Source: Epilithonimonas sp. JDS
GTDB taxonomy: Bacteria; Bacteroidota; Bacteroidia; Flavobacteriales; Weeksellaceae
Reading direction: 5' to 3'
Assembly (NCBI RefSeq): GCF_021261315.1
Contig: NZ_JAJSAX010000001.1
Span: forward strand, 992,001-1,056,000
DNA: 64,000 nt
Of this stretch, positions 1-64,000 are shown one piece after another. The notes under the pieces were generated by a model. The model saw only the letters and a program-made list of their open reading frames with translations, was not told where the DNA came from and did no database searches. A program made the position numbers and the translations under genes. Every line of letters begins with the position of its first letter. Within the stretch, counting starts at the first letter, position 1.

Positions 1-29
1 TGAATGTTTGATTTGATGACAAGAACCAT

Positions 30-105
30 AGCCCTGATTGCAACGGCATCCTTTTGTGATGAGGAACGAAGAGCAAAAGATATAGTGGAAAGCAGGTTCC
101 CGGCT
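30..105 (+). ncRNA. structured repeat element, copy A
   Basis: One of four related elements in the window (others at 20348-20430, 51863-51946 and 48441-48510). The outer stem is AGCC with GGCT, a GTTCCC bulge lies on the 3' side, and the inner stem is CTG with CAG. The two arms carry AACGG (5') and AGTGG (3'), and the apical stem is CTTTTG with CAAAAG. The spacers around the arms (5 nt on the 5' side, 4 nt on the 3' side) are the same in all copies. It lies just downstream of the TPR gene's terminator. It may belong to a flavobacterial RNA motif already in Rfam (Flavo-1 is a candidate I cannot verify). Whether it is an expressed RNA or a mobile repeat is unknown. Confidence 0.5.
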
Positions 106-110
106 ACTAA

Positions 111-138
111 AAGCGAAAAAGCCCAGACGAATCTGAGC
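111..138 (-). terminator. rho-independent terminator of the TPR gene
   Basis: Read on the minus strand, a 7-bp stem (GCTCAGA with TCTGGGC, one G-U pair) closes a TTCG tetraloop and is followed by a T-rich run. It starts a few bases after the stop of the TPR gene. Confidence 0.75.
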
Positions 139-145
139 TTTTGGT

Positions 146-1516
146 TTATTTCTTTTTGGCCTTTATTTTTTTGACCTGTTCTTTGATGAACGGATATTTC
201 AGCTGCATATCTTTGCTTAGTGTGGAATCGAGTTCCAACGCTTTTTCGAGCATTGCAATACCTTCTGATTCGCTTTTCAAATGCAAGTAGCAATTGCTGA
301 GCTGATAATATAGTTCCGCTCGTGGATGGGCTTTCAGGGCTCTTTCCAAAATGGTGATTGCTTCTTCATATTCGCCAAGCAACATCAAAACTTCTGAGTA
401 CGCGTACCAGTTGTAAAATCTGGTCGGCTCGGATTCTATCAGTTTTTTAAGGCAGATTAAACTCTCTTCGTAATCACCGCTGGTGATGTAAAGGAAGGCC
501 AAACGCTTTTGATACTCGACATTTCCTTCGCTAAGATTAGCTGCTTCCTGAGCGAAATACAATGATTCTTTTATATTGCCCAACTCTTCGTAGATGAAGG
601 ATTGCTCCATCATCGCCAGGTAGAACTGCGGGTCTTCTCTCAAAGATTTTTGGAAGGACGTCAATGCAGGAACCAACTTCTTGGCTTCTTTGTGGCACAA
701 TCCAATCTTGTAGAATGTAAAGGCTTTGGTATATTCCAAATCGAGCATTTCCTCGTAAACGGCAATCGCTTTGTCCCACTCTCCCATCGCTTCATAGCAA
801 GCTGCTTTGTTGGCGTAAACACCGACAGCCTGGGAATTGATAGCTAATAGATAATCGAAACCGTTGATGGCTTCTTCGTAATTCTTCTTGTTGAAATGGA
901 ATTGTCCATACTCGTACCAAGCGGTTTCCGAAAAAGAAAACTTGTCAAGGTACTGATTCAGGAAATCCAAAGCTTCCTGGGAACGGTTCAGTTTGCTGTA
1001 ACAAACCATCACATTTTCCAAAGAATAATCGTCATACGGGTCGTGCTCCAAAGCTGAAGTGTAATGTTTCAGCGCGTTGAAAGGGTCATCCAGATTGACA
1101 TATTCGTCGGCGATGAAGTTGTGAAGGAAATTCTCTTCCTCTTCCAATTGCAAAGCTTTCTGGCAGTATTCGATTGATTTTTTCGGGTTTCCAAGATTTG
1201 AGTAATATTTTGCGCAACAAACCAAAAAGTCTGTATCTTCCAAAGATGACTGATGCAATTCATCAATCAGTTCTTTAGCTTTCGTGTAACGCTCCAGTTC
1301 CAGAAAGACCTCCAATTGCTTGGTTTTGATTTCTAGGGAATTGGGATGTATTTTCAGAGCGTGGTTTACAGCCATTTCTGCGTAGCTATAATCTCCCAGC
1401 TCCAGATAATAGATGATTATTTCTATATACTCTTCGGTATCGAAATAGAATTCATCATTATTCTCTATCATTTCTTCGAACTTTTTAGCAAGTTCGTTTT
1501 CAAAAAATTCTTCCAA
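146..1516 (-). CDS. tetratricopeptide repeat protein
   Basis: A 456-residue protein made almost wholly of TPR helix pairs, seen as repeated spacings of W/Y-x2-G and A-x3-Y/F (for example AVGVYANKAACYEAMGEWDKA). No signal peptide or membrane segment is visible, so it is probably a cytoplasmic scaffold. No partner or pathway can be named. The start codon is TTG: reading upstream in frame there is no ATG before an in-frame TGA about 12 codons away, so translation starts at this TTG or another non-ATG codon nearby. It is followed by a good terminator and separated from the next gene by about 160 bases without an obvious gene. Confidence 0.85.
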   Translation of the reverse strand: MEEFFENELAKKFEEMIENNDEFYFDTEEYIEIIIYYLELGDYSYAEMAVNHALKIHPNSLEIKTKQLEVFLELERYTKAKELIDELHQSSLEDTDFLVCCAKYYSNLGNPKKSIEYCQKALQLEEEENFLHNFIADEYVNLDDPFNALKHYTSALEHDPYDDYSLENVMVCYSKLNRSQEALDFLNQYLDKFSFSETAWYEYGQFHFNKKNYEEAINGFDYLLAINSQAVGVYANKAACYEAMGEWDKAIAVYEEMLDLEYTKAFTFYKIGLCHKEAKKLVPALTSFQKSLREDPQFYLAMMEQSFIYEELGNIKESLYFAQEAANLSEGNVEYQKRLAFLYITSGDYEESLICLKKLIESEPTRFYNWYAYSEVLMLLGEYEEAITILERALKAHPRAELYYQLSNCYLHLKSESEGIAMLEKALELDSTLSKDMQLKYPFIKEQVKKIKAKKK

Positions 1517-1677
1517 TATATTTGATTTAGATTCGAGATTCAGCTCCGCTCAGATTGGTTTTATCCGATGTGAGATTTGTAAATCAATTACAATTGCCCG
1601 GTCTAAAATCTTCATTTAATAAAGTTACTCAATTTTATTCTGAAAATAAGCTATGTAACTCTGACAACTTATTAACA

Positions 1678-2358
1678 TTAATCCTTTTTCTGTTCTGAGT
1701 AGATTGTAGTCAAAAACATACCAAACGACTTTTCCAATCCGGTAATATCGCCCGATTTGAGGTTCACACCGCCGTAAAGGCCGTCGTTGCTACGAATCTT
1801 GAAATTGGTCAAAGAAAGGTACAAAGATGGCTGTCCGGATTTTGCTGACAATTTTACCGTTGAACCGAGTAATTTCCTGGTGGAGACTGACATAACTTCA
1901 TTCCCGTTCAAATCCAGTCTGATGAAACTCCTTGGTTCCAGCTCTGTGGTTTTGTTGTTGATATTGATTTTCTGCTTCTTTTCTGAAGAGGAAACCAAGT
2001 AGGCCACGTTCTCTTCTGCAGGAATATCATCGATTTTTGTGTAATACAAATTCAGAATATAATAAGCCGGATTGAATTTTTGAATCGTTCCGTCGATATT
2101 CTCAATTGGTTTCAGACTGAATGAATTGGCACCAACTTGTTTTGCTTTTTTATAAATATCTCCGAAAATCTCCACGTCATTGTCTGAATAGGAATTCACT
2201 AGGATTTCGCCCAAGAATTCTGATTTCGAAGGCTCATTGATCTTATAAAAAAACTTGTCCTTGTTGTCATTCGTCTTCTCTACTTTATTCAAAGTAACTA
2301 TCTGAAGATAAAAGAACTGACAACAAAAAATACTTATTAAAAATAATAATTTACGCAT
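1678..2358 (-). CDS. secreted protein of unknown function
   Basis: 226 residues with an N-terminal hydrophobic segment (about residues 3-20) that looks like a signal peptide or membrane anchor. The rest is polar and probably beta-rich, with no motif I recognise. The start overlaps the end of the dTDP-4-dehydrorhamnose reductase gene by 8 bp, so the two are probably translated from one message. The function is unknown; the position next to rmlD does not by itself show a role in polysaccharide synthesis. Confidence 0.7.
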   Translation of the reverse strand: MRKLLFLISIFCCQFFYLQIVTLNKVEKTNDNKDKFFYKINEPSKSEFLGEILVNSYSDNDVEIFGDIYKKAKQVGANSFSLKPIENIDGTIQKFNPAYYILNLYYTKIDDIPAEENVAYLVSSSEKKQKININNKTTELEPRSFIRLDLNGNEVMSVSTRKLLGSTVKLSAKSGQPSLYLSLTNFKIRSNDGLYGGVNLKSGDITGLEKSFGMFLTTIYSEQKKD

Positions 2359-3220
2359 TCGTTATTTTTAGGATTTCTACACAATCCTGAAGGCTGTTTT
2401 CCCAATGTTTTGGTTCGATGTTGTAATCTTTCTCGATTTTGTCCAAAGACATTGTGCTTCTTTTTGGGCGTTTTGCCGGTGTCGGAAATTCCTCGGTTGT
2501 GATTGATTTTAATACAACGTTGGAATCTGAAAATTCTTTTATTTTATTCGCAAAATCAAACCAAGTCGTTTCCGGATAGTTGGAGAAATGGTAGATTCCG
2601 AATTTTTTGTTTTCAGCTTGGATGATATCCATAATTGCTTCTGCCAAATCATTCGCATTGGTTGGCTGGCCGTGTTGGTCACCTACGATTCCCAATTCGT
2701 CTTTCACATTGAACAAATGCAACATTGTCTTCACAAAGTTTTTGTTGAATTCTGAATACAACCAAGATGTTCTAAGAATCACGGTTTCAGGATTGTTTTC
2801 CAAAGCCAATTCTTCACCTTTACGTTTTGAAGCCCCGTAAACACCAATTGGATTTGTGAAATCATCTTCGGAATAGCTCAAATTGGTCTCGCCATCGAAA
2901 ACGTAATCTGTAGAAACGTGAATCAAAACAGCGTTGTGTTCCTTTGAAACTTCGGCCAAATTACCAACTCCTATTGCGTTTACAGCAAAAGCTTTTTCTT
3001 CCTCTTTCTCCGCCAAATCTACAGCCGTGTAAGCAGAAGCGTTGATAACAAAGTCAGGTTGATATTCTTCAAACTCTTTTTCAATCTGCGCTTTATCTGT
3101 AATATTAAGTGCATCCGATCCCGTAAAATTGAAATCGAATATATCGTGGTATTTTGGTGCTAACTTTTGTAGGCAATGTCCTAATTGGCCGTTTCCGCCA
3201 ACAACTAAGATTCTTTTCAT
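2351..3220 (-). CDS. rfbD: dTDP-4-dehydrorhamnose reductase
   Basis: Last step of dTDP-L-rhamnose synthesis: NAD(P)H-dependent reduction of dTDP-4-keto-L-rhamnose. The start chosen is the ATG giving MKRILVVGGNGQLG, which places the GxxGxxG nucleotide motif at residues 8-14; the open frame extends 23 codons upstream, but that part overlaps the preceding gene and does not match the family. The SDR catalytic pair is in YGASKRKGE, preceded by HVSTDYVFDG, the usual RmlD signature. At 289 residues it has normal length. Its stop-start junction with the upstream thioesterase gene is one base wide. It could feed the exopolysaccharide operon nearby, although rmlA, rmlB and rmlC are not in the window. 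Confidence 0.92.
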   Translation of the reverse strand: MKRILVVGGNGQLGHCLQKLAPKYHDIFDFNFTGSDALNITDKAQIEKEFEEYQPDFVINASAYTAVDLAEKEEEKAFAVNAIGVGNLAEVSKEHNAVLIHVSTDYVFDGETNLSYSEDDFTNPIGVYGASKRKGEELALENNPETVILRTSWLYSEFNKNFVKTMLHLFNVKDELGIVGDQHGQPTNANDLAEAIMDIIQAENKKFGIYHFSNYPETTWFDFANKIKEFSDSNVVLKSITTEEFPTPAKRPKRSTMSLDKIEKDYNIEPKHWENSLQDCVEILKITNA

Positions 3221-3221
3221 A

Positions 3222-3701
3222 TTATTTGGTTTTATTTTGAGCTCTAAAGTGAGCCACTCTCTCTTTGAATGTTTTATGGTCAATCTCAACTAGAAAATGG
3301 GCGAACTTTTCCAAAGTTTCATCCGGCATTTTCTCGGCTCTTCTGGTTTTCATATTGAAGTAGATGACCGTCAGCCAAAAAACAGCGTTTACACGGCCAT
3401 TTTCGTCTTTCATCAGCAATTCTACAACCGCAGTGATATCATCCACAAAAACGGTCTTGCTGGTGATGTCAACAGTCGAATTGTATCTGACTTCTTTCAG
3501 GTAAGCAATTTCGTTTTGTATCGTGACCCAAGTGCACCCAGTTTCCCTTGTGTATTGCTCGTAGGTGAAGCCGTAGTTTTGTTCCACGTGGTCTTCTCTA
3601 GCATTGAGCATATACTCCAGATATTTAACATTATTCAAATGCCCGATCGGATCGCAATCAGCAAAACGAATCTTTACCGTGGATGAAAATTCTTTGTTCA
3701 T
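3222..3701 (-). CDS. acyl-CoA thioesterase, hotdog fold (4HBT)
   Basis: 159 residues of the FcbC/YbgC thioesterase type. The motif RFADCDPIGHLNNVKYLEY near residue 12 holds the conserved acidic residue (D-x2-GHLNN) of the family; the rest fits one hotdog domain. It hydrolyses acyl-CoA or acyl-ACP thioesters, but the chain specificity cannot be read from sequence. It is the first gene of a short run with rfbD and the secreted protein, directly downstream of the Skp gene's terminator. Cytoplasmic. Confidence 0.85.
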   Translation of the reverse strand: MNKEFSSTVKIRFADCDPIGHLNNVKYLEYMLNAREDHVEQNYGFTYEQYTRETGCTWVTIQNEIAYLKEVRYNSTVDITSKTVFVDDITAVVELLMKDENGRVNAVFWLTVIYFNMKTRRAEKMPDETLEKFAHFLVEIDHKTFKERVAHFRAQNKTK

Positions 3702-3722
3702 AAAATCACTATTCCTAAAAAA

Positions 3723-3745
3723 CCGCCCCGAAAAATTCGAGACGG
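3723..3745 (-). terminator. terminator after the Skp/OmpH gene
   Basis: On the minus strand CCGTCTCGA pairs with TCGGGGCGG (9 bp including G-U pairs) within an A-run/T-run context, followed by TTTTTT. It ends the envelope operon and separates it from the thioesterase gene. Confidence 0.85.
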
Positions 3746-3770
3746 TTTTAATTATTATTTTGTCTTAGAA

Positions 3771-4271
3771 TTAAAGACCTAATTCTTTCTTAACAGCTGG
3801 TGTTGCATCTGTACCTGCCTTGTAAACTAAAGCCGGGCTAGAAGCATCGAATACGAATTCGTAACCTGCAGCTTTTGAAACTTTTGCAATAGCTGCATTG
3901 ATTTTTTTCTCAATCGGATCTAAACCTGCATCTCTCTTCTCAGCGATATCTTTTTGAGCAGCAGCATAAAGTTGCTGAAGGTTGTCCTGAAGTTTTTGAA
4001 CTTCCTGGCTTCTTTGCTCGTTGATAGCCTGAGTTTGTTTAGGCGCTTCATCCTGATATTTTTTCATCAAGTCCTGAAGAGATTTACCTTGTTTTTCTAA
4101 TTCACCTTGTTTTGAAGTCTGCAAAGTTTGTAGTTGAGCATCAAGCGCCTTCATTTCCGGCAGTGATGTAAAGATCGAAGTGATATCAACAGAAGCTATT
4201 TTTTGAGCTTGTGCAAATCCAGTTGCAAAAACCATTACAACGGCTACTAATAATACATTTAATTTGTTCAT
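3771..4271 (-). CDS. Skp/OmpH family periplasmic chaperone (short copy)
   Basis: 166 residues with a signal peptide ending at about AQA-QK (residues 1-22), then QKIASVDITSIFTSLPEMK, the OmpH strand-helix opening, and a long Q/K/E-rich coiled coil (about residues 40-115) that forms the tentacles of the Skp trimer. It would hold unfolded outer-membrane proteins in the periplasm before BamA inserts them. It is the last gene of the uppS-bamA-ompH-ompH block and ends in a strong terminator. Two adjacent paralogues are usual in Bacteroidetes. Confidence 0.9.
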   Translation of the reverse strand: MNKLNVLLVAVVMVFATGFAQAQKIASVDITSIFTSLPEMKALDAQLQTLQTSKQGELEKQGKSLQDLMKKYQDEAPKQTQAINEQRSQEVQKLQDNLQQLYAAAQKDIAEKRDAGLDPIEKKINAAIAKVSKAAGYEFVFDASSPALVYKAGTDATPAVKKELGL

Positions 4272-4305
4272 TTTAAAAAGTTATGTTTATAATTTATATT
4301 TAATT

Positions 4306-4935
4306 TTATTTACTTGATTCTGCAGTTTTTGCTTTCCTCTGCATTGCACCTTTTACTTTTGGTGCTGTTCTTCCACCTTCGTTAACACCCGGTCTGGTAT
4401 TACTTTTAGTTTCTTCTGTCTTAGGAAGCGTCTTACCCAAGAGATTTAAAACAGCCTCTGTATAGTCATATTTTTTATCTAAGAAAATGACACTGATGTT
4501 GTTGCTTTTATCAAGAACTATGCCCAGATTATTCTTTGTAGATACTGTTTTGATCGCATTCCAGATCTGATCCTGAAAAGGTTTTGTAAGGTTTGATCTG
4601 AGTTGATTGACCTCACCATTTGTTCCAAATCTTGCTCCAATCGTGTTGCGGATACTGGTTTCCATATCTACCACTTCCTTTTCTCTCAGCTTCAGCTGAT
4701 CTCCTACAAGAAGTACTTTTTCATTTTCAAAGGCTTCTCTCTTTCTCTCATATTCCGCCTGCAGTCTTTGAAGATCTGACTGCCATTGGGTCACCTGCGT
4801 ATTAAGCCTGTTCTCTGCTTCTTTGTACTGAGGCAGTTTGCTCAAAACGTAATTTGTATCAACAACGCCGATCTTCTGTGAATAGATCAGTGTGCCGGTG
4901 AAAAGGATTGTTACAATTAAAGCTATTTTTTTCAT
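4306..4935 (-). CDS. Skp/OmpH family periplasmic chaperone (long copy)
   Basis: 209 residues: signal peptide (about 1-19), the OmpH start QKIGVVDTNYVLSKLPQYKEAE, a coiled coil over about residues 38-110, and the closing strands with GIVLDKSNNISVIFLD. It has a basic, low-complexity C-terminal tail (about 170-209, rich in K, T and R) that its neighbour lacks. It lies 22 bp downstream of bamA, so it is in the same operon. Chaperone for outer-membrane proteins; the role of the tail is unknown. Confidence 0.9.
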   Translation of the reverse strand: MKKIALIVTILFTGTLIYSQKIGVVDTNYVLSKLPQYKEAENRLNTQVTQWQSDLQRLQAEYERKREAFENEKVLLVGDQLKLREKEVVDMETSIRNTIGARFGTNGEVNQLRSNLTKPFQDQIWNAIKTVSTKNNLGIVLDKSNNISVIFLDKKYDYTEAVLNLLGKTLPKTEETKSNTRPGVNEGGRTAPKVKGAMQRKAKTAESSK

Positions 4936-4957
4936 CGTGTAAAAATAAAAAATTATT

Positions 4958-7492
4958 TTATAATGGTTGATTCATCAAGAAGTGCTGCTGCCATCCTGAA
5001 GGATCTGTGCTGCCTAAAGTTTTATCAAATCCGTAAGCGAAGTCAAACCCGATCAATCCGAATGCTGACATCGATACTCTGATACCAAGACCCGCTGATC
5101 TTTTCAGTTTGAATGGATTATAAGTTCCGAAGCTGTTCCAAGCATTACCTGCTTCTACAAATGTCAAAACGAAAATCTTTGCCGTTTGGTTCATAGAAAT
5201 CGGATATCTAAGTTCTGCTGCAAATCTGTTGTAGATGGTTGCTCCACCGTAAGGCGTGATGTCATAAGTTGAGGATGAACTGAAACCTGTAGAAGAAGCA
5301 TTTTCATATCCTCTCAAAGGTACTAATTCTCTACCATCATATCTACCATTAAACAATCCAACACCTCCTACATAATATCTTTCAAATGGTGGTGGGCCTA
5401 GTTCTTTGCTGTATCCATTAAGATAACCCATTTCCCCTGTTGTTCTCAGAACTAATTTTCCGATCACTTCATTATAGAAATCTGCTTTCAACTTCACTTT
5501 GTAGAATTCCATCCATTTGTACTTTTCTAATGTACTCATTGTAGAATAATCTTTGTTACTAAACCAAGAATATGGCGGTGTAAATTTCAAAGACGCTTCC
5601 AGATTGGAACCATAAGTTGGAAACACGGGATCTAATCCGGCAGAGTTTCTGCTCAATCCAATATTAAAACTGAATGATTTCGTATTTCCGTTATATTCTA
5701 CCTGATCTCCGAAGTTGAACGGATAATTGCTGAATTTATAGCTCTGAAACTGAACCCCTGTGTAAAGAGAGAAATAATCATCCGGCCATTTAAGCATTCT
5801 TGTCAAACCTGCATTTGCAGAGAAAATATCCATTTTCTGATCTCCGGTTGATAGTGAATAATTCACATTTGAATAATTTAATCCAACACTAAGGGAAGTT
5901 GGTCTGGTTCCGAAAACCCAAGGTTCTACAAACGAGATTCCGTAATTGGTAAAATACTGCCCTGCCTGCGCCTGAAGAGACAATGTCTGCCCATCACCCT
6001 GAGGAACCGGTTTAAAATCTTTGAACTTCAAAAAGTTTTTCAAAGAAAAGTTGTTGAAGGTCAAACCTAATGTTCCAATGAAAGACCCACCACCGTAACC
6101 GGCTTGCAACTGAACCTGAGAAGATCCTTTCTCCACAAGCGTCCAGTGCATATTTACCGTATTGTCCTGAGGATTTGGTTTCACATCTGTACCGATTTGC
6201 TGAGGATCAAAAAACTGCATCCCTGCCAATTCAAAGTAGGTTCTCTTGATGTCTGTTTTAGCAAACAAAGCGCCCGGTTTTGTACGAAGAGCTCTCAGGA
6301 TCACGTGGTCATGAGTCGTTGTATTTCCAGACCAGGTTACACGATTCCAAGTAGCTTTTTCACCTTCGTTGATTCTGATTTCCAGATTGATAGAATCTCC
6401 TTTCACAGATTTTTCTATCGGCGTTACGTTTGAGAAAAGGAATCCATTGTTCATATAAATGGATTTGATATCAGAATCATCTTCCTTACCACCATCATCT
6501 CCAACTTTTTTGTTGAATCCTACTGCATCATAGATATCTCCGGTTTTATAACCTAAAATTCTCTGCAAAAATTCCGTAGTAAAAGTCGTATTACCGATGA
6601 AATTGATATCGCCGATGTAATACTTTTTACCTTCATTAAGTTTGATATTGATGTTATAACCTTTCTTATTTCTGGTTACAGAATCTGAAACGATTGTCGC
6701 ATCACGGAAACCTAATGAATTATAATAACTGATCAGGTTTTTCTTGTCCTCATCATATTTGTCCTGAACAAATTTTGACGGTTTCAAAATCCCCAAAAGG
6801 AATCTCTTCTGTTTGGTATCTTTGAAACCTTTGTTTCTCAGTTTTCTGTCTGTAACGCTTGTATTTCCGTCAAATTCGATTTTATCGATTTTAACTTTTT
6901 TGCCTTTTGCTACTTCTATTGTCCAGTCTACCAGATTGGCATCTCCACCGTTAGCTTTTTCGACGATATTAATCTTGGCATCGGCAAATCCTTTTGCTAT
7001 ATATTCCTGAGGAATTTTGTTTTGCAGACTGGAAACCAAATTATTATTGATTTTAGTTCCCGGTTTCAGATTGTTGTCCTTGATGAGTTTTTCATTTTTG
7101 GACTTTCCGATACCTTTACCTGTAAATTTGACTTCTCCAAGTTCTTTCAGGTCTTGTAAGGAAAATTGCAGGACCACATTCTGGCCTTCAACGTCCTGGA
7201 TATAAACCTCGACTTTAGAAAAAGACTGTGTTTCCCAAAGTTTCTTGATAGCATTGCTGACTCTCTGCCCGGGAATTTCTAACTTCTCTCCTTTCACCAA
7301 GCCTGTGAAACGCAAAATCTGAGCTGGCGTGTATCTTTTGACACCGTCTACCACGATATCTTTTAGAACGTACTCTTGGTTTTGGTTTGCTGCAAGTTCT
7401 GTGTTTTCTGCATTGTTACCCTGTGGAACAACCTGTGCGTGGAAATACGCCGAAGCTGTAAACAAAATAATGGGTATAAATCTTAATCTCAT
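4958..7492 (-). CDS. bamA: outer membrane protein assembly factor BamA
   Basis: 844 residues: signal peptide (about 1-19), a series of POTRA domains (about 45-430; repeated patterns such as KIDKIEFDGNTSVTDRKLRNKGF and YYIGDINFIGNTTFTTEFLQ), then the 16-stranded Omp85 barrel. The late barrel carries the family pattern with GGVGLFNGRYDGRELVPLRGYE and RFAAELRYPIS. It ends in an aromatic-poor tail, NQPL. It inserts beta-barrel proteins into the outer membrane and is essential. Between uppS and the Skp pair, which deliver its substrates. Confidence 0.96.
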   Translation of the reverse strand: MRLRFIPIILFTASAYFHAQVVPQGNNAENTELAANQNQEYVLKDIVVDGVKRYTPAQILRFTGLVKGEKLEIPGQRVSNAIKKLWETQSFSKVEVYIQDVEGQNVVLQFSLQDLKELGEVKFTGKGIGKSKNEKLIKDNNLKPGTKINNNLVSSLQNKIPQEYIAKGFADAKINIVEKANGGDANLVDWTIEVAKGKKVKIDKIEFDGNTSVTDRKLRNKGFKDTKQKRFLLGILKPSKFVQDKYDEDKKNLISYYNSLGFRDATIVSDSVTRNKKGYNINIKLNEGKKYYIGDINFIGNTTFTTEFLQRILGYKTGDIYDAVGFNKKVGDDGGKEDDSDIKSIYMNNGFLFSNVTPIEKSVKGDSINLEIRINEGEKATWNRVTWSGNTTTHDHVILRALRTKPGALFAKTDIKRTYFELAGMQFFDPQQIGTDVKPNPQDNTVNMHWTLVEKGSSQVQLQAGYGGGSFIGTLGLTFNNFSLKNFLKFKDFKPVPQGDGQTLSLQAQAGQYFTNYGISFVEPWVFGTRPTSLSVGLNYSNVNYSLSTGDQKMDIFSANAGLTRMLKWPDDYFSLYTGVQFQSYKFSNYPFNFGDQVEYNGNTKSFSFNIGLSRNSAGLDPVFPTYGSNLEASLKFTPPYSWFSNKDYSTMSTLEKYKWMEFYKVKLKADFYNEVIGKLVLRTTGEMGYLNGYSKELGPPPFERYYVGGVGLFNGRYDGRELVPLRGYENASSTGFSSSSTYDITPYGGATIYNRFAAELRYPISMNQTAKIFVLTFVEAGNAWNSFGTYNPFKLKRSAGLGIRVSMSAFGLIGFDFAYGFDKTLGSTDPSGWQQHFLMNQPL

Positions 7493-7524
7493 TCTTATTG
7501 AAGTTCTCTTTTCTAAATATAGTT

Positions 7525-8271
7525 TTATGAAAGCAGCTGCTCGCTGGTTTTTCCGTATCTTCTTTCCTTATTTTGATAATCTAAGATGCACTGGAAAAAT
7601 GTATCTTTTGTAAAATCCGGCCAAAGCACATCCAAAAACTGCAGCTCTGCGTAGGCAATCTGCCAAAGCAGGAAGTTGCTGATTCGGACTTCGCCGCTGG
7701 TTCTGATCATCAGATCTACTTGCGGAAAATCTTTGGTGTACAGATGATTTTCAAAGCATTTTTCATCAATCTCATCCACATTCAGGTTTCCGTCTTTTAC
7801 TTCCTGGCTGATTTCTTTTACAGCTTTCAGGATTTCTTTTTGGGAACCGTAGTTCAGTGCAAGGATCAGATTTCCGTTTTTATTGTTTTTAGTAAGGTCA
7901 ATTACATTTAATAATTGATCTCTGACCAACTCTGGTAACTGGCTCACATCTCCTATGACGTGCATTCTCAGTCCTTTGGAAAATATCTCTTCGGCCTCCA
8001 GCAATAATGTTTCTGATAAAAGATTCATTAATGTATCCACTTCCTCTTTTGGTCTGTTCCAGTTTTCTGAGGAAAAGGTGTAGAGTGTAAGGTACGGAAT
8101 ATGAACTTCGTTACAGGCATTGATGACATTACGAACCGCATTGATAGCATTCCTGTGTCCGAAGGTTCTTTCTTCGCCTCTGGATTTTGCCCATCTGCCG
8201 TTTCCATCCATAATCACAGCGACGTGCTGAGGGAGTTTATCTTTGTTTATAAGTGTTTTTAGATCCTGCAT
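7525..8271 (-). CDS. uppS: isoprenyl transferase (undecaprenyl diphosphate synthase)
   Basis: Condenses isopentenyl diphosphate onto farnesyl diphosphate to give C55 undecaprenyl diphosphate, the lipid carrier for peptidoglycan and for the exopolysaccharide repeat unit. The motif HVAVIMDGNGRWAKSRG holds the catalytic Asp (residue 22 from the chosen start); GHRNA, TLYTFSSENWNRP, and DLMIRTSGEVRISNFLLWQ are the other conserved blocks. The start is the ATG of MQDLKTLIN, giving 248 residues and an 8-bp gap to the upstream gene, rather than the ATG 12 codons earlier, which would overlap it. Cytoplasmic, membrane-associated. Confidence 0.95.
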   Translation of the reverse strand: MQDLKTLINKDKLPQHVAVIMDGNGRWAKSRGEERTFGHRNAINAVRNVINACNEVHIPYLTLYTFSSENWNRPKEEVDTLMNLLSETLLLEAEEIFSKGLRMHVIGDVSQLPELVRDQLLNVIDLTKNNKNGNLILALNYGSQKEILKAVKEISQEVKDGNLNVDEIDEKCFENHLYTKDFPQVDLMIRTSGEVRISNFLLWQIAYAELQFLDVLWPDFTKDTFFQCILDYQNKERRYGKTSEQLLS

Positions 8272-8278
8272 AGTTACA

Positions 8279-9073
8279 TTATTTACAATAGCAAGGCGGT
8301 CTTCCAAAAGAGTAAGACAAAATTAATGTTGCAGAATTGATCCAATCTTTTGAATTTGGATTTCCAATAGTTCTTTGGTTGATAAAATCCTGAACTACTA
8401 CTGCAGTACCTTCATCACTTAGTGCTGATTTCACTTTGATATCTTCCTCTTTCAGCATGCTGTAATCCACCTGATCTGAGAATGTCGGGCGGAAAGTAAA
8501 TTCGCCGGACAATGCCCAGTTGTAATTAAATTTATATTTGAGTCCAACTCCAAAAGGAATAGCCATCGTAAATGCTTTTTCCTGTGTGTAGCTCACCTGC
8601 ACATTAGAAGCAGAAACAATATTAAGCTGTGGTTTCGCAGCATTCATATACAATCCGGATACACCTCCAAAAATATAAGGGCTGATCATACTCTTCTGCT
8701 CATCATTCACAGGTAAAAAATTGTACTCGAAAAGCAAATCTGCGGAGAATACCGAATTGGTACCTCGCAATTGTCTCATTCTTCTGTAATTTTCATTGGC
8801 ATATCGGTCATCAAACTGTATGTTGCTGTAACCTAAGTTAAGCCTCATAGATTGATAAGGATTAAAATTCATCCTGTAAAGAATCCCGCCGTAAAATGGC
8901 AATCCGTAATCCGAAATGCTTCCGATTGGTTTCTGGAGCACATAATTGGTGCGGCCGATATCTCCTACAAGGTTGCTCATACCCATCTGCACCCCAATCT
9001 CATGTCTTTGCGCATTGGCAAAGCTGAGAAAACAAAACAGGGCGATAAAGGAATAAGCGAGTTCTTTCTTCAT
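8279..9073 (-). CDS. outer membrane beta-barrel protein (DUF6089-like)
   Basis: 264 residues from the ATG of MKKELAYSF, with a signal peptide ending FANA-QRHEIG, then alternating beta-strands with aromatic girdles and a C-terminal strand LILSYSFGRPPCYCK. SNLVGDIG near the N-terminus is typical of the DUF6089 proteins found upstream of uppS in Bacteroidetes. The open frame extends 18 codons further upstream, but that part carries no signal peptide and covers the promoter. Likely an outer-membrane barrel; its cargo or role is unknown. Confidence 0.85.
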   Translation of the reverse strand: MKKELAYSFIALFCFLSFANAQRHEIGVQMGMSNLVGDIGRTNYVLQKPIGSISDYGLPFYGGILYRMNFNPYQSMRLNLGYSNIQFDDRYANENYRRMRQLRGTNSVFSADLLFEYNFLPVNDEQKSMISPYIFGGVSGLYMNAAKPQLNIVSASNVQVSYTQEKAFTMAIPFGVGLKYKFNYNWALSGEFTFRPTFSDQVDYSMLKEEDIKVKSALSDEGTAVVVQDFINQRTIGNPNSKDWINSATLILSYSFGRPPCYCK

Positions 9074-9113
9074 TTTCAATATACTGAAACGTCTATTAGT
9101 CAAAAATTTGGTG

Positions 9114-9121
9114 CAAATATA
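9114..9121 (-). promoter_or_regulatory. candidate -7 element (TATATTTG) for the DUF6089-uppS-bamA operon
   Basis: TATATTTG on the minus strand fits the Bacteroidetes TANNTTTG element and lies about 40 bases before the chosen start. No clear TTTG sits at the -33 distance, so this is moderate evidence. Confidence 0.5.
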
Positions 9122-9251
9122 AAACATTTTTAGTTTAAGGAACTTCTTAATGATAAGTTAAATAAGGGTGAAAAAATATAAATTATTGTTATAAAAACGA
9201 ACATATCTGCAAAATAGTCTGTAAAAAAAATAAAAGCCTTTTGCAAGGCTC

Positions 9252-11762
9252 TTATTTTCTGTTAAAAAATGATTTCAGTTTGTTTCTGATTTTGATGATC
9301 GTCGGTTCTTTGTAATTTTTGTCTTCATCAAAATAACCGTAGCCATATCCGTAGCCGTAACCATACCCGTAGCCATAGCCATAGCCGTAACCATAGCCTT
9401 GTTTTACGGTAAAATCATTGTAAACCAATCCCAGATTCGTCACTTCTTTGTTAAAGTACTTTTCGCTGATCATTCTCAGCATATGTTTTTCAGTGTACTC
9501 GTGTCGTACTACATAGATCGTTGTATCAGCTTTTTTGATCAATTCAAAAGAATCAGCTACCAATCCTACCGGCGGTGAATCTATAATGACATATTCATAG
9601 ATTTCCTTCAACTGTTCTATGAATTTCATGTTGTTGTCACTCATCAGCAATTCGGATGGGTTTGGCGGAATTGGTCCTGATGTGATAACGTCTAATCCCG
9701 GAATGCTGGTGTGATTGATAATTTCATTAAGTTCTACCTGACCTGTGAGATAGTTTGATATTCCGTTTTTGTTGTTGATTTTAAAATCGCCGAAGATTTT
9801 CGGTTTTCTAAGATCCATTCCCAGCAAAACAGCTTTTTTCCCGCTAAGTCCCAGGACGGAAGCAATGTTAATAGAGACATAGGTTTTTCCTTCTCCACTG
9901 ATGGATGAAGTTACCAGAATGACTTTGCTTTTCTGCTCCTCATCAAACAGGAATCTCAGATTGGCTCTGATAGCCCTGAATGCCTCAGAAATGGAAGATT
10001 TAGGCTCTTCCAGAACTGTTAAATTGGTTTCATAATTATTATGTCCAATAACGCCAAGAAGCGGAATTTTGGTTGCAGAAAGAAGTTCTTTAATGTTTCT
10101 GATCTTATTATCCAATAATTCACCTATAACTAAGAACAGAAGTGGGATGAATAATAACCCTCCAATAATCTGCATCTGAGTAGATTTGACATCGGGAGCG
10201 ATTGGTCCCTGTCCCAGATTTTTAGCTTTATCAATAATTGTGAGATTACTTTGGTTGGTTGCGACACGCATCTGGGATTTTGCCTGTTCTGTCAACAACG
10301 TATTGTAAGTATTTTCGATGATATTGTAGCCACGCTGAGCATCCAGGAAAATCCTCTGTTTTTCCGGCAATGTCACCAGCTCCTGATCTATCTTTCCAAT
10401 ATCTCCATTAAGCGTTGCAAGCTTGTCGCTATATCCCTGAAAATATTTTTTCAGTCCGCTTTGCGACGTATATTTAGCTTCATTGATCAACCTGTTGATT
10501 TCCCGCATAGGCTCGGAGTTTGGCGTATAGATTTGCGCCATTTCCCGCCTTTTTGCATACAGCGCTTTCAATTCAGAAACAGAAGCGTTGAAACTGCCGT
10601 CTTCGATGCCTGCAAGATTTAAACTGATAATTTTTTCAATGCTGTTGGTACTTACAGAAGCTCTTATGTCATTCAGCGAATTGATTTTTGTCACGAGTTC
10701 AGCTTTCTGAGTCTCCAGATCCGTTAATTTTGACAAAGTCTTGGAATCGATATTTTCCATATCGAAAAGACGATTGTTGATCTTCAGATTATTAAGAACA
10801 GAGCCGCTGGAATCCAGTTTTTTCCTGATTTTCGTAATATTATCATTCAAGTATTCCACTGTATTCTGATCTACGGTATTCTGATCCAGCAATCTTTTTT
10901 TGATAAGTTCCTGTACAGAATTATTGAGGAAATTAACTGTACTGTTTAGGTTAAAACCAGTTTTGCTAATGACCATAATGGAAGACAATTCCTTATCAAA
11001 CTCAACAAAAAGACTTCCCACAATGTTATTTACGGCCTGATTCACAGGAATCAGTGTCACCATAATATTATCCAGTCCCAGATTGTTAGGCACAGGATTC
11101 GGAACTAATCTGAATTTGAAATTCGGCGATTCATACCATTCATTTACCTTCAAAATTCTATTCTTCGGTCTTGGATAGGCCGGAATTGATTCTACACTTT
11201 CCGTATTATAGTTGTACAGATTGTTGGAAATTCCTTCTTCCGGCAAAATGATTTCATACTGATTATCTTTTTTCGGAATGATGTTGATTGGGAAATTAAC
11301 CTGCTGCAAATGGTCTTTATCGATTTCTAAAAAAACAGGACTGTCTTCCTTATCCAAATAGGTGGTTTTGATCAATCCTCTAGTAGTGTAATTGGTATTA
11401 AGATCCAATTTTTTCACCAAATATTCATTATGACTTCGCGATAATAAGATCTTTTTCAGATAGACTCCGTCCTGGTTTCCGCCTTGTCCCCAAATGAAAT
11501 TGATGGATTGATTTGGTGTAAAATAGCTTGAAGTATTGTTTGAAATACTTAGCGAAAGACTTGATGAATAAACCCTCTGAGCGTAGTACTTGCTGTATAC
11601 AAAAGAAATGCAGTATCCTAAAAATCCCAAAAGTACAAACCAATACCAATTCTTCAGAACTCTCTGCGCAAAGTGAAGCGGATCAAACAAACTGAATGAA
11701 CCCATTTTCTCAGCATTCTGAGCGGTGTCTTGCGCGGCCTTTCCGTTTTTATCAGGAATCAT
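9252..11762 (-). CDS. polysaccharide biosynthesis tyrosine autokinase (Wzc-like)
   Basis: 836 residues: Wzz-type chain-length domain with membrane segments at about 38-58 and 530-550, a coiled-coil periplasmic part (about 290-480), and a BY-kinase domain. Walker A is SISGEGKT (residues 620-627), Walker A' is LLGMDLRKP (646-654), and Walker B is YVIIDSPP (724-731). It would control chain length and export of the polysaccharide with the Wza-like lipoprotein encoded 1 bp upstream. The usual C-terminal tyrosine cluster is an uninterrupted run of eleven Gly-Tyr pairs (789-810) followed by a basic tail; regulation by autophosphorylation there is inferred. Confidence 0.93.
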   Translation of the reverse strand: MIPDKNGKAAQDTAQNAEKMGSFSLFDPLHFAQRVLKNWYWFVLLGFLGYCISFVYSKYYAQRVYSSSLSLSISNNTSSYFTPNQSINFIWGQGGNQDGVYLKKILLSRSHNEYLVKKLDLNTNYTTRGLIKTTYLDKEDSPVFLEIDKDHLQQVNFPINIIPKKDNQYEIILPEEGISNNLYNYNTESVESIPAYPRPKNRILKVNEWYESPNFKFRLVPNPVPNNLGLDNIMVTLIPVNQAVNNIVGSLFVEFDKELSSIMVISKTGFNLNSTVNFLNNSVQELIKKRLLDQNTVDQNTVEYLNDNITKIRKKLDSSGSVLNNLKINNRLFDMENIDSKTLSKLTDLETQKAELVTKINSLNDIRASVSTNSIEKIISLNLAGIEDGSFNASVSELKALYAKRREMAQIYTPNSEPMREINRLINEAKYTSQSGLKKYFQGYSDKLATLNGDIGKIDQELVTLPEKQRIFLDAQRGYNIIENTYNTLLTEQAKSQMRVATNQSNLTIIDKAKNLGQGPIAPDVKSTQMQIIGGLLFIPLLFLVIGELLDNKIRNIKELLSATKIPLLGVIGHNNYETNLTVLEEPKSSISEAFRAIRANLRFLFDEEQKSKVILVTSSISGEGKTYVSINIASVLGLSGKKAVLLGMDLRKPKIFGDFKINNKNGISNYLTGQVELNEIINHTSIPGLDVITSGPIPPNPSELLMSDNNMKFIEQLKEIYEYVIIDSPPVGLVADSFELIKKADTTIYVVRHEYTEKHMLRMISEKYFNKEVTNLGLVYNDFTVKQGYGYGYGYGYGYGYGYGYGYGYFDEDKNYKEPTIIKIRNKLKSFFNRK
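9333..9398 (-). repeat. in-frame repeat encoding eleven Gly-Tyr pairs
   Basis: A 66-bp stretch of GGN-TAY codon pairs (seen on the plus strand as ccgtag/ccatag-like hexamers) near the 3' end of the tyrosine kinase gene. A 6-bp unit can change in number by slippage without breaking the frame, so the number of tyrosines could vary between strains. Confidence 0.85.
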
Positions 11763-11763
11763 A

Positions 11764-12621
11764 TTATAACGTCTTAAGAATTAAATAAATAGACATTACT
11801 GTTGTAAGCACAGAAACTCCTGTTGTCAAAGTCTGAATTGGTTCTTTGCCAAATCCATTGATGCTTTTCCCGTTGGTATTCAGATAAATGATATCGCCAT
11901 TCTGCAACCAATAATAGGGTGAATTCATGGCATCTTCTCTGGTCAGATCGAGTTTTGCGGTTTTGATTCCTTCAGGATATTTTCTATGTATTGTGATATT
12001 TTTTCTGTCCACTGTACGGTTCAATCCACCATTCATTGCAAGAGCCTGCATAATGTTCAACTGAGTGACATACGCTACTTTTTCGCCTGTAACCTCCGTG
12101 CTTTCTATATCCCCAAGCACATAATATCTTATTCCGTCAAGATTCAATCTTGCTTCTGCTTTTCCTTGTAAAAAATTTTCATTGACACGGGTCTGAATTT
12201 CTTTAGTCATATCTTCTACTGTCCGGCCTTCTGCTTTAACATATCCAATTCCAAAAACATTGACATCTCCATTGGAATCAACTTTCAATCCATTGAAATA
12301 GAATGTGGGATTACCGCCAGTTCCGCCGCCACCAGCTGAAGCACCGCCACCAGCTGTCTGAGATCCACCTGTGCCTGCAGAAGCATTGAGTGAAGAATAA
12401 AACTGAGCTGCATCTCCTTTTGGAGTCGTCACTACATTCAGAGTCAAAATGTCTCCTTTTGTAATTCTGTATTCCGGAACATTGTACGGAACCAAACCTT
12501 CTTCATTGATGGTAAGACTCTCGCTTGGCTGCAAATAACGAATATCTTTCTGTATAATACAAGAAGACAATCCTACAACAGTCAGCAATAAAAATATGTT
12601 AAACAAATAACGCTTTCTCAT
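11764..12621 (-). CDS. polysaccharide export lipoprotein (Wza-like)
   Basis: 285 residues with a lipoprotein signal (lipobox LSSC, Cys21), the polysaccharide export domain opening with YRITKGDILTLNVVTTPKGD, and an SLBB-like part with YYVLGDIESTEVTGEKVAYV. A Gly/Ala/Ser-rich insert of about 30 residues (about 82-110) interrupts the first domain. A hydrophobic C-terminal helix (about 265-285) fits the membrane-spanning helix of Wza. It would form the outer-membrane exit channel for the polysaccharide. Directly followed by the Wzc-like gene. Confidence 0.92.
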   Translation of the reverse strand: MRKRYLFNIFLLLTVVGLSSCIIQKDIRYLQPSESLTINEEGLVPYNVPEYRITKGDILTLNVVTTPKGDAAQFYSSLNASAGTGGSQTAGGGASAGGGGTGGNPTFYFNGLKVDSNGDVNVFGIGYVKAEGRTVEDMTKEIQTRVNENFLQGKAEARLNLDGIRYYVLGDIESTEVTGEKVAYVTQLNIMQALAMNGGLNRTVDRKNITIHRKYPEGIKTAKLDLTREDAMNSPYYWLQNGDIIYLNTNGKSINGFGKEPIQTLTTGVSVLTTVMSIYLILKTL

Positions 12622-12650
12622 TAATAATTTTTTACAAAAATATAATTATT

Positions 12651-13757
12651 TTAATCTTTTTTGAACTTTAATAAAACGATCGGTAAATAAGCACCAAGAA
12701 AACCAAGTGTCATAACGATCATTAACAGCTGATTTACATCCAGATGTCTTAAAAAATAAGCCACCACTATGATTAATAAAAAATAAGTGATGATGTATGC
12801 TGTGGATCGGCGATGCGTCAAACCAAGATTCAGTAATTTGTGATGGATGTGATTTTTATCAGCTGACAAAACAGACTTCCCGTGGTACAATCTGGTAATG
12901 ATAACCGTAATGGTATCAATAATCGGAAGAATCAAAATAGCAACTGCAATGACTGGCGCTGCCTGAAGGTGATAAAAAACCTCATTCCGCTTCTCAATGA
13001 AAATATCAATAAACGAAATTCCTGTGAAAGCCAGCAAAAATCCCAGAATCATAGAACCTGTGTCGCCCATAAAGATTTTCGTGCTTCTCTTATTGGAAAG
13101 ATTATAAATCAAAAACCCTAGAGATGCGGCGATGATGATGGCACACAGAACAACCAGAGGATCATTAGCACTGCCAAGTCTGTAGAAACTAATCCCGAAC
13201 AATGCACTTGTGACGACGGTGTAGCTGCCTGCCAGTCCGTCAATCCCATCAATCAGATTAAATGCATTAATCAAAATAATGAAGGTCATCAAACTGAACA
13301 TTACGCTGATGAAATAATTGATCTCATACACCCCAAAAACGCCGAAAAGACTTCTGATTCTTACATCAGAACCAATCACCATCAGGGCTGAAACCAAAAT
13401 CTGAGCGACCAATTTTTTATAAGCCCGCAAAACCATAATATCATCCATCACGCCAACAAAAAACAGAATAATAAATGAGGCGAAAAGGAATTTGTAGCGG
13501 TCAAATAATTCGTAAGCAAAAATCGGAGCGCAAACTCCTAGTGAGAAAAAAACTGCGATGCCACCAAGATTTGGAATCTTTCTGAGATGGGAACTTCTGG
13601 CGCCCGGCTCGTCCATCAGATTTTTACGTCTGGAAATTTTGATAATGGTTGGAATAGCAAGATAGGTGATCAGAAATGAAAATGAAAATCCCAAAATCAT
13701 CTTGAAATAGAAAAAAGAGATCCCGTAACTTTCTAGAAAAACTTGGAAATTGTTCAT
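12651..13757 (-). CDS. undecaprenyl-phosphate sugar-1-phosphate transferase (WecA/MraY family)
   Basis: 368-residue polytopic inner-membrane enzyme that starts repeat-unit synthesis by moving a sugar-1-phosphate from a UDP-sugar to undecaprenyl phosphate. Family signatures: DD at 105-106 (VGVMDDIMVLRAYKKL), NAFNLIDGIDGLAG (164-177), MGDTGSM (230-236) and the HIHH motif (303-306). About ten hydrophobic segments are visible. The sugar cannot be read from sequence; GlcNAc is the common substrate of WecA-type members. In the exopolysaccharide operon, 27 bp after the GT2 gene. Confidence 0.93.
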   Translation of the reverse strand: MNNFQVFLESYGISFFYFKMILGFSFSFLITYLAIPTIIKISRRKNLMDEPGARSSHLRKIPNLGGIAVFFSLGVCAPIFAYELFDRYKFLFASFIILFFVGVMDDIMVLRAYKKLVAQILVSALMVIGSDVRIRSLFGVFGVYEINYFISVMFSLMTFIILINAFNLIDGIDGLAGSYTVVTSALFGISFYRLGSANDPLVVLCAIIIAASLGFLIYNLSNKRSTKIFMGDTGSMILGFLLAFTGISFIDIFIEKRNEVFYHLQAAPVIAVAILILPIIDTITVIITRLYHGKSVLSADKNHIHHKLLNLGLTHRRSTAYIITYFLLIIVVAYFLRHLDVNQLLMIVMTLGFLGAYLPIVLLKFKKD

Positions 13758-13784
13758 TTGTGACTATTTTCTGGATTTCAATTT

Positions 13785-14795
13785 CTACTTTATTAATCTC
13801 CTGATAAGACCCTTAAAACCGAAAAAGTATAAGAGGTAATATAATTTTTTTTTCAGTGGCAAAGATAACAGATAATTCTTACCAAACCGATTAAATTGCA
13901 AGATTTCTTTAGTTTTCAAGCCTTTACTTATCACAAATTCATCTAAAACGTGTGACATTTTGTAAAAATCCGAATCTTTTTTTACAAAAGCCAAATAAGC
14001 CAGAAAAGTGTAAACGCCTTCGAGAATCTGAAAATTCTTCAACGCTGTTTTCTGATCCGAAAATCTGCTTTTGTTAAATGAAATCTCAACAGTTTCCACA
14101 GCTTTCAAAATATCAAGTCCTTTCATCGTGTGACTTTTGCTGATAGAATCCTGTCTTTCAAGATATTGATAATGAAAATTGGGCGTGAAAGCCAATACAT
14201 TACACTTTAATAGAAGCTGTGGAATCAGTTCTATATCTTCAAAATGAATCCCTTTTCTGAATCTTTTTTCATTAAACAAATCTCTTCTAAAGAGTTTATT
14301 ACAAGCAAAATAAGAAATATCCGAAAAAACAGACAGATGATTTTCAAGTACAATTTTCTCGGGAAATCCGGGAAGTTGGGTCAGTTTTTGAGTGACAGCT
14401 CCTTCTTCATCCACTTTTTGAAGATTGCAGATCGCCATCTCCGCCTGATGCTTTTCAGCCAGATTGTACATCTCTTCAAACATCGTATCGCAAACATAAT
14501 CGTCGCTGTCTACAAATCCTAAATATTGGCCTTTTGCTCTGTCAATTCCGAAATTTCGCGCATCACTCAAGCCGCCATTTTCCTTGTTGAAACCAAAAAT
14601 TTGATTCGGAAATTTTTGTTGAAAATCTTCAATAATTTGTTGCGATTTGTCCTTGCTTCCGTCGTTGATGACCAAAATTTCAATTTCCTTCAAAGTTTGA
14701 TTGACTAACGACAACAGGCATTTTTCCAGATATAATTGGACGTTATAAACTGGAACGATGACGGAAACTTTGATGTCGGAATTTTGATTTGTCAT
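13785..14795 (-). CDS. glycosyltransferase family 2
   Basis: 336 residues with a GT-A fold: SVIVPVYNVQLYLEKCLLSLVNQTLKEIEILVINDGS is broken here as VIVPVYN plus LVINDGSKDKS, with nucleotide-binding FVDSDDYV (about 94-101), the acidic metal motif, and KGIHFEDIEL as the acceptor-side ED motif. It adds a sugar to the lipid-linked repeat unit at the cytoplasmic face. Donor and acceptor are unknown. The 120 bases between this gene and the one upstream show nothing recognisable. Confidence 0.9.
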   Translation of the reverse strand: MTNQNSDIKVSVIVPVYNVQLYLEKCLLSLVNQTLKEIEILVINDGSKDKSQQIIEDFQQKFPNQIFGFNKENGGLSDARNFGIDRAKGQYLGFVDSDDYVCDTMFEEMYNLAEKHQAEMAICNLQKVDEEGAVTQKLTQLPGFPEKIVLENHLSVFSDISYFACNKLFRRDLFNEKRFRKGIHFEDIELIPQLLLKCNVLAFTPNFHYQYLERQDSISKSHTMKGLDILKAVETVEISFNKSRFSDQKTALKNFQILEGVYTFLAYLAFVKKDSDFYKMSHVLDEFVISKGLKTKEILQFNRFGKNYLLSLPLKKKLYYLLYFFGFKGLIRRLIK

Positions 14796-14915
14796 TATTA
14801 ATTATAAGTCTTTAAACTAATTTTGATGTATCGCAACTACGTTGCTCTAAATTCTTTGGTTATACTTTTTCTACAAACATTTGACTCCTGCGGAGCTTTT
14901 CTTGAATGATGTTAT

Positions 14916-15986
14916 TTAATTTCTTGTAAATCTCGGACTCAAAAAACCTCTTTTCGCCTCATCAAAATCTGAACGCGAACAAGGAATGCAGTTGTCAATA
15001 TTCTCATCCTCGCCAAAATACCAGAGATTGCTGAAAACATCACGTTTGAAAGCGTATTGCTCATCTTTTATCAAAACAAAAAACGTTTCGAATGATTTTT
15101 CTTTCGGATGCGATCTTTGGATATTGATTCCCTCAATCAAATACCAAAGCATCTGCGCCAAAAGCTGGTGATTGAGCTGAGAATCTGAATAAATATTATA
15201 ATTGAAAATCCCGACCGACTTTAGTTTTTCGCCAAGTCCGATTTCTTTCATATAAGCACAAACTTCCCTTTTATTAAGACCGTTAACTTGCGGATTGATG
15301 GAAAAAGCCTCGTTAAAACTTTCGACAGCATCACAGTTAATCGTTACCAAATCTGCTTTTCGGAAATATGGTTCGGTTTTCTCGGTAGAATTCATCATCT
15401 CTGCCAATCGGACAATGTCAAACTGAACCTCTTTAATCAATTTCACAGAATCGGATTCGTTCAGATGTTTCTGATAACCAAGGTGGTGGTAATTTTTGAT
15501 CGAGAAATTTTTGGAACCCAAAATCTTGCTTAGGAAATTTGACTCGTGGATTTCTTCATCCTGTTTCAGAGAAACTACATTGCTGATCTGGGTATAATTG
15601 ATGTCTTTCTGATGAAAACTAAGCGCCGAAAAAAGCGAAAATGCAAAATCGTTGCTTCCGCCAATCACCACCGGAATTGCGTGTTTGTAATGACAGGCAG
15701 ACAAAACTTCCTGCAAAATGTAATGCGAATCCTGAGGCGTTTTCCCGGAAACCAAATCGCCCAAATCCACGATTGGAATATCAAAATCGAGTTGAGAAAG
15801 CTTGTAAAACTCTCTTCGGATCTGCGTAAATTCCTGGCTGTCTGCATCGCCATTCGCTCCTCTATAATCTGATAAAAACAGCAAAACAATGCTGTCTTCC
15901 TTAATCTCATTTTTAATTTTGTCTCCGATCTGCCAGTTCTCGGTTCGGATTTTTCTTGGCGGAATAATAAAATCTTCGAAGTTCAT
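14916..15986 (-). CDS. arginase/formimidoylglutamase-fold protein lacking metal ligands
   Basis: 356 residues that follow the ureohydrolase fold, with IPVVIGGSNDFAFSLFSAL at the place of the GGxHS motif and LVTINCDAVES at the place of SxDxDxxDP. The DAHxD motif is not seen: the matching strand reads NVVSLKQDEE. Most manganese-binding residues of true arginases are therefore absent, so it is probably not an active ureohydrolase. Homologues of this type are found in Bacteroidetes and are often annotated as arginase. It sits inside the exopolysaccharide operon, 5 bp from a GT-C gene, which might mean a role there or only shared transcription. Confidence 0.7.
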   Translation of the reverse strand: MNFEDFIIPPRKIRTENWQIGDKIKNEIKEDSIVLLFLSDYRGANGDADSQEFTQIRREFYKLSQLDFDIPIVDLGDLVSGKTPQDSHYILQEVLSACHYKHAIPVVIGGSNDFAFSLFSALSFHQKDINYTQISNVVSLKQDEEIHESNFLSKILGSKNFSIKNYHHLGYQKHLNESDSVKLIKEVQFDIVRLAEMMNSTEKTEPYFRKADLVTINCDAVESFNEAFSINPQVNGLNKREVCAYMKEIGLGEKLKSVGIFNYNIYSDSQLNHQLLAQMLWYLIEGINIQRSHPKEKSFETFFVLIKDEQYAFKRDVFSNLWYFGEDENIDNCIPCSRSDFDEAKRGFLSPRFTRN

Positions 15987-15991
15987 TGATT

Positions 15992-17548
15992 CTATTTTAT
16001 AATATTAATGATGACATCTTTTGGCGTTTTCTTCGAGAATTCTACCAATTGATTTCTTAGTTTGTCTGTGTTTTCTTTTTTGATGGAATAGAAAGAAACC
16101 GTAGTTCCTCCCGACATATAATTATTCTGAATCGTCAACGTTCCGACTTTCGAAAAATAATCGGGCATTTTCACCCACGCATCAAAAACCAAAGCGACCT
16201 CAAAATCCTGAAGCTTCGCAGTATTGTAAATGTATGCTTGAAGTTTCTTATTATCGGTGAATTTCCCGTGATCTTCCTTTCGGAGTTTTGCCACTTCGAT
16301 ACTTCCAAGTCCGTAGGTATCAAGCAAATGAATGTTATTGAAATATGTGATAGCGCCAATGTCATTCGCTACAATTCTTGAATTTTTATAATATTGATGA
16401 AGAAAATCTGCGAGCTGAATCTGCTGGTCGAAAATATTTTTGGAAGCTGTCGGCTGGTTTTTCAACATTGGAACAAAACGTATTGAGAATATAATCAGCA
16501 ACAAAATGATCATTGCAAATTTCAAAACCTGATTTCCAATTTTCTTTTGAAAAACCTCATCTGCAAACGGCGCAATTGCAAACAGAATCACAACCACCAA
16601 ATAAGCCTCATAACGAATAAGCCAACCGAAATTTGCAAATAACAGGTGAACCGCAAAGCCACAGAAAACGACAATCGGAATCGCATTATTTTTAATCTTA
16701 TCAATGAAAACATTCTGATTTTTTGATTTAATGAAAATCTGAACTAATAAAATTAAAATCAAGATCAACACTGAAATTCCACGGTAGCCATTTCCGGCAA
16801 CTCTGGTTAGAAAACCGACAACACCGTCATTGGTGTTTCCTTTCAGAATCAGAGAATTAGGAAGGAAAAATGATCCGTGATCCACAGAAATCCAGCCGTA
16901 AATCAAAACCGGCGTGATGGCAAACAATCCCAATGCAATACTCTGAAAATATTCCTTCTTGACGAAGAAAAGATAAACGCACATAAAAAAAATGAAGAAC
17001 AGACTTTCGTACCGGAAACCTGTTGCCAAAATTGCCAGCAAAGCCAGATTAGAAAAATTTCTCGGCGCTTCATTTTCCAGATATTTTTTGAATGCGAGTA
17101 AAGCCAGAACCATTGTCAAGGTATGGAAAACGTGCTCCATTCCGGTCATTATCATCAGATGCAGTGGCATTAGTAATACGATTGAAGCCAGAAAAACCGT
17201 GTAAGTCAATTTTGAAAATTGCTTGAGATATTTATGAGAAATCCAAATTAAAAACAGTCCGGCAATCGAATTTACCACCATTGGAATATATTCCCAATTA
17301 CCAAAAACCTTTATTAAAATCGCTAACAGAAAGGTAAAGAGCGGAGAAGATGTTGTGGAAGAAAATTCGTATTGCGTGATTCCCCAGACGCTGAAGTCGG
17401 CAAAATTTTTCGCCATAGAAAGGTGAATGTAAGCATCATCCAAAGGATAAATATACCGTCCGGCAAAGCCAGTCACCACAAAAATATTGTAGCAAACTAA
17501 TAATCCTAAAGATAAAATCACTAATAAAAGAATCGTTTGTTTTTTCAT
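15992..17548 (-). CDS. GT-C-like membrane glycosyltransferase
   Basis: 518 residues with about ten membrane helices and a periplasmic C-terminal domain (about 385-518). Near the N-terminus, YPLDDAYIHLSMAKNFA and FSSTTSSPLFTFLL resemble the DDAYI and TSPLWT motifs of GT-C enzymes that use polyprenyl-phosphate sugars, with the Asp pair as likely catalytic residues. It would add a sugar on the outer side of the membrane during polysaccharide assembly. Assignment to a specific GT family is not possible by eye. Confidence 0.7.
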   Translation of the reverse strand: MKKQTILLLVILSLGLLVCYNIFVVTGFAGRYIYPLDDAYIHLSMAKNFADFSVWGITQYEFSSTTSSPLFTFLLAILIKVFGNWEYIPMVVNSIAGLFLIWISHKYLKQFSKLTYTVFLASIVLLMPLHLMIMTGMEHVFHTLTMVLALLAFKKYLENEAPRNFSNLALLAILATGFRYESLFFIFFMCVYLFFVKKEYFQSIALGLFAITPVLIYGWISVDHGSFFLPNSLILKGNTNDGVVGFLTRVAGNGYRGISVLILILILLVQIFIKSKNQNVFIDKIKNNAIPIVVFCGFAVHLLFANFGWLIRYEAYLVVVILFAIAPFADEVFQKKIGNQVLKFAMIILLLIIFSIRFVPMLKNQPTASKNIFDQQIQLADFLHQYYKNSRIVANDIGAITYFNNIHLLDTYGLGSIEVAKLRKEDHGKFTDNKKLQAYIYNTAKLQDFEVALVFDAWVKMPDYFSKVGTLTIQNNYMSGGTTVSFYSIKKENTDKLRNQLVEFSKKTPKDVIINIIK

Positions 17549-17557
17549 TACTAATGG

Positions 17558-18685
17558 TTAATTAGGCCAAAGGATGTTCTGATAAGTCTGAGGCGTAAAC
17601 CGTCCTGCAGCACCCTGATACTGAACGAATACAAAGTAATAGAATATCATAAACCCAACAAAAAACATATGCAGCATCTTTTTGGTATTCTGATTATCTA
17701 CTGCAGCTATAATATTTGGGATCACCAATGGCGCAAAACTGATATAACCGCCGACGAGTCTGGTGGAAAAAACGGGATTATCTCGCATAATAAAATACAG
17801 ACAGACTCCCACTACCAGAATATTCCTCATATATTCATAATAATATATCTTTTTGCAGGCCACCTTATCATAAGTAATAAGAACAAATGAATAAAGCAGC
17901 ATCAGTCCGTCCATAAAGGTGGAAGATTTTGCCTCATAATTGATGTAACCATTATATCCATTAGAAACATCCTGAACGGAAAGTGTGTCCAGAAAGGAAG
18001 AAAAAAGATTGTATATTCTGAATGGCGACAGAATCACACAAACCAAAATGGCATAAAAAATCCTGCTGGAATTCATAGAAACCGTAGCCAGCCAATAAGC
18101 CGGCAAGAAGATAATCGTAGACTTGTGAAACCCGAAAGCGAGGTACATACATAACAGATACCACCACACTTTTCTTTCTTTTATAAATTTGAATGAGATG
18201 AAACAAACAACCATTCCAAGCGCCTGTCTCATGTGCCCGCTGTCCGCAATGAAATATGCCGGAATGAAAAACAAAAGAATTGAAAAAACAGGAAACGCCG
18301 AATTTTTATAATAAACTACAAATCTTGAACTTATCGTTATAATGGCACTAATCAGAGTGAATATATAAAACTGACTACCCGTTTCGTGGACTATCTTATT
18401 CAGGAAAACGTAGAGCCACTCAATATCATAATCGGTTTTGCGGAAGAGCATTTTATTGACCAGTTCAGAATAATCAATCGTTGGAAAGTAAATACCGTAC
18501 ATCTCACTGTAAACAGGATAATCTGCACCTACGTAATTCCTTAGCCCAATTATAACAACCATATAACTTCCCACCGACCAAAGTACAAAGGTGTTCTTTT
18601 TGGTATTGTTTCCGTACACCTCCACAAAACTGTAGAGAATGAGAAAAACAAATACTGCGGTAAAAACTGGGTGTAAAAAATTCAT
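17558..18685 (-). CDS. EpsG family membrane protein, probable polysaccharide polymerase
   Basis: 375 residues with about ten hydrophobic segments. Conserved EpsG points are visible: GLRNYVGADYPVYSEMY (about 47-63), an H-x-R-Q pair in DSGHMRQALGM, and GFHKSTIIFLPAY. EpsG proteins act as Wzy-like polymerases that join repeat units at the outer face of the inner membrane. It fits the operon, which otherwise lacks a polymerase; no Wzx-type flippase was found in the window. Confidence 0.8.
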   Translation of the reverse strand: MNFLHPVFTAVFVFLILYSFVEVYGNNTKKNTFVLWSVGSYMVVIIGLRNYVGADYPVYSEMYGIYFPTIDYSELVNKMLFRKTDYDIEWLYVFLNKIVHETGSQFYIFTLISAIITISSRFVVYYKNSAFPVFSILLFFIPAYFIADSGHMRQALGMVVCFISFKFIKERKVWWYLLCMYLAFGFHKSTIIFLPAYWLATVSMNSSRIFYAILVCVILSPFRIYNLFSSFLDTLSVQDVSNGYNGYINYEAKSSTFMDGLMLLYSFVLITYDKVACKKIYYYEYMRNILVVGVCLYFIMRDNPVFSTRLVGGYISFAPLVIPNIIAAVDNQNTKKMLHMFFVGFMIFYYFVFVQYQGAAGRFTPQTYQNILWPN

Positions 18686-18740
18686 TTAGTTGAACTGAAA
18701 AACTTTATTTTAATTTGCGTCAAAAATAGGCGTTATTTTA

Positions 18741-20090
18741 TTACCAATAAAAATTTCCAATCATCTGCATCCCAAAAGTCTGAAAGATGCACAGATAGAA
18801 AAGCATCTTGAATTGATCAGCATTAATATCCTTCAGCAAAATCAAAAAATAAGGAACAAGGAACAGGCAGGCGCGCGCTGTCTCTCCGGTTCCGTAAGCG
18901 CCCGTCAGAAGCATTGCTGAGATTGCCGCTACTGCTGAGAAAAATAAGATATTAATATTTTGATTGTCAAAAACTTCGGTTCCTGATTTCTTAGAAAAGA
19001 ATATCGCTAAATAGCCGAATGACAGAAAAAGAAAAATCTCGCCAATGTCTTCCAGTCTTGTCATCAGATAAATAAATGGCTGATGCAAAAGCCTGAAACC
19101 ATCGGGGTTTTCGGAATGGGAAGCCTGTAAAAACGTTTCTAAATGATTATAACCCGCTGTTGCATAAATGATAATAAAACTTAGCGCAAAAGTTACCGTC
19201 GTCATCAGACTCAGCCAGACGAAATTCCATTTTCCTTTCAGTAAAAAATAGAAACTGAAACAGCCTAAAAACGCAAACAGAAACAAACCGGAAAACGTTA
19301 TCAGATTCGTCAAGATCAATCCTAAGCTTATTAATAGAAAGGATATCACATCAATTTTATTTTGATTAAAGATCCTTGCAAATCCTAAGAGAAATATCAA
19401 AGTTGATGTCAGCACCAAAGAATCGATGGAAACCAACAGATAAATATTAACGGAAGGAATCACCGCAAACAGAAGCAGCATCCATTTTCTTCTTGCCTCT
19501 TCGAATCCGAGATAAACCAGAATCTGATAAAATAATGGAAAAGACAAACAGCCAACTGCAAAAAACACAATCGCCAAAGTTTCAATGTTAGAAATATCCA
19601 GAATCCAGAAATGCAAAAGCGTCACAAACGGCGGATGCGTTCTGGTATGAAGCTGAAAATGTTCCAGATTTTTGGTAAAATCCCGAAGCCAGATTGCGCC
19701 ATCTGTAATATTAATGGCATCGGCATAATACTGTCTTCCTTTCAAATAAAACGGCTGCAGAAAAGCAATATCGAAATCGCCCTGACTCAGATTTCCTAAA
19801 ACGACAAGAGCAATGGCAACCAAAAAGAGAAGATAAACATTGAGTTTTTCTGAGTATTGGAAAGCGAAAATCCCGCCGACTAAAAACAAAAATGCAAACA
19901 CAAATCCGCTCCACAAAAACTGGTTGGGATAGATGACGGAGATCGGGAAAAGCGGACCGGTTCCTGTAAAACCTCCCTGGCTTTGGTAATAGAAATTAGC
20001 ACCAGCAATCGCAATCCAGATGAAAATCGCCACAAAAAAAATGATCCACGGAAAGGTTTTCCAGTTTGCCCATTGTAATTTTTCGCCCAT
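18741..20090 (-). CDS. polytopic membrane protein, GT-C glycosyltransferase-like
   Basis: 449 residues with about eleven membrane helices. The motif HTRTHPPFVTLLHFWI in an early external loop resembles the HPP loop of GT39-like (PMT/ArnT) proteins, and DGAIWLRDF precedes it. It probably transfers a sugar from a lipid donor outside the membrane. It is the first gene of the exopolysaccharide run on this strand. Weak sequence conservation makes the family uncertain. Confidence 0.6.
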   Translation of the reverse strand: MGEKLQWANWKTFPWIIFFVAIFIWIAIAGANFYYQSQGGFTGTGPLFPISVIYPNQFLWSGFVFAFLFLVGGIFAFQYSEKLNVYLLFLVAIALVVLGNLSQGDFDIAFLQPFYLKGRQYYADAINITDGAIWLRDFTKNLEHFQLHTRTHPPFVTLLHFWILDISNIETLAIVFFAVGCLSFPLFYQILVYLGFEEARRKWMLLLFAVIPSVNIYLLVSIDSLVLTSTLIFLLGFARIFNQNKIDVISFLLISLGLILTNLITFSGLFLFAFLGCFSFYFLLKGKWNFVWLSLMTTVTFALSFIIIYATAGYNHLETFLQASHSENPDGFRLLHQPFIYLMTRLEDIGEIFLFLSFGYLAIFFSKKSGTEVFDNQNINILFFSAVAAISAMLLTGAYGTGETARACLFLVPYFLILLKDINADQFKMLFYLCIFQTFGMQMIGNFYW

Positions 20091-20347
20091 TCAAAAATGT
20101 GTTTTGGTTTTTAGAATGGTCAAAAATATTAATAAAACTTCAGAAAGTCTTTAGTTTTTTATGATTGTACCACTTTTTGCTAAAAGGCTTCGACGTAGTT
20201 TATATTGAGCATTGTCGAAATGCTCAGCCTGACATCTCGAAATACAATTGTTTATTATTATAATGTCACACTGAGCGGAGTCGAAGTGCCGTGATTATTA
20301 CATCAATTTCAAATATTGACAAACCTCAAATTGCAATGGAAACCCCT
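20091..20347. other. intergenic region with dispersed palindromes
   Basis: No gene. It holds a perfect stem GAGCATT with AATGCTC (20207-20225) inside a longer imperfect inverted repeat: GGCTTCGAC on one side and ACTGAGCGGAGTCGAAGTGCC on the other are broken halves of a repeat common between flavobacterial genes (cttcgactccgctcag type). It may act as a terminator for the convergent-free space or be a mobile repeat. Confidence 0.5.
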
Positions 20348-20430
20348 AGCCCTGATGGTAGTGGAAATCCCACAGCAAGTGATGGGAAAGCCGGGCGCGA
20401 GGAATTGCAACGGACAGCAGGTTCCCGGCT
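20348..20430 (+). ncRNA. structured repeat element, copy B
   Basis: Shares with copy A the outer stem AGCC/GGCT, the 3' bulge GTTCCC and the inner stem CTG/CAG, but its arms are exchanged: AGTGG lies on the 5' side and AACGG on the 3' side. The apical hairpin is unrelated in sequence (TCCCA with TGGGA) and an extra GC-rich stretch follows it. It lies just downstream of the glycoside-hydrolase-like gene, on the opposite strand. Confidence 0.5.
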
Positions 20431-20482
20431 CCTGATATGTGGGAGAGTTTGAGGTTGGAGAGTTTGAGTGTTTAAACTATTC

Positions 20483-21565
20483 TTACAAAATTTCGAAAAC
20501 AAAAGTTGTGGACGTATCAAATTTTCCGCCTTGTGTTGCTCCAAACAGAAACTGAGGCTTCTTCCCGTCTTTGCTCATCAGAAGCATCGGGCGCTCCAGC
20601 CTTCCGAAGCGGTTGAGGTTTTTGGGCGGCGTGGGCTCTGTGATGTAATGTTTCATTTCCAGGTAAGCGATCTCCGGTTTTGTCCATTTCAGGCCGTCTT
20701 TTGTTGTGAGATGCAAGCCGTACTCGTGGTTGTAGAATCCCATATCGCGCGCGATCATATGAAATTTGCCGTTCTGTTTCCAGATGAAAGCGTCCTCCAG
20801 CTGCGCGTTGTTTGGCATATTTGAAAAGTCAATGACGGGATTTTCGGAGACTTTGGTGTATGGTCCCATTGGCGAATCGGATTTTGCCAAACCGTATTTT
20901 CGATTGCCGCGGACCGGGCCTTTTTGGGTTTCATATTCGTGGGTGTTCCAGGATTTGTAGAACAGCCAGTACTTGCCGTCATTGCCTTTCACGAATGCCG
21001 GATTCGTGGTGCAATGGTCGTCCCAGTCGCCTTCTTTTCCGGGAAGCAATAGAGGCTGATCCGGTCTTGTCCAGTCGCCGTCGAGTGTTTTGGAGGTGGC
21101 GAGTCCGATTCTTTTGGTATTGGTTTTCCCGTTGGAATTGCCCATAAAGAAGAGAAGATATTGGTCGTCCACTTTTTTAATTAATGGATTGTGGCAAGTC
21201 GTAGCGTCCCAAAATCCTTCCCCTCTTGGCGCGAGAATCACTTGCTTGTGCTGAAATTCCGAGAAAGGCGAATCTGCTTCTGCACGGCAGATCTCGGAGC
21301 CTTTGAGCCAGCCGCCCATTCCTTTTTCCTTCTTCCATCGGGAGTAGAACAGGTGGACTTTGCCATCGTCGCCCCAAATCGGGGAACTGCACCAGATGTA
21401 GTAGCCGTCGAGGGAAAACTGTCTTCCGATGGGTTTCAGATTGAAATAAGGCTTCTCGGAAAAATCAAATGCTTTGGTGAATGACGTCCCCAAAACCACG
21501 GCTGCAAGTCCTAAAGCTGAGGTCTGTAAAAAATCTTTGCGGGTGAAGTGTCCTGGCTTATTCAT
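20483..21565 (-). CDS. secreted five-bladed beta-propeller glycoside hydrolase (GH43/GH117-like)
   Basis: 360 residues. The N-terminus (FTRKDFLQTSALGLAAVVLGTSF) looks like a Tat-type signal with RK in place of RR. The rest has repeated propeller strands: IWCSSPIWGDDGKVHLFYSRW, DQYLLFFMGNSN, GKYWLFYKSW, and LEDAFIWKQNGKFHMIARD, the last like the acidic motif of clan GH-F and related families. Substrate unknown. The gene is visibly richer in G+C than its neighbours and stands alone between repeats, which suggests it was acquired separately. Confidence 0.7.
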   Translation of the reverse strand: MNKPGHFTRKDFLQTSALGLAAVVLGTSFTKAFDFSEKPYFNLKPIGRQFSLDGYYIWCSSPIWGDDGKVHLFYSRWKKEKGMGGWLKGSEICRAEADSPFSEFQHKQVILAPRGEGFWDATTCHNPLIKKVDDQYLLFFMGNSNGKTNTKRIGLATSKTLDGDWTRPDQPLLLPGKEGDWDDHCTTNPAFVKGNDGKYWLFYKSWNTHEYETQKGPVRGNRKYGLAKSDSPMGPYTKVSENPVIDFSNMPNNAQLEDAFIWKQNGKFHMIARDMGFYNHEYGLHLTTKDGLKWTKPEIAYLEMKHYITEPTPPKNLNRFGRLERPMLLMSKDGKKPQFLFGATQGGKFDTSTTFVFEIL

Positions 21566-21819
21566 AATTCTGATTTACAGCTAAATTACTGGAAATGGTT
21601 GCGGGGAGTGTCCTGCGGTTTGGGGTTCAATCCTTTCGTGCTTTTGTGTTCAGAAATCCGCACATTACACTTCTACCTTTTCGCGCTCATCTATTTTCCT
21701 GCGTGTCAAGACAGGTTTCAGATTCAGCATACTATAATTTTGAGGAGCGCAAGTTCAACCTCTTCTGTCCTAGCACGGTCTCATTGGTTCTGAACTCCAA
21801 AAAAAACAAAAAGTATCTA
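21566..21819. other. non-coding stretch upstream of the glycosidase gene
   Basis: About 250 bases with no supported gene. Short open frames here have no recognisable content. The minus-strand promoter of the glycosidase gene should lie here, but no clear TANNTTTG element was found. Confidence 0.4.
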
Positions 21820-22008
21820 ATAAACAGACAGCTTTGTCTAATCACCTAACACCTTTGTCCAATCACCTAACAACTTTGTCCAATCACCTGACATCTTTGT
21901 CTAATCACCTGACATCTTTGTCTAATCACCTGACAGATTAATCTAATAGAAATACAGATTAATCTAATAAACAGACAAACTTGTCTAATAACCAGATAGA
22001 ATCTAGCT
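21820..22008. repeat. 21-bp tandem repeat array, nine units
   Basis: Units begin at 21820, 21841, 21862, 21883, 21904, 21925, 21946, 21967 and 21988, an exact 21-bp period. The core is close to ATCACCTGACATCTTTGTCTA; the outer units drift (AGACAAACTTGTCTA). Many units contain a small palindrome, GACA-N4/5-TGTC. The period equals two helical turns, so the palindromes would face the same side of the DNA. Stop codons occur in most frames, so it is not coding. Confidence 0.85.
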
Positions 22009-22190
22009 AAAGGCGCTCTGCGAAGCATTGTGGTTTGATGGTGATGACCTATTATCTGAAAGAATTAGATAAGCGGCACTCAGAAAATAATCATCATTAA
22101 GTGTGAAGAGGTGTATGGATTCCAGATTCTCGTTGACGAGGTAAGGAGATTCTTTATTTGTTTTAAGAAACAGAAGATGTTTTGTGAGTG
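22009..22190. other. non-coding stretch
   Basis: About 180 bases between the tandem array and the promoter of the next gene; nothing recognisable in it. Confidence 0.4.
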
Positions 22191-22221
22191 TTGGGTGGAG
22201 TGGGAATTGTGGGTATATTTG
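22191..22221 (+). promoter_or_regulatory. candidate promoter of the HEPN-like gene
   Basis: TTG (22191-22193), 20 bases, then TATATTTG (22214-22221), close to the Bacteroidetes consensus; about 90 bases before the start codon. Its first 16 bases, TTGGGTGGAGTGGGAA, recur at 23761-23776. Confidence 0.45.
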
Positions 22222-22309
22222 GGATATTGATATTTAAAATAAAAGATCAAAATACCACTGAAAGTTTTGTTTTGATAGTAAGTAAATAATATAATTTTCG
22301 AAAACGAAT

Positions 22310-22795
22310 ATGCATAAATTAGAATATGTAATTAAAACTCTATTTAATTTACAAGCGCAAATCAATTTGTCCGTTGAAACTCTAAATGAAGTTTATAATA
22401 ATCCTTCATTGTTTGTAGGTAAAACACTAGAAAATTTTTATCATGAAAAAATGGGATTAGAACCTGCAATTCACACTTTAATTTCAAATTATTCAATAAT
22501 TCAATTTTGTTCTTTTTTAGATGAATACAATGATTTTTTTAATCCTGCTTTTTGTGAAGAAAAATATCAAGATAGAATTTTAAATGTAAAAAAGAAAAAC
22601 GTCCCTGGACTAAAAAGGATCAACCAATGGAAAGATTTAAACAAGTTCAGGAATAACCTAGTTGCACATAATTTAAGAATAAAAAATGAATCATTTTTTT
22701 CTACTAAATTTGAAAAACTTGAGTATAAAATACCAAATAAAATTTCTGAGAAAAATTTATCCCGCTGCGCAAAGTCTCCCGACTTTGAGCAATAA
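22310..22795 (+). CDS. HEPN-like protein, 3' end replaced by a REP palindrome
   Basis: 161 codons, AT-rich, mostly alpha-helical. RNNLVAHNLR (residues 114-123) fits the R-x4-6-H signature of HEPN domains, many of which are RNases in toxin-antitoxin or defence systems; the preceding helices (about 50-110) fit the four-helix bundle. Residues from about 151 to the stop (SRCAKSPDFEQ) are encoded by the first REP palindrome, so the native C-terminus has been cut off or displaced. The remaining part may still fold, since the signature lies upstream. HEPN membership is inferred from one motif. Confidence 0.5.
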   Translation: MHKLEYVIKTLFNLQAQINLSVETLNEVYNNPSLFVGKTLENFYHEKMGLEPAIHTLISNYSIIQFCSFLDEYNDFFNPAFCEEKYQDRILNVKKKNVPGLKRINQWKDLNKFRNNLVAHNLRIKNESFFSTKFEKLEYKIPNKISEKNLSRCAKSPDFEQ

Positions 22796-23071
22796 TAAAA
22801 CAACAGATAAAACACAAAACAAATGAAAGAAGGCTATTATACAATCAAAGATCAGGAAAGATCACCCGCTGCGCAAAGTCTCCTGACTTTGAGCAACGAC
22901 ACAATAAAATAAAACACAAAACAAATGAAAGACGGCTACACGATAAAAGATTCCCGCTGCGCAAAGTCTCCTGACTTTGAGCAATGACACAATAAAATAA
23001 AACACAAAACAAATGAAAGACGGCTACACGATAAAAGATACCGCTGCGCAAAGTCTCCCGACTTTGAGCAA
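22761..23071 (+). repeat. tandem REP array made of truncated RAYT 5' ends
   Basis: Four palindrome copies at 22761-22792, 22865-22896, 22953-22984 and 23041-23071. Each contains CAAAGTC with GACTTTG around TCCC or TCCT, flanked by GC pairs. Each copy is followed by the same leader (cacaataaaataaaacaca) and by the first 9 to 14 codons of the RAYT gene (MKDGYTIKD or MKEGYYTIKDQERS), where the next palindrome cuts in. Unit lengths are 104, 88 and 87 bp. The last copy leads into the full transposase gene. An inverted copy follows that gene. Confidence 0.9.
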
Positions 23072-23099
23072 CGCCACAATAAAATAAAACACAAAACAA

Positions 23100-23705
23100 A
23101 TGAAAGAAGGCTATACAATCAAAGACCAGGAAAGACCACACTTTGTGACTTGCACAGTAGTGGATTGGGTAGATATTTTCACCAGAAAAGCTTATAAGGA
23201 TATTGTGATTTCTTCATTAAATTACTGTATCAGAGAAAAAGGAATGGTTTTGTACGGCTATGTCATTATGAGCAATCACATTCACTTAATAGTTCAGTCC
23301 AAGGATGGTAAGCTATCCGATTTGATCAGAGATTTTAAAAAATTCACCAGTAAAAATATTGTAGAAGCCATACAGACAGAACCTGAAAGCAGAAGGGAAT
23401 GGATGCTGGACTTATTTAAAAAAGCCACAGAAACCCACAGCAGAAATAAGAATTACCAGTTTTGGCAGTATGGAAATCACGCAGAAGAAATATACTCTTT
23501 ACATTTTATGTGGGACAAACTGAACTACATTCACCTAAATCCCATAAGAGCAGGGATTGTAGAAAAAGCGCAACACTACATATACTCTTCGGCAAGCAAT
23601 TATGTATCGGGAAAAGGATTATTAAATGTTGAATTGGCGGATAACCCAATCGTTGATGTGATGAAAAAGAATGAGTTTTGGAAATATAATAATTATGATG
23701 AGTGA
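23100..23705 (+). CDS. REP-associated tyrosine transposase (RAYT, IS200-like Y1 family)
   Basis: 201 residues. The HUH metal motif is HIH in YGYVIMSNHIHLIVQ (about 61-65), followed by LSDLIRDFKKFTSK and the catalytic helix with DKLNYIHLNPIRAGIVEKAQHY, whose tyrosine would attack single-stranded DNA. RAYTs are domesticated single-copy relatives of IS200 that act on REP palindromes. Here REP copies lie on both sides, direct on the left and inverted on the right, which gives a complete RAYT-REP unit. The gene appears intact. Confidence 0.93.
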   Translation: MKEGYTIKDQERPHFVTCTVVDWVDIFTRKAYKDIVISSLNYCIREKGMVLYGYVIMSNHIHLIVQSKDGKLSDLIRDFKKFTSKNIVEAIQTEPESRREWMLDLFKKATETHSRNKNYQFWQYGNHAEEIYSLHFMWDKLNYIHLNPIRAGIVEKAQHYIYSSASNYVSGKGLLNVELADNPIVDVMKKNEFWKYNNYDE

Positions 23706-23706
23706 T

Positions 23707-23738
23707 TTGCTCAAAGTCGGGAGACTTTGCGCAGCGGG
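23707..23738 (-). repeat. inverted REP copy downstream of the RAYT gene
   Basis: Reverse complement of the palindromes upstream (reads TTGCTCAAAGTCGGGAGACT on the plus strand), starting 1 bp after the transposase stop. It closes the element and can also act as a transcription terminator hairpin. Confidence 0.9.
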
Positions 23739-23983
23739 GCAGCGGGGTTTATGATTGTTTTTGGGTGGAGTGGGAAATAATAATTATAGTATTAGATTTA
23801 GTAATTACTTAGAAGATCATCATTAGTCCTTTCCTTCTCCAAGGATAACAGTAATTGAATATATTTTATATTAGTGCAATGCGTATATTTGAGAGTGAGT
23901 AGAAATAGTGAACAAACAGATGTTGTAAAATAAAGAAAAACAATATTTATCATATTTCTAAACTTTCTATAACACTATATATC
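23739..23983 (+). other. spacer upstream of the DUF6161-like gene with a candidate -7 element
   Basis: No gene. It contains the second copy of the 16-bp direct repeat (23761-23776) and TATATTTG at 23884-23891, 93 bases before the next start codon, the same arrangement as at the HEPN-like gene. No well-placed TTTG at -33. Confidence 0.4.
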
Positions 23984-25246
23984 ATGACAAATTCCGAATT
24001 AAAGAAGAAAATTGCAGAGTCCACTAATCCAGAATGGTTTAGAAATGTAGTAGAAAAATTAAACTTTCATTATATTAATTATTCAAAAGAATTTGTAGGT
24101 GTATCATCACTATTTGAATTTGTAAATCAACAAATCAAAGGTTGGGAAAAGTATGGTAACTTACCAAATGAGCTCAATCAAAGTTTAAATTATTTTAAAG
24201 AAGTTAAAGAAGGAATTATAACTTTTATAAATTCTTATAGCCAAACAGAAAGTGACAGAAATCATTATTGGCAACAATATGTTGCTAACAGAATAAACAA
24301 TGTACGTCAAAAGCCACTAATATATTCTCTTCCTGAAATTGAATATCTGGTAAAAGTTTCAAGAGACTATCCAAACTATTTTCCGGGAGCTTTTGAAGCT
24401 CTAATAAACAATCAAATTCAAAACCCATCAAATAAAGATTCTTTATATGGTGCAATATCAGCGTTTGAATTCCTATCGAAAGACTTTTCATCAATTTTGG
24501 AACGACGTAATTCTGAAAAACGCTCTATCATCGCAATTAGAAACGATTTTGAGAACTACCTAAATGAATCTGAGAAAACATTATCTGAACATTTAGCTAA
24601 TTCTAATAATGAGTTTGAAAATTATGTAAAAAAAATAGACAGTTTAACTTCTGAAAAGGAAGAGGAATTTTATCGATGGTACGATAATATCAAAACTAAT
24701 GACTGGGAAAAATGGTATAACGAGAAATTATCCAAATTAATAAATCTTGAAGAAACTTATGAAGTAAAGTTAAAACTTGAAAAACCAGCAAGATATTGGG
24801 AAAAAAAATCAACAAACTATTATAAACAAGCGAATACTGCAAAAAATATATTAATTGGTGTGGTAGGCTTATCTATTTTATTTTTAACAACACTATTACT
24901 TACTGCACCAGAATGGATTTTTGATAACATTTTTAATGGAAATGAAATTAAGGTTATAAGATGGTCACTAATCTTTATTGTTTTAATCTCTATCATAGCC
25001 TATTCGATTAGAGCAATAACTAAATATATGTTTAGCTCATATCATTTAGCTCGAGATGCTGAGGAAAGACATACTCTAACTTTTTTCTATCTGGCATTAC
25101 TTAAAGATACAGAAGTAAGAGATGAAGAAAGACAAATGATTTTGCAATCTCTATTTAGTAGAACTGACACAGGTTTACTAAAAGAAGATTCTTCTCCAAC
25201 TATGCCCAGTTCAGATTTTATTTCAAAAATAATCACGAATAGATAA
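23984..25246 (+). CDS. DUF6161-like membrane protein
   Basis: 420 residues, AT-rich. A long helical N-terminal part (about 1-285, with likely coiled coil at 175-265) is followed by two membrane helices (about 288-310 and 324-345) and a conserved cytoplasmic tail with HLARDAEERHTLTFFYLALL and a segment ending SRTDTGLLKEDSSP. This tail matches my memory of DUF6161 proteins. The function is not known to me; such proteins occur in accessory and defence-type regions. It stands alone between the RAYT unit and topA. Confidence 0.6.
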   Translation: MTNSELKKKIAESTNPEWFRNVVEKLNFHYINYSKEFVGVSSLFEFVNQQIKGWEKYGNLPNELNQSLNYFKEVKEGIITFINSYSQTESDRNHYWQQYVANRINNVRQKPLIYSLPEIEYLVKVSRDYPNYFPGAFEALINNQIQNPSNKDSLYGAISAFEFLSKDFSSILERRNSEKRSIIAIRNDFENYLNESEKTLSEHLANSNNEFENYVKKIDSLTSEKEEEFYRWYDNIKTNDWEKWYNEKLSKLINLEETYEVKLKLEKPARYWEKKSTNYYKQANTAKNILIGVVGLSILFLTTLLLTAPEWIFDNIFNGNEIKVIRWSLIFIVLISIIAYSIRAITKYMFSSYHLARDAEERHTLTFFYLALLKDTEVRDEERQMILQSLFSRTDTGLLKEDSSPTMPSSDFISKIITNR

Positions 25247-25250
25247 CCCC

Positions 25251-25275
25251 CGCTAGAGCGAGCGTCACGCTCGTA
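25251..25275. repeat. second type of palindromic repeat (CGAGCGTCACGCTCG)
   Basis: A perfect 7-bp stem with a 1-base centre at 25259-25273, preceded by CGCTAGAG. This motif differs from the RAYT palindromes in the preceding kilobases, so it belongs to another REP family. It lies 12 bp after the DUF6161-like stop. Confidence 0.7.
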
Positions 25276-25300
25276 TCTCCAATTAATAATAAAACAAAAA

Positions 25301-25326
25301 CCCCTCTTGAAAATCTTCAAAAGGGG
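25301..25326 (-). terminator. terminator of topA
   Basis: On the minus strand CCCCTTTTGAA pairs with TTCAAGAGGGG (11 bp, one G-U), loop GATT, followed by TTTTTGTTTT. It may also stop transcription from the other side, since an A-run precedes it. Confidence 0.9.
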
Positions 25327-25351
25327 TTTAATATTTTACGTTTAAAAACTC

Positions 25352-27922
25352 TTATTTCTTAGCAGCAGGTTTCTTTGCCGGTGCTTTCTTCGCTGTGGTT
25401 GCTTTTTTGGTGGCTGGTTTTTTGGCTGCAGGTTTCTTTTTCTCAACGAAGGCTTTTGGGTCTTGCGCCGTGATCCATTTTTTCACCTCATCCAGGGAAA
25501 CGTCTTTCAGTTCGTCTGCTTCGTACTTGGTGTCGTCCTTCTTTTTCGGGATCTTGTGGATGTTCTTGCCGTGTTTCACGATCGGTCCCCATCTCGCATT
25601 CTCGATGGAGATCTTTTCTGCTTCCCAATGCTGGATGTATCGGTTGGCTTCTTTCTCCAGTTTCGCATCGATGAGTTCATTGATGTCGCTTTGGGATAGA
25701 TTATCGAAGTTGTAGCGTTTCGGAACGTTGATGAAGATACTTTGGTATTTGATAAACGGTCCGAATCTTCCGGTTCCTTTCGTCACTGGTTCACCTTTGT
25801 AGCTTGCGATTGGCGCGTCTGCCACTTTCTTTTCGTTGATGATCTCCTCCGCACGGTTTTGATCCACGGAAAGCGGGTCTTCACCTTTCGGAATGCTGAT
25901 GTAGATCTCGCCCCATTTCACATAAGGTCCGAATCTTCCAACACCAACAGCAACCGGTTGTCCGTCCACTTCTTTCAAATCAAAAGGCAATCTGAACACT
26001 TCCAAAGCGTCTTCCAAAGTGATGGTCGCAATATTTTGATGTGCCATCAATGAGGCGAAGATCGGCTTCTCTTCGTCATCTTGTTCTCCGATCTGGATCA
26101 TCGGTCCGAATCTTCCGATCCTGGCGTGAACATTCTTACCAGATTTCGGATCAACACCTAGGATTCTTTCGCCATTCGCGCGGTCTGCATTTTCCTCAAC
26201 ATCTTCGATCCTTGGATGGAATTTGGAATAGAAATCCGTCATCATTTCTTTCCATTTCTGGTCACCACTTGCAATGTGGTCAAAACTTTCCTCCACTTTC
26301 GCCGTGAAACCATAATCCAAGATCTCAGCAAAATTATTGGTCAGGAAATCATTCACAACCTCACCAATATCGGTTGGGATGAATTTATTCTTATCACCAC
26401 CAAATTTCTCCTGAAGCACCTCTTTTTTGACACCAGATTTCCCCAATGTCATTTTTACGATTTCTCTCGTTTGTGGCTCGAGTTCTCTTTTATCTACATA
26501 CTCACGATTCTGAATGGTCTGAATGGTCGGCGCATAAGTCGATGGACGACCGATGCCTAACTCTTCCAGTTTCTTCACCAAGCCAGCTTCCGTAAATCTT
26601 GCGGATGGTCTCGTGAACTTTTCTGTAGCGGTAATTTTTTTATAGTCTAAAGCTTCGCCAACGGAAACTTTTGGTAACAATTTTTCGTTGCTTTCGTCAT
26701 CTTCATCCTCTGTTTTCACAATACCATAAGCCTTTAGGAAACCATCAAAAATGATGACCTCACCTTGTGCTTCGAAATGTTGTGGCAACTTGGCATTTCC
26801 AATTTCGATCACGGTTTTCTCGATCTTCGCATTCTCCATTTGAGAAGCCAAAGTTCGTCTGTAGATCAATTGGTATAATTTGTTCAACTGCGCATCACCA
26901 ATGGATTTCAAAGCGAAATCTGTCGGGCGGATCGCCTCGTGGGCTTCCTGTGCAGAAGATGATTTTGTGGTATAATTTCTTGGTTTGGAATAATTCTCAC
27001 CGTATTCTGAGATGATCTGCGCCTTAGCACCATTGATGGCTTCCTGAGATAGATTCACGGAATCCGTTCTCATATACGTGATGAATCCTTCCTCATAAAG
27101 TCTCTGCGCCAAACGCATTGTGGAAGTTACGTTGTAACCCAATCTGGAAGAAGCTTCCTGTTGCAAAGTCGAAGTCGTGAACGGTGCAGAAGCTGTTCTG
27201 GTTCCTGGTTTGGTCTCCACATTCAGAACTTTGAAGTCTGTGGTTTTGGCCAAATTTAGGAAGTTCTCTGCATCTGATTCTTTTTCGAAATCTTTTTTCA
27301 ATTTCGCCAAGATCTCCTGTTGTACATTATTAAGGAAAATCCCTTCCAGTTTGAAACTTGGTTTCGGCGTAAACTCGCGGATCTCTTTTTCTCTCTCAAC
27401 GACCAATCTTACAGCAACAGATTGCACACGTCCTGCAGAAAGTCCGGTTTTTACTTTTTTCCAGAGAACCGGTGACATTTCGAAACCTACGATTCTGTCC
27501 AGAACGCGTCTTGCCTGTTGTGCATTGACCAAATTCTGGTCGATATCTCTTGGATTGTCGATCGCTTTCAAGATCGCATTTTTGGTGATCTCGTGGAAAA
27601 CGATTCTTTTTCTATTTTCAGGTTTAAGTTTCAGTTCGTCTGCCAAATGCCAGGCAATCGCTTCACCTTCACGGTCCTCATCGGAAGCAAGCCAAACCAT
27701 ATCGGCTTTTTTCACAGAGGCTTTCAATTCTGCCACCAATTTCTTCTTATCAGCAGACACTTCATAGTCGGGCGTGAAATTCGACAAGTCGATTCCCATT
27801 CCTTTTTTAGGCAGATCGCGAATATGTCCAAAGCTGGATTTGACCTCGAAATCTGAACCTAAATATTTCTGAATAGTTTTTGCTTTTGCCGGAGATTCGA
27901 CGATCACTAAGTTTTTTGGCAT
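25352..27922 (-). CDS. topA: DNA topoisomerase I
   Basis: Relaxes negative supercoils by cutting one strand. 856 residues: Toprim domain (NLVIVESPAKAKT at 4-16, acidic DEDRE at 81-85), the IA core with the active-site tyrosine in ITYMRTDS (Tyr283), then C-terminal topo repeats each holding GRFGP or ARWGP (about 590-790). There are no cysteine zinc fingers. The tail (about 825-856) is a Lys/Ala/Pro-rich histone H1-like extension, common in flavobacterial TopA. Essential housekeeping gene bounded by a strong terminator. Confidence 0.97.
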   Translation of the reverse strand: MPKNLVIVESPAKAKTIQKYLGSDFEVKSSFGHIRDLPKKGMGIDLSNFTPDYEVSADKKKLVAELKASVKKADMVWLASDEDREGEAIAWHLADELKLKPENRKRIVFHEITKNAILKAIDNPRDIDQNLVNAQQARRVLDRIVGFEMSPVLWKKVKTGLSAGRVQSVAVRLVVEREKEIREFTPKPSFKLEGIFLNNVQQEILAKLKKDFEKESDAENFLNLAKTTDFKVLNVETKPGTRTASAPFTTSTLQQEASSRLGYNVTSTMRLAQRLYEEGFITYMRTDSVNLSQEAINGAKAQIISEYGENYSKPRNYTTKSSSAQEAHEAIRPTDFALKSIGDAQLNKLYQLIYRRTLASQMENAKIEKTVIEIGNAKLPQHFEAQGEVIIFDGFLKAYGIVKTEDEDDESNEKLLPKVSVGEALDYKKITATEKFTRPSARFTEAGLVKKLEELGIGRPSTYAPTIQTIQNREYVDKRELEPQTREIVKMTLGKSGVKKEVLQEKFGGDKNKFIPTDIGEVVNDFLTNNFAEILDYGFTAKVEESFDHIASGDQKWKEMMTDFYSKFHPRIEDVEENADRANGERILGVDPKSGKNVHARIGRFGPMIQIGEQDDEEKPIFASLMAHQNIATITLEDALEVFRLPFDLKEVDGQPVAVGVGRFGPYVKWGEIYISIPKGEDPLSVDQNRAEEIINEKKVADAPIASYKGEPVTKGTGRFGPFIKYQSIFINVPKRYNFDNLSQSDINELIDAKLEKEANRYIQHWEAEKISIENARWGPIVKHGKNIHKIPKKKDDTKYEADELKDVSLDEVKKWITAQDPKAFVEKKKPAAKKPATKKATTAKKAPAKKPAAKK

Positions 27923-27937
27923 CTAGAAAAATTTTTG

Positions 27938-27945
27938 CAAAAGTA
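27938..27945 (-). promoter_or_regulatory. candidate -7 element (TACTTTTG) of topA
   Basis: TACTTTTG on the minus strand matches TANNTTTG and lies about 16 bases before the ATG, which would give a very short leader. No clear -33 element. Confidence 0.5.
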
Positions 27946-28085
27946 GAGGTTTTTTTTTAGACCACTCATTTCGTGCTCTCGATTTTAAAATTTGTTACTA
28001 TTAATTATATCAATGAAAGCCGTAAACCATCCTTTCCGAATAATGGATTTAGGAATAAGATTTTCACATTGCGGTCGAGGATTTA

Positions 28086-28116
28086 TTGATTTTGAAAACT
28101 TAAAATACTACATTTG
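28086..28116 (+). promoter_or_regulatory. candidate promoter of the antitoxin gene
   Basis: TTG (28086-28088), 20 bases, then TACATTTG (28109-28116); about 42 bases before the chosen antitoxin start. Confidence 0.6.
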
Positions 28117-28157
28117 TATTGAATATCATATTAAAGTTATTTAAATCATTAATTAAA

Positions 28158-28376
28158 ATGCCAACACAAGATATTTTCATCATAGAGCCCAACACTTCTG
28201 AAGAAGCGGATGCTTTGAAGGCATTTGCTAAAGCATTGAAGTTAAAATTTCAGATTTCCAAAAAAGACAAGAGCGAGATTCTCCTAGACCTGCAAGAAGC
28301 TGTGAAGGAGCTTAATCTTGTAAAAAAAGGTAAAACAAAAGCAAGAGATGCGCAAGAACTTTTGAATGAGCTATAA
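28158..28376 (+). CDS. type II antitoxin, RelB-like
   Basis: 72 residues from the ATG of MPTQDIFIIEPNTSEE; the in-frame ATG 13 codons earlier lies at the -7 element and gives an odd hydrophobic start. The middle (ADALKAFAKALKLKFQIS) is the usual short helix of flavobacterial RelB-like antitoxins, and the end (ARDAQELLNEL) the toxin-binding helix. Its end overlaps the toxin start by 11 bp, the normal arrangement. The partner toxin is broken, so this is an orphan antitoxin. Confidence 0.75.
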   Translation: MPTQDIFIIEPNTSEEADALKAFAKALKLKFQISKKDKSEILLDLQEAVKELNLVKKGKTKARDAQELLNEL

Positions 28377-28589
28377 TATTAAAACCATTTCAGTTTTTGA
28401 CAAGAACCTAAAGAAACTGGCGAAAAAATACTCATCCATCAAAACAGATTTTGCAGAACTTTTGGAAAGTCTTCGTTACATTTCATCATCCAAGACGAAA
28501 CAATTTATCTCTTAACAATTTATGACAAGTCCGAACAAGGAGCAATCACCGACAAACAAATTCGCGATTTGATAAATCTGATAGAATAA
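28366..28589 (+). pseudogene. RelE-type toxin, internal deletion and frame change
   Basis: The first frame gives MSYNIKTISVFDKNLKKLAKKYSSIKTDFAELLESL, the typical RelE start, then runs out of frame after LRYISSSKTK and stops at 28515. A second frame carries the normal C-terminus (DETIYLLTIYDKSEQGAITD and KQIRDLINLIE). Compared with intact relatives, the central part with the catalytic basic residues (about 40 codons) is missing at the join near 28474. The toxin is therefore inactive. Assignment rests on recognising both ends of the family. Confidence 0.75.
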
Positions 28590-28592
28590 CAA

Positions 28593-31500
28593 ATGCATCG
28601 CTTTTTCATTCATTTATATTATCTGATTGCCAAAAACAGAATCCTTTCCGTTGCCGTTGCGATGGGAGTTGCTTTTCTGTGCTTGTTTTTTGCATCGAAA
28701 ATCAATTTTGAAGAAGATATCAATCAGATTATCCCAAAAAGTGAAAAGTCTGACCTCACGGCGAAAGTTCTTAAACAACTTAATTTCTCTGACAAAATCA
28801 TCGTCATCATCGAAAAGAAATCGAAAGACGACAATTTCCAGTTATCCGAAACGGCTGATTCATTTTTAGAAAAAACAAAGCCTTTAGAGCAATACATCAG
28901 TTCCGTTCAGGGAAAGGTAAATGATAATGAGATTTCCGAAACGTTTGATTTTGTCAATCAGAATCTCCCATTGTTTTTAGACGAAAACGATTATCTGGAA
29001 ATTGAAAGAAAACTCAACAAAGACAGCATTGCTAAACAGGTCGAGAACAATTACGTTTCTTTGGTTTCGCCAACAAGTTTGGTAACGAAAGATTTTATTA
29101 AAAAAGATCCTTTGGGAATTACTTTTCTCGGAATTAAAAAACTGAATGCTTTAAACATCAGCAAAGATTTCAAGCTTGAAGATAATTACATTGTTACCAA
29201 AGACGGGAAAAACCTTCTGCTTTTCATTGAACCTAAAAATAAAAGCAACGATACTAAAAACAACGAAACATTTGTCAATCAGTTAAACGAAATCAAAGAC
29301 AACCTCAACAAAGAATTCAAAGGTAAAACTGAACTGAGTTATTTTGGTTCGCCGGTAATTGCGGTTGCCAATGCCCAGCAAATCAAGAAAGATATTCAAA
29401 ACACGGTCATTATTTCGATGACGGTTTTGCTAATTTTACTGATTTATTATTTCCGAAATTTTTTCACCCCGATTATCGTTTTCCTGCCGACCTTATTCTC
29501 TGTTTTGTTGGCGTTGATGGTTTTGTATTTTATTAAAGATAAAATTTCAGCCATTTCATTGAGCGTTGGTGCGATTTTGATAGGGATTACGATTGACTAT
29601 GCGCTTCACATTCTCACGCATTACAAGCACAACAACAATATTGAAGAGCTTTACAAAGAAATTACACAGCCAATAATTTTAAGTAGTGCAACCACGGCGG
29701 TTTCATTTTTATGCTTGGTTTTTGTACGTTCGGAAGCTTTGAAAGATTTGGGACTTTTCGCATCGATTACGGTTTTATTTTCTTCCGTTTTAGCTTTAAT
29801 CATTGTTCCGCAACTGTATCACCCGAAAGAAAAATCAGATACATTAAACACCAACTTCATTGATAAAATCGGGCATTATCCTTACGAAAAAAACAAGCCG
29901 TTGATTATCGGCTGTTCGCTTGTGATTATTGCGTGTTTGTTTGGTTTCCGTCACGTGGGTTTCAATGAAAACATTGGCGACTTAAATTACATTCCGAAAG
30001 AATTAAAAATCAGTGAGGCGAAACTTGAAAAACTGTCAGACATCACCTCAAAATCCATCTACACGATTTCTTACGGAAACTCTGAGGAAGAAGCTCTCGC
30101 AAGAAATTCAGATTTGAGCCAGTTTCTGGATAAAGAAAAAAAAGAAGGCAAAATTTTAAGTTATAATTCGCTTGGAAATGTTGTTTTGTCTAAAGAAGAC
30201 CAGCAGAAAAAAGTAGCAATCTGGCAAAATTTCTGGAACGATAATAAGAAGAACTCCACAATTTCTGAATTGGTTTCGAATGGGAACAAATTCGGTTTCA
30301 ACAGTTCGGCTTTTGACCAGTTTAATGAAAATTTAAATAAATCCTATTCTACTTTAAGTCTCAAAGATTACGAAAAAATAAAAGCGCTTCAAATCTCAGA
30401 ATTCCTGAGTCAGGAAAATGGTTTTTACACCGTTTCGAATGTGGTAAAAGTAGACGAAAATAAAAGAGATGCCTTCATACAAGACATTGAAAAGAAACAC
30501 GACGCCATCGCCATCGACCGTCAGCAGATGAATGAGAACTTTTTGGGATTGCTGAAAAGAGATTTCAATACGTTGATTAATTACTCTCTGTTGGCAATTC
30601 TCCTGACCATTATCGTTTTCTTCAGAAATTTTGAACTGACTTTGTTGACAATGTTTCCAATTGTTTTAACTGGAGTTGTGACGGCGGGAATTTTATATTT
30701 CTTAGGATTGGAACTCAATATTTTCAGTACCGTTGTCTGCACATTGGTTTTCGGGGTTGGTGACGATTTCAGTATTTTCCTCACGAAAGCAATGCAGAAA
30801 GAACATACGACAGGAAAAAATGAACTTCCGACGTACAGAATTTCGATTATTTTGGCAGTCTTCACCACGATTTTATCTATCGGTTCTTTGATTTTCGCAA
30901 AACATCCCGCATTGCATTCTTTGGCTTTAGTCGCTTTGATTGGAATGCTTTCCGTGATTATCATTACCTCAACTTTATATCCGTTTTGGTTTAGATTTTT
31001 AATTATTAATAGACAGAAAAAAGGTTTGTCGCCAATTACGCTCAGACTGTTTTTTCATTCCGTGATTCTCTTTATTTATTATGGTTTGGGAGGATTGATG
31101 TTCTCTGCGCTTGGAAGTATTTTCGTGAAAAATGCGAAAGGAAAAACTTTGGATATCATCAAATTGATTTTAGCCAAGTTTATGAAATCGGTCCTTTACG
31201 GAAATCCATTTGTGAAGAAGAAAGTCATTGCAAATCCGAACGAAGATTTCAGCAAACCAGCGATTATCATTGCAAATCACACCTCTTTTCTCGACACTTT
31301 GGCGATTGGAATGACAACGCACAAAATCGTTTATCTCGTGAACGATTGGGTTTATGATTCGCCTATTTTTGGAAAACTCGTGAAAGCTTTAGGGTTTTTC
31401 CCAGTTTCTCAAGGCATCGAAAATGGGAAGGAAAAATTGAAAGAAAAGATTGACCAAGGTTATTCGCTTGTCGTTTTTCCGGAAGCTGAAAGGTCCTATA

Positions 31501-32246
31501 CCAATGATATCAAACGTTTTCACAAGGGCGCATTTTATTTGGCCGAAGAATTTAGTTTAGACATTTTGCCGATTTACATTCACGGGAATTCTGAGGTTTT
31601 ACCGAAAGGCGATTTCATTATTTATGATGGAAGTATTACGGTGAAAGTTGGTGAAAGAATCAGCAAGGATGATTTGACTTTTGGAATGACATATAAAGAG
31701 CGAGCGAAAAACATCAATGCTGATTTCCGAAAAGAATTTGCGAAACTGAGAAACGAAATTGAGGACGAAGATTATTTCAAAAAGAAATTATTCCTGAGTT
31801 TCCTTTACAAAGAGACTGAAGTTGTAAAGGCTGTGAAAGCTGATTTCAGTGAAAACAAATCGGTTTATTTTGAATTGAATAAATACATTCCAAAAGACGC
31901 GGTAATTCTTCATATTGCTGATGACTTCGGACAAAAGGACTTTCTCTTGACGTTTCAACAAGCTGGAAGAAAGATATTTAGTTTTATTAAAAATAAGGAG
32001 AATCGAGAAATCGCTGAACAAAATTATCTTGTCAAAAGACGAAAAATCAATTACATCGAAAACCTTTCTGACATTACTAAAACCATTGATTTACTCCTAA
32101 TCTCTGACCAAAATTTCGACCTTTCTGAAATACCGAATTTACCGGAAACCATCATTTTTCTCAATACAGGAAATACACTTTCCAACAATCTCAATTTTAA
32201 CTTAGCACACAATTCAGAATCAATTAAAGTATTAAGACGCAAATAA
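28593..32246 (+). CDS. MMPL-type transporter fused to a PlsC-type acyltransferase
   Basis: 1217 residues in three parts. Residues about 1-800 are an RND/MMPL exporter with two six-helix membrane blocks and two external loops. Residues about 840-1060 are a PlsC-like acyltransferase with HTSFLD (HX4D, His896 and Asp901) and FPEAERS (about 962-968, the PEGTRS-like block). Residues about 1065-1217 form a small soluble domain I cannot place; it may be a degenerate nucleotide-binding fold. In flexirubin and aryl-polyene clusters such proteins are thought to join or export the pigment lipid. It follows the toxin remnant by 3 bp and opens the flexirubin cluster. Confidence 0.85.
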   Translation: MHRFFIHLYYLIAKNRILSVAVAMGVAFLCLFFASKINFEEDINQIIPKSEKSDLTAKVLKQLNFSDKIIVIIEKKSKDDNFQLSETADSFLEKTKPLEQYISSVQGKVNDNEISETFDFVNQNLPLFLDENDYLEIERKLNKDSIAKQVENNYVSLVSPTSLVTKDFIKKDPLGITFLGIKKLNALNISKDFKLEDNYIVTKDGKNLLLFIEPKNKSNDTKNNETFVNQLNEIKDNLNKEFKGKTELSYFGSPVIAVANAQQIKKDIQNTVIISMTVLLILLIYYFRNFFTPIIVFLPTLFSVLLALMVLYFIKDKISAISLSVGAILIGITIDYALHILTHYKHNNNIEELYKEITQPIILSSATTAVSFLCLVFVRSEALKDLGLFASITVLFSSVLALIIVPQLYHPKEKSDTLNTNFIDKIGHYPYEKNKPLIIGCSLVIIACLFGFRHVGFNENIGDLNYIPKELKISEAKLEKLSDITSKSIYTISYGNSEEEALARNSDLSQFLDKEKKEGKILSYNSLGNVVLSKEDQQKKVAIWQNFWNDNKKNSTISELVSNGNKFGFNSSAFDQFNENLNKSYSTLSLKDYEKIKALQISEFLSQENGFYTVSNVVKVDENKRDAFIQDIEKKHDAIAIDRQQMNENFLGLLKRDFNTLINYSLLAILLTIIVFFRNFELTLLTMFPIVLTGVVTAGILYFLGLELNIFSTVVCTLVFGVGDDFSIFLTKAMQKEHTTGKNELPTYRISIILAVFTTILSIGSLIFAKHPALHSLALVALIGMLSVIIITSTLYPFWFRFLIINRQKKGLSPITLRLFFHSVILFIYYGLGGLMFSALGSIFVKNAKGKTLDIIKLILAKFMKSVLYGNPFVKKKVIANPNEDFSKPAIIIANHTSFLDTLAIGMTTHKIVYLVNDWVYDSPIFGKLVKALGFFPVSQGIENGKEKLKEKIDQGYSLVVFPEAERSYTNDIKRFHKGAFYLAEEFSLDILPIYIHGNSEVLPKGDFIIYDGSITVKVGERISKDDLTFGMTYKERAKNINADFRKEFAKLRNEIEDEDYFKKKLFLSFLYKETEVVKAVKADFSENKSVYFELNKYIPKDAVILHIADDFGQKDFLLTFQQAGRKIFSFIKNKENREIAEQNYLVKRRKINYIENLSDITKTIDLLLISDQNFDLSEIPNLPETIIFLNTGNTLSNNLNFNLAHNSESIKVLRRK

Positions 32247-32287
32247 TAAATTTGAAAATCTTATTTTTGTTTTTATATTAAATTCTG

Positions 32288-33199
32288 ATGCAGAAAAACA
32301 TACTTGTCATTTATTATTCTCAGACCGGACAACTGGAAGATATCGTAAAAAATGTCGCCAAGCCGTTCGAAAATAATGAACAATACAAAGTCACCTATTA
32401 TAACATTCAACTGAAAAAAGACTTCCCTTTTCCTTGGTCAGGCGATGTTTTTTTCAACACTTTCCCCGAATCTTACCTTCAAATTCCGAGCGACATCTAT
32501 CCGCCTTCGGATGAAGTTTTGAACACCAAATTCGATTTGATTCTTTTCGGCTATCAGGTTTGGTATCTCACGCCATCAATTCCGGTTATTTCATTTTTGA
32601 AAAGTGGATTTGCTGAAAATATCCTGAAAGACACGCCAATCGTGACCATCTCCGGAACCCGAAATATGTGGATGCTTTCCCAGGAAAAGCTGAAAGTCTA
32701 TTTGAAAAGAATGAACGCCAAATTGGTCGGAAACATCGCATTGGTGGACAGACACGACAATTACACCAGCGTTTTGACGATTCTCAAATGGCTTACCACC
32801 GGAAAAAAAGAAGCTTCCGGAATGCTGCCAGCCGCCGGCGTTTCCGACGAGGAAATTAATGGCGCAGGGAAATACGGCGAAATCATCAAAAGATATTTAG
32901 ACAAAGGCGATTTTGCCAATCTTCAACCCGATTTAGTAAAAAATGGTGCCGTGGAAATCCGTCCTTTTCTTGTGAGAATGGAAAAAGTGGGAAACAAAAT
33001 TTTCACCATTTGGAGCAAATTGATTATCAATAAAAAAGAAAAACGACCTTTGCTGATAAAATTCTTTAAGGTATATTTGATGACGGCAATCTGGGTAGTC
33101 TCACCAATAGTTTTGGTATTCCATTTGCTGTTGACGCCTATTTTGTGGTTCAAAAGAAAAAAACAGAGAGAATATTTACAAGGAATAAATTTAAAATAA
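32288..33199 (+). CDS. darA: DarA, dialkylresorcinol condensing enzyme
   Basis: 303 residues: a flavodoxin-like opening (ILVIYYSQTGQLEDIVKNV), middle strands with FDLILFGYQVWYLTPSIPV and TISGTRNMW, and a hydrophobic helix near the C-terminus (about 265-290) that may attach it to the membrane. Matches the DarA family of dialkylresorcinol clusters, in which DarA and DarB condense a beta-keto fatty acyl thioester with a second acyl chain and form the resorcinol ring. Followed by darB after 3 bp. The family was first described in dialkylresorcinol producers such as Pseudomonas and in flexirubin-producing Bacteroidetes. Confidence 0.88.
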   Translation: MQKNILVIYYSQTGQLEDIVKNVAKPFENNEQYKVTYYNIQLKKDFPFPWSGDVFFNTFPESYLQIPSDIYPPSDEVLNTKFDLILFGYQVWYLTPSIPVISFLKSGFAENILKDTPIVTISGTRNMWMLSQEKLKVYLKRMNAKLVGNIALVDRHDNYTSVLTILKWLTTGKKEASGMLPAAGVSDEEINGAGKYGEIIKRYLDKGDFANLQPDLVKNGAVEIRPFLVRMEKVGNKIFTIWSKLIINKKEKRPLLIKFFKVYLMTAIWVVSPIVLVFHLLLTPILWFKRKKQREYLQGINLK

Positions 33200-33202
33200 A
33201 AG

Positions 33203-34342
33203 ATGAGCAACGTATACATCACAAAATCATCCACATACTTACCCAACGACCCGGTTTCCAATGACGAAATGGAAACACATCTGGGATTGGTCAACAATAA
33301 ACCCTCCAAAGCCAGAGCCTTGATTTTGAGAAATAATCAAATCAAAACAAGATATTACGCTCTCGACAAAAACGGACAACCAACGCATACCAATGCTCAA
33401 ATCACTGCAAATGCAATTGAAGGCCTTTTTGATGAGAATTTCAAAAAAGAAGATATGGAACTTTTGTCTTGCGGAACGACTTCTGCAGACCAAATCCAGC
33501 CTTCGCACGCCTCAATGGTTCACGGCGAACTGAACATTGGAAAATCTGTAGAAATCAACACATCTATGGGACTTTGCAACTCCGGTATGAATGCTCTAAA
33601 CTATGGATTTCTTTCCGTGAAAGCGGGCGTAAAAGAAAATGCCGTTTGTGTAGGTTCGGAAAGATTTTCTTCCTGGATGACGGCGGACAAATTTGACCAC
33701 GAAGCAGAAAACCTGAAACTTTTGGAAGAAAGACCAATCGTAGCCTTCAAAAGAGAATTCCTACGATGGATGTTGTCTGACGGCGCAGGTGCATTCTTGC
33801 TTGAAAATAAGCCAAGAGAAAATGAAACATCTCTCAGAATTGAATGGATTGATTTCTATTCTTATGCACACCAAATCGAAGCTTGTATGTATTCCGGCTG
33901 TGAAAAACAGGAAGATGGAAGCCTGAAATCTTGGGCAGATTACCCTTCTGACGAATGGTTGAAACAATCGATTTTCGCTTTGAAACAGGATACGAAAATC
34001 CTTGACAAATATATCTTGGTAAAAGGTGCAGAAAGTTTGAGAACATCTTTCGACAAACATCAGTTGGACCCGGAAACTGTGGACCACGTTTTGGCGCACA
34101 TCTCTTCCGGTTACTTCAAAGATGGATTGAAAGAGGAATTCGCCAATGTAGGTTTGGATTTCCCTTGGGAAAAATGGTTCTACAACCTTTCCGAAGTTGG
34201 GAACATCGGTGCTGGTTCTATCTTCATCGCTGTTGAACAATTGATGAATTCTGGAAAATTGAAGAAAGGTGAAAAAATCCTTCTTTGCGTTCCGGAAAGT
34301 GGAAGATTCGCTTACTCTTGTGCCTTATTAACGGTTTGCTAA
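33203..34342 (+). CDS. darB: DarB, ketoacyl synthase III-like
   Basis: 379 residues of the FabH/thiolase fold. The catalytic triad is visible: Cys125 in SMGLCNSG, His299 in VDHVLAHISS and Asn334 in EVGNIGAGSI. With DarA it makes the dialkylresorcinol (or cyclohexanedione precursor) half of flexirubin. A GSERFSSWM loop and long insertions distinguish it from primary FabH. The next gene starts on its stop codon (TAATG). Confidence 0.9.
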   Translation: MSNVYITKSSTYLPNDPVSNDEMETHLGLVNNKPSKARALILRNNQIKTRYYALDKNGQPTHTNAQITANAIEGLFDENFKKEDMELLSCGTTSADQIQPSHASMVHGELNIGKSVEINTSMGLCNSGMNALNYGFLSVKAGVKENAVCVGSERFSSWMTADKFDHEAENLKLLEERPIVAFKREFLRWMLSDGAGAFLLENKPRENETSLRIEWIDFYSYAHQIEACMYSGCEKQEDGSLKSWADYPSDEWLKQSIFALKQDTKILDKYILVKGAESLRTSFDKHQLDPETVDHVLAHISSGYFKDGLKEEFANVGLDFPWEKWFYNLSEVGNIGAGSIFIAVEQLMNSGKLKKGEKILLCVPESGRFAYSCALLTVC

Positions 34343-34773
34343 TGGAAAGCAACTTACCAAATTCCGACAAAGATTTTGTAGAAAGTCTTATTCCACAACG
34401 ATTTCCTTTTGTAATGGTTGGCGAAGTTTCCGACTATTCGGAGAATCACGTGGTTTCCGGATTTACCATTAAGGAAGATAATATTTTCGTGAGCGAAGGC
34501 ATTTTCCAGGCTTCTGGTTTGATAGAACATCAGGCTCAAACTGTGGCTTTGCATACGGGTTACAAATATTTTCTTTTGGGTAAGGAATCGCCGACTGGTT
34601 ACATCGGCGCTATCAAATCTGTTGAAGTTGACAGCTTACCAAAAGTAGGCGACCAATTGATTTCTGAAGCGACAATCCTGAACGAAATGATGGGCGTCAC
34701 TCTGGTTGAAATCGTGACGAAAATCAATGAAACCGTGATTGCAAAATCGCAGATGAAAACCGTTGTGAAATAA
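34342..34773 (+). CDS. FabZ-like hotdog protein, catalytic His missing (first)
   Basis: 143 residues from the ATG overlapping the darB stop. It keeps the FabZ-type LIPQRFPFVMVGEV opening and the helix with the catalytic Glu (SGLIEHQAQTVAL), but the GHFPG loop with the catalytic His is absent: the sequence goes through DNIFVSEGIF. It therefore cannot act as a normal 3-hydroxyacyl-ACP dehydratase on its own. A His-keeping relative is encoded at 46397-46771, so a heteromer is possible. Aryl-polyene pathways use paired dehydratases of this kind. Confidence 0.75.
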   Translation: MESNLPNSDKDFVESLIPQRFPFVMVGEVSDYSENHVVSGFTIKEDNIFVSEGIFQASGLIEHQAQTVALHTGYKYFLLGKESPTGYIGAIKSVEVDSLPKVGDQLISEATILNEMMGVTLVEIVTKINETVIAKSQMKTVVK

Positions 34774-34780
34774 AAAAATA

Positions 34781-34906
34781 AACCACAAAAGTCACAAAAG
34801 AAAAAATTAATTAGTCTAAGTTCAAAAAAGACAGTTTTAAAACGATTATCTTTTTTGAACTTTTTAAAAATAAAAAATAGCAAAAGCTTTTGTGACTTTT
34901 GTGGTT
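34781..34906. repeat. nested perfect inverted repeat (TTTGTGGTT family)
   Basis: Outer arms of 20 bp, perfect (34781-34800 with 34887-34906), inner arms of 12 bp, perfect (34820-34831 with 34849-34860), and a central GTTTTAAAAC palindrome. The end motif TTTGTGGTTAAAA also occurs at the other repeats around the GxxExxY gene. It fills the whole gap between two dehydratase-like genes. Confidence 0.85.
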
Positions 34907-34916
34907 AAAATAAAAT

Positions 34917-35360
34917 ATGGAACTGAAGGCCGACAACTTAATCAACATCCACAATTTTCTTCCCCATCGCAAACCAATGCTGATGGCGGATTACATTTTG
35001 GAATTGACACCGGAAACCGTCATCACTTCTTTCGAAATCAAGCCCAATAATATTTTTGTTTTAAATAATGAATTTGTTGAAGCTGGATTGATAGAAAATG
35101 TGGCGCAAACCTGTTCATCGATTCTTGGACAAAGTTTTTTCAAAGGTCCGGATGTGGAAACCAAAGTCATCGGTTTCATTACCAATATCAAAAAAATAGA
35201 GATTTTTGCGTTGCCAAAAGTGGGCGACAATATCATTTCCAAAGCTTCTCTGATTTCCCAGTACGAGAACATTTGCAACATTTTCTGCGAGACTTTTATT
35301 AATGATAAATTACTCATCCGAGCAGAAATCAATTTGTTTATTCAGGAATTGAAAAATTAA
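34917..35360 (+). CDS. FabZ-like hotdog protein, catalytic His missing (second)
   Basis: 147 residues with NFLPHRKPMLMADYIL (the FabZ/ApeP opening) and AGLIENVAQTCSSILG with the catalytic Glu. As in the gene before, the GHFPG segment is replaced (NNIFVLNNEFVEAG). It is a distinct paralogue, not a copy, judging by the low similarity elsewhere. It may be a non-catalytic partner in a dehydratase heterodimer in the aryl-polyene branch. Confidence 0.75.
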   Translation: MELKADNLINIHNFLPHRKPMLMADYILELTPETVITSFEIKPNNIFVLNNEFVEAGLIENVAQTCSSILGQSFFKGPDVETKVIGFITNIKKIEIFALPKVGDNIISKASLISQYENICNIFCETFINDKLLIRAEINLFIQELKN

Positions 35361-35365
35361 AATCA

Positions 35366-35770
35366 ATGAAAAAACAAGACATTCCACAAGACGAAAGTAA
35401 TTTGCAGTCAGCAAATATGACCGAAATGTTATATGTGACTGATGAAAATAACAATTACACCACCGCGCAAAGCATCGGTTGGGAAGCCAAAAAAGCGGCC
35501 TTAGATGAATCGATGGAGCTCATCAACGAAAGAATTGAAGAAGCCAAACAAAATGTGGCGAATAATGTCGTGAGCCCAATCATCTATTTTATGGAACTCA
35601 ACAAAATGGATTTGCAGGTTCTCTCGGCATACGTCGGAAAGTGGCAATGGACAGTCAAACGGCACGCAAAACCGAAAACATTTAAAAAACTCAGCGATTC
35701 TACTTTGAAAAAATACGCCGACACGTTCGGAATTTCGGTAGATGAACTGAAAAATTTTGACGGGAAATAA
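35366..35770 (+). CDS. small protein of unknown function, possible helix-turn-helix
   Basis: 134 residues, no signal peptide. The C-terminal part (about 85-130: LQVLSAYVGKWQWTVKRHAK and LKKYADTFGISVDELKNF) has the spacing of an XRE-type helix-turn-helix, with the closing ADTFGISVDEL typical of that fold. A regulator of the pigment operon is one option. Conserved in flexirubin clusters as far as I recall. It ends 12 bp before a strong terminator-like hairpin. Confidence 0.6.
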   Translation: MKKQDIPQDESNLQSANMTEMLYVTDENNNYTTAQSIGWEAKKAALDESMELINERIEEAKQNVANNVVSPIIYFMELNKMDLQVLSAYVGKWQWTVKRHAKPKTFKKLSDSTLKKYADTFGISVDELKNFDGK

Positions 35771-35782
35771 TGAAATAAATAA

Positions 35783-35811
35783 CCCCTTCAGAGTTTTGAA
35801 ATCTGAAGGGG
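35783..35811 (+). terminator. strong hairpin inside the flexirubin operon
   Basis: CCCCTTCAGA pairs perfectly with TCTGAAGGGG (10 bp) around a 9-base loop, followed by TTTT. It lies between the HTH-like gene and the BtrH-like gene, both on the plus strand, so it either ends the first part of the cluster or attenuates read-through. Confidence 0.8.
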
Positions 35812-35828
35812 TTTTAAAGAAACAACGA

Positions 35829-36824
35829 ATGAAAATAAATTTCGAACACCATCAGACAGCCCACTGCGAAAACGGTGTTGCCTCCAATTTACTTCTCAAC
35901 AAAGGGTTAAAATTAAGCGAACCAATGATTTTCGGAATCGGTTCAGGATTATTTTTTGTGTATCTGCCTTTTCTAAAAGTGAATTTTGCGCCGGGTTTCA
36001 GTTATCGTCCGATGCCGGGAGCTATTTTCAGTAAAGCGGCAAAAAGACTGGGCATCAAAATAAAAAGAATTAAATTTTCAAATCCGAAGGAAGCGCAGGC
36101 TGCTTTGGAGAAAAATTTAGAACAAAACATCCCGACAGGTTTACAAGTTGGTGTTTTCAACTTAACATATTTCCCTGAAGAATATAAATTCCATTTCAAC
36201 GCTCACAATCTTGTGGTTTACGGAAAGGAGGACGGTAAATTCCTCATCAGTGACCCTGTTATGGATTTTGCAACTACGTTGACCGAGGCTGAACTGGAAA
36301 AAGTTCGTTATGCAAAAGGTGCACTTGCTCCAAAAGGTCATATGTATTTCCCGACACACATTCCTGAGAATGTTCATCTGGAAGAAGCCATCAAAAAAGG
36401 AATTAAAGACACCTGCAAAAATATGCTCGCTCCAGTTCCTTTAATTGGCGTAAAAGCAATGCGTTGGGTGGCGAAAAGCATCCCGAAATGGGCTGAGAAA
36501 AAAGGCACGAAAGTGACCAACCATTATCTCGGACAACTCATCAGAATGCAGGAAGAAATCGGAACCGGCGGTGGCGGATTCAGGTTTATTTACGGCGCTT
36601 TTTTGCAGGAAGCTTCAGTGATTCTTAAGAATGAAGAATTGAAAGAATTATCTAAAGAAATTACCACAATTGGCGACCTTTGGAGAGATTTTGCCGTGGA
36701 TATTGCAAGGGTTTACAAAAACAGAAATTCGAAAAGCGATATTTACAATCAGCTTTCAAAATCGATGTTGCATATTGCCGATTTGGAGGAGGCATTTTAT
36801 AAGAAATTGAGAAAAGCGATATAG
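35829..36824 (+). CDS. BtrH N-terminal-domain acyltransferase
   Basis: 331 residues from the ATG of MKINFEHHQTAHCENG; the open frame runs 24 codons further upstream through the hairpin, which cannot be coding. HCENGVASNLL places His12 and Cys13 at the N-terminus, the arrangement of BtrH-type enzymes with a papain-like fold that move an acyl group from a carrier to an amine or alcohol. The rest fits DUF4872 (HFNAHNLVVYGKEDGKFLI and SDPV). A role in esterifying the aryl-polyene chain onto the resorcinol is possible but not shown. Confidence 0.78.
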   Translation: MKINFEHHQTAHCENGVASNLLLNKGLKLSEPMIFGIGSGLFFVYLPFLKVNFAPGFSYRPMPGAIFSKAAKRLGIKIKRIKFSNPKEAQAALEKNLEQNIPTGLQVGVFNLTYFPEEYKFHFNAHNLVVYGKEDGKFLISDPVMDFATTLTEAELEKVRYAKGALAPKGHMYFPTHIPENVHLEEAIKKGIKDTCKNMLAPVPLIGVKAMRWVAKSIPKWAEKKGTKVTNHYLGQLIRMQEEIGTGGGGFRFIYGAFLQEASVILKNEELKELSKEITTIGDLWRDFAVDIARVYKNRNSKSDIYNQLSKSMLHIADLEEAFYKKLRKAI

Positions 36825-36825
36825 T

Positions 36826-37578
36826 TTGGAGAATATCATCGAAATAAAAAACCTCTACAAGAAATACAAAAACTCGGAAGACTTTTCGGTTAATGACATT
36901 TCTTTGAACATCGATAAAAACGAAATCTACGGAATTCTCGGTCCTAACGGAGCGGGGAAAACAACATTGATTTCTATGCTTTCAGGTTTGATTAAACCAA
37001 CCTTAGGAAGTTTTACCATCAACGGATTGTCGCCCAAAAAAGACAATTCGAAAATTAAACAAATCATCGGCGTTGTTCCTCAGGAATACGCGCTCTACCC
37101 GACTTTGACGGCGAAAGAAAACCTTCTGTTTTTCGGAAGTCTGTATGGTTTGAAAAACGATTATCTTCACAAAGCGATCGATGAAGCTTTAGAATTGATG
37201 GGCTTAACGAAATTTGCCAATAAAAAAGTCGACCAGTTTTCAGGCGGAATGAAACGCCGTTGCAATCTGATTGCCGGTACACTTCACAACCCAAAAGTTC
37301 TGTTTCTTGACGAGCCGACTGTTGGCGTTGATGTTCAATCCAAAAAAGCCATTATCGATTATCTTTTAGATTTAAATAAAAAAGGAACGTGCATTATTTA
37401 CACCTCGCATCACTTATCTGAAGCTGAGGAATTCTGTACAAAAATCGCCATCATCGACCACGGAAAAATCCACGCAACGGGAACACCGGAAGAATTGGTA
37501 GAAAGAGTTGCCAATGCGGAAAACCTGGAGGATGTTTTCATTTCATTAACCGGAAAAGAATTGAGAGATGTTGTATAA
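36826..37578 (+). CDS. ABC transporter ATP-binding protein
   Basis: 250 residues. Walker A GPNGAGKTT (about 39-47), Q-loop VPQEYALYPT, signature FSGGMKRR, Walker B LFLDEPT and the switch His in TSHHLSEAEEF are all present. The start codon is TTG, one base after the BtrH-like stop. It pairs with the permease gene that overlaps it by 11 bp. An exporter of the ABC-2/NodI type for lipid or pigment precursors is likely. Confidence 0.93.
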   Translation: MENIIEIKNLYKKYKNSEDFSVNDISLNIDKNEIYGILGPNGAGKTTLISMLSGLIKPTLGSFTINGLSPKKDNSKIKQIIGVVPQEYALYPTLTAKENLLFFGSLYGLKNDYLHKAIDEALELMGLTKFANKKVDQFSGGMKRRCNLIAGTLHNPKVLFLDEPTVGVDVQSKKAIIDYLLDLNKKGTCIIYTSHHLSEAEEFCTKIAIIDHGKIHATGTPEELVERVANAENLEDVFISLTGKELRDVV

Positions 37579-38830
37579 ATTGTGGAGAAGTTTCATCAAG
37601 GAAATTCAGTTATTGAAGCGAGATTCAGGCGGAATTGTCATTATTTTCCTGATGCCGTTGCTGTTGATTATTACGATTACTTTAATTCAGGATTCGACAT
37701 TCAAAAATCTGGAAGGTTCGAAAATCCCGATTATTTTTATTGATAACGATAAATCTGAAGTTTCCAAAGTCATCAAAATAGAACTGGAAACCAGCAAAAC
37801 ATTTGAACTGGTCACCGACTACAACGAAAAATCGGCTGAGAAAGCTGTGTTCACGGGAGATTATCAGATGGCCATCGTCATTCCTGAAAATCTGACGAAA
37901 GATTTAAACTCAAATATCGATTCTAAAGTTCAGACCGTCGTAAGTTCGTTTGGTTTGGAAACAGATTCGACCACGACAAAAGCTGTAGCTTCAAAGGCAA
38001 AAGACATTCATCTCTATTTCGACCCCGCCACCAACGCAGGTTTCAAAAATTCTGTGATGAATGCCATCAACAAAATGGTTTTTGAAATCGAAAATAAAAA
38101 AATCTACAAAGCCTTCCAGGACCAACTTGGAACAACCGAAGACCTTGAGAATAAAAGTCTTATTACCTTCAAAGAAATCACACCGAACAAAGGCAACGAA
38201 GAAGTGATGCCAAATTCCGTACAACACAACGTTCCTGCGTGGGCGCTGTTTGCGATTTTCTTTATTGTGGTGCCGTTGTCGATTAATTTAGTCAAAGAAA
38301 AAAGTCAGGGAACGAGCGTGAGAGTTCGCGTGAGCCCGACGCCGTATTACATTCACATTTTAGGAAAAACATTCACCTATCTCATCATTTGTGTCATCCA
38401 GTTTTTGCTGATGGTTGCAGTGGGAATCTGGCTTTTCCCGCTAATGGATTTACCTCAGTTTGATGTTTCAGGAAAAATGTTTCATCTGCTTATTGTGACT
38501 CTTTTTGCAGGATTGGCAGCGATTGGATTTGGAGTTTTGATTGGAACCGTTTCCGACACTCAGGAACAGTCAGCGCCGTTTGGAGCGACTTCTGTAGTAG
38601 TCTTGGCGGCGATTGGCGGAATTTGGGTTCCGGTTTTCCTGATGCCTGAATTTATGCAGAAAATTGCGCAATTTTCCCCGATGAACTGGGGACTGAATGC
38701 ATATTACGATATTATTTTGAGAAACAGTGGCATTGGCGAAATTGCCAAGGAACTGATTTTCTTATTTTTATTTTATATTGCGATGGTGACGATTTCTTTA
38801 CTTTACGAAAGGAAACAAAATAGTGTTTAA
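37568..38830 (+). CDS. ABC-2 type transporter permease
   Basis: 420 residues: one N-terminal membrane helix (about 24-41), a large periplasmic part (about 45-215) and five helices in the C-terminal half. LVKEKSQGTSVRVRVSPTPYY is the coupling motif of ABC-2 permeases. Together with the ATPase gene that overlaps its start it makes a complete half-transporter pair. Substrate unknown; by position it is part of flexirubin export. Confidence 0.9.
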   Translation: MLYKLWRSFIKEIQLLKRDSGGIVIIFLMPLLLIITITLIQDSTFKNLEGSKIPIIFIDNDKSEVSKVIKIELETSKTFELVTDYNEKSAEKAVFTGDYQMAIVIPENLTKDLNSNIDSKVQTVVSSFGLETDSTTTKAVASKAKDIHLYFDPATNAGFKNSVMNAINKMVFEIENKKIYKAFQDQLGTTEDLENKSLITFKEITPNKGNEEVMPNSVQHNVPAWALFAIFFIVVPLSINLVKEKSQGTSVRVRVSPTPYYIHILGKTFTYLIICVIQFLLMVAVGIWLFPLMDLPQFDVSGKMFHLLIVTLFAGLAAIGFGVLIGTVSDTQEQSAPFGATSVVVLAAIGGIWVPVFLMPEFMQKIAQFSPMNWGLNAYYDIILRNSGIGEIAKELIFLFLFYIAMVTISLLYERKQNSV

Positions 38831-38834
38831 ACTT

Positions 38835-38937
38835 TTAACCACAAAGAACACTAAGATTTTTCACAAGGTGCACAAGGATGAATTAAATAGTTTTTATTTG
38901 TGCTCTTTGTGAAAGCCATTGTGCCCTTTGCGGTAAA
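38835..38937. repeat. TTTGTGGTT-family inverted repeat, left of the GxxExxY gene
   Basis: Imperfect inverted repeat: AACCACAAAGAACAC on one side and TGTGCCCTTTGCGGTAAAA on the other, with an inner TTTTTCACAAGG against CTCTTTGTGAAAG. Its 3' half, starting GAATTAAATAG, is repeated directly at 39367-39418. Confidence 0.75.
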
Positions 38938-38967
38938 ATAGAAAGAATAACTTTAAACACAAATAAT

Positions 38968-39351
38968 ATGAATGAAAATGAGATTTCAAAAGTTGTATTT
39001 GATGCAGGATTGAAAGTTCATCGTCAACTTGGAGCAGGGCTTTTGGAAAGCGCTTATGAAGAATGTCTGCACTTTGAATTGAAGAAATCAGGATTATTGA
39101 TAGAAAAACAGAAACCAATGCCATTAATTTATGAAGATATAAAACTGGACATTGGCTACAGACTCGATTTTTTAATTGAAAGAAAAGTTGTCCTAGAAAT
39201 AAAATCTGTAGAATCATTGAATGACATTCATATTGCTCAAGTTTTAACCTATTTAAAACTAAGCAACTGTAAATTGGGTTTACTCATTAATTTTAACTCG
39301 GTTTTATTTAAAAATGGTGTCAAGAGATTAATCAACGGAACAATTGACTAA
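38968..39351 (+). CDS. GxxExxY family protein (PDDEXK-like)
   Basis: 127 residues. The name-giving motif is GAGLLESAYEECL (about 22-34), followed by the nuclease-fold core: YRLDFLIERKVVLEIKSVESL with the D...ExK pattern. The family is common in Bacteroidetes; its function is unproven, a nuclease fold being likely. It lies between two repeats of the TTTGTGGTT family inside the flexirubin cluster, where it is probably an inserted passenger. Confidence 0.85.
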   Translation: MNENEISKVVFDAGLKVHRQLGAGLLESAYEECLHFELKKSGLLIEKQKPMPLIYEDIKLDIGYRLDFLIERKVVLEIKSVESLNDIHIAQVLTYLKLSNCKLGLLINFNSVLFKNGVKRLINGTID

Positions 39352-39366
39352 TTTTAATAAAATAAT

Positions 39367-39418
39367 TGAATTTAAATAGTTTCCCTTGTGAAAACCTTTG
39401 TGCCCATTGTGGTTAAAA
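39367..39418. repeat. TTTGTGGTT-family repeat, right of the GxxExxY gene
   Basis: GAATTTAAATAGTTTCCC followed by TTGTGAAAACCTTTGTGCCC and ATTGTGGTTAAAA: a direct copy of the 3' arm of the left repeat, 4-6 bases shorter. It ends 10 bp before the next start codon. Confidence 0.75.
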
Positions 39419-39428
39419 ACAAAACAAA

Positions 39429-39848
39429 ATGCAGTCTAAAAATTTAACCTGTACCGAAGAAGTACGCGTCCGGTTCAACGAGACAGACCCGCTGGGAATC
39501 GTCTGGCACGGGCATTACATCGTATATTTTGAAGACGGAAGAGAAGCTTTCGGAAGACAGCACGGTTTGACCTATCTCGACATTCAGAAAGCTGGATTTG
39601 TAACGCCGATTGTAAAAAGTACGTGCGAGCATTTTCTTCCTTTGAAATATGGAGAAACCTTCAATATTGTAACGACTTTCATCAATTCTGTATCGGCAAA
39701 ATTGATTTATAAATATGAGATTTTCAATCAGCAGAATCAATTGGTTTGCAGTGGAGAGACCATTCAGGTTTTTCTGGATTCTGAAAATAATTTATGTCTC
39801 TACAATCCCGATTTTTTTCAAACTTGGAAAGATAAAATGGGATTATAG
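39429..39848 (+). CDS. acyl-CoA/ACP thioesterase, 4HBT family
   Basis: 139 residues, one hotdog domain with RFNETDPLGIVWHGHYIVYFEDGRE (key Asp in ETDPLGIVWHG), as in FcbC/YbgC. The family hydrolyses acyl thioesters; in this cluster it could release the aryl-polyene acid or the fatty chain of the resorcinol. Such a gene recurs in aryl-polyene clusters. Confidence 0.88.
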   Translation: MQSKNLTCTEEVRVRFNETDPLGIVWHGHYIVYFEDGREAFGRQHGLTYLDIQKAGFVTPIVKSTCEHFLPLKYGETFNIVTTFINSVSAKLIYKYEIFNQQNQLVCSGETIQVFLDSENNLCLYNPDFFQTWKDKMGL

Positions 39849-39904
39849 TTGGCGATTGGCTATTAGCTTTAGGCTTTTTAAAATATGAATCGAAAATTTC
39901 ATAA

Positions 39905-41038
39905 ATGAACAGAGAAATTTACATTACGGATTACAACTGCGTCACGCCTTTGGGTTTTGATGTAGAATCAAACTGGAACGCACTTTTGGAAGGAAAATCC
40001 GGCGTAGCTTTGCATAAAATTATCGATAATCACGAAGCTTTCTTTGTTTCTAAAATTGATTCTGAGAAATTGGAAGAGGAATTTAATAAAAACTTCGATA
40101 ATCAGAATTTCACAAGACTTGAAAAAATGTTTTTGTTGAGTCTGAAACCTTTGGTAGAAAGACATTCGATTTCAGATGACACTTCTTTTATTCTTTCAAC
40201 AACTAAAGGAAATATCAGTTTATTAAAAAACGAAACCACTTTACCGGAAGGCATTTATCTTTCAAAATTAGCACAAAAACTGGCAGATTTTTTTGGATTT
40301 AAAACCAAACCGATTGTCGTTTCCAATGCCTGTGTTTCAGGAGTGATGGCGATTTCTGTGGCGAAAAATATGATTCAGGCAGGACAATATAAAGACGCTT
40401 TCGTGGTCGCTGGAGATGAGATTTCTGAGTTTGTAATTTCAGGTTTCAATTCATTTCAGGCAATTGGAAGTGAGCCTTGCAAACCTTACGACAAAAACCG
40501 AAATGGAATTAATTTAGGCGAAGCAACTGCAAGTGTTTACATAAGTTCAGAATTACATCAGAACGAAAAATTTAAGTTTAAAGTTCTGGGCGACTCAGCG
40601 ATTAACGATGCCAACCACATTTCCGGACCATCAAGAACCGGCGACGGACTGTTTGCGAGCGTTCAAAATGCGATGAAAGAAGCGAAAGTTTCTTCAGACC
40701 AAATCGATTTCATTTCCGCACACGGAACGGCAACGCTTTACAACGACGAGATGGAAGCCATCGCCTTCAACCGAATGAATTTGCAAAATGTTCCCCTCAA
40801 CAGTATGAAAGGTTATTATGGACATTGTCTGGGCGCTTCAGGTTTATTGGAAAGTATTATTTCTATGGAATCGGCTTTGAAAAATACTTTAATTCCATCC
40901 AAAAACTTTGAAGAAATGGGTGTTTCACAGGATTTGAATATTATTAAAGAAAATCAGTCTGCAGAAATCAAATATATTTTGAAAACAGCTTCTGGTTTTG
41001 GTGGATGTAATGCGGCCATTGTTTTGGAGAAATGTTAA
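39905..41038 (+). CDS. beta-ketoacyl-ACP synthase, FabF-like (first of pair one)
   Basis: 377 residues with the complete elongating triad: Cys143 (SNACVSG), His273 ([10 protein letters not shown]) and His307 ([10 protein letters not shown]). The protein is shorter and more divergent than primary FabF. It is followed after 10 bp by a short KS-like protein, so it may be half of a ketosynthase/chain-length-factor pair for the polyene chain. Confidence 0.88.
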
Positions 41039-41048
41039 AACTATAATA

Positions 41049-41588
41049 ATGAAGAAAACAGACATTTGCACCATAGAAAGCTCAAAAATAATCCTCAACG
41101 ACCAAATTATTTTTGAATCCGAAACCGAAAATTTCTCAGATTTCGCTAAAGAAGCATACAAAACTTTAGAACTGAATTATCCAAAATTTCATAAAATGGA
41201 TAATCTCAGCAAACTCGCTTTTCTGGCATCCGAAATGATTCTGAAAAACGATGACCACAGCAAAACCGCTTTGGTTTTCGCCAATAAATCCTCAAGCCTC
41301 GACACCGATTTTAAATATCAGGAAAGCATTAATTCTCAGGATAATTATTTCCCGAGTCCTGCTGTTTTCGTTTACACACTTCCTAATATTTGCGTCGGCG
41401 AAATCAGTATTAAACATAAAATGCAGACCGAGAATGCTTTTTTCGTTTTAGATGAATTCGATGAAGAATTTTTGAATTCATACGCGGCACAGATTCTGCA
41501 ATCAGGGAAAGCTGAAAAAGTCTTGTGCGGCTGGGTCGAACTATATCAGGAAAGTTATAAAGCTTTTGTATATTTGCTAACTACGTAA
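41049..41588 (+). CDS. truncated ketosynthase-like protein, possible chain-length factor
   Basis: 180 residues from the ATG of [13 protein letters not shown]; upstream in-frame codons overlap the KS gene. [16 protein letters not shown] and [20 protein letters not shown] resemble the N-terminal half of a KS (the region leading to the active site), but no catalytic Cys or His motif is visible. In aryl-polyene clusters a short KS-like partner of this size lies next to a KS. Function by context only. Confidence 0.65.
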
Positions 41589-41678
41589 TTTAACAATATA
41601 ACAGTACAACAATGTAACAATACTATTCAGTCCCAATCGGTAAACTGGTACATTGATACATTGGTAAATTTTTGAAAA
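41589..41678. repeat. AACAATGTAACA/CATTGTTACATT repeat, copy 1
   Basis: Degenerate inverted repeat of TAACAATGTAACAAT and TACATTGATACATTGGTA around AATCGGTAAACTG. The same family fills 41937-42018 and 54386-54470, in each case next to an ACP or KAS gene. Confidence 0.65.
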
Positions 41679-41936
41679 ATGGAAGATTTAAAATTAGAAT
41701 TAAAAAACAAAATCATAGAAGTTCTTAATCTTGAGGACGTTGCAGTAGAAGAAATTAAAGATACAGACCCGCTTTTCGGTGGTGGTCTTGGTTTGGATTC
41801 TATCGACGCTTTGGAATTAATCGTTCTTCTCGACAAAGACTACGGAATCAAATTATCTGACCCGAAAAAAGGAAAAGAAATCTTCCAGTCTATCGAAGTG
41901 ATGGCAAAATACATCGAAGAAAACAGAACAAAATAA
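41679..41936 (+). CDS. acyl carrier protein
   Basis: 85 residues, acidic, with the phosphopantetheine site Ser41 in GLGLDSIDAL. Carries the growing acyl or aryl-polyenoyl chain. It lies between the two ketosynthase pairs. It differs from the primary AcpP in its long C-terminal helix (KKGKEIFQSIEVMAKYI). Confidence 0.92.
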   Translation: MEDLKLELKNKIIEVLNLEDVAVEEIKDTDPLFGGGLGLDSIDALELIVLLDKDYGIKLSDPKKGKEIFQSIEVMAKYIEENRTK

Positions 41937-42018
41937 ATTAATTTACCAATCTAACAATGTAACAGTCTAGCAATTATCGTTAAACTGTTACATTGCTACA
42001 TTGTTACATTTGTAAAAG
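41937..42018. repeat. AACAATGTAACA/CATTGTTACATT repeat, copy 2
   Basis: TAACAATGTAACAGTCTAGC on one side and GTTACATTGCTACATTGTTA on the other, an inverted repeat of the same family as the copies at 41589 and 54386. It fills the space between the ACP and the KAS gene. Confidence 0.7.
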
Positions 42019-43215
42019 ATGAGTCAAAAAATTGCCATTACAGGGATGGGCATCATTTCCTCCATTGGTAACAATGTTGAGGAAAATTTTATTTCGCTGA
42101 CGACCGGTAAACACGGTATTTCGGACATCGAACTGTTTGAAACACGACACGCCGGAAGCATCAAAACGGGCGAGATAAAATTGTCTAATGAAGAACTTGT
42201 GCAGAAACTTCAGCTAGCTGAAGACAACAATGTCACAAGAACCGCTTTGTTAGGGATGGTGGCCGCAAAAGAAGCTGTAGAAAGCGCCGGAATTTCGGAC
42301 ATTAACGAATATAAAACCGGACTCATATCCTCCACCAGCGTGGGCGGAATGGACATCACCGAAAAGTATTTCTACACCTACGAAGATTTCCCTGAAAAGC
42401 AAAAATACATCGACGCTCACGATGCCGGAAATTCATCTTTGGCGATTGCAGAAATGTTGGGACTGAAAGGAATGGTTTCTACCATCAGCACAGCCTGTTC
42501 GTCTGCAGCCAATGCAATTATGATGGGCGCAAAACTCATCAAAAACGGCGTTCTGGACCGTGTGATTGTCGGCGGTACAGATTCACTTTCGAAGTTTACT
42601 TTGAATGGATTTAATACGCTGATGATTTTGACGGATTCTTACAACACACCATTTGACAATGACAGAAAAGGTCTGAACTTGGGCGAAGCAGCCGCTTTCC
42701 TTGTTTTGGAATCTGATGAAATTGTCAAAAAAGAAAATAAAAAAGTTCTCGCTTATCTCTCAGGTTATGGAAATGCGAATGACGCGCACCACCAAACCGC
42801 TTCTTCGGAAAACGGTCAAGGTGCTTTCTTAGCAATGGAAAAAGCTTTGAAAGTCTCAGGTTTAGATAAAGAAAACATCGATTACATCAATGTTCACGGC
42901 ACAGCGACTCCGAATAACGATTTATCCGAAGGTATTGCAATGATTCGGATTTTTGGTGAAAATCAGGTTCCGGAATTCAGTTCTACGAAAGCGTTTACGG
43001 GTCATACCTTGGCGGCGGCGGCGGGAATTGAAGCAGTCTATTCGATTTTGGCGATGCAGAACAATGTGATTTTTCCAAATTTAAATTTCAAAACAAAAAT
43101 GGAAGAATTTGATTTGACGCCGGTTACTGAACTGAAAGAAAAAAATATCAACCACGTGCTTTCCAATTCATTTGGATTTGGCGGAAACTGTTCAACTTTA
43201 ATTTTCTCTAAATAA
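42019..43215 (+). CDS. beta-ketoacyl-ACP synthase, FabF-like (catalytic half of pair two)
   Basis: 398 residues with all active residues: Cys160 (STACSSAANA), His293 (NVHGTATPNN) and His329 (FTGHTLAAAAG). It overlaps the next gene by one base (TAATG), and that gene encodes a KS lacking the Cys; together they look like the KS-alpha/chain-length-factor pair of type II polyketide systems. Confidence 0.92.
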   Translation: MSQKIAITGMGIISSIGNNVEENFISLTTGKHGISDIELFETRHAGSIKTGEIKLSNEELVQKLQLAEDNNVTRTALLGMVAAKEAVESAGISDINEYKTGLISSTSVGGMDITEKYFYTYEDFPEKQKYIDAHDAGNSSLAIAEMLGLKGMVSTISTACSSAANAIMMGAKLIKNGVLDRVIVGGTDSLSKFTLNGFNTLMILTDSYNTPFDNDRKGLNLGEAAAFLVLESDEIVKKENKKVLAYLSGYGNANDAHHQTASSENGQGAFLAMEKALKVSGLDKENIDYINVHGTATPNNDLSEGIAMIRIFGENQVPEFSSTKAFTGHTLAAAAGIEAVYSILAMQNNVIFPNLNFKTKMEEFDLTPVTELKEKNINHVLSNSFGFGGNCSTLIFSK

Positions 43216-44276
43216 TGAGTGCAGTTTACATCAACAGTGTCGCCTGCATCTCGGTTCAGGACACTTTAAACGAAAATTTTTTCGACACTTTAAAACCTGA
43301 AAATTCAGTTCAGATTTTAAAAGCCATCGAGCCCAACTATAAAGAATTCATTCCGCCAGCGATGAGCCGGAGAATGTCTAAAACAGTAAAAATGAGCTCC
43401 GTAGCTTCCACAAAAGCTTTACAGGAAGCAGGAATTGAAAAACCCGATTCTATTATTGTAGGAACCGGAATGGGCTGTTCTCAGGATTCTGAAAAGTTCC
43501 TGAAAAATGTTTTGGAAAATAATGAAGAATTCCTTACGCCAACATTTTTCATTCAATCCACACACAATACGGTTTCCGGACAGATTGCTCTGGGATTGCA
43601 ATGTCACGGCTATAATTTCACGTACGTCAACAGTTCATCTTCACTTGAATTTTCAATGCTGGATGCAAAGCTTCAGATTTTGGACGGTGAGGCAGAAAAT
43701 GTTTTGGTAGGTTCAACAGATGAACAAACGGAAAGAACAATGGAGCTCTATAAATTGAGCAATTCCATTAAAAAAGAAGAAAATCTTCCGGTTAATTATT
43801 TAAATTCAACAACGGAAGGCGTGATTTGGGGCGAAGGTTCAAGCTTTTTCGTTTTAGGAAAAGATAAAACTGAAACTTCTTATGCGCAATTAAAAGATAT
43901 TCAAATTGTTAATTCATTAGAATTAAATGAAACTCAACAATTCATAGAAGATTTTTTAGCTCGAAATAATTTGAAAAACGAAGATATTGATGCTGTGATT
44001 TTAGGTTTCAGCGGAGATTCAGAATCGGATGTTTATTACGAAAATGCATCGGAATTATTTCCAAATTCTTCCCAACTTTATTACAAGCATTTGAGTGGCG
44101 AATTTAATACAGCGAGCGGTTTTTCAACATTTATGGCTTGTCAGATTTTGAAGAATCAGGTGATTCCCGAAGTGATGAAAATTAATGATGTGAAAAAAGA
44201 AAGGATTCAAAATATTCTTCTCTACAATCATCTCGGAGGAATTGACCATAGTTTGGTTTTGCTGGAAAAGGCTTAA
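43215..44276 (+). CDS. ketosynthase-like chain-length factor (no catalytic Cys)
   Basis: 353 residues with a KS fold: GTGMGCSQDSEKF, then YVNSSSSLEFSML (about 138-150) where catalytic KSs have the Cys. The first His motif is lost (AVILGFSGDSESD), the second retained (YKHLSGEFNTASG). Such Cys-less partners set chain length in heterodimeric ketosynthases. It directly follows the intact KAS in the same transcript. Confidence 0.85.
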   Translation: MSAVYINSVACISVQDTLNENFFDTLKPENSVQILKAIEPNYKEFIPPAMSRRMSKTVKMSSVASTKALQEAGIEKPDSIIVGTGMGCSQDSEKFLKNVLENNEEFLTPTFFIQSTHNTVSGQIALGLQCHGYNFTYVNSSSSLEFSMLDAKLQILDGEAENVLVGSTDEQTERTMELYKLSNSIKKEENLPVNYLNSTTEGVIWGEGSSFFVLGKDKTETSYAQLKDIQIVNSLELNETQQFIEDFLARNNLKNEDIDAVILGFSGDSESDVYYENASELFPNSSQLYYKHLSGEFNTASGFSTFMACQILKNQVIPEVMKINDVKKERIQNILLYNHLGGIDHSLVLLEKA

Positions 44277-44299
44277 TTATTTATATTTTAATTGCTGCC

Positions 44300-44323
44300 T
44301 TTGTCATTCCAAAGGAATCTAAA
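44300..44323 (+). repeat. 24-bp dispersed repeat (tcattcc...ggaatctaaa), copy 1
   Basis: Matches 51800-51823 (minus strand) over 24 bases with three changes. Part of an inverted arrangement with GACATTCCTATGAAATGACA just downstream. Lies in the 140-base gap before the deacetylase gene. Confidence 0.6.
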
Positions 44324-44416
44324 CTCTCATAATTCTTTGCTGACATTCCTATGAAATGACAAACACACTGCCACAAGTAGCCGAATATTTTAAATTAAAA
44401 TCCAAAAACAATAAAG

Positions 44417-45166
44417 ATGAAACATTATTCTTTTATTATTTTTTATCTTTTTCTGAATGTATTTATGTATGCATTTCAAGGAACAATTTGGGTTTACGTC
44501 TTTTGCTTCATTCTATTTTCAGCAGTTGTAATTTGGGGTTCATTTGATATTAAATTAGGATATTTTATCAATAGCTTTACTCATAAACGGACAAAAATCA
44601 AAGAAGTCGCTTTGACTTTCGATGATGGACCGACAGAATTCACACCAAAATTTTTAGATGTTTTAAAAGAAAACAACGTCAAAGCTACCTTTTTCTGCAT
44701 CGGAAAACAGATTGAAAAATATCCTGAAACTTTCCAGAGAATTATTGCGGAAGGTCATACAATTGGAAATCACACTTTTTCACATTCCAATAATACCGGA
44801 TTTTTATCGACTTCAAAAATGATTGATGAAATTGAAAAATGCGATGAAGTGATGTTGAAAATTGGCAGTTTTAAAACCGATTTGTACCGTCCACCTTTCG
44901 GCGTAACCAATCCGAATATCGCAAAAGCCATTAAGAAAACAAATAAAAAAAGCATCGGCTGGAATGTCCGTTCGCTGGACACGGTGATTATGGATGAGAA
45001 GAAAATTTTAAAGAAAGTAACCAAAAATTTAAAAAAAGGAAGCATTATCCTGCTCCACGATACTTCGGAAAAAACGTACAATGTTTTGGTTGAATTATTG
45101 TTATTTTTGGAGCGTGAAAAATATTCAACTTTCACGATTGATTCAATCATTAAATCAGAAAAATAA
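44417..45166 (+). CDS. polysaccharide deacetylase family protein (NodB domain)
   Basis: 249 residues: two N-terminal membrane helices (about 4-22 and 25-42), then a NodB domain with TFDDGP (67-72), the metal His pair in GNHTFSH (119 and 123), RPPFG, and the closing LLHD. Metal-dependent removal of N- or O-acetyl groups from a sugar or related substrate outside the membrane. Such a gene is regular in flexirubin clusters, but its substrate there is not known to me. An ATG further upstream in another frame was not used. Confidence 0.85.
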   Translation: MKHYSFIIFYLFLNVFMYAFQGTIWVYVFCFILFSAVVIWGSFDIKLGYFINSFTHKRTKIKEVALTFDDGPTEFTPKFLDVLKENNVKATFFCIGKQIEKYPETFQRIIAEGHTIGNHTFSHSNNTGFLSTSKMIDEIEKCDEVMLKIGSFKTDLYRPPFGVTNPNIAKAIKKTNKKSIGWNVRSLDTVIMDEKKILKKVTKNLKKGSIILLHDTSEKTYNVLVELLLFLEREKYSTFTIDSIIKSEK

Positions 45167-45792
45167 TGTTTAAAAATATAGCTTTCTTCGCCTTTTTATT
45201 AATTTCAGGTTTTGTTTTTGCCCAAACTACAGCAATGACAAGTGTCGAATCCAAAGCATTTGTGACAAAAATTTCTGCTGAAACAAAGGAAATTAAAACC
45301 TTACTAAGCGATTTCGTTCAAACAAAAAAAATGGATTTTTTAGATAAAAACATTGTCACACAGGGAAAAATGTCTTTAAAATCACCAAATATACTAAGCT
45401 GGAAATACACAAAACCTTATCAGTACAGCATTATCTTTAAGGAAAACAAAATTTTCATCAACGACCAAGGGAAAAAATCGTCGGTAGATGCAAAGAGTAA
45501 AACGTTTGAAAAAATAAATAAACTGATTGTCGGAAGTTCAAACGGAAAAATGTTCAGCGACCCTGAATTTTCTGTGGTTTATCTAAAAAATTCAACATCA
45601 AATATTGCGAAATTTACTCCGAAATCTGCACAGTTGCTGAAGTACATTAAGCAAATCGAACTTCATTTTCTTAAAAATCAGTCGACGGTTTCGCAGGTGA
45701 ATATGACTGAGGCTTCAGGAGATACAACGAATATTGTTTTTAAAAACACCAAAATCAATGCGCCGATTCCTGCTTCTGAGTTTTCTTTATAG
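45166..45792 (+). CDS. LolA-like outer membrane lipoprotein carrier
   Basis: 208 residues with a signal peptide ending VFA-QTTAM. The LolA/LolB-type half-barrel is seen in LLSDFVQTKKMDFLDK and GKMSLKSPNILSWKYTKPYQ, the FxQ...G.ix.rP..R.Y pattern. Periplasmic carrier for a lipid, here probably the pigment rather than lipoproteins. The next gene, a lipoprotein, overlaps its end by 35 bp. Confidence 0.88.
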   Translation: MFKNIAFFAFLLISGFVFAQTTAMTSVESKAFVTKISAETKEIKTLLSDFVQTKKMDFLDKNIVTQGKMSLKSPNILSWKYTKPYQYSIIFKENKIFINDQGKKSSVDAKSKTFEKINKLIVGSSNGKMFSDPEFSVVYLKNSTSNIAKFTPKSAQLLKYIKQIELHFLKNQSTVSQVNMTEASGDTTNIVFKNTKINAPIPASEFSL

Positions 45793-46393
45793 CTCATTTT
45801 TTTTGCTGATGTTTTCGTGCAAAACGTATCAGCTGAAAGATGCAAAACTAGTTTCAAACTCCGAAAAAGAAGTTGAAAATCTGTACTTTTCTTCAAACGA
45901 AGATTATGTGTACAAATGCCAAATGGAAGTTTACGGCAATGATATCAGCGGAATTCTTATCATCAAAAAAATCTCCAAAACCACACACAGAGTCGTGATG
46001 ACATCAGATTTTGGTAACAAAATGATTGACTTTGAGATTTCCGAGAATGATTTTAAACTCAATTATGTCTTGGCAGATTTAGACAAAAAAATGGTAATCA
46101 ATTTTCTGAAAAATGATTTTCAAGAATTGCTAAAACGAAAGTTTTCGGTGAGTGCAAGTTTTGAAAATGAAGATTCTAAAATTTATCTTTCAAACGTTGA
46201 TAAGAAACAATACTATTTGTTTTTTGACAAAAATTCTGGTTTATTAAATCAAGTCATCTACACGAAAAACAAGCGAGAAAAAGTCGATTTTAGTTTTGAA
46301 GCAAAAAAACATACTTTTGCAGAGACAATCAATCTTCAACACAAAGATTTTAAAATCAATATCAAACTTTTCCAAATCACTGAAACTGAATAA
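45758..46393 (+). CDS. lipoprotein of unknown function
   Basis: 211 residues from the ATG of MRRFLLLSFLYSS, with a lipobox at LMFSC (Cys about 21). The body is beta-rich and has no motif I know. A LolA/LolB-like partnership is plausible: LolA-like carrier and outer-membrane lipoprotein in overlapping frames. Its start lies 35 bp inside the LolA-like gene, so the two are translationally coupled. Confidence 0.72.
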   Translation: MRRFLLLSFLYSSFFLLMFSCKTYQLKDAKLVSNSEKEVENLYFSSNEDYVYKCQMEVYGNDISGILIIKKISKTTHRVVMTSDFGNKMIDFEISENDFKLNYVLADLDKKMVINFLKNDFQELLKRKFSVSASFENEDSKIYLSNVDKKQYYLFFDKNSGLLNQVIYTKNKREKVDFSFEAKKHTFAETINLQHKDFKINIKLFQITETE

Positions 46394-46396
46394 AAT

Positions 46397-46771
46397 ATGC
46401 AAACCATTCTTACCAACTTTTACACTTTAGAATCATCCGAAAAATCAGAGAATGGAAGTTTCATTGCGAAGATAAAACTCAATCCCGACCACGAGATTTT
46501 CAAAGGACATTTTCCTGGAAATCCTGTAACGCCAGGTGTTTGTATGATGCAGATTGTGAAAGACTTAACTGAAAATTTCACCGCTTCAAAATTGTTTTTG
46601 AAATCGGCTTCCAATGTAAAGTTTATGGCCATCATCAATCCTTTTGAAACGCCAGAGTTGGTTTTGCAATTGGACATTACGGAAAAAGATGGCGAACTAA
46701 AAGTCAAGAACACGACCAGTTTTGGCGAAACAATTGCATTGAAGCTGTCAGTTAATTACACCAAAATCTAA
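46397..46771 (+). CDS. FabZ-like 3-hydroxyacyl-ACP dehydratase, Glu replaced by Gln
   Basis: 124 residues with KGHFPGNPVTPGVCMMQIV: the catalytic His in GHFPG and the PGV turn are kept, but the Glu of the FabZ helix is Gln (MMQ at the LLE place). It fits the ApeI-type family. The two hotdog proteins at 34342 and 34917 have the opposite defect, so a complementary active site is possible in a heterodimer. Confidence 0.82.
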   Translation: MQTILTNFYTLESSEKSENGSFIAKIKLNPDHEIFKGHFPGNPVTPGVCMMQIVKDLTENFTASKLFLKSASNVKFMAIINPFETPELVLQLDITEKDGELKVKNTTSFGETIALKLSVNYTKI

Positions 46772-46775
46772 GGTT

Positions 46776-47258
46776 ATGAAATTGATTTTCACTTTGATGT
46801 TCGCATTCTTCTCATTCTTCCAATCCGATTTGGAATCTTTGAGAAACAGCTATTCCAAGGCTAATTCGTCCAACGAGAATGCTAAGAATTTCATTGCTTT
46901 GGCTGATAAAAAATCATCAAATGACCCCGTAATTTTCGCCTACAAATCAGCTTCTAAAATCTTGGAAGCCAAAGTGACATCCGAAAAAAACAAACGGAAA
47001 TCCTTTGTGAAATCAGGCGCAACTACCTTGGAAAGCCTCATTGCAAGCAATCCAAACAATGCAGAATTACGTGTAATCAGAATGAGCGTTCAGGAAAACA
47101 TCCCAAAAATCGTAGGTTACAACAAGAATCTGAAAGAAGACAAAATCTTCCTCATCAACAATTACAGCAAGCAAAATGCTGACCTGAAAAGCTATATCAA
47201 ACAGTTTGCCGGGCAATCCAAAACGATGACGGCTTCCGAAAAAGCTTCATTCAAATAA
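46776..47258 (+). CDS. small exported helical protein
   Basis: 160 residues with a short signal peptide (about 1-15), then helices with a TPR-like pattern (NAKNFIALADKK, FAYKSASKILEAK, NAELRVIRMSVQEN). No motif assigns a function. Its stop overlaps the start of the GT2-DUF2062 gene by one base. It is regular in flexirubin clusters as I remember them. Confidence 0.6.
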   Translation: MKLIFTLMFAFFSFFQSDLESLRNSYSKANSSNENAKNFIALADKKSSNDPVIFAYKSASKILEAKVTSEKNKRKSFVKSGATTLESLIASNPNNAELRVIRMSVQENIPKIVGYNKNLKEDKIFLINNYSKQNADLKSYIKQFAGQSKTMTASEKASFK

Positions 47259-48430
47259 TGACCATCCACGAAGTACGAAACGCCATCTCCGAAAGGAAAA
47301 TCTGCGTTTTAATCCCAACTTACAACAACGAAAAGACGCTGAAACGTGTCATCGACGGCGTTCTGGATTACACCCAAAGCATCATTGTTGTAAACGACGG
47401 TTCCACGGATTCTACTTCTTCCATTTTGAGCGATTATCGCCAAATCTCAATTATCCATTTACCCGAAAACAAAGGCAAAGGAAATGCGCTGAAAATCGGT
47501 TTCAGAAAAGCTTTGGAACTTGGATTTGACTTCGCCACCACGATAGATTCCGACGGTCAACATTATCCAGACGACATTCCCGTTTTTGCGGAAGCTTTAC
47601 TCGCTGAAAATGAAGACGTTTTGCTCATCGGCAACCGAAATATGTCGCAGGACGGCATTCCGAAAAAAAGCAGTTTCGGGAACAATTTTTCCAACTTCTG
47701 GTTTTGGTTTGAGACCGGAATCAAGCTTCAGGACACACAATCCGGCTACCGACTTTATCCATTAAACAAAATTCCGAAAAAATATTTCACGCCAAAATTC
47801 GAGTTCGAAATCGAAATTATTGTACGAACTGCGTGGAAAAATATTCCAGTCAAAAATGTTCCGGTGAAAGTTCTCTACGACCCAGCGGAACGGGTTTCGC
47901 ACTTCCGCCCTTTCAAAGATTTTACGCGAATCAGCATTCTGAATACCATCTTGGTTATCATTACTTTAGCCTACATCAAACCTCGAAATTTCATCCAAAA
48001 TTTCAGGAAGAAAAGTTTCAAGAGATTCATAAAAGAAGATGTTATGGAAAGCGACGGAAGCAACCGCACCAAGGCCTTTTCCATTGCGTTAGGCGCATTC
48101 ATTGGACTGTCGCCGGTTTGGGGTTTTCAGACAGCTTTGACGATATCTTTGGCCGTAATTTTCAAGCTCAACAAAGTGCTGGCATTTGTCTCTTCCAACA
48201 TCAGTTTTCCGCCGTTCATTCCGTTCATTATTGCGGGTTCTTTGTTTATTGGTGCGCCCTTCGTGGATGGAGAAACCAATTTTCTGAATCACGAAATCAA
48301 CTTCGAACTTGTCAAAAATCACCTGCTTCAATACATTATCGGTAGTCTGATTTTGGCAACTTCGGTCTCCACAATTCTGGGCGTTGGTTTTTATCTTTTC
48401 CTCAATAAAGTCAATCCAGAAAACGGTTAG
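47258..48430 (+). CDS. glycosyltransferase family 2 fused to DUF2062
   Basis: 390 residues. Residues about 15-230 are a GT-A domain like dolichyl-phosphate mannose synthase: CVLIPTYNNEKTLKRVIDGV, VVNDGSTDST, and the metal motif TIDSDGQHYPDD. Residues about 255-385 are a DUF2062 membrane domain with AFSIALGAFIGLSPVWGFQT and three helices. The pairing is common and probably makes an enzyme that works at the membrane. It could glycosylate or otherwise handle the lipid of the cluster; end of the plus-strand arm. Confidence 0.88.
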   Translation: MTIHEVRNAISERKICVLIPTYNNEKTLKRVIDGVLDYTQSIIVVNDGSTDSTSSILSDYRQISIIHLPENKGKGNALKIGFRKALELGFDFATTIDSDGQHYPDDIPVFAEALLAENEDVLLIGNRNMSQDGIPKKSSFGNNFSNFWFWFETGIKLQDTQSGYRLYPLNKIPKKYFTPKFEFEIEIIVRTAWKNIPVKNVPVKVLYDPAERVSHFRPFKDFTRISILNTILVIITLAYIKPRNFIQNFRKKSFKRFIKEDVMESDGSNRTKAFSIALGAFIGLSPVWGFQTALTISLAVIFKLNKVLAFVSSNISFPPFIPFIIAGSLFIGAPFVDGETNFLNHEINFELVKNHLLQYIIGSLILATSVSTILGVGFYLFLNKVNPENG

Positions 48431-48440
48431 AATGATTTGG

Positions 48441-48510
48441 GCAACTTATCCGCCTTCCACTCCCAATTGTCACTCTGAGGATCTCGAAGAGTCCGTTCAA
48501 GTCGGGTTGC
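48441..48510 (-). ncRNA. structured repeat element, copy D
   Basis: Read on the minus strand: outer stem GCAAC with GTTGC, 3' bulge ATAA, inner stem CCG with CGG, arms AACGG (5') and AGTGG (3'), apical stem ACTCT with AGAGT. Relative to copy C the arms are swapped and the outer stem differs by compensated changes. It lies between the two convergent arms of the flexirubin cluster and could act as terminator there. Confidence 0.55.
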
Positions 48511-48554
48511 GCTTCGCAGAGTTTAACGATTTCCATTAATATGACGATTTGTCG

Positions 48555-50201
48555 TTACTTCAACTTTTTCAAAGTCTTCTTCAGATATTTCTCAACATTC
48601 TCTTTGTCGGGAATCGTTGTAATCTCCTTCTTCAAAGCTTTTTCAAATTCAATTTTCGCCTTCTGATAATCATTTTGACTGAAATAATATTTCCCAGCTT
48701 GATAATAAACCAACCAGAAATCCGCATTCAAAGCTTGATAATGATTGATAAATTCATCAGACAAGATATTATTTTCATCAAATTGAGAACTCAATTTTTT
48801 AAATTCCTCATAATTTTTAAATTCCTGAGAATCCACAAAAGAATCTTTCGCAATATTCAAATTTGAAGTCGCAAATTCTCCACTTTTCAATCGCTCATCA
48901 GAAAAGATTTTATTCAAATCATAACAGACAAATTCGCCCAATTGATAAGGATTTGACGACACCCAGACCAATCGTTTCTCCGGCGAAAAAATCACCGCGT
49001 GATGCGCCAAAAGTTGGTTCAAAGCCTTCTCATTTCCGTATCCAATTTGCGCTCCTTTCAAACCAGATTTATCTCGTAAAATCGAAGCCATTTTTTCAGG
49101 ATTCAACTTTGGGTTTTCTGTCAACAATTCCTGAAGTTTTTCATACCGATATTCGGAATGGCTTTCCGCAATTTGCTTTTGATTTCGCTCGTCATCTTTA
49201 TAAGCTTCAGATTGAAAATGATTCGTACAAACCAATTGACTCGAATTCTCCACTTTAAAAATCCCGAAATTATCAGGCGAAACTTCAATGATTACAGCAC
49301 TTTTATCATTCACACTTCCCACCAAAATTGATTCTGAAACGAAGACTTTCCGTTTTTTTGCAATCGCAATCGCTTCATCAATATTTTTAGCAAACTGTAG
49401 AATTTCTCTCGTCACAAGCGAAATCGGTGTTTTTGCGGTCATCGGAATTTTGGATTTTCCAGCGTTGATTGTGACCGTAATTCCTTCCTTATTCATTCCC
49501 GAAACCACACCAATCATTCCCGGCCAACTGACCGACATATACGGAATTCCATTTTCTGGTTCCACAAATTCTACCAACTTATTTTTGGCAAAATCGTCGC
49601 CGACATAAAAATCGAAATTTCTTCCAATCAGCAAATCGCCGTCTTCTGTATTCTCATTCCAAACCGCGAGTGAAGAACAGCCAACCATCGCCAAATCCTG
49701 CATTGCGTGACCAATGTCGTGCGCGCCGTGCAAGTACAAACTTCTGAGATATTTTGGCGCAATGAAGTTGTATTTATCTGATGAGTATTGGGATAAACCA
49801 TAGATTTCAGTTTGATAATCTTCCCGAACATTCAAATACATTTTCCGGTTGTACCATTTCAAAAAACCATTCAACAATCTTTGTTTGAATTTTGAAGGCA
49901 CAAAACCTTCGACCTTGGAAAAGAAAATCTCTTCCTGATTTTGCATCAGATTCTGCGTCAACGCACCATTGTTATAGCCTAACTGCAAAGGATTTCCGTG
50001 GATGTAGAGTTCCCAAACTTGCTGTTTATTTTTAGTGAGATAATTTTCCTTAAAACTAAAAGTCGAGTCGTTTACTTTTTCAACTTTCGGAATCTCAAGA
50101 GAATATTGGCTAATTTCTGGAACGTGATTGATGGACTTTGAAACGCCACACGAAATGACATTCAAAACAAAAAAAAGATAAAGTAGAACTCTATTTTTCA
50201 T
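48555..50201 (-). CDS. C45-type autoproteolytic acyltransferase/amidohydrolase
   Basis: 548 residues with a lipoprotein signal (VISC, Cys18). MVGCSSLAVWN gives the N-terminal nucleophile Cys175 of the Ntn-hydrolase domain, followed by GRNFDFYVGD and SVSWPGMIGVVSGMNKEG, as in penicillin acyltransferase. C-terminal TPR-like helices (about 470-545). In flexirubin clusters such enzymes may form or break the ester of the pigment; it overlaps the oxidoreductase gene by 11 bp. Outer-membrane or periplasmic by its signal. Confidence 0.85.
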   Translation of the reverse strand: MKNRVLLYLFFVLNVISCGVSKSINHVPEISQYSLEIPKVEKVNDSTFSFKENYLTKNKQQVWELYIHGNPLQLGYNNGALTQNLMQNQEEIFFSKVEGFVPSKFKQRLLNGFLKWYNRKMYLNVREDYQTEIYGLSQYSSDKYNFIAPKYLRSLYLHGAHDIGHAMQDLAMVGCSSLAVWNENTEDGDLLIGRNFDFYVGDDFAKNKLVEFVEPENGIPYMSVSWPGMIGVVSGMNKEGITVTINAGKSKIPMTAKTPISLVTREILQFAKNIDEAIAIAKKRKVFVSESILVGSVNDKSAVIIEVSPDNFGIFKVENSSQLVCTNHFQSEAYKDDERNQKQIAESHSEYRYEKLQELLTENPKLNPEKMASILRDKSGLKGAQIGYGNEKALNQLLAHHAVIFSPEKRLVWVSSNPYQLGEFVCYDLNKIFSDERLKSGEFATSNLNIAKDSFVDSQEFKNYEEFKKLSSQFDENNILSDEFINHYQALNADFWLVYYQAGKYYFSQNDYQKAKIEFEKALKKEITTIPDKENVEKYLKKTLKKLK

Positions 50202-51723
50202 CAGCTTGATTTAAAACTTGAGTCAATCTTTCATCAATCAATTCCTTTCCCAGAATCTCCGAGCAAGTGTTGAACGCGCCTATCGTACAGCCCAAAACTC
50301 CGTGCATATTCACGCTTTGACCTGTCAGAAAAAGGTTGCTGACCTTGGTTTTTGGCGAAAATATCGTTTTCATTGGATTGGACGAATCTTTCGTGTAGCC
50401 GTACATATTTCCCTTGTAACCGCCGATGTAATCGCGATAAGAAAGTGGCGAAGAAGTGTGAACAGCTTTGATTTGAGAACGCAATTCCGGGAATTTCTTT
50501 TCGATTCCTGAAATCAACTTTTCAGCTTTTTCAGTTTTGAATGCTTCGTAAGTTTTTCCCCGTTCGTGTTCTTCTGCAACCGTGTTGAAAGTGTTTTCCC
50601 ATTGTTTCACCTCATTGTAATTCATATAAGTCAAAATGGTCAAGCTTTCTGCGAACTCTGGATTTTGCTTGGAAGATGTCGCGGAAAGCATATAAGATTC
50701 CGGCCAGTTTTCATCCGAATAATCGGACTGATTCCAAATATTTTCTTCGTTTTTGTAGTGGTAATAATTGAAATTGAAATGTTTGAAAGTCTTAGGTTTT
50801 AGAACAATGTAAACGCTGAAACACGAACTTATCGGTTCCAATTCATCAATTCTTTTGGTGAAAGATTTCTTAAAATGTTCTTTACCAATCAAATCCAAAG
50901 TTGTTTTAATCTCAATATTCGAAATGAATTTTTTGGCAAAATATTCTTTTCCATTTCTGGTTTTTACGGATTTCAAAATTTGTTCTTCGTCAAAAATCAT
51001 TTCTGAAACTTCGGAATGTTTATAGATTTCCGCTCCGTAATTCCTCAATTGTTTAATCAATAATTTTGAAATTTGACTTCCACCGTTCGTACATTTATAC
51101 GCACTTTGAATGTAAGAATTGACCGTCAAAGCGTGAACATACAAAGGTGTTTTTGCCGAGCCTGCATAAAGAAAATTGGAGCCAGACAAAACTGCTTGCA
51201 ATTTCTTGTTTGATGTGATTGATGCTATAAAATCCTTGGCATTAATATAAAGAATATCTTCATCATACTTCCCATCGCCCACAAGATTGTACCTCGGAAA
51301 TTGGTTGCAAACGTTTTGAATTTCATCAACATAACTAATTAAATTCTCTCGCTCATCTGGGAAAATCTCAGCTAATTGATTAACAAAATTGTTGTAACAT
51401 TGTGAATGTGGATATTCGATTTCGTCGTTTTCAAAAGTGATTTTATCGAATCCAATTTCGTCCATTTTTTCGAGATTCAAGTCTTGAATGATGCCGAGGT
51501 ATTTGAAATATTGATGGAGATTCTGACCTTCGGAAAGTCCGCCCAGATAATGAACACCTGTATCGAAAATAAGTTTGTCACGCGAAAATGTCTGGAGGTT
51601 TCCGCCGTACTGGTTATTCTTTTCTAACACGCACACTTTCAGTCCTTCCTTCGCCAAAACCAAGGCAGAAACAAGTCCACCAATTCCGCTACCGATGACT
51701 AGTATGTCGTATTGTTTTTTCAA
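50191..51723 (-). CDS. phytoene desaturase-like FAD oxidoreductase
   Basis: 510 residues. FAD fold GSGIGGLVSALVLAKEGLKV near the N-terminus with the dinucleotide-binding glycines at 10-15, the middle strand ILKSVKTRNGKEYFAKKFISN, and the C-terminal FLTGQSVNMHGVLGCTIGA typical of the CrtI/isomerase family. It may isomerise or desaturate the polyene of flexirubin rather than a carotenoid. Same transcript as the C45 gene. Confidence 0.85.
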   Translation of the reverse strand: MKKQYDILVIGSGIGGLVSALVLAKEGLKVCVLEKNNQYGGNLQTFSRDKLIFDTGVHYLGGLSEGQNLHQYFKYLGIIQDLNLEKMDEIGFDKITFENDEIEYPHSQCYNNFVNQLAEIFPDERENLISYVDEIQNVCNQFPRYNLVGDGKYDEDILYINAKDFIASITSNKKLQAVLSGSNFLYAGSAKTPLYVHALTVNSYIQSAYKCTNGGSQISKLLIKQLRNYGAEIYKHSEVSEMIFDEEQILKSVKTRNGKEYFAKKFISNIEIKTTLDLIGKEHFKKSFTKRIDELEPISSCFSVYIVLKPKTFKHFNFNYYHYKNEENIWNQSDYSDENWPESYMLSATSSKQNPEFAESLTILTYMNYNEVKQWENTFNTVAEEHERGKTYEAFKTEKAEKLISGIEKKFPELRSQIKAVHTSSPLSYRDYIGGYKGNMYGYTKDSSNPMKTIFSPKTKVSNLFLTGQSVNMHGVLGCTIGAFNTCSEILGKELIDERLTQVLNQADEK

Positions 51724-51862
51724 TTTTTTAGAAGTGAAATATTAGAATTAAAGTATATTCAATAAATTTATTTTCTGTTATTCTTTGGTAACTCCTAAAT
51801 TTAGATTCCTACGGAATGACAAAATTGGGTTTTAATGTGTAATGTTAATTTACGTTGAATCT
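51724..51862. other. spacer with a dispersed repeat
   Basis: Contains a 24-bp repeat (51800-51823) also present at 44300-44323. No gene or clear promoter. Confidence 0.4.
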
Positions 51863-51946
51863 GCAGCCCGACTTGAGTGGAAATCCTTTTTTGTGGCTGG
51901 AAAAGCCAAGGCAAAAAGATTGGGAACGGAAGGCGGAAATAGCTGC
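51863..51946 (+). ncRNA. structured repeat element, copy C
   Basis: Outer stem GCAGC with GCTGC, 3' bulge AAATA, inner stem CCG with CGG, arms AGTGG (5') and AACGG (3'). The apical stem is TTTTT with AAAAA plus GGCT with AGCC. Same order of parts and same spacers (ACTTG before the 5' arm, AAGG after the 3' arm) as copy D. Confidence 0.55.
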
Positions 51947-51963
51947 CATAAATATATTGAAAA

Positions 51964-52848
51964 TCAATCAATATCGTCCCAAAAGTCGAAGTAATTGAAC
52001 CATTGAAGTGGATATTTTTTGAGCATCGATTCCAGATTTTGGACGTAGGAGTTGAGTAGGCCTTGAGAATCGCGGTTTTTGATGTTCTGAGCGACTCGCG
52101 CGTAGAGATGATAATGGAGATTTTTTTCCTTCATCACGTAAACATAAACCACGGGAACGCGCAATCTGGAGGCGATGAGGAAAGGTCCGGCTGGAAATTT
52201 TGCAGTTTTTCCGAGCAAGTCAGCTTCCAGAAATTTGGAGCCTTCGAAATATCGGTCACCTGTGAAACAAATCAGTTCGTTGTTGGACAAAGCTTCGTTG
52301 ATTCTGAAAATGTGCGACATATCGTCCTTCACGAAAATGAATTTGATGTTGCTTTTCTTCACGGAAATGCTTTCCATATATTCCCTGATGGCCGTCACTT
52401 CCTGGTCTGTCGTGACCAGGTTGATTTGCGCATCAAAGTCGATGTCGGCAAAAAAGTGTTCGGCGATTTCAAAATTTCCGATGTGTGCGCTGATGAGAAC
52501 GCCACCTTTTTTTTCGGCGAGAAGGTTTTTGAGATTTTCAATGCCGTCGAATTCGTAGGTGAATCGGTTTCTTAATCCTACAGAAATTGCGGTTTTATCA
52601 ATCAGAACTTTGCCGAAGACGAAGTAACTTTTGAAAACGGAAAGTTTGGTTTTCAAAGTACTGAAATTCAGCCTGTTTTTAAAATAATAAGAAATGTATT
52701 GGTTGCTTTTCTTCTCGAAAATGAAGTAGTAGGTCGCAACGAAATAAAGAACAAAATAGGAGCTTCGGATTCCGATATTCTTGATGCACCAGACGAAAAT
52801 CTGGTAGCCCAATATCGTGCCTTTGGATTTGCCTTTCCATTTGTTCAT
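51964..52848 (-). CDS. lysophospholipid acyltransferase, LpxL/HtrB-like
   Basis: 294 residues, one N-terminal membrane segment (about 28-45). AHIGNFEIAEHF holds the HX4E catalytic motif (His122 and Glu127), and GDRYFEGSKFLEADLLGK with FPAGPFLIASRLRVPVV fits the substrate part of this family. Acyl transfer from acyl-ACP. In flexirubin and aryl-polyene clusters it may acylate the pigment or its lipid anchor. Confidence 0.88.
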   Translation of the reverse strand: MNKWKGKSKGTILGYQIFVWCIKNIGIRSSYFVLYFVATYYFIFEKKSNQYISYYFKNRLNFSTLKTKLSVFKSYFVFGKVLIDKTAISVGLRNRFTYEFDGIENLKNLLAEKKGGVLISAHIGNFEIAEHFFADIDFDAQINLVTTDQEVTAIREYMESISVKKSNIKFIFVKDDMSHIFRINEALSNNELICFTGDRYFEGSKFLEADLLGKTAKFPAGPFLIASRLRVPVVYVYVMKEKNLHYHLYARVAQNIKNRDSQGLLNSYVQNLESMLKKYPLQWFNYFDFWDDID

Positions 52849-52902
52849 AGTTCAGATGTTAGACTATAGATGCTAGACATTAGACTAAAAATACTTTAAT
52901 AA

Positions 52903-53157
52903 TTATGCAGTTTTCTCGGAAATTTTATTCTGAATTGCGTCGTAAAAATCATCGAAAGTGACCATTTGTTTGAAATCTGCCTCGCCCAATTTCACACCGA
53001 AATTAGACTCGATAATTACAACCATATCGATATAATCCAGACTGTCCAAGCCCAGTGTGGTTTTGAAGTTGGCATCATTGGCGATATCATCGCGGTCCAC
53101 CTCAAATTCATTGACAAGAAAATCATTAGCAATCGTAATAATTTTTTCTTTTTCCAT
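52903..53157 (-). CDS. acyl carrier protein (second)
   Basis: 84 residues from the ATG of MEKEKIITIANDF, with Ser39 in LGLDSLDYID as the phosphopantetheine site. An ATG 9 codons earlier overlaps the KAS gene and was not used. Acidic. It directly follows the KAS gene (7-bp gap), so the pair works on the same chain. Confidence 0.9.
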   Translation of the reverse strand: MEKEKIITIANDFLVNEFEVDRDDIANDANFKTTLGLDSLDYIDMVVIIESNFGVKLGEADFKQMVTFDDFYDAIQNKISEKTA

Positions 53158-53164
53158 AACTTTA

Positions 53165-54385
53165 TTAAACAAATTTTTTAACAATCAATGCAGAATTGGT
53201 TCCTCCAAATCCGAAAGAATTCGACAAAAATACGTCAATTTTTTGATTTTTGGTTTGGGTGATGAGATTTATCTTTTTTGCATCGTCGTCTGGATTTTCG
53301 AGATTGATGTTTGGTGCGATGAAATCGTTTTGCATCATTAGAATAGAATACACGACTTCGCTTGCACCAGCCATCCAACATTCGTGTCCTGTCATCGATT
53401 TGGTGGAGCTTACGGGGACTTGCTTTCCGAAAATTTCGTGTATCGCTTTTGCTTCATTCGCATCGCCCAAAGGTGTGGAAGTGGCGTGGGCATTGATATA
53501 ATCGATATCTTTAGGCGTCAGGTCAGCTTGTTTCAAAGACCTTTCCATTGCTAGAGCTGGCCCATCGACATTCGGTGTAGAAATGTGTCCTCCGTTGGAA
53601 GAAAATCCGTAGCCGACAATTTCTGCTAAAATATTGGCACCTCTTCTCTGTGCAGATTCCAGGCTTTCAACAATCAAAGTTGCTGCGCCGCCGCTTGGAA
53701 TCAGTCCATCTCGTCCGGCATCAAATGGTCTGGAAGCTTTCGCAGGCTCATCTTCACGAACCGAAAAAACGCCTAATCCGTCGAAACTTGCCATTGAAAA
53801 TTTGTTGGTTTCCTGCGCGCCTCCGCAAACAACGATGTCCTGCATTCCGTTCTTAATCAGCAAATAAGCTAATCCTAGAGAATGAGAACCGCTGGCGCAA
53901 GCTGCACTAATTGTCAAATTAATTCCTCTCAGTTTGAAAATCGTTGAAAGGTTCATCGTCACAGTGGAATTCATTGATTTGAAAATGGCGCCTGAACCCA
54001 TCAATGTGGTGTCGTGCTTTTCTCTCACAATATCAATCGCTTCTACAACTGCTTGCGAAACACTATCATTACCGTATAAAATCCCGACTTCGTTGTCATC
54101 AAGAAATTCCTGTTCGATGCCAGCCTGCTTCAAAGCGTCAATCGTTGCGAGATAAGCATATTCACTTTCTTCGCCCATACTGATGCGTTGTCTTCTGCTG
54201 AGAAGGCTCTTCAAATCTGGCTTGGGAACACGGCCGGTCAAACCTGACCTGTAGCCAAATTCCTTTCTTTCCTCATCCAAAACAATTCCGGATTTTCCGT
54301 GATAGAGCGATTCTTTAACTTCTTCCAAAGAAATCCCAATGCAGGAATAAATTCCCATTCCGGTAATGACGACTCTGTTTTCCAT
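53165..54385 (-). CDS. beta-ketoacyl-ACP synthase, FabB/F-like (third intact)
   Basis: 406 residues with Cys163 (SAACASGSH), His300 (NAHATSTPLG) and His334 (MTGHECWMAGASE), the full triad. FSSNGGHISTPNVDGPALAM and SGGAATLIVE are other conserved blocks. Member of the fatty acid/polyene elongation set between FabG and an ACP on the minus strand. Confidence 0.93.
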   Translation of the reverse strand: MENRVVITGMGIYSCIGISLEEVKESLYHGKSGIVLDEERKEFGYRSGLTGRVPKPDLKSLLSRRQRISMGEESEYAYLATIDALKQAGIEQEFLDDNEVGILYGNDSVSQAVVEAIDIVREKHDTTLMGSGAIFKSMNSTVTMNLSTIFKLRGINLTISAACASGSHSLGLAYLLIKNGMQDIVVCGGAQETNKFSMASFDGLGVFSVREDEPAKASRPFDAGRDGLIPSGGAATLIVESLESAQRRGANILAEIVGYGFSSNGGHISTPNVDGPALAMERSLKQADLTPKDIDYINAHATSTPLGDANEAKAIHEIFGKQVPVSSTKSMTGHECWMAGASEVVYSILMMQNDFIAPNINLENPDDDAKKINLITQTKNQKIDVFLSNSFGFGGTNSALIVKKFV

Positions 54386-54470
54386 TTTTTAAATTTAACA
54401 ATGTATCAGTCTAGCAATGTAACAATTAGAATCATTCGTAAACTGGTAAATTTTTAGATTGTTACATTGA
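54386..54470. repeat. AACAATGTAACA/CATTGTTACATT repeat, copy 3
   Basis: TAACAATGTATCAGTCTAGC and TAGATTGTTACATTG; the block AGTCTAGCAA is shared with copy 2. It separates the KAS gene from the FabG gene on the minus strand. Confidence 0.65.
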
Positions 54471-55202
54471 TTATGAATAAATTCCTCCGTTGATATTGAT
54501 CACTTCGCCAGTGATGTAAGACGATTTTCTTGATGCTAAAAATGCAACAAGGTCAGCTACTTCTTCCGCTTCACCAAAACGGTTGGCGGGAATCATTGCT
54601 TTCAGTTCTTTCTCATCAAAATCCTGGGTCATATCGGTTCTGATAAATCCTGGCGCCACGGCATTAACTGTAATATTTCTTTTCGCAACTTCCTGAGCCA
54701 AAGCCTTAGTCGCTCCAACTACTGCACCTTTCGCTGCAGAATAATTGGTTTGTCCAGCGGTACCTTTCACGCCAGAGACAGAAACCATATTGATGATCCT
54801 GCCGTATTTGTTTCTTAATAATTTCTGAATGAAAAAATTGGTCACGTTGAAAAAACCATTCAAGCTTGTGTTGATCACAGAATTCCAATCCTCGGATTTC
54901 ATCCACATAAAAAGTCCGTCTCTTGTGATCCCAGCGTTGTTGACGATCACTTCTACCAAAGATTCTGGATTCTTCTCCTGCCAATCGCCAAGAACTTTCA
55001 AGGTTTCTTCGGCATTTCCTACATCAAATTTAAGAATTTCTCCTGTAGAACCCAACTCTTCCACTTTTGCTAAAGTTTCCTTTGCTGCGTCTTCGTTTGA
55101 AGTATAGTTGATAAGAATGTGATAGTTTTTTTCCTCTGCCAGTTTCAGACAGATCGCTCTACCAATTCCTCTGGATCCTCCTGTTATGATTGCACATTTC
55201 AT
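54471..55202 (-). CDS. fabG: 3-oxoacyl-ACP reductase FabG-like
   Basis: 243 residues, SDR fold: GGSRGIG (8-14) for NADPH, NNAG (88-91), the catalytic Ser near 141-143, Tyr154 and Lys158 (YSAAK). Reduces the beta-keto group in each chain-elongation round. A FabG of this type sits in aryl-polyene clusters next to KS and ACP, so it is probably pathway-specific, although a general FabG role cannot be excluded. Confidence 0.92.
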   Translation of the reverse strand: MKCAIITGGSRGIGRAICLKLAEEKNYHILINYTSNEDAAKETLAKVEELGSTGEILKFDVGNAEETLKVLGDWQEKNPESLVEVIVNNAGITRDGLFMWMKSEDWNSVINTSLNGFFNVTNFFIQKLLRNKYGRIINMVSVSGVKGTAGQTNYSAAKGAVVGATKALAQEVAKRNITVNAVAPGFIRTDMTQDFDEKELKAMIPANRFGEAEEVADLVAFLASRKSSYITGEVININGGIYS

Positions 55203-55258
55203 TGGTTGTAGTTTTTAGATTTAATTAAGAACAGATTCCAAACTTTGGGAGTTGGTCA

Positions 55259-56785
55259 TTAATATTTATAATTCTTCAGATATTGCTTCACACCTTCCAA
55301 GTACGGATACATCACCATATCTTCTGAAAATGCTGGTATAATTTTTCTGATCTCTGTATAAAGTTCTTTGGTTGATGATGAGATCTTATCCTGAAAACCA
55401 AGATACTCAACTGCCTGGACGATTGTAATTGCTTCGATCGCTAAAACTTCAAAAGCATTTTCAATTACCTTTCTGCAGATTACCGCAGCATTGGTTCCCA
55501 TACTTACAATATCCTGATTGTCATTGTTATTCGGAATACTGTGAACGTACATTGGATTGGACAACATCTGACTTTCTGCCGTTGTAGAAGTCGCTGTGAA
55601 CTGGACGCCCTGCATTCCAAAATTGAATCCCAATTTACCCAAATTCACAAATGGTGGGAAGATCTCGTTGATCTTAGCATTTAACAAATAGTTCAATTGT
55701 CTTTCGGCTAGCATTGTCAGTTTCGTCACAACGATTTTCAGCTTGTCCATTTCGAGCGAAATATAATCGCCGTGGAAATTCCCGCCGTGATAAACGTGCT
55801 GATCTTCAACGTTAATGATTGGATTATCATTTGCTGAATTGATCTCATTCTCAAGCACTTCTTCCGTATATTCCAAAGTGTCGAGAACTGGCCCCAAAAT
55901 CTGCGGAACACATCTCAAAGAATAATATTCCTGAACCTTTTCTTTGAAAACTTTATCTTGCTCTTCGAAACTTGTATAAAGGTGGTCTTCTCTTTTTCTA
56001 ATTAATTTACTATCAGACAAATATGAACGCATTTTCTCCGCTACTTTTTGTTGTCCAAGATGTTTTTTGGTTGCATTGAGCGATTCAGAAAAATGGTCAT
56101 CGTAAGCCTGGACCAACTCGTTGATAGCACAAGATAATTTGATAGAGATCTCGGTCAATTGATTGGCTTTGTACGAGTTTACGATTCCGATTCCCGACAT
56201 TACGGAAGTTCCGTTCATCAAGGCAAGACCTTCGCGGATCTCAACATTGATAGGTTGCAATCCTTCGGTTTCGAAAACTTCTTTTGTTGATCTTCTCTCG
56301 CCTTTATAGAAAACTTCGCCTTCACCAATTAGGACCAAAGCCAAATGTGCCAATTGTACAAGATCACCACTTGCACCAACGCCGCCGTGTTCGAAGATCA
56401 ATGGCGTAATATTTCTGTTTATCAAATCCTTAAGCAAATTAATAACAGAATCGTGAACTCCAGAACGACCAAGCGACAATGTATTAAGTCTCGCAAGCAT
56501 ACAAGCCTTTACCTCATCTGCAGGCAATGGATTTCCGATGCCAGAAGAATGACTTCTAATAAGATTGTACTGAAGCTGATGCGTGTCCTGATCATTGATC
56601 TTGAACTGTGCCATAGGTCCGAAACCTGTGTTGACGCCATAGATCACTTTATTTTTAGAAAATTCTTTCAGAAATTGGAAACTGGCGTTCACTCTTTGTA
56701 GAAGTGTGTCATCCAATTCTATGTTTTCATTTTCAATGATTATCCTCTGGAAATCCCTAATATCTAAATGGTTGCTAATTTTCAT
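55259..56785 (-). CDS. tyrosine ammonia-lyase
   Basis: 508 residues of the HAL/PAL/TAL family. The MIO cofactor forms from Ala138-Ser139-Gly140 (GGVGASGDLVQLAH). The active-site loop VIYGVNTGFG holds Tyr49. The selectivity region reads NLIRSHSSGIG (74-84). The sequence closely follows my memory of the Flavobacterium johnsoniae tyrosine ammonia-lyase, including that loop, so 4-coumarate from tyrosine, the starter of flexirubin, is the likely product rather than urocanate. It is divergent from the flavoenzyme gene across a shared promoter region. Confidence 0.88.
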   Translation of the reverse strand: MKISNHLDIRDFQRIIIENENIELDDTLLQRVNASFQFLKEFSKNKVIYGVNTGFGPMAQFKINDQDTHQLQYNLIRSHSSGIGNPLPADEVKACMLARLNTLSLGRSGVHDSVINLLKDLINRNITPLIFEHGGVGASGDLVQLAHLALVLIGEGEVFYKGERRSTKEVFETEGLQPINVEIREGLALMNGTSVMSGIGIVNSYKANQLTEISIKLSCAINELVQAYDDHFSESLNATKKHLGQQKVAEKMRSYLSDSKLIRKREDHLYTSFEEQDKVFKEKVQEYYSLRCVPQILGPVLDTLEYTEEVLENEINSANDNPIINVEDQHVYHGGNFHGDYISLEMDKLKIVVTKLTMLAERQLNYLLNAKINEIFPPFVNLGKLGFNFGMQGVQFTATSTTAESQMLSNPMYVHSIPNNNDNQDIVSMGTNAAVICRKVIENAFEVLAIEAITIVQAVEYLGFQDKISSSTKELYTEIRKIIPAFSEDMVMYPYLEGVKQYLKNYKY

Positions 56786-56835
56786 TAATTATCGTAATAA
56801 AAGATAAAATTGTAATATAATTAAATATTTGTCAT

Positions 56836-56853
56836 TAATTTTGCGCAAAGATA
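56836..56853. promoter_or_regulatory. overlapping divergent -7 elements
   Basis: TAATTTTG on the plus strand (56836-56843) and TATCTTTG on the minus strand (56846-56853) lie back to back around a TTTTGCGCAAA palindrome. The first would serve the flavoenzyme gene and the second the ammonia-lyase gene. Candidate -33 elements are TTG at 56810 (plus) and CAAA at 56876 (minus). Confidence 0.55.
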
Positions 56854-56870
56854 AAAGTTTTATTAAACAA

Positions 56871-58118
56871 ATGGACAAAGAAATTGTTGATGTTTTGGTA
56901 ATTGGCGCCGGACCTTCGGGTTGCGTCTCCTCTGCTTTTCTGAAAAAGAACAACATCAATGTGAAAGTTGTTGAAAAAACGCTATTCCCAAGACTCGTGG
57001 TAGGCGAAAGTCTAATTCCTAGAGTGATGAACCATTTTGACGAGGCCGGATTGTTTCCAGCGCTAGACAAGATGGGCTTTGAAAAGAAACTTGGCGCCCG
57101 TTTTATGCGAGGAGACGAAGTTTGCATTTTTGATTTCAGTGATAAATTCGGGGAAGGTTGGGATTGGACGTGGCAGGTTCCGAGAGCGGACTTTGACAAT
57201 ACTTTGGCCCAGGAAGTCATTAATAAAGGCGTTGATCTGGAATTTCAAACCGAAGTGATTGGCATTGAATTCAATGGAACTGATTCTATTACAACAGTTA
57301 AAAATAAAAATGGTGAAACGAAGGAGATCCAGGCAAAATTCGTCATCGATTCCAGCGGTTATGGTCGCGTTTTGCCACGACTTTTAGACTTAGAAAAACC
57401 TTCTAAACTCTCTCCACATTCAGCCATTTTTGCTCACGTTAAAGATGTTAACCGGGAAGAAGGCGTTGAAGGAACTTTAATTTCATTTGACATTATTGAA
57501 ACCGAAGTTTGGCTTTGGGTGATTCCTTTTTCTGACGGAAATACCAGCATCGGAATTGTTGGACCAACTGATTATATCGATAAATTATCCGAGAATGGTG
57601 ATACAGCTGAAGCGTTGAGAAAAGCCATTTCACTTTCTGATTATTACGTCAAACGTTTTGGAGATGTTGATTTTCTTTTTGAACCGAGACATTTGAAAGA
57701 TTATTCTTGTTCTGTCAAAAAGTTATTCGGTGACGGATTTGCTTTGACCGGAAATGCGTCTGAATTTTTGGATCCTGTTTTCTCATCCGGAATGGCATTT
57801 GCGACAGAATCCGGAATGCTGGCTGCAAAATTAGCCTTAAGGCAATTAAATGGCGAAACCATCGATTGGCAAAAGGAATATTCGGATTACATCTTATATG
57901 GCGTGAATGTTTTTACAACTTATGTGAAAGAATGGTACACGGGAAATCTTCAGGAATTATTTTTCCATCAGCCGGAAAATCCTGATGTGAAGAGGAAAAT
58001 CTGCGCTGTTTTGGCGGGTTATGTTTGGGATAAGAAAAATCCATTTGTTAGAATTCACGATTCGGCTGTTAAAAATCTTGCGGATTTCATCAAATTAGAA
58101 AAACTGGAGCAACAATAA
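56871..58118 (+). CDS. flavin-dependent monooxygenase, halogenase-like
   Basis: 415 residues from the ATG of MDKEIVDVLVIGAGPSG (GxGxxG at 12-17); the longer frame starts in the promoter. FPRLVVGES and GWDWTWQVPRADFD (96-109) resemble the GES and WxWxIP motifs of flavin-dependent halogenases and related geranylgeranyl-reductase-like proteins; GDGFALTGNASEFLDPVFSSGM is the closing FAD block. It may chlorinate or hydroxylate the aryl end of flexirubin. The catalytic Lys of true halogenases could not be assigned. Confidence 0.8.
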   Translation: MDKEIVDVLVIGAGPSGCVSSAFLKKNNINVKVVEKTLFPRLVVGESLIPRVMNHFDEAGLFPALDKMGFEKKLGARFMRGDEVCIFDFSDKFGEGWDWTWQVPRADFDNTLAQEVINKGVDLEFQTEVIGIEFNGTDSITTVKNKNGETKEIQAKFVIDSSGYGRVLPRLLDLEKPSKLSPHSAIFAHVKDVNREEGVEGTLISFDIIETEVWLWVIPFSDGNTSIGIVGPTDYIDKLSENGDTAEALRKAISLSDYYVKRFGDVDFLFEPRHLKDYSCSVKKLFGDGFALTGNASEFLDPVFSSGMAFATESGMLAAKLALRQLNGETIDWQKEYSDYILYGVNVFTTYVKEWYTGNLQELFFHQPENPDVKRKICAVLAGYVWDKKNPFVRIHDSAVKNLADFIKLEKLEQQ

Positions 58119-58124
58119 AAAAAA

Positions 58125-58142
58125 GGTCTGAAAATTCAGACC
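58125..58142. terminator. bidirectional terminator between convergent genes
   Basis: GGTCTGAA with TTCAGACC, flanked by an A-run on the left and TTTCTACTTTTTC on the right, so it can work in both directions. Confidence 0.8.
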
Positions 58143-58154
58143 TTTCTACTTTTT

Positions 58155-58757
58155 CTATCTAACAACTTTTTTTAAAGCCTTCCCAACCAGCTTCCCCGTC
58201 ACTTCGTAAGCTGCGGCAATTCTTCCATATTCCATCGTGAAATCTTTATTCGTCTTTTTGCCAAGAACCTCAGCACCTTGGATTTTCATCACCACTTTCG
58301 AAGGATTCTCTGTTTCTACAAAAATCAAATCAGATGTCAGCTTTCCTTCTTGAGCCACCAAACCTGCGTGCCAGCCCGCATAAACCCATTTCGTGTCAAT
58401 AATTAAAGTATATTTAGACTTCACATCTTTTTTGAAAACCACCTGCTTAGACCATCCATTGACACCTTTCAGGAAATAATTAAGATATTCTGAATCTTTA
58501 AAAGCTTGCCAAGATTCTGACCATTTTTGCCAAGCTGCAGCGTCTTTCTTCGCCAAAGTTTCAGCTTTTCTTTTTTCTAAATATTGAGCTTCTGTATAAT
58601 TTTCTGCTTGAAAAAGGACGTTATCAAATTTCAGTTGAACATTAACTTCCGTTTGGTCCTTCAAAAAATCAAAATTTCCGGATTCAAAATTTAATTGGTT
58701 CTGGGCAAAAGTAAATGTCGAAAACATAAGAACGACAAGTAATAATAGTTTTTTCAT
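58155..58757 (-). CDS. secreted protein of unknown function
   Basis: 200 residues with a signal peptide ending FTFAQ-NQ. The rest is a mix of strands and helices with WQKWSESWQAFKDSEYLNYF and, at the end, a KALKKVVR tail. No family recognised. It lies between the halogenase-like and the CoA-ligase-like genes, so a link to the pigment pathway is only by position. Confidence 0.6.
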   Translation of the reverse strand: MKKLLLLVVLMFSTFTFAQNQLNFESGNFDFLKDQTEVNVQLKFDNVLFQAENYTEAQYLEKRKAETLAKKDAAAWQKWSESWQAFKDSEYLNYFLKGVNGWSKQVVFKKDVKSKYTLIIDTKWVYAGWHAGLVAQEGKLTSDLIFVETENPSKVVMKIQGAEVLGKKTNKDFTMEYGRIAAAYEVTGKLVGKALKKVVR

Positions 58758-58778
58758 AGTTATTAATTGAGTAAAATT

Positions 58779-60074
58779 TTAATTTCGTAAATCTATAAAA
58801 TTAATTGGTTTACGGCTATTTGGATTAAAAACATTTTTTGACAACACTTCAAAATCCAAAACTTCGATTTTCGGACTGACTCTCAGTTTTGCCCGGAAAT
58901 GGTCTCGCACTTCATCCACAAAATTTTCGCTTTCGCTGTCTGTACTTAGTTTGATGATAATTTCATCCAAACCAATTTCGTCGGATTTGATGACAATCTG
59001 ATAGCAGGAAACATTCCCGAAATCATTCATAATATCGTTCATCGCAGGCGGATAAAGTGTCGTTCCTTTGTACTTTATCATTTGCTGTTTTCTGCCGAGA
59101 ACCGGACCAATACGCATCGTGTTTCTGCCACATTTGCAAGGTTCATAATGCGCTTTTACCAAATCTCCGGTTTTGAATCTTAAAAGAGGAATTGCTTCAA
59201 CACCCAAAGTCGTAATGGTCAATTCGCCACTTTCGCCTTCTTTTACAGGATTTTCATTTTCATCAAGAATTTCTGTAATGATGAGTTCAGGATGATGATG
59301 ACCACCGATTTGAAATTCACATTCCGTGAAAGCGGTGCTCATTTCCGTAGAAGCGTAGGTTGAAAACAATTGAATATTCCATCGTTCTTTGATTTTTTGA
59401 GACAGAATATTATCGGTGAAATCTTGATTTTTAAGACCTTCACCAATACAAACCGCACCGTAAACGCTGGAATTTTTATAATCGATGCCGTGTTTTTCAG
59501 CGTAATCTATCATTTTCAAAAGGAAAGACGGAACGGTAATCAGATATTTCGGCTTGTATCGGAAAATCGAATCCCATTGCAATTCCGGAATTCCAGGTCC
59601 CATTCTCACAACGCTCGCACCCATTTTTCGAAGCCCAAGAAAATAAGCCAAACCAGCCATAAATCTTTTATCGATAGTTGTTATCATCTGCACAACATCA
59701 CCTTTTTGGATTCCGGCGCAGGCAAAAGAAATCGCTTCGTTGTAAGCCAAACGTTCCAAATCCTTGTCCGACAATCCGAAAGTCACAGGGTCGCCCAAAG
59801 TTCCAGAAGTCGTGCTGTAATCCACAATTTCGCTGTGAGGAACACAGAAAAAATCCTGATTGTTTGCCTGAATATCATTTTTTGAAGTCGTCGGAATTTT
59901 AACTAAATCTTCTAAAGTTCTAATTTCATTTATATCGATATTGTGGTCTTTGAAAAGTTTCTGATAATACGGCGATTTCTCGTTCAAATATTGCAATTGC
60001 TCCCGAAGTTTTTCTTCTTGGAACATTTTTATTTTATTGGAATCGGAAAATTCGATGTCTGGAAATAAGTTCAA
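58779..60074 (-). CDS. AMP-binding acyl/aryl ligase (phenylacetate-CoA ligase-like)
   Basis: 431 residues of the PaaK type of ANL enzymes. The ATP loop is STTSGTLGDP (87-96), the A-motif STYASTE, and the hinge with LRFKTGDLVK then CKCGRNTMRIGPVLGR. Activates an aryl acid as adenylate and passes it to CoA or an ACP. With the ammonia-lyase in the same region, 4-coumarate is the likely substrate. Confidence 0.85.
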   Translation of the reverse strand: MNLFPDIEFSDSNKIKMFQEEKLREQLQYLNEKSPYYQKLFKDHNIDINEIRTLEDLVKIPTTSKNDIQANNQDFFCVPHSEIVDYSTTSGTLGDPVTFGLSDKDLERLAYNEAISFACAGIQKGDVVQMITTIDKRFMAGLAYFLGLRKMGASVVRMGPGIPELQWDSIFRYKPKYLITVPSFLLKMIDYAEKHGIDYKNSSVYGAVCIGEGLKNQDFTDNILSQKIKERWNIQLFSTYASTEMSTAFTECEFQIGGHHHPELIITEILDENENPVKEGESGELTITTLGVEAIPLLRFKTGDLVKAHYEPCKCGRNTMRIGPVLGRKQQMIKYKGTTLYPPAMNDIMNDFGNVSCYQIVIKSDEIGLDEIIIKLSTDSESENFVDEVRDHFRAKLRVSPKIEVLDFEVLSKNVFNPNSRKPINFIDLRN

Positions 60075-60127
60075 AATAATGGGTTTTAAGCAAAGTTAGA
60101 AATATTAAAATTTTGAGCAATCAAAAG

Positions 60128-61333
60128 CTATCCTGCAAACTCGTGAAACGGCAAAACTTCTATGACTTTACCATCTTTTTCGAAACGGTCCTTCTGATTG
60201 AATGTGATGATTTTTCCTTTTTCTTCATCGAAATAATTCAACGCATCCAGCAATCCAGCGATTTCCCGTTGCAAGTTATCTTGATTCAAATCGTAGCAAA
60301 CCTGTATTATTTCCGCAGGTTTTCCTTGCTTGATAGCGATAAAATCACATTCTTTTTTTTCATTAAAATAGTAAACTTCGGGAAATTTTCTTCTTAAATG
60401 CAAATACACCATATTTTCCAAACGCCTTCCCAATTCGTCCGTAAAAACGATGGAAGCGTGCGTAAACAAACCCAAATCCACAACATAAACTTTCTTCGGA
60501 TTTCGAACTTGGGTTTTCAAAGAATAACTGAATTTTGGAAGAAATTGCACCAGATAAGTATTTTCCAAATGAGAGAAATAATCGGCGATTGCACTCACCG
60601 ATTTCAAACCGAATAAATCTTTCAATTTGTTTGCAGAAACAAGTTTTCCTATATTTGATATGAGATAGATTGCCAATTGTTGCAAAGAATTGATGTCGCG
60701 TATTCCGTATCTCACGGCAATATCACGGTTCAAAACATCTACCAACAGACGTTGCAAAACCAAACCATTATCCAAATTTAGAAACTCCGGAAAACCACCT
60801 TCAGTCATATATTCTTCAACTGAAAAACTATTGTTTTCTAAATTTTTAAACTCTAAAAATTCCCGATAAGAAAACGGAAAAAGTTCATATGGAAGGTTTC
60901 TGCCTGTTAATTTCGTCCCCATTTCTCGACTTAGCAAAGTCGCATTAGAACCCGTAACTGCAACTTTGAAACCTTCATCTAATTTCTGCCGAACATACAA
61001 TTCCCAACCTTCAACAATTTGTATTTCATCAAAAAATAAATTTTTCACACTTTTTTCTCTGATGATGACATCTAATTTCTGAAAATCCGGCAATTCGAAA
61101 CCAGCCAATCTTGGGTCTTCAAAATTCAAAAACAAAGATTGTTCTTTATTATCATTCAATAATTGTAGTAAAAGTGTACTTTTTCCAGCTCTTCGAACGC
61201 CAGTTATAAGCAAAACAAAACTTTCATACAAAGTTATTTCCTCTAATTTCTCACGTTGCAATCCTATTTTTTTTCCTAAAAAATATACATTTTGGTACTC
61301 AACTATTTCTGTTAATTGACTATTAGACAGCAT
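60128..61333 (-). CDS. AAA-type ATPase of the DUF4143 family
   Basis: 401 residues from the ATG of MLSNSQLTEIVEYQ, after a promoter with exact consensus spacing. Walker A is GVRRAGKST, Walker B-like FFDEIQIVEGWE, and arginine-rich TGSNATLLSREMG. The C-terminal DUF4143 domain ends with CDFIAIKQGKPAEIIQVCYD, a PDDEXK-like core. Widespread in bacteria and archaea without a known function; often strain-variable. Stands alone. Confidence 0.88.
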   Translation of the reverse strand: MLSNSQLTEIVEYQNVYFLGKKIGLQREKLEEITLYESFVLLITGVRRAGKSTLLLQLLNDNKEQSLFLNFEDPRLAGFELPDFQKLDVIIREKSVKNLFFDEIQIVEGWELYVRQKLDEGFKVAVTGSNATLLSREMGTKLTGRNLPYELFPFSYREFLEFKNLENNSFSVEEYMTEGGFPEFLNLDNGLVLQRLLVDVLNRDIAVRYGIRDINSLQQLAIYLISNIGKLVSANKLKDLFGLKSVSAIADYFSHLENTYLVQFLPKFSYSLKTQVRNPKKVYVVDLGLFTHASIVFTDELGRRLENMVYLHLRRKFPEVYYFNEKKECDFIAIKQGKPAEIIQVCYDLNQDNLQREIAGLLDALNYFDEEKGKIITFNQKDRFEKDGKVIEVLPFHEFAG

Positions 61334-61353
61334 AATAATAATTTTATTCAATA

Positions 61354-61384
61354 CAAATGTATAAAATTTAATTTTATTATCAAA
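61354..61384 (-). promoter_or_regulatory. consensus promoter of the DUF4143 gene
   Basis: TTTG (61381-61384), exactly 19 bases, then TACATTTG (61354-61361), a full match to the Bacteroidetes TTTG-N19-TANNTTTG promoter, 20 bases before the start codon. Confidence 0.8.
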
Positions 61385-61593
61385 CACATATATCCACTAC
61401 TAACAAACATAATTGTTTTTTATAATCAAATAATATCTTTCATTATTAATGAAAAATATTCTCCATTTTAAAACAATAGATAATGTTCATTCAATTTTAA
61501 GCCCATTTTCAACTCAAAAACCCATTAATTAATCGACAAAAATCACTAAATTCGCAAACTTAATCTATCAAAAACAGATTTGAGACATTGAAA

Positions 61594-64000
61594 ATGAGCA
61601 AGTTCACAGAATATAAAAATCTTAGCCTGACCGAAACTGCAAAAAACATAGCAGAATTTTGGAAAACCAACGATACTTTCAAAAAATCCGTAGAAATCCG
61701 TGAAGGACAGCCGGAATTTGTTTTTTATGAAGGACCGCCTTCTGCCAACGGAATGCCGGGAATTCACCACGTGATGGCGAGAGCTATTAAAGATATTTTC
61801 TGCCGTTTCCAGACGCAATCCGGAAAACAGGTTTTCAGAAAAGCCGGTTGGGACACGCACGGACTTCCTGTGGAATTGGGAGTTGAGAAAGAATTGGGAA
61901 TCACCAAAGAAGATATCGGCAAAAAAATCAGCATCGAAGAATATAACGAAGCTTGTAAAAATGCCGTGATGCGCTACACCGATGTTTGGAACGACATGAC
62001 CGAAAAAATCGGTTATTGGGTGGATATGGAAAATCCGTACATCACCTACAAACCAAAATATATGGAGTCGGTTTGGTGGCTTTTGAAACAAATCTACGAC
62101 AAAGGTTTGCTGTACAAAGGTTACACAATCCAGCCGTATTCTCCGAAAGCTGGAACTGGTTTGTCTTCCCACGAAGTCAATCAGCCAGGCGCTTATCGTG
62201 ATGTTTCCGATACGACGGTTGTAGCCCAGTTCAAAACTTTGCAAGAAACTTTGCCTTCGTTTTTACAAGGTTTTGGTGATGTTCATTTCTTGGCTTGGAC
62301 GACGACACCTTGGACTTTGCCTTCCAATACAGCTTTGACAGTGGGTCCAAAAATCGATTATGTTTTGGTGAAAACTTTCAATCAATATACTTTTGAGCCG
62401 ATTAATATTGTTTTGGCGAAAGCGTTGGTTGGAAAACAGTTTGCAAAGAAATATGCGGAAGGAACTGATGAAGATTTCGCGAATTACACTTCTGAAAACA
62501 AAGTTATTCCATATCAAATCTTAGCAGAATTCAAAGGTGCTGATTTGGTGGGAATCAAATATGAGCAATTATTAGATTACGCTAAACCTTACCAAAATCC
62601 AGAAAACGCTTTCCGAGTGATTGCCGGAGATTTTGTAACCACGGAAGACGGAACAGGAATCGTTCACACTGCGCCGACTTTTGGTGCAGATGATGCAAAA
62701 GTTGCAAAAGAAGCAACGCCTGAAGTTCCGCCAATGTTGGTTTTGGATGATAATGGAAATCCGGTTCCTTTGGTTGATATGCAAGGTAAATTTTTATCAA
62801 TTGTAAAAGATGAAACTTACGGTTTTGCGAACGAATATGTGAAAGGCGAATATTTGAATGATGACGAAAAATCTGTAGAATTCAATCTTCAAAAAGAAAA
62901 TTTAAAATCAATTATTTCTGATTTGAAAGCGTATCTTTCTGTTGATGAGAGAATTGCATTAAAATTAAGAAAAGAAAACAAAGCCTTCAAGGTTGAAAAA
63001 TATGTCCACAGTTATCCGCACAGTTGGAGAACTGACGAGCCTTTGTTGTATTATCCATTAGATTCTTGGTTCATCAAAGTGACTGATGTGAAAGACAGAA
63101 TGTTCGATTTGAATGAAACCATCAACTGGAAACCAAAATCTACCGGTGAAGGCCGTTTCGGAAATTGGTTGAAAAACGCCAACGACTGGAATCTTTCCCG
63201 CTCCAGATATTGGGGAATTCCGTTGCCGATCTGGAGAACTGAAGATAAAAAAGAAGAAGTATTAATCGGTTCTGTAGAAGAATTGTACAACGCAATTGAA
63301 AAATCCATCGAAGCTGGTTTCCAGAAAGAAAATCCTTTCAAAGGTTTCGAAATTGGAAATATGTCGGAGGAAAATTACGCATTAGTTGACCTTCATAAAA
63401 ATATTGTGGACCAAATCACTTTGGTTTCAGAATCCGGAAAACCGATGAAGCGTGAAAGCGATTTGATTGACGTTTGGTTCGATTCCGGAGCGATGCCTTA
63501 TGCGCAATTGCATTATCCGTTCGAGAATAAAGAGCAAGTTGATAACAACAAAGCTTTCCCAGCAGATTTTATTGCGGAAGGTGTTGACCAGACTCGTGGT
63601 TGGTTCTATACTTTGCACGCGATTGCGACAACAGTTTTCGATTCTGTAGCTTACAAAAATGTGGTTTCAAACGGTTTGGTTTTGGACAAAAACGGACAAA
63701 AAATGTCCAAACGTCTTGGAAACGCCGTTGACCCATTCGAAACGCTTTCGGTTTACGGACCGGATGCGACGCGTTGGTATATGATTTCCAATGCGAATCC
63801 TTGGGAGAATCTGAAATTCGATATTGAAGGGATTGATGAAGTAAGACGGAAATTCTTCGGAACACTTTACAACACCTACTCTTTCTTCGCTTTGTATGCG
63901 AATGTTGACGGTTTCAAATACTTGGAAAGCAACATCGAAAACCGCCCGGAAATTGACCGTTGGATTTTGTCTGAATTGAATTTATTAATCAAAGACGTGA
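61594..64000 (+). CDS. ileS: isoleucyl-tRNA synthetase, N-terminal part
   Basis: Charges tRNA-Ile. The frame opens at MSKFTEYKNLSLTETA and runs without a stop to the end of the window (802 codons). Class I signatures: the HIGH-type PPSANGMPGIHH (49-60), the editing domain with LAWTTTPWTLPSNTAL and GTGIVHTAPTFGADD, and KMSKR at 703-707. The C-terminal part, including the anticodon domain, lies outside. The gap upstream (61388-61593) holds TAAATTCG at about 61549 as a possible -7; no T-box is seen. Confidence 0.95.
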   Translation, partial: MSKFTEYKNLSLTETAKNIAEFWKTNDTFKKSVEIREGQPEFVFYEGPPSANGMPGIHHVMARAIKDIFCRFQTQSGKQVFRKAGWDTHGLPVELGVEKELGITKEDIGKKISIEEYNEACKNAVMRYTDVWNDMTEKIGYWVDMENPYITYKPKYMESVWWLLKQIYDKGLLYKGYTIQPYSPKAGTGLSSHEVNQPGAYRDVSDTTVVAQFKTLQETLPSFLQGFGDVHFLAWTTTPWTLPSNTALTVGPKIDYVLVKTFNQYTFEPINIVLAKALVGKQFAKKYAEGTDEDFANYTSENKVIPYQILAEFKGADLVGIKYEQLLDYAKPYQNPENAFRVIAGDFVTTEDGTGIVHTAPTFGADDAKVAKEATPEVPPMLVLDDNGNPVPLVDMQGKFLSIVKDETYGFANEYVKGEYLNDDEKSVEFNLQKENLKSIISDLKAYLSVDERIALKLRKENKAFKVEKYVHSYPHSWRTDEPLLYYPLDSWFIKVTDVKDRMFDLNETINWKPKSTGEGRFGNWLKNANDWNLSRSRYWGIPLPIWRTEDKKEEVLIGSVEELYNAIEKSIEAGFQKENPFKGFEIGNMSEENYALVDLHKNIVDQITLVSESGKPMKRESDLIDVWFDSGAMPYAQLHYPFENKEQVDNNKAFPADFIAEGVDQTRGWFYTLHAIATTVFDSVAYKNVVSNGLVLDKNGQKMSKRLGNAVDPFETLSVYGPDATRWYMISNANPWENLKFDIEGIDEVRRKFFGTLYNTYSFFALYANVDGFKYLESNIENRPEIDRWILSELNLLIKDV

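Follow-up and report, generated by a model that had tools for sequence, protein, structure and literature searches.

Related systems

The bcr1 repeats of the Bacillus cereus group are intergenic, have a conserved secondary structure and show the characteristics of mobile elements, and the attC sites of integrons stand in cassette arrays with RYYYAAC/GTTRRRY ends. In Streptococcus pneumoniae, BOX elements are built from the modules boxA, boxB and boxC and are foldable if transcribed; in the available part of the study on them they are judged parasitic by its authors, with about half of the insertions common to all strains and slow transposition (PMC3049150). REP and BIME repeats, which occur with RAYT transposases, are 20-40 bp long and carry GTAG or CGTC tags, according to accounts available in part (PMC3733652, PMC2817692). 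Flavo-1 (Weinberg et al. 2010, PMC2864571, in the part available) is described in Rfam as an sRNA gene, with the outer AGCC/GGCT arms unpaired in the model, and a review, as excerpted, places it among the most abundant sRNA families (PMC9029176).

In contrast to the Rfam view, Flavo-1 as seen here is a high-copy element whose presence differs between related species and whose interior is exchanged as a block. Like BOX, it is a small interspersed repeat of separable modules, the likeness considered here being one of architecture; variation in BOX lies in how many boxB units stand in tandem, whereas in Flavo-1 the arms are constant and the apical hairpin is exchanged for a different one. The likeness to bcr1 is similarly one of description. 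Flavo-1 shares with REP/BIME its palindromic, intergenic and high-copy character, and its occurrence as single dispersed copies, rather than in cassette arrays, would argue against an identity with attC. The favored reading, with a probability of roughly 0.6, is that Flavo-1 is a non-autonomous, modular, dispersed repeat that works like the BOX elements of pneumococci rather than as an sRNA gene. The main rival is a functional RNA.

Flavo-1 copies in the window

Two copies in the window (the whole 64,000-nt stretch of Epilithonimonas sp. JDS DNA that was analysed), A and B, exceed the gathering score of 42 bits for RF01705, the family against which the sequence-only reading had proposed a check. 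Their membership is plain and the family is already known, since the Rfam model itself pairs both central bases of the AACGG/AGTGG loop (CM alignment). The anatomy described in that reading, comprising the AGCC/GGCT outer stem, a CTG/CAG inner stem and 3' bulge GTTCCC common to A and B, and AACGG/AGTGG arms reversed between the two, can be read directly in the sequence, from which the stem and loop positions below are taken. Four copies had been counted; the remaining two are probably the weaker ones on the plus strand at 51853-51951 and on the minus strand at 48435-48520, found with the Rfam model or with R2, a covariance model built in this analysis.

Copy A: 26..103, + strand (18-111 with flanks in model R1); 53.7 bits with the Rfam CM, 69.5 bits with R1
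Copy A, outer stem: AGCC 30-33 / GGCT 102-105, + strand
Copy A, symmetric loop, 5' side: AACGG 42-46, + strand, central AC 43-44
Copy A, symmetric loop, 3' side: AGTGG 84-88, + strand, central GT 85-86
Copy A, interior module: 38..96, + strand; five loci elsewhere match precisely 38-96 with 93-98% identity
Copy B: 20344..20428, + strand (20336-20436 with flanks); 43.5 bits with the Rfam CM
Copy B, outer stem: AGCC 20348-20351 / GGCT 20427-20430, + strand
Copy B, symmetric loop, 5' side: AGTGG 20360-20364, + strand, central GT 20361-20362
Copy B, symmetric loop, 3' side: AACGG 20409-20413, + strand, central AC 20410-20411
Copy B, second conserved internal loop, 5' side: CCCACAGC 20369..20376, + strand; the same letters open the 24-mer described below
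Copy B, second conserved internal loop, 3' side: GCGAGG 20397..20402, + strand; the same letters stand near the end of the 24-mer
Third copy, C type (GCAGCCCGACTTGAGTGG..AACGGAAGGCGGAAATAGCTGC): 51853..51951, + strand; Rfam span 51861-51943, 36.3 bits, below gathering; 66.0 bits with R2
Fourth copy, weak (AACGG..AGTGG in GCAACCCGACTTG..AAGGCGGATAAGTTGC): 48435..48520, - strand; 24.3 bits with R2, E 0.005

The 5'-arm pattern (up to three mismatches) occurs twice in the window, against 0.07 occurrences expected from shuffles. Directly 5' of copy B, at 20163-20320, lies a different palindromic repeat (GGCTTCGAC..GTCGAAATGCTCAGCC, then CACACTGAGCGGAGTCGAAGTG), pieces of which match other places in the genus.

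Copy number and distribution

The genome of the window has at least 107 Flavo-1 matches at E<=1, with 70 over gathering (150 of 1072 candidates scored), and two related genomes, G118 and G121, have 123 and 131 matches at E<=0.001, so that all three of the genomes given a fuller count exceed 100 matches. Across the family of the window, with at most 29 candidates scored per genome, at least one match is found in 130 of 148 genomes (over the cut-off in 123), which bears out the statement in the sequence-only reading that such elements are frequent in flavobacterial genomes. With the same maximum of 29 candidates scored in each, all seven genomes of genus g13 are without a Flavo-1 match. None of 14 control genomes has a match over the cut-off.

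Close copies of one Flavo-1 subtype sit at different loci. Among the matches listed, copy B has about 30 relatives elsewhere in the genus with 87-97% identity over its length, whereas the orthologous genes around it are only 74-85% identical; the plasmid and phage collections gave no match to copy B. By simple ORF calls, any overlap with an ORF is limited to 40 nt in 33 of the 37 G118 copies, which are thus intergenic; the orientation of the 37 to neighboring genes is near even (same strand as the left-hand gene in 15/37 and as the right-hand gene in 21/37). Orientation is not random in every sample, however, as among the 30 best copies of the window's own genome, 22 have an antisense gene on their right. 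By eye, a GATGACAAA(A/T)C motif recurs just 5' of long-apex copies and within their apical loops (L001-L030).

The fold across copies

When 98 copies are aligned to a model built from 38, in an alignment fitted to the structure, the combinations at the central dinucleotides are GT/AC in 42, AC/GT in 31, GC/GC in 18, AT/AT in three, TT/AA in one, GC/GT in two and AC/GC in one, and are thus fully Watson-Crick in 95. The proposal that AC and GT are complementary and that the swap between A and B keeps the pairing therefore extends well beyond the window, with further compensated copies in several complementary combinations. The purines flanking the dinucleotides (columns 25, 28, 179 and 182) are nearly invariant (A 96, G 98, A 98 and G 96 of 98), which is compatible with the symmetric A.G pairs that had been suggested, invariance being in itself no test of pairing. 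The AGCC/GGCT outer stem, present in A and B, is not universal: the 5' AGC is found in 92 of 98 copies, and 16 of those 92 lack GCT in their 3' tail.

B-type relatives carry in their apical half a 24-mer with exact occurrences in 91 stretches of the genome collection. The 80 that were fetched comprise 71 non-Bacillaceae loci (69 from Bacteroidota and two from MAGs labelled as other phyla) and nine from Bacillaceae. The 24-mer itself is absent from the window, copy B sharing its ends CCCACAGC and GCGAGG. Several different outer arms are found among the 71 non-Bacillaceae loci. One Bacteroidota variant (L147-L151 and many of L277-L355), with outer arms GCGTGAGGGATAG..AGCCCGACCC..CACGCCC, has a small additional hairpin on its 3' side and by eye is apparently a three-way junction.

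The A-RY-G loop is in register in 65 of the 71 loci, the other six being excluded from the dinucleotide count. With the 24-nt apex identical throughout, the loop is fully Watson-Crick in 54 of the 65, with eight G.U and no A.C among 130 RY pairs. This asymmetry points to strand-specific folding, which an RNA would give equally, and argues against a purely double-stranded role; in a control with seven unique tRNAs there were ten G.U and no A.C among 150 pairs. Thus, of the RNA or single-stranded DNA structure initially proposed, the single-strand fold is supported as something that matters, and RNA as such is not; the strand may be RNA or DNA.

Same-site comparison of two species

To place copies at orthologous sites, 800 kb of G118 was compared with 752 kb of G121, a largely collinear relative (long matches average 89% identity over 252 kb). 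The orthologous G121 site holds a partner for 32 of the 37 G118 copies and none for four, with one copy unmappable; one of the four (891954) was found on inspection to be shared, an insertion having concealed it. In the other direction, no G118 partner was detected for eight of the 40 G121 copies. These presence/absence differences are between species, not between strains, and as most copies are common to both species, movement is slow.

The shared pairs are mostly similar, with 25 of 32 differing at two model pairs or fewer; 685841 differs at four, two of which are alignment gaps. At six of the 32 sites (244670, 525761, 861137, 880315, 934000 and 957982), the interior has been replaced as a block, with the outer arms essentially kept at five of the six. 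Identity at 525761, 861137 and 880315 is 87-98% in both 55-column flanks and only 48-72% in the core. The case of 934000 is looser, as the change extends into the outer arms, of which only the outermost part is kept, and the 3' flank is only 38% identical.

Counted over the shared pairs, both sides of a Watson-Crick pair changed so as to give a different Watson-Crick pair in 25 cases. The six block-replaced sites account for 23; the other two are single, isolated changes at 628544 and 758077. The swap itself, from AGTGG..AACGG to AACGG..AGTGG (GT/AC to AC/GT), is found within the block at G118 861137 and 244670 relative to their G121 partners. A candidate donor is G118 628544, the interior of which is 98% identical to that of G118 244670 over 51/51 nt. 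Window copy A occupies the slot that corresponds to site 244670. This slot was followed in 21 genomes; no copy is visible in ten of these, and the remainder are as follows.

A-like interior (AACGG..AGTGG), five genomes: G000, G121, G006, G031, G109
B-like interior, four genomes: G118, G069, G083, G105
Other: G113, disrupted; G124, contig end

The swap had been put forward as compensatory evidence for structure. It is real and the fold is supported, but because the six block-replaced sites hold 23 of the 25 two-sided changes, the swap is more a record of exchange between copies than of stepwise compensation: swapped arms mostly arrive together as one block rather than being changed stepwise at the locus.

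In addition, the 15-mer CTTCGACAAGCTCAG occurs once in the 800 kb of G118 (C1:525761) and once in the 752 kb of G121 (C6, about 846900-847050), in both cases inserted into a Flavo-1 copy at an identical 3' internal-loop position.

A proposed modular dispersed repeat

Modularity is seen both in the block exchange at six of 32 shared sites and in the stretch 38-96 of copy A, which is matched alone at other loci (for example G000:C12:448083-448141). In the proposed mechanism, interiors would be exchanged between copies by recombination or gene conversion via the shared arms and loop motifs, so that swapped arms would travel together as one block. The fold would act as a single strand, either as single-stranded DNA during replication or transfer or as RNA, and the original dispersal may have been the work of an enzyme acting in trans. 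The outer arms of Flavo-1 are inverted repeats; at the empty sites inspected there was no clean target-site duplication, and no clean empty site or precise empty junction was found among them.

RNA or DNA

According to the main rival, Flavo-1 is a structured RNA (an sRNA or UTR element) present in many copies, each under selection, and the swap is ordinary compensatory evolution. This is considered unlikely. Rfam classes RF01705 as Gene; sRNA, and Table 1 of Weinberg et al. (2010) has "y" (probably) for RNA and "n" for cis-regulatory (PMC2864571, in the part available). The complementary dinucleotides of the 98-copy alignment and the predominantly Watson-Crick loops beside an identical 24-nt apex would be expected of such an RNA, and the isolated two-sided changes at 628544 and 758077 resemble classical compensation. 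Against this stand the presence/absence differences and block replacement between G118 and G121, and the near-even orientation to genes in G118. Moreover, in the available part of a transcriptome study of F. psychrophilum, Flavo-1 hits are sense or antisense and many lie outside transcribed regions (PMC9723704). The distribution also contrasts with that of 6S-Flavo, which has one match in 59 of 60 genomes, all below its cut-off.

The variable pairs of Flavo-1 contain few G.U. In alignments made with MAFFT and RNAalifold, Flavo-1 (set A1) has six G.U and three A.C among 418 cells, and 6S-Flavo, for which 29 of 30 loci were aligned (again with all matches below the family cut-off), has 31 G.U and six A.C among 377. 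The difference in G.U is significant by Fisher's test when relatedness is ignored (p 5e-6), and so few G.U at variable pairs are compatible with block exchange. The G.U:A.C ratios are 28:11 and 24:26 in sets A2 and A3, the alignments of which were fitted to the structure and hence lean towards pairing. The use of G.U versus A.C as proof of DNA was dropped, as the signals are mixed (6:3, 28:11 and 24:26, versus 8:0 in the RY pairs).

Possible host sites and candidate mobilizing genes

A further alternative to the modular repeat is a host DNA site, such as a nucleoid, replication or recombination landmark, that is held by selection and is not mobile. The 32 of 37 G118 copies common to both species would agree with this, as would a strand bias in G118, where the best two-arm split fits 50 of the 73 copies listed; this split was optimized and carries no significance test, and replication-strand bias was set aside as weak support. 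The presence/absence differences between species, the genomes without any match (7/7 of genus g13) and the roughly 30 close relatives of copy B at other places in the genus, among the matches listed, speak against it and make a host site improbable.

Least probable is a REP/REPIN-type repeat spread by the RAYT (Y1) transposases of the genome, rejected as the main driver because, although the genome has four Y1_Tnp matches (one in the window) and Flavo-1 is palindromic, intergenic and high-copy like REP, all four Y1 genes are surrounded by repeats of their own (several in L031, L032 and L034, one 50-nt inverted pair in L033), none of the 107 own-genome Flavo-1 matches is within the four Y1 loci, the Flavo-1-rich genomes G031 and G113 have no Y1_Tnp match yet at least 29 Flavo-1 each, and Flavo-1 measures about 80-120 nt compared with the 20-40 bp of REP. 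The RAYT-like Y1 transposase gene of the window (23100-23705) is accompanied by a repeat of its own, CCGCTGCGCAAAGTCTCC(C/T)GACTTTGAGCAA, with four copies upstream and one inverted copy downstream. An array of a 21-bp unit (TCTAATCACCTGACATCTTTG and variants) lies in front of the RAYT region at about 21795-22004 (L034:157-366).

In genome G024, two inverted Flavo-1-type copies within a split C-5 cytosine methylase gene have an HNH_2 gene between them, and a third copy (L152) has an HNH remnant beside it; at L268, a similar HNH gene is followed by the same Flavo-1-type element. The G024 copies are:

L143:6693-6771, - strand, Flavo-1-type copy
L143:7744-7826, + strand, Flavo-1-type copy
L152:5147-5227, - strand, Flavo-1-type copy

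There are 29 HNH matches in 25 of 148 genomes. When R2 was run on all 29 loci and the Rfam model on 13 of them, a Flavo-1-type match was found at only four: two in G024, one in G094 and, at a distance of about 1.45 kb, one in G034. The HNH nuclease was rejected as driver with only four of 29 loci carrying such a match, and since so few do, the association looks like shared cargo or location. Low-copy genomes were also rejected as a source of an autonomous element, as the genes flanked by the inverted pair of G020 look like ordinary housekeeping genes (translations, by eye). No mobilizing gene for Flavo-1 was identified among these candidates.

A shared module in Bacillaceae

The nine Bacillaceae loci with the 24-mer (from Bacillus, Mesobacillus, Lentibacillus, Neobacillus and Aquibacillus) have it within a different long palindrome, a high-copy repeat:

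L282:1048-1188 (relatives L367-L436): Bacillaceae palindromic repeat, GTTGATTGGAGCGGAAGG...CCTGGAGCGGAAATCAAC

With a query from one such locus and 40 candidates scored per genome, six genomes gave 40-60 matches each, pieces being counted separately, and no overlapping Rfam match was found in the 16 loci scanned. An alignment of 58 copies was assembled from 18 of 28 loci, omitting ten that are partial or have other outer arms, together with 40 stretches chosen for long matches. In this alignment, RNAalifold pairs the RY positions of a GGA-RY-GG loop unprompted. The R-Y pair is Watson-Crick in 52 of 58 copies and the Y-R pair in 40 of 58 (association p 0.007 and 0.002, ignoring relatedness); the combinations include GC/GC (29), GT/AC (five) and AC/GT (two), and 36 of 58 are fully complementary. 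RY complementarity is clearly weaker than in Flavo-1. Literature searches with letter-strings from these repeats gave no relevant paper among those listed, and keyword searches gave none. Bhal-1, described in the available part of its source as a repeat of B. halodurans (PMC2267715), could be the same repeat.

A more tentative proposal is that Flavo-1 and the Bacillaceae repeat form one superfamily of folded mobile elements in two phyla. The building blocks of such elements would be interchangeable loop modules, namely the symmetric A-RY-GGA loop, in which RY is complementary, the CCCRCAG/CGAGGA loop and the GAGGAACGA apex. The elements would be recognized as single strands by conserved machinery and would evolve by copying of modules between copies. 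This is possible, although doubtful as a whole.

Implications

If Flavo-1 is a modular dispersed repeat, its abundance counts as an sRNA family need revision. If this is true, the practice of taking covariation to prove that a multicopy element functions as RNA would also need revision, because block exchange between copies can mimic compensatory mutation. The part that would surprise a specialist is the occurrence of modules across phyla: the 24-nt module common to Flavo-1 and to a Bacillaceae repeat unmatched in Rfam in the loci scanned, together with the similar RY loop, would offer a handle on the machinery behind such repeats.
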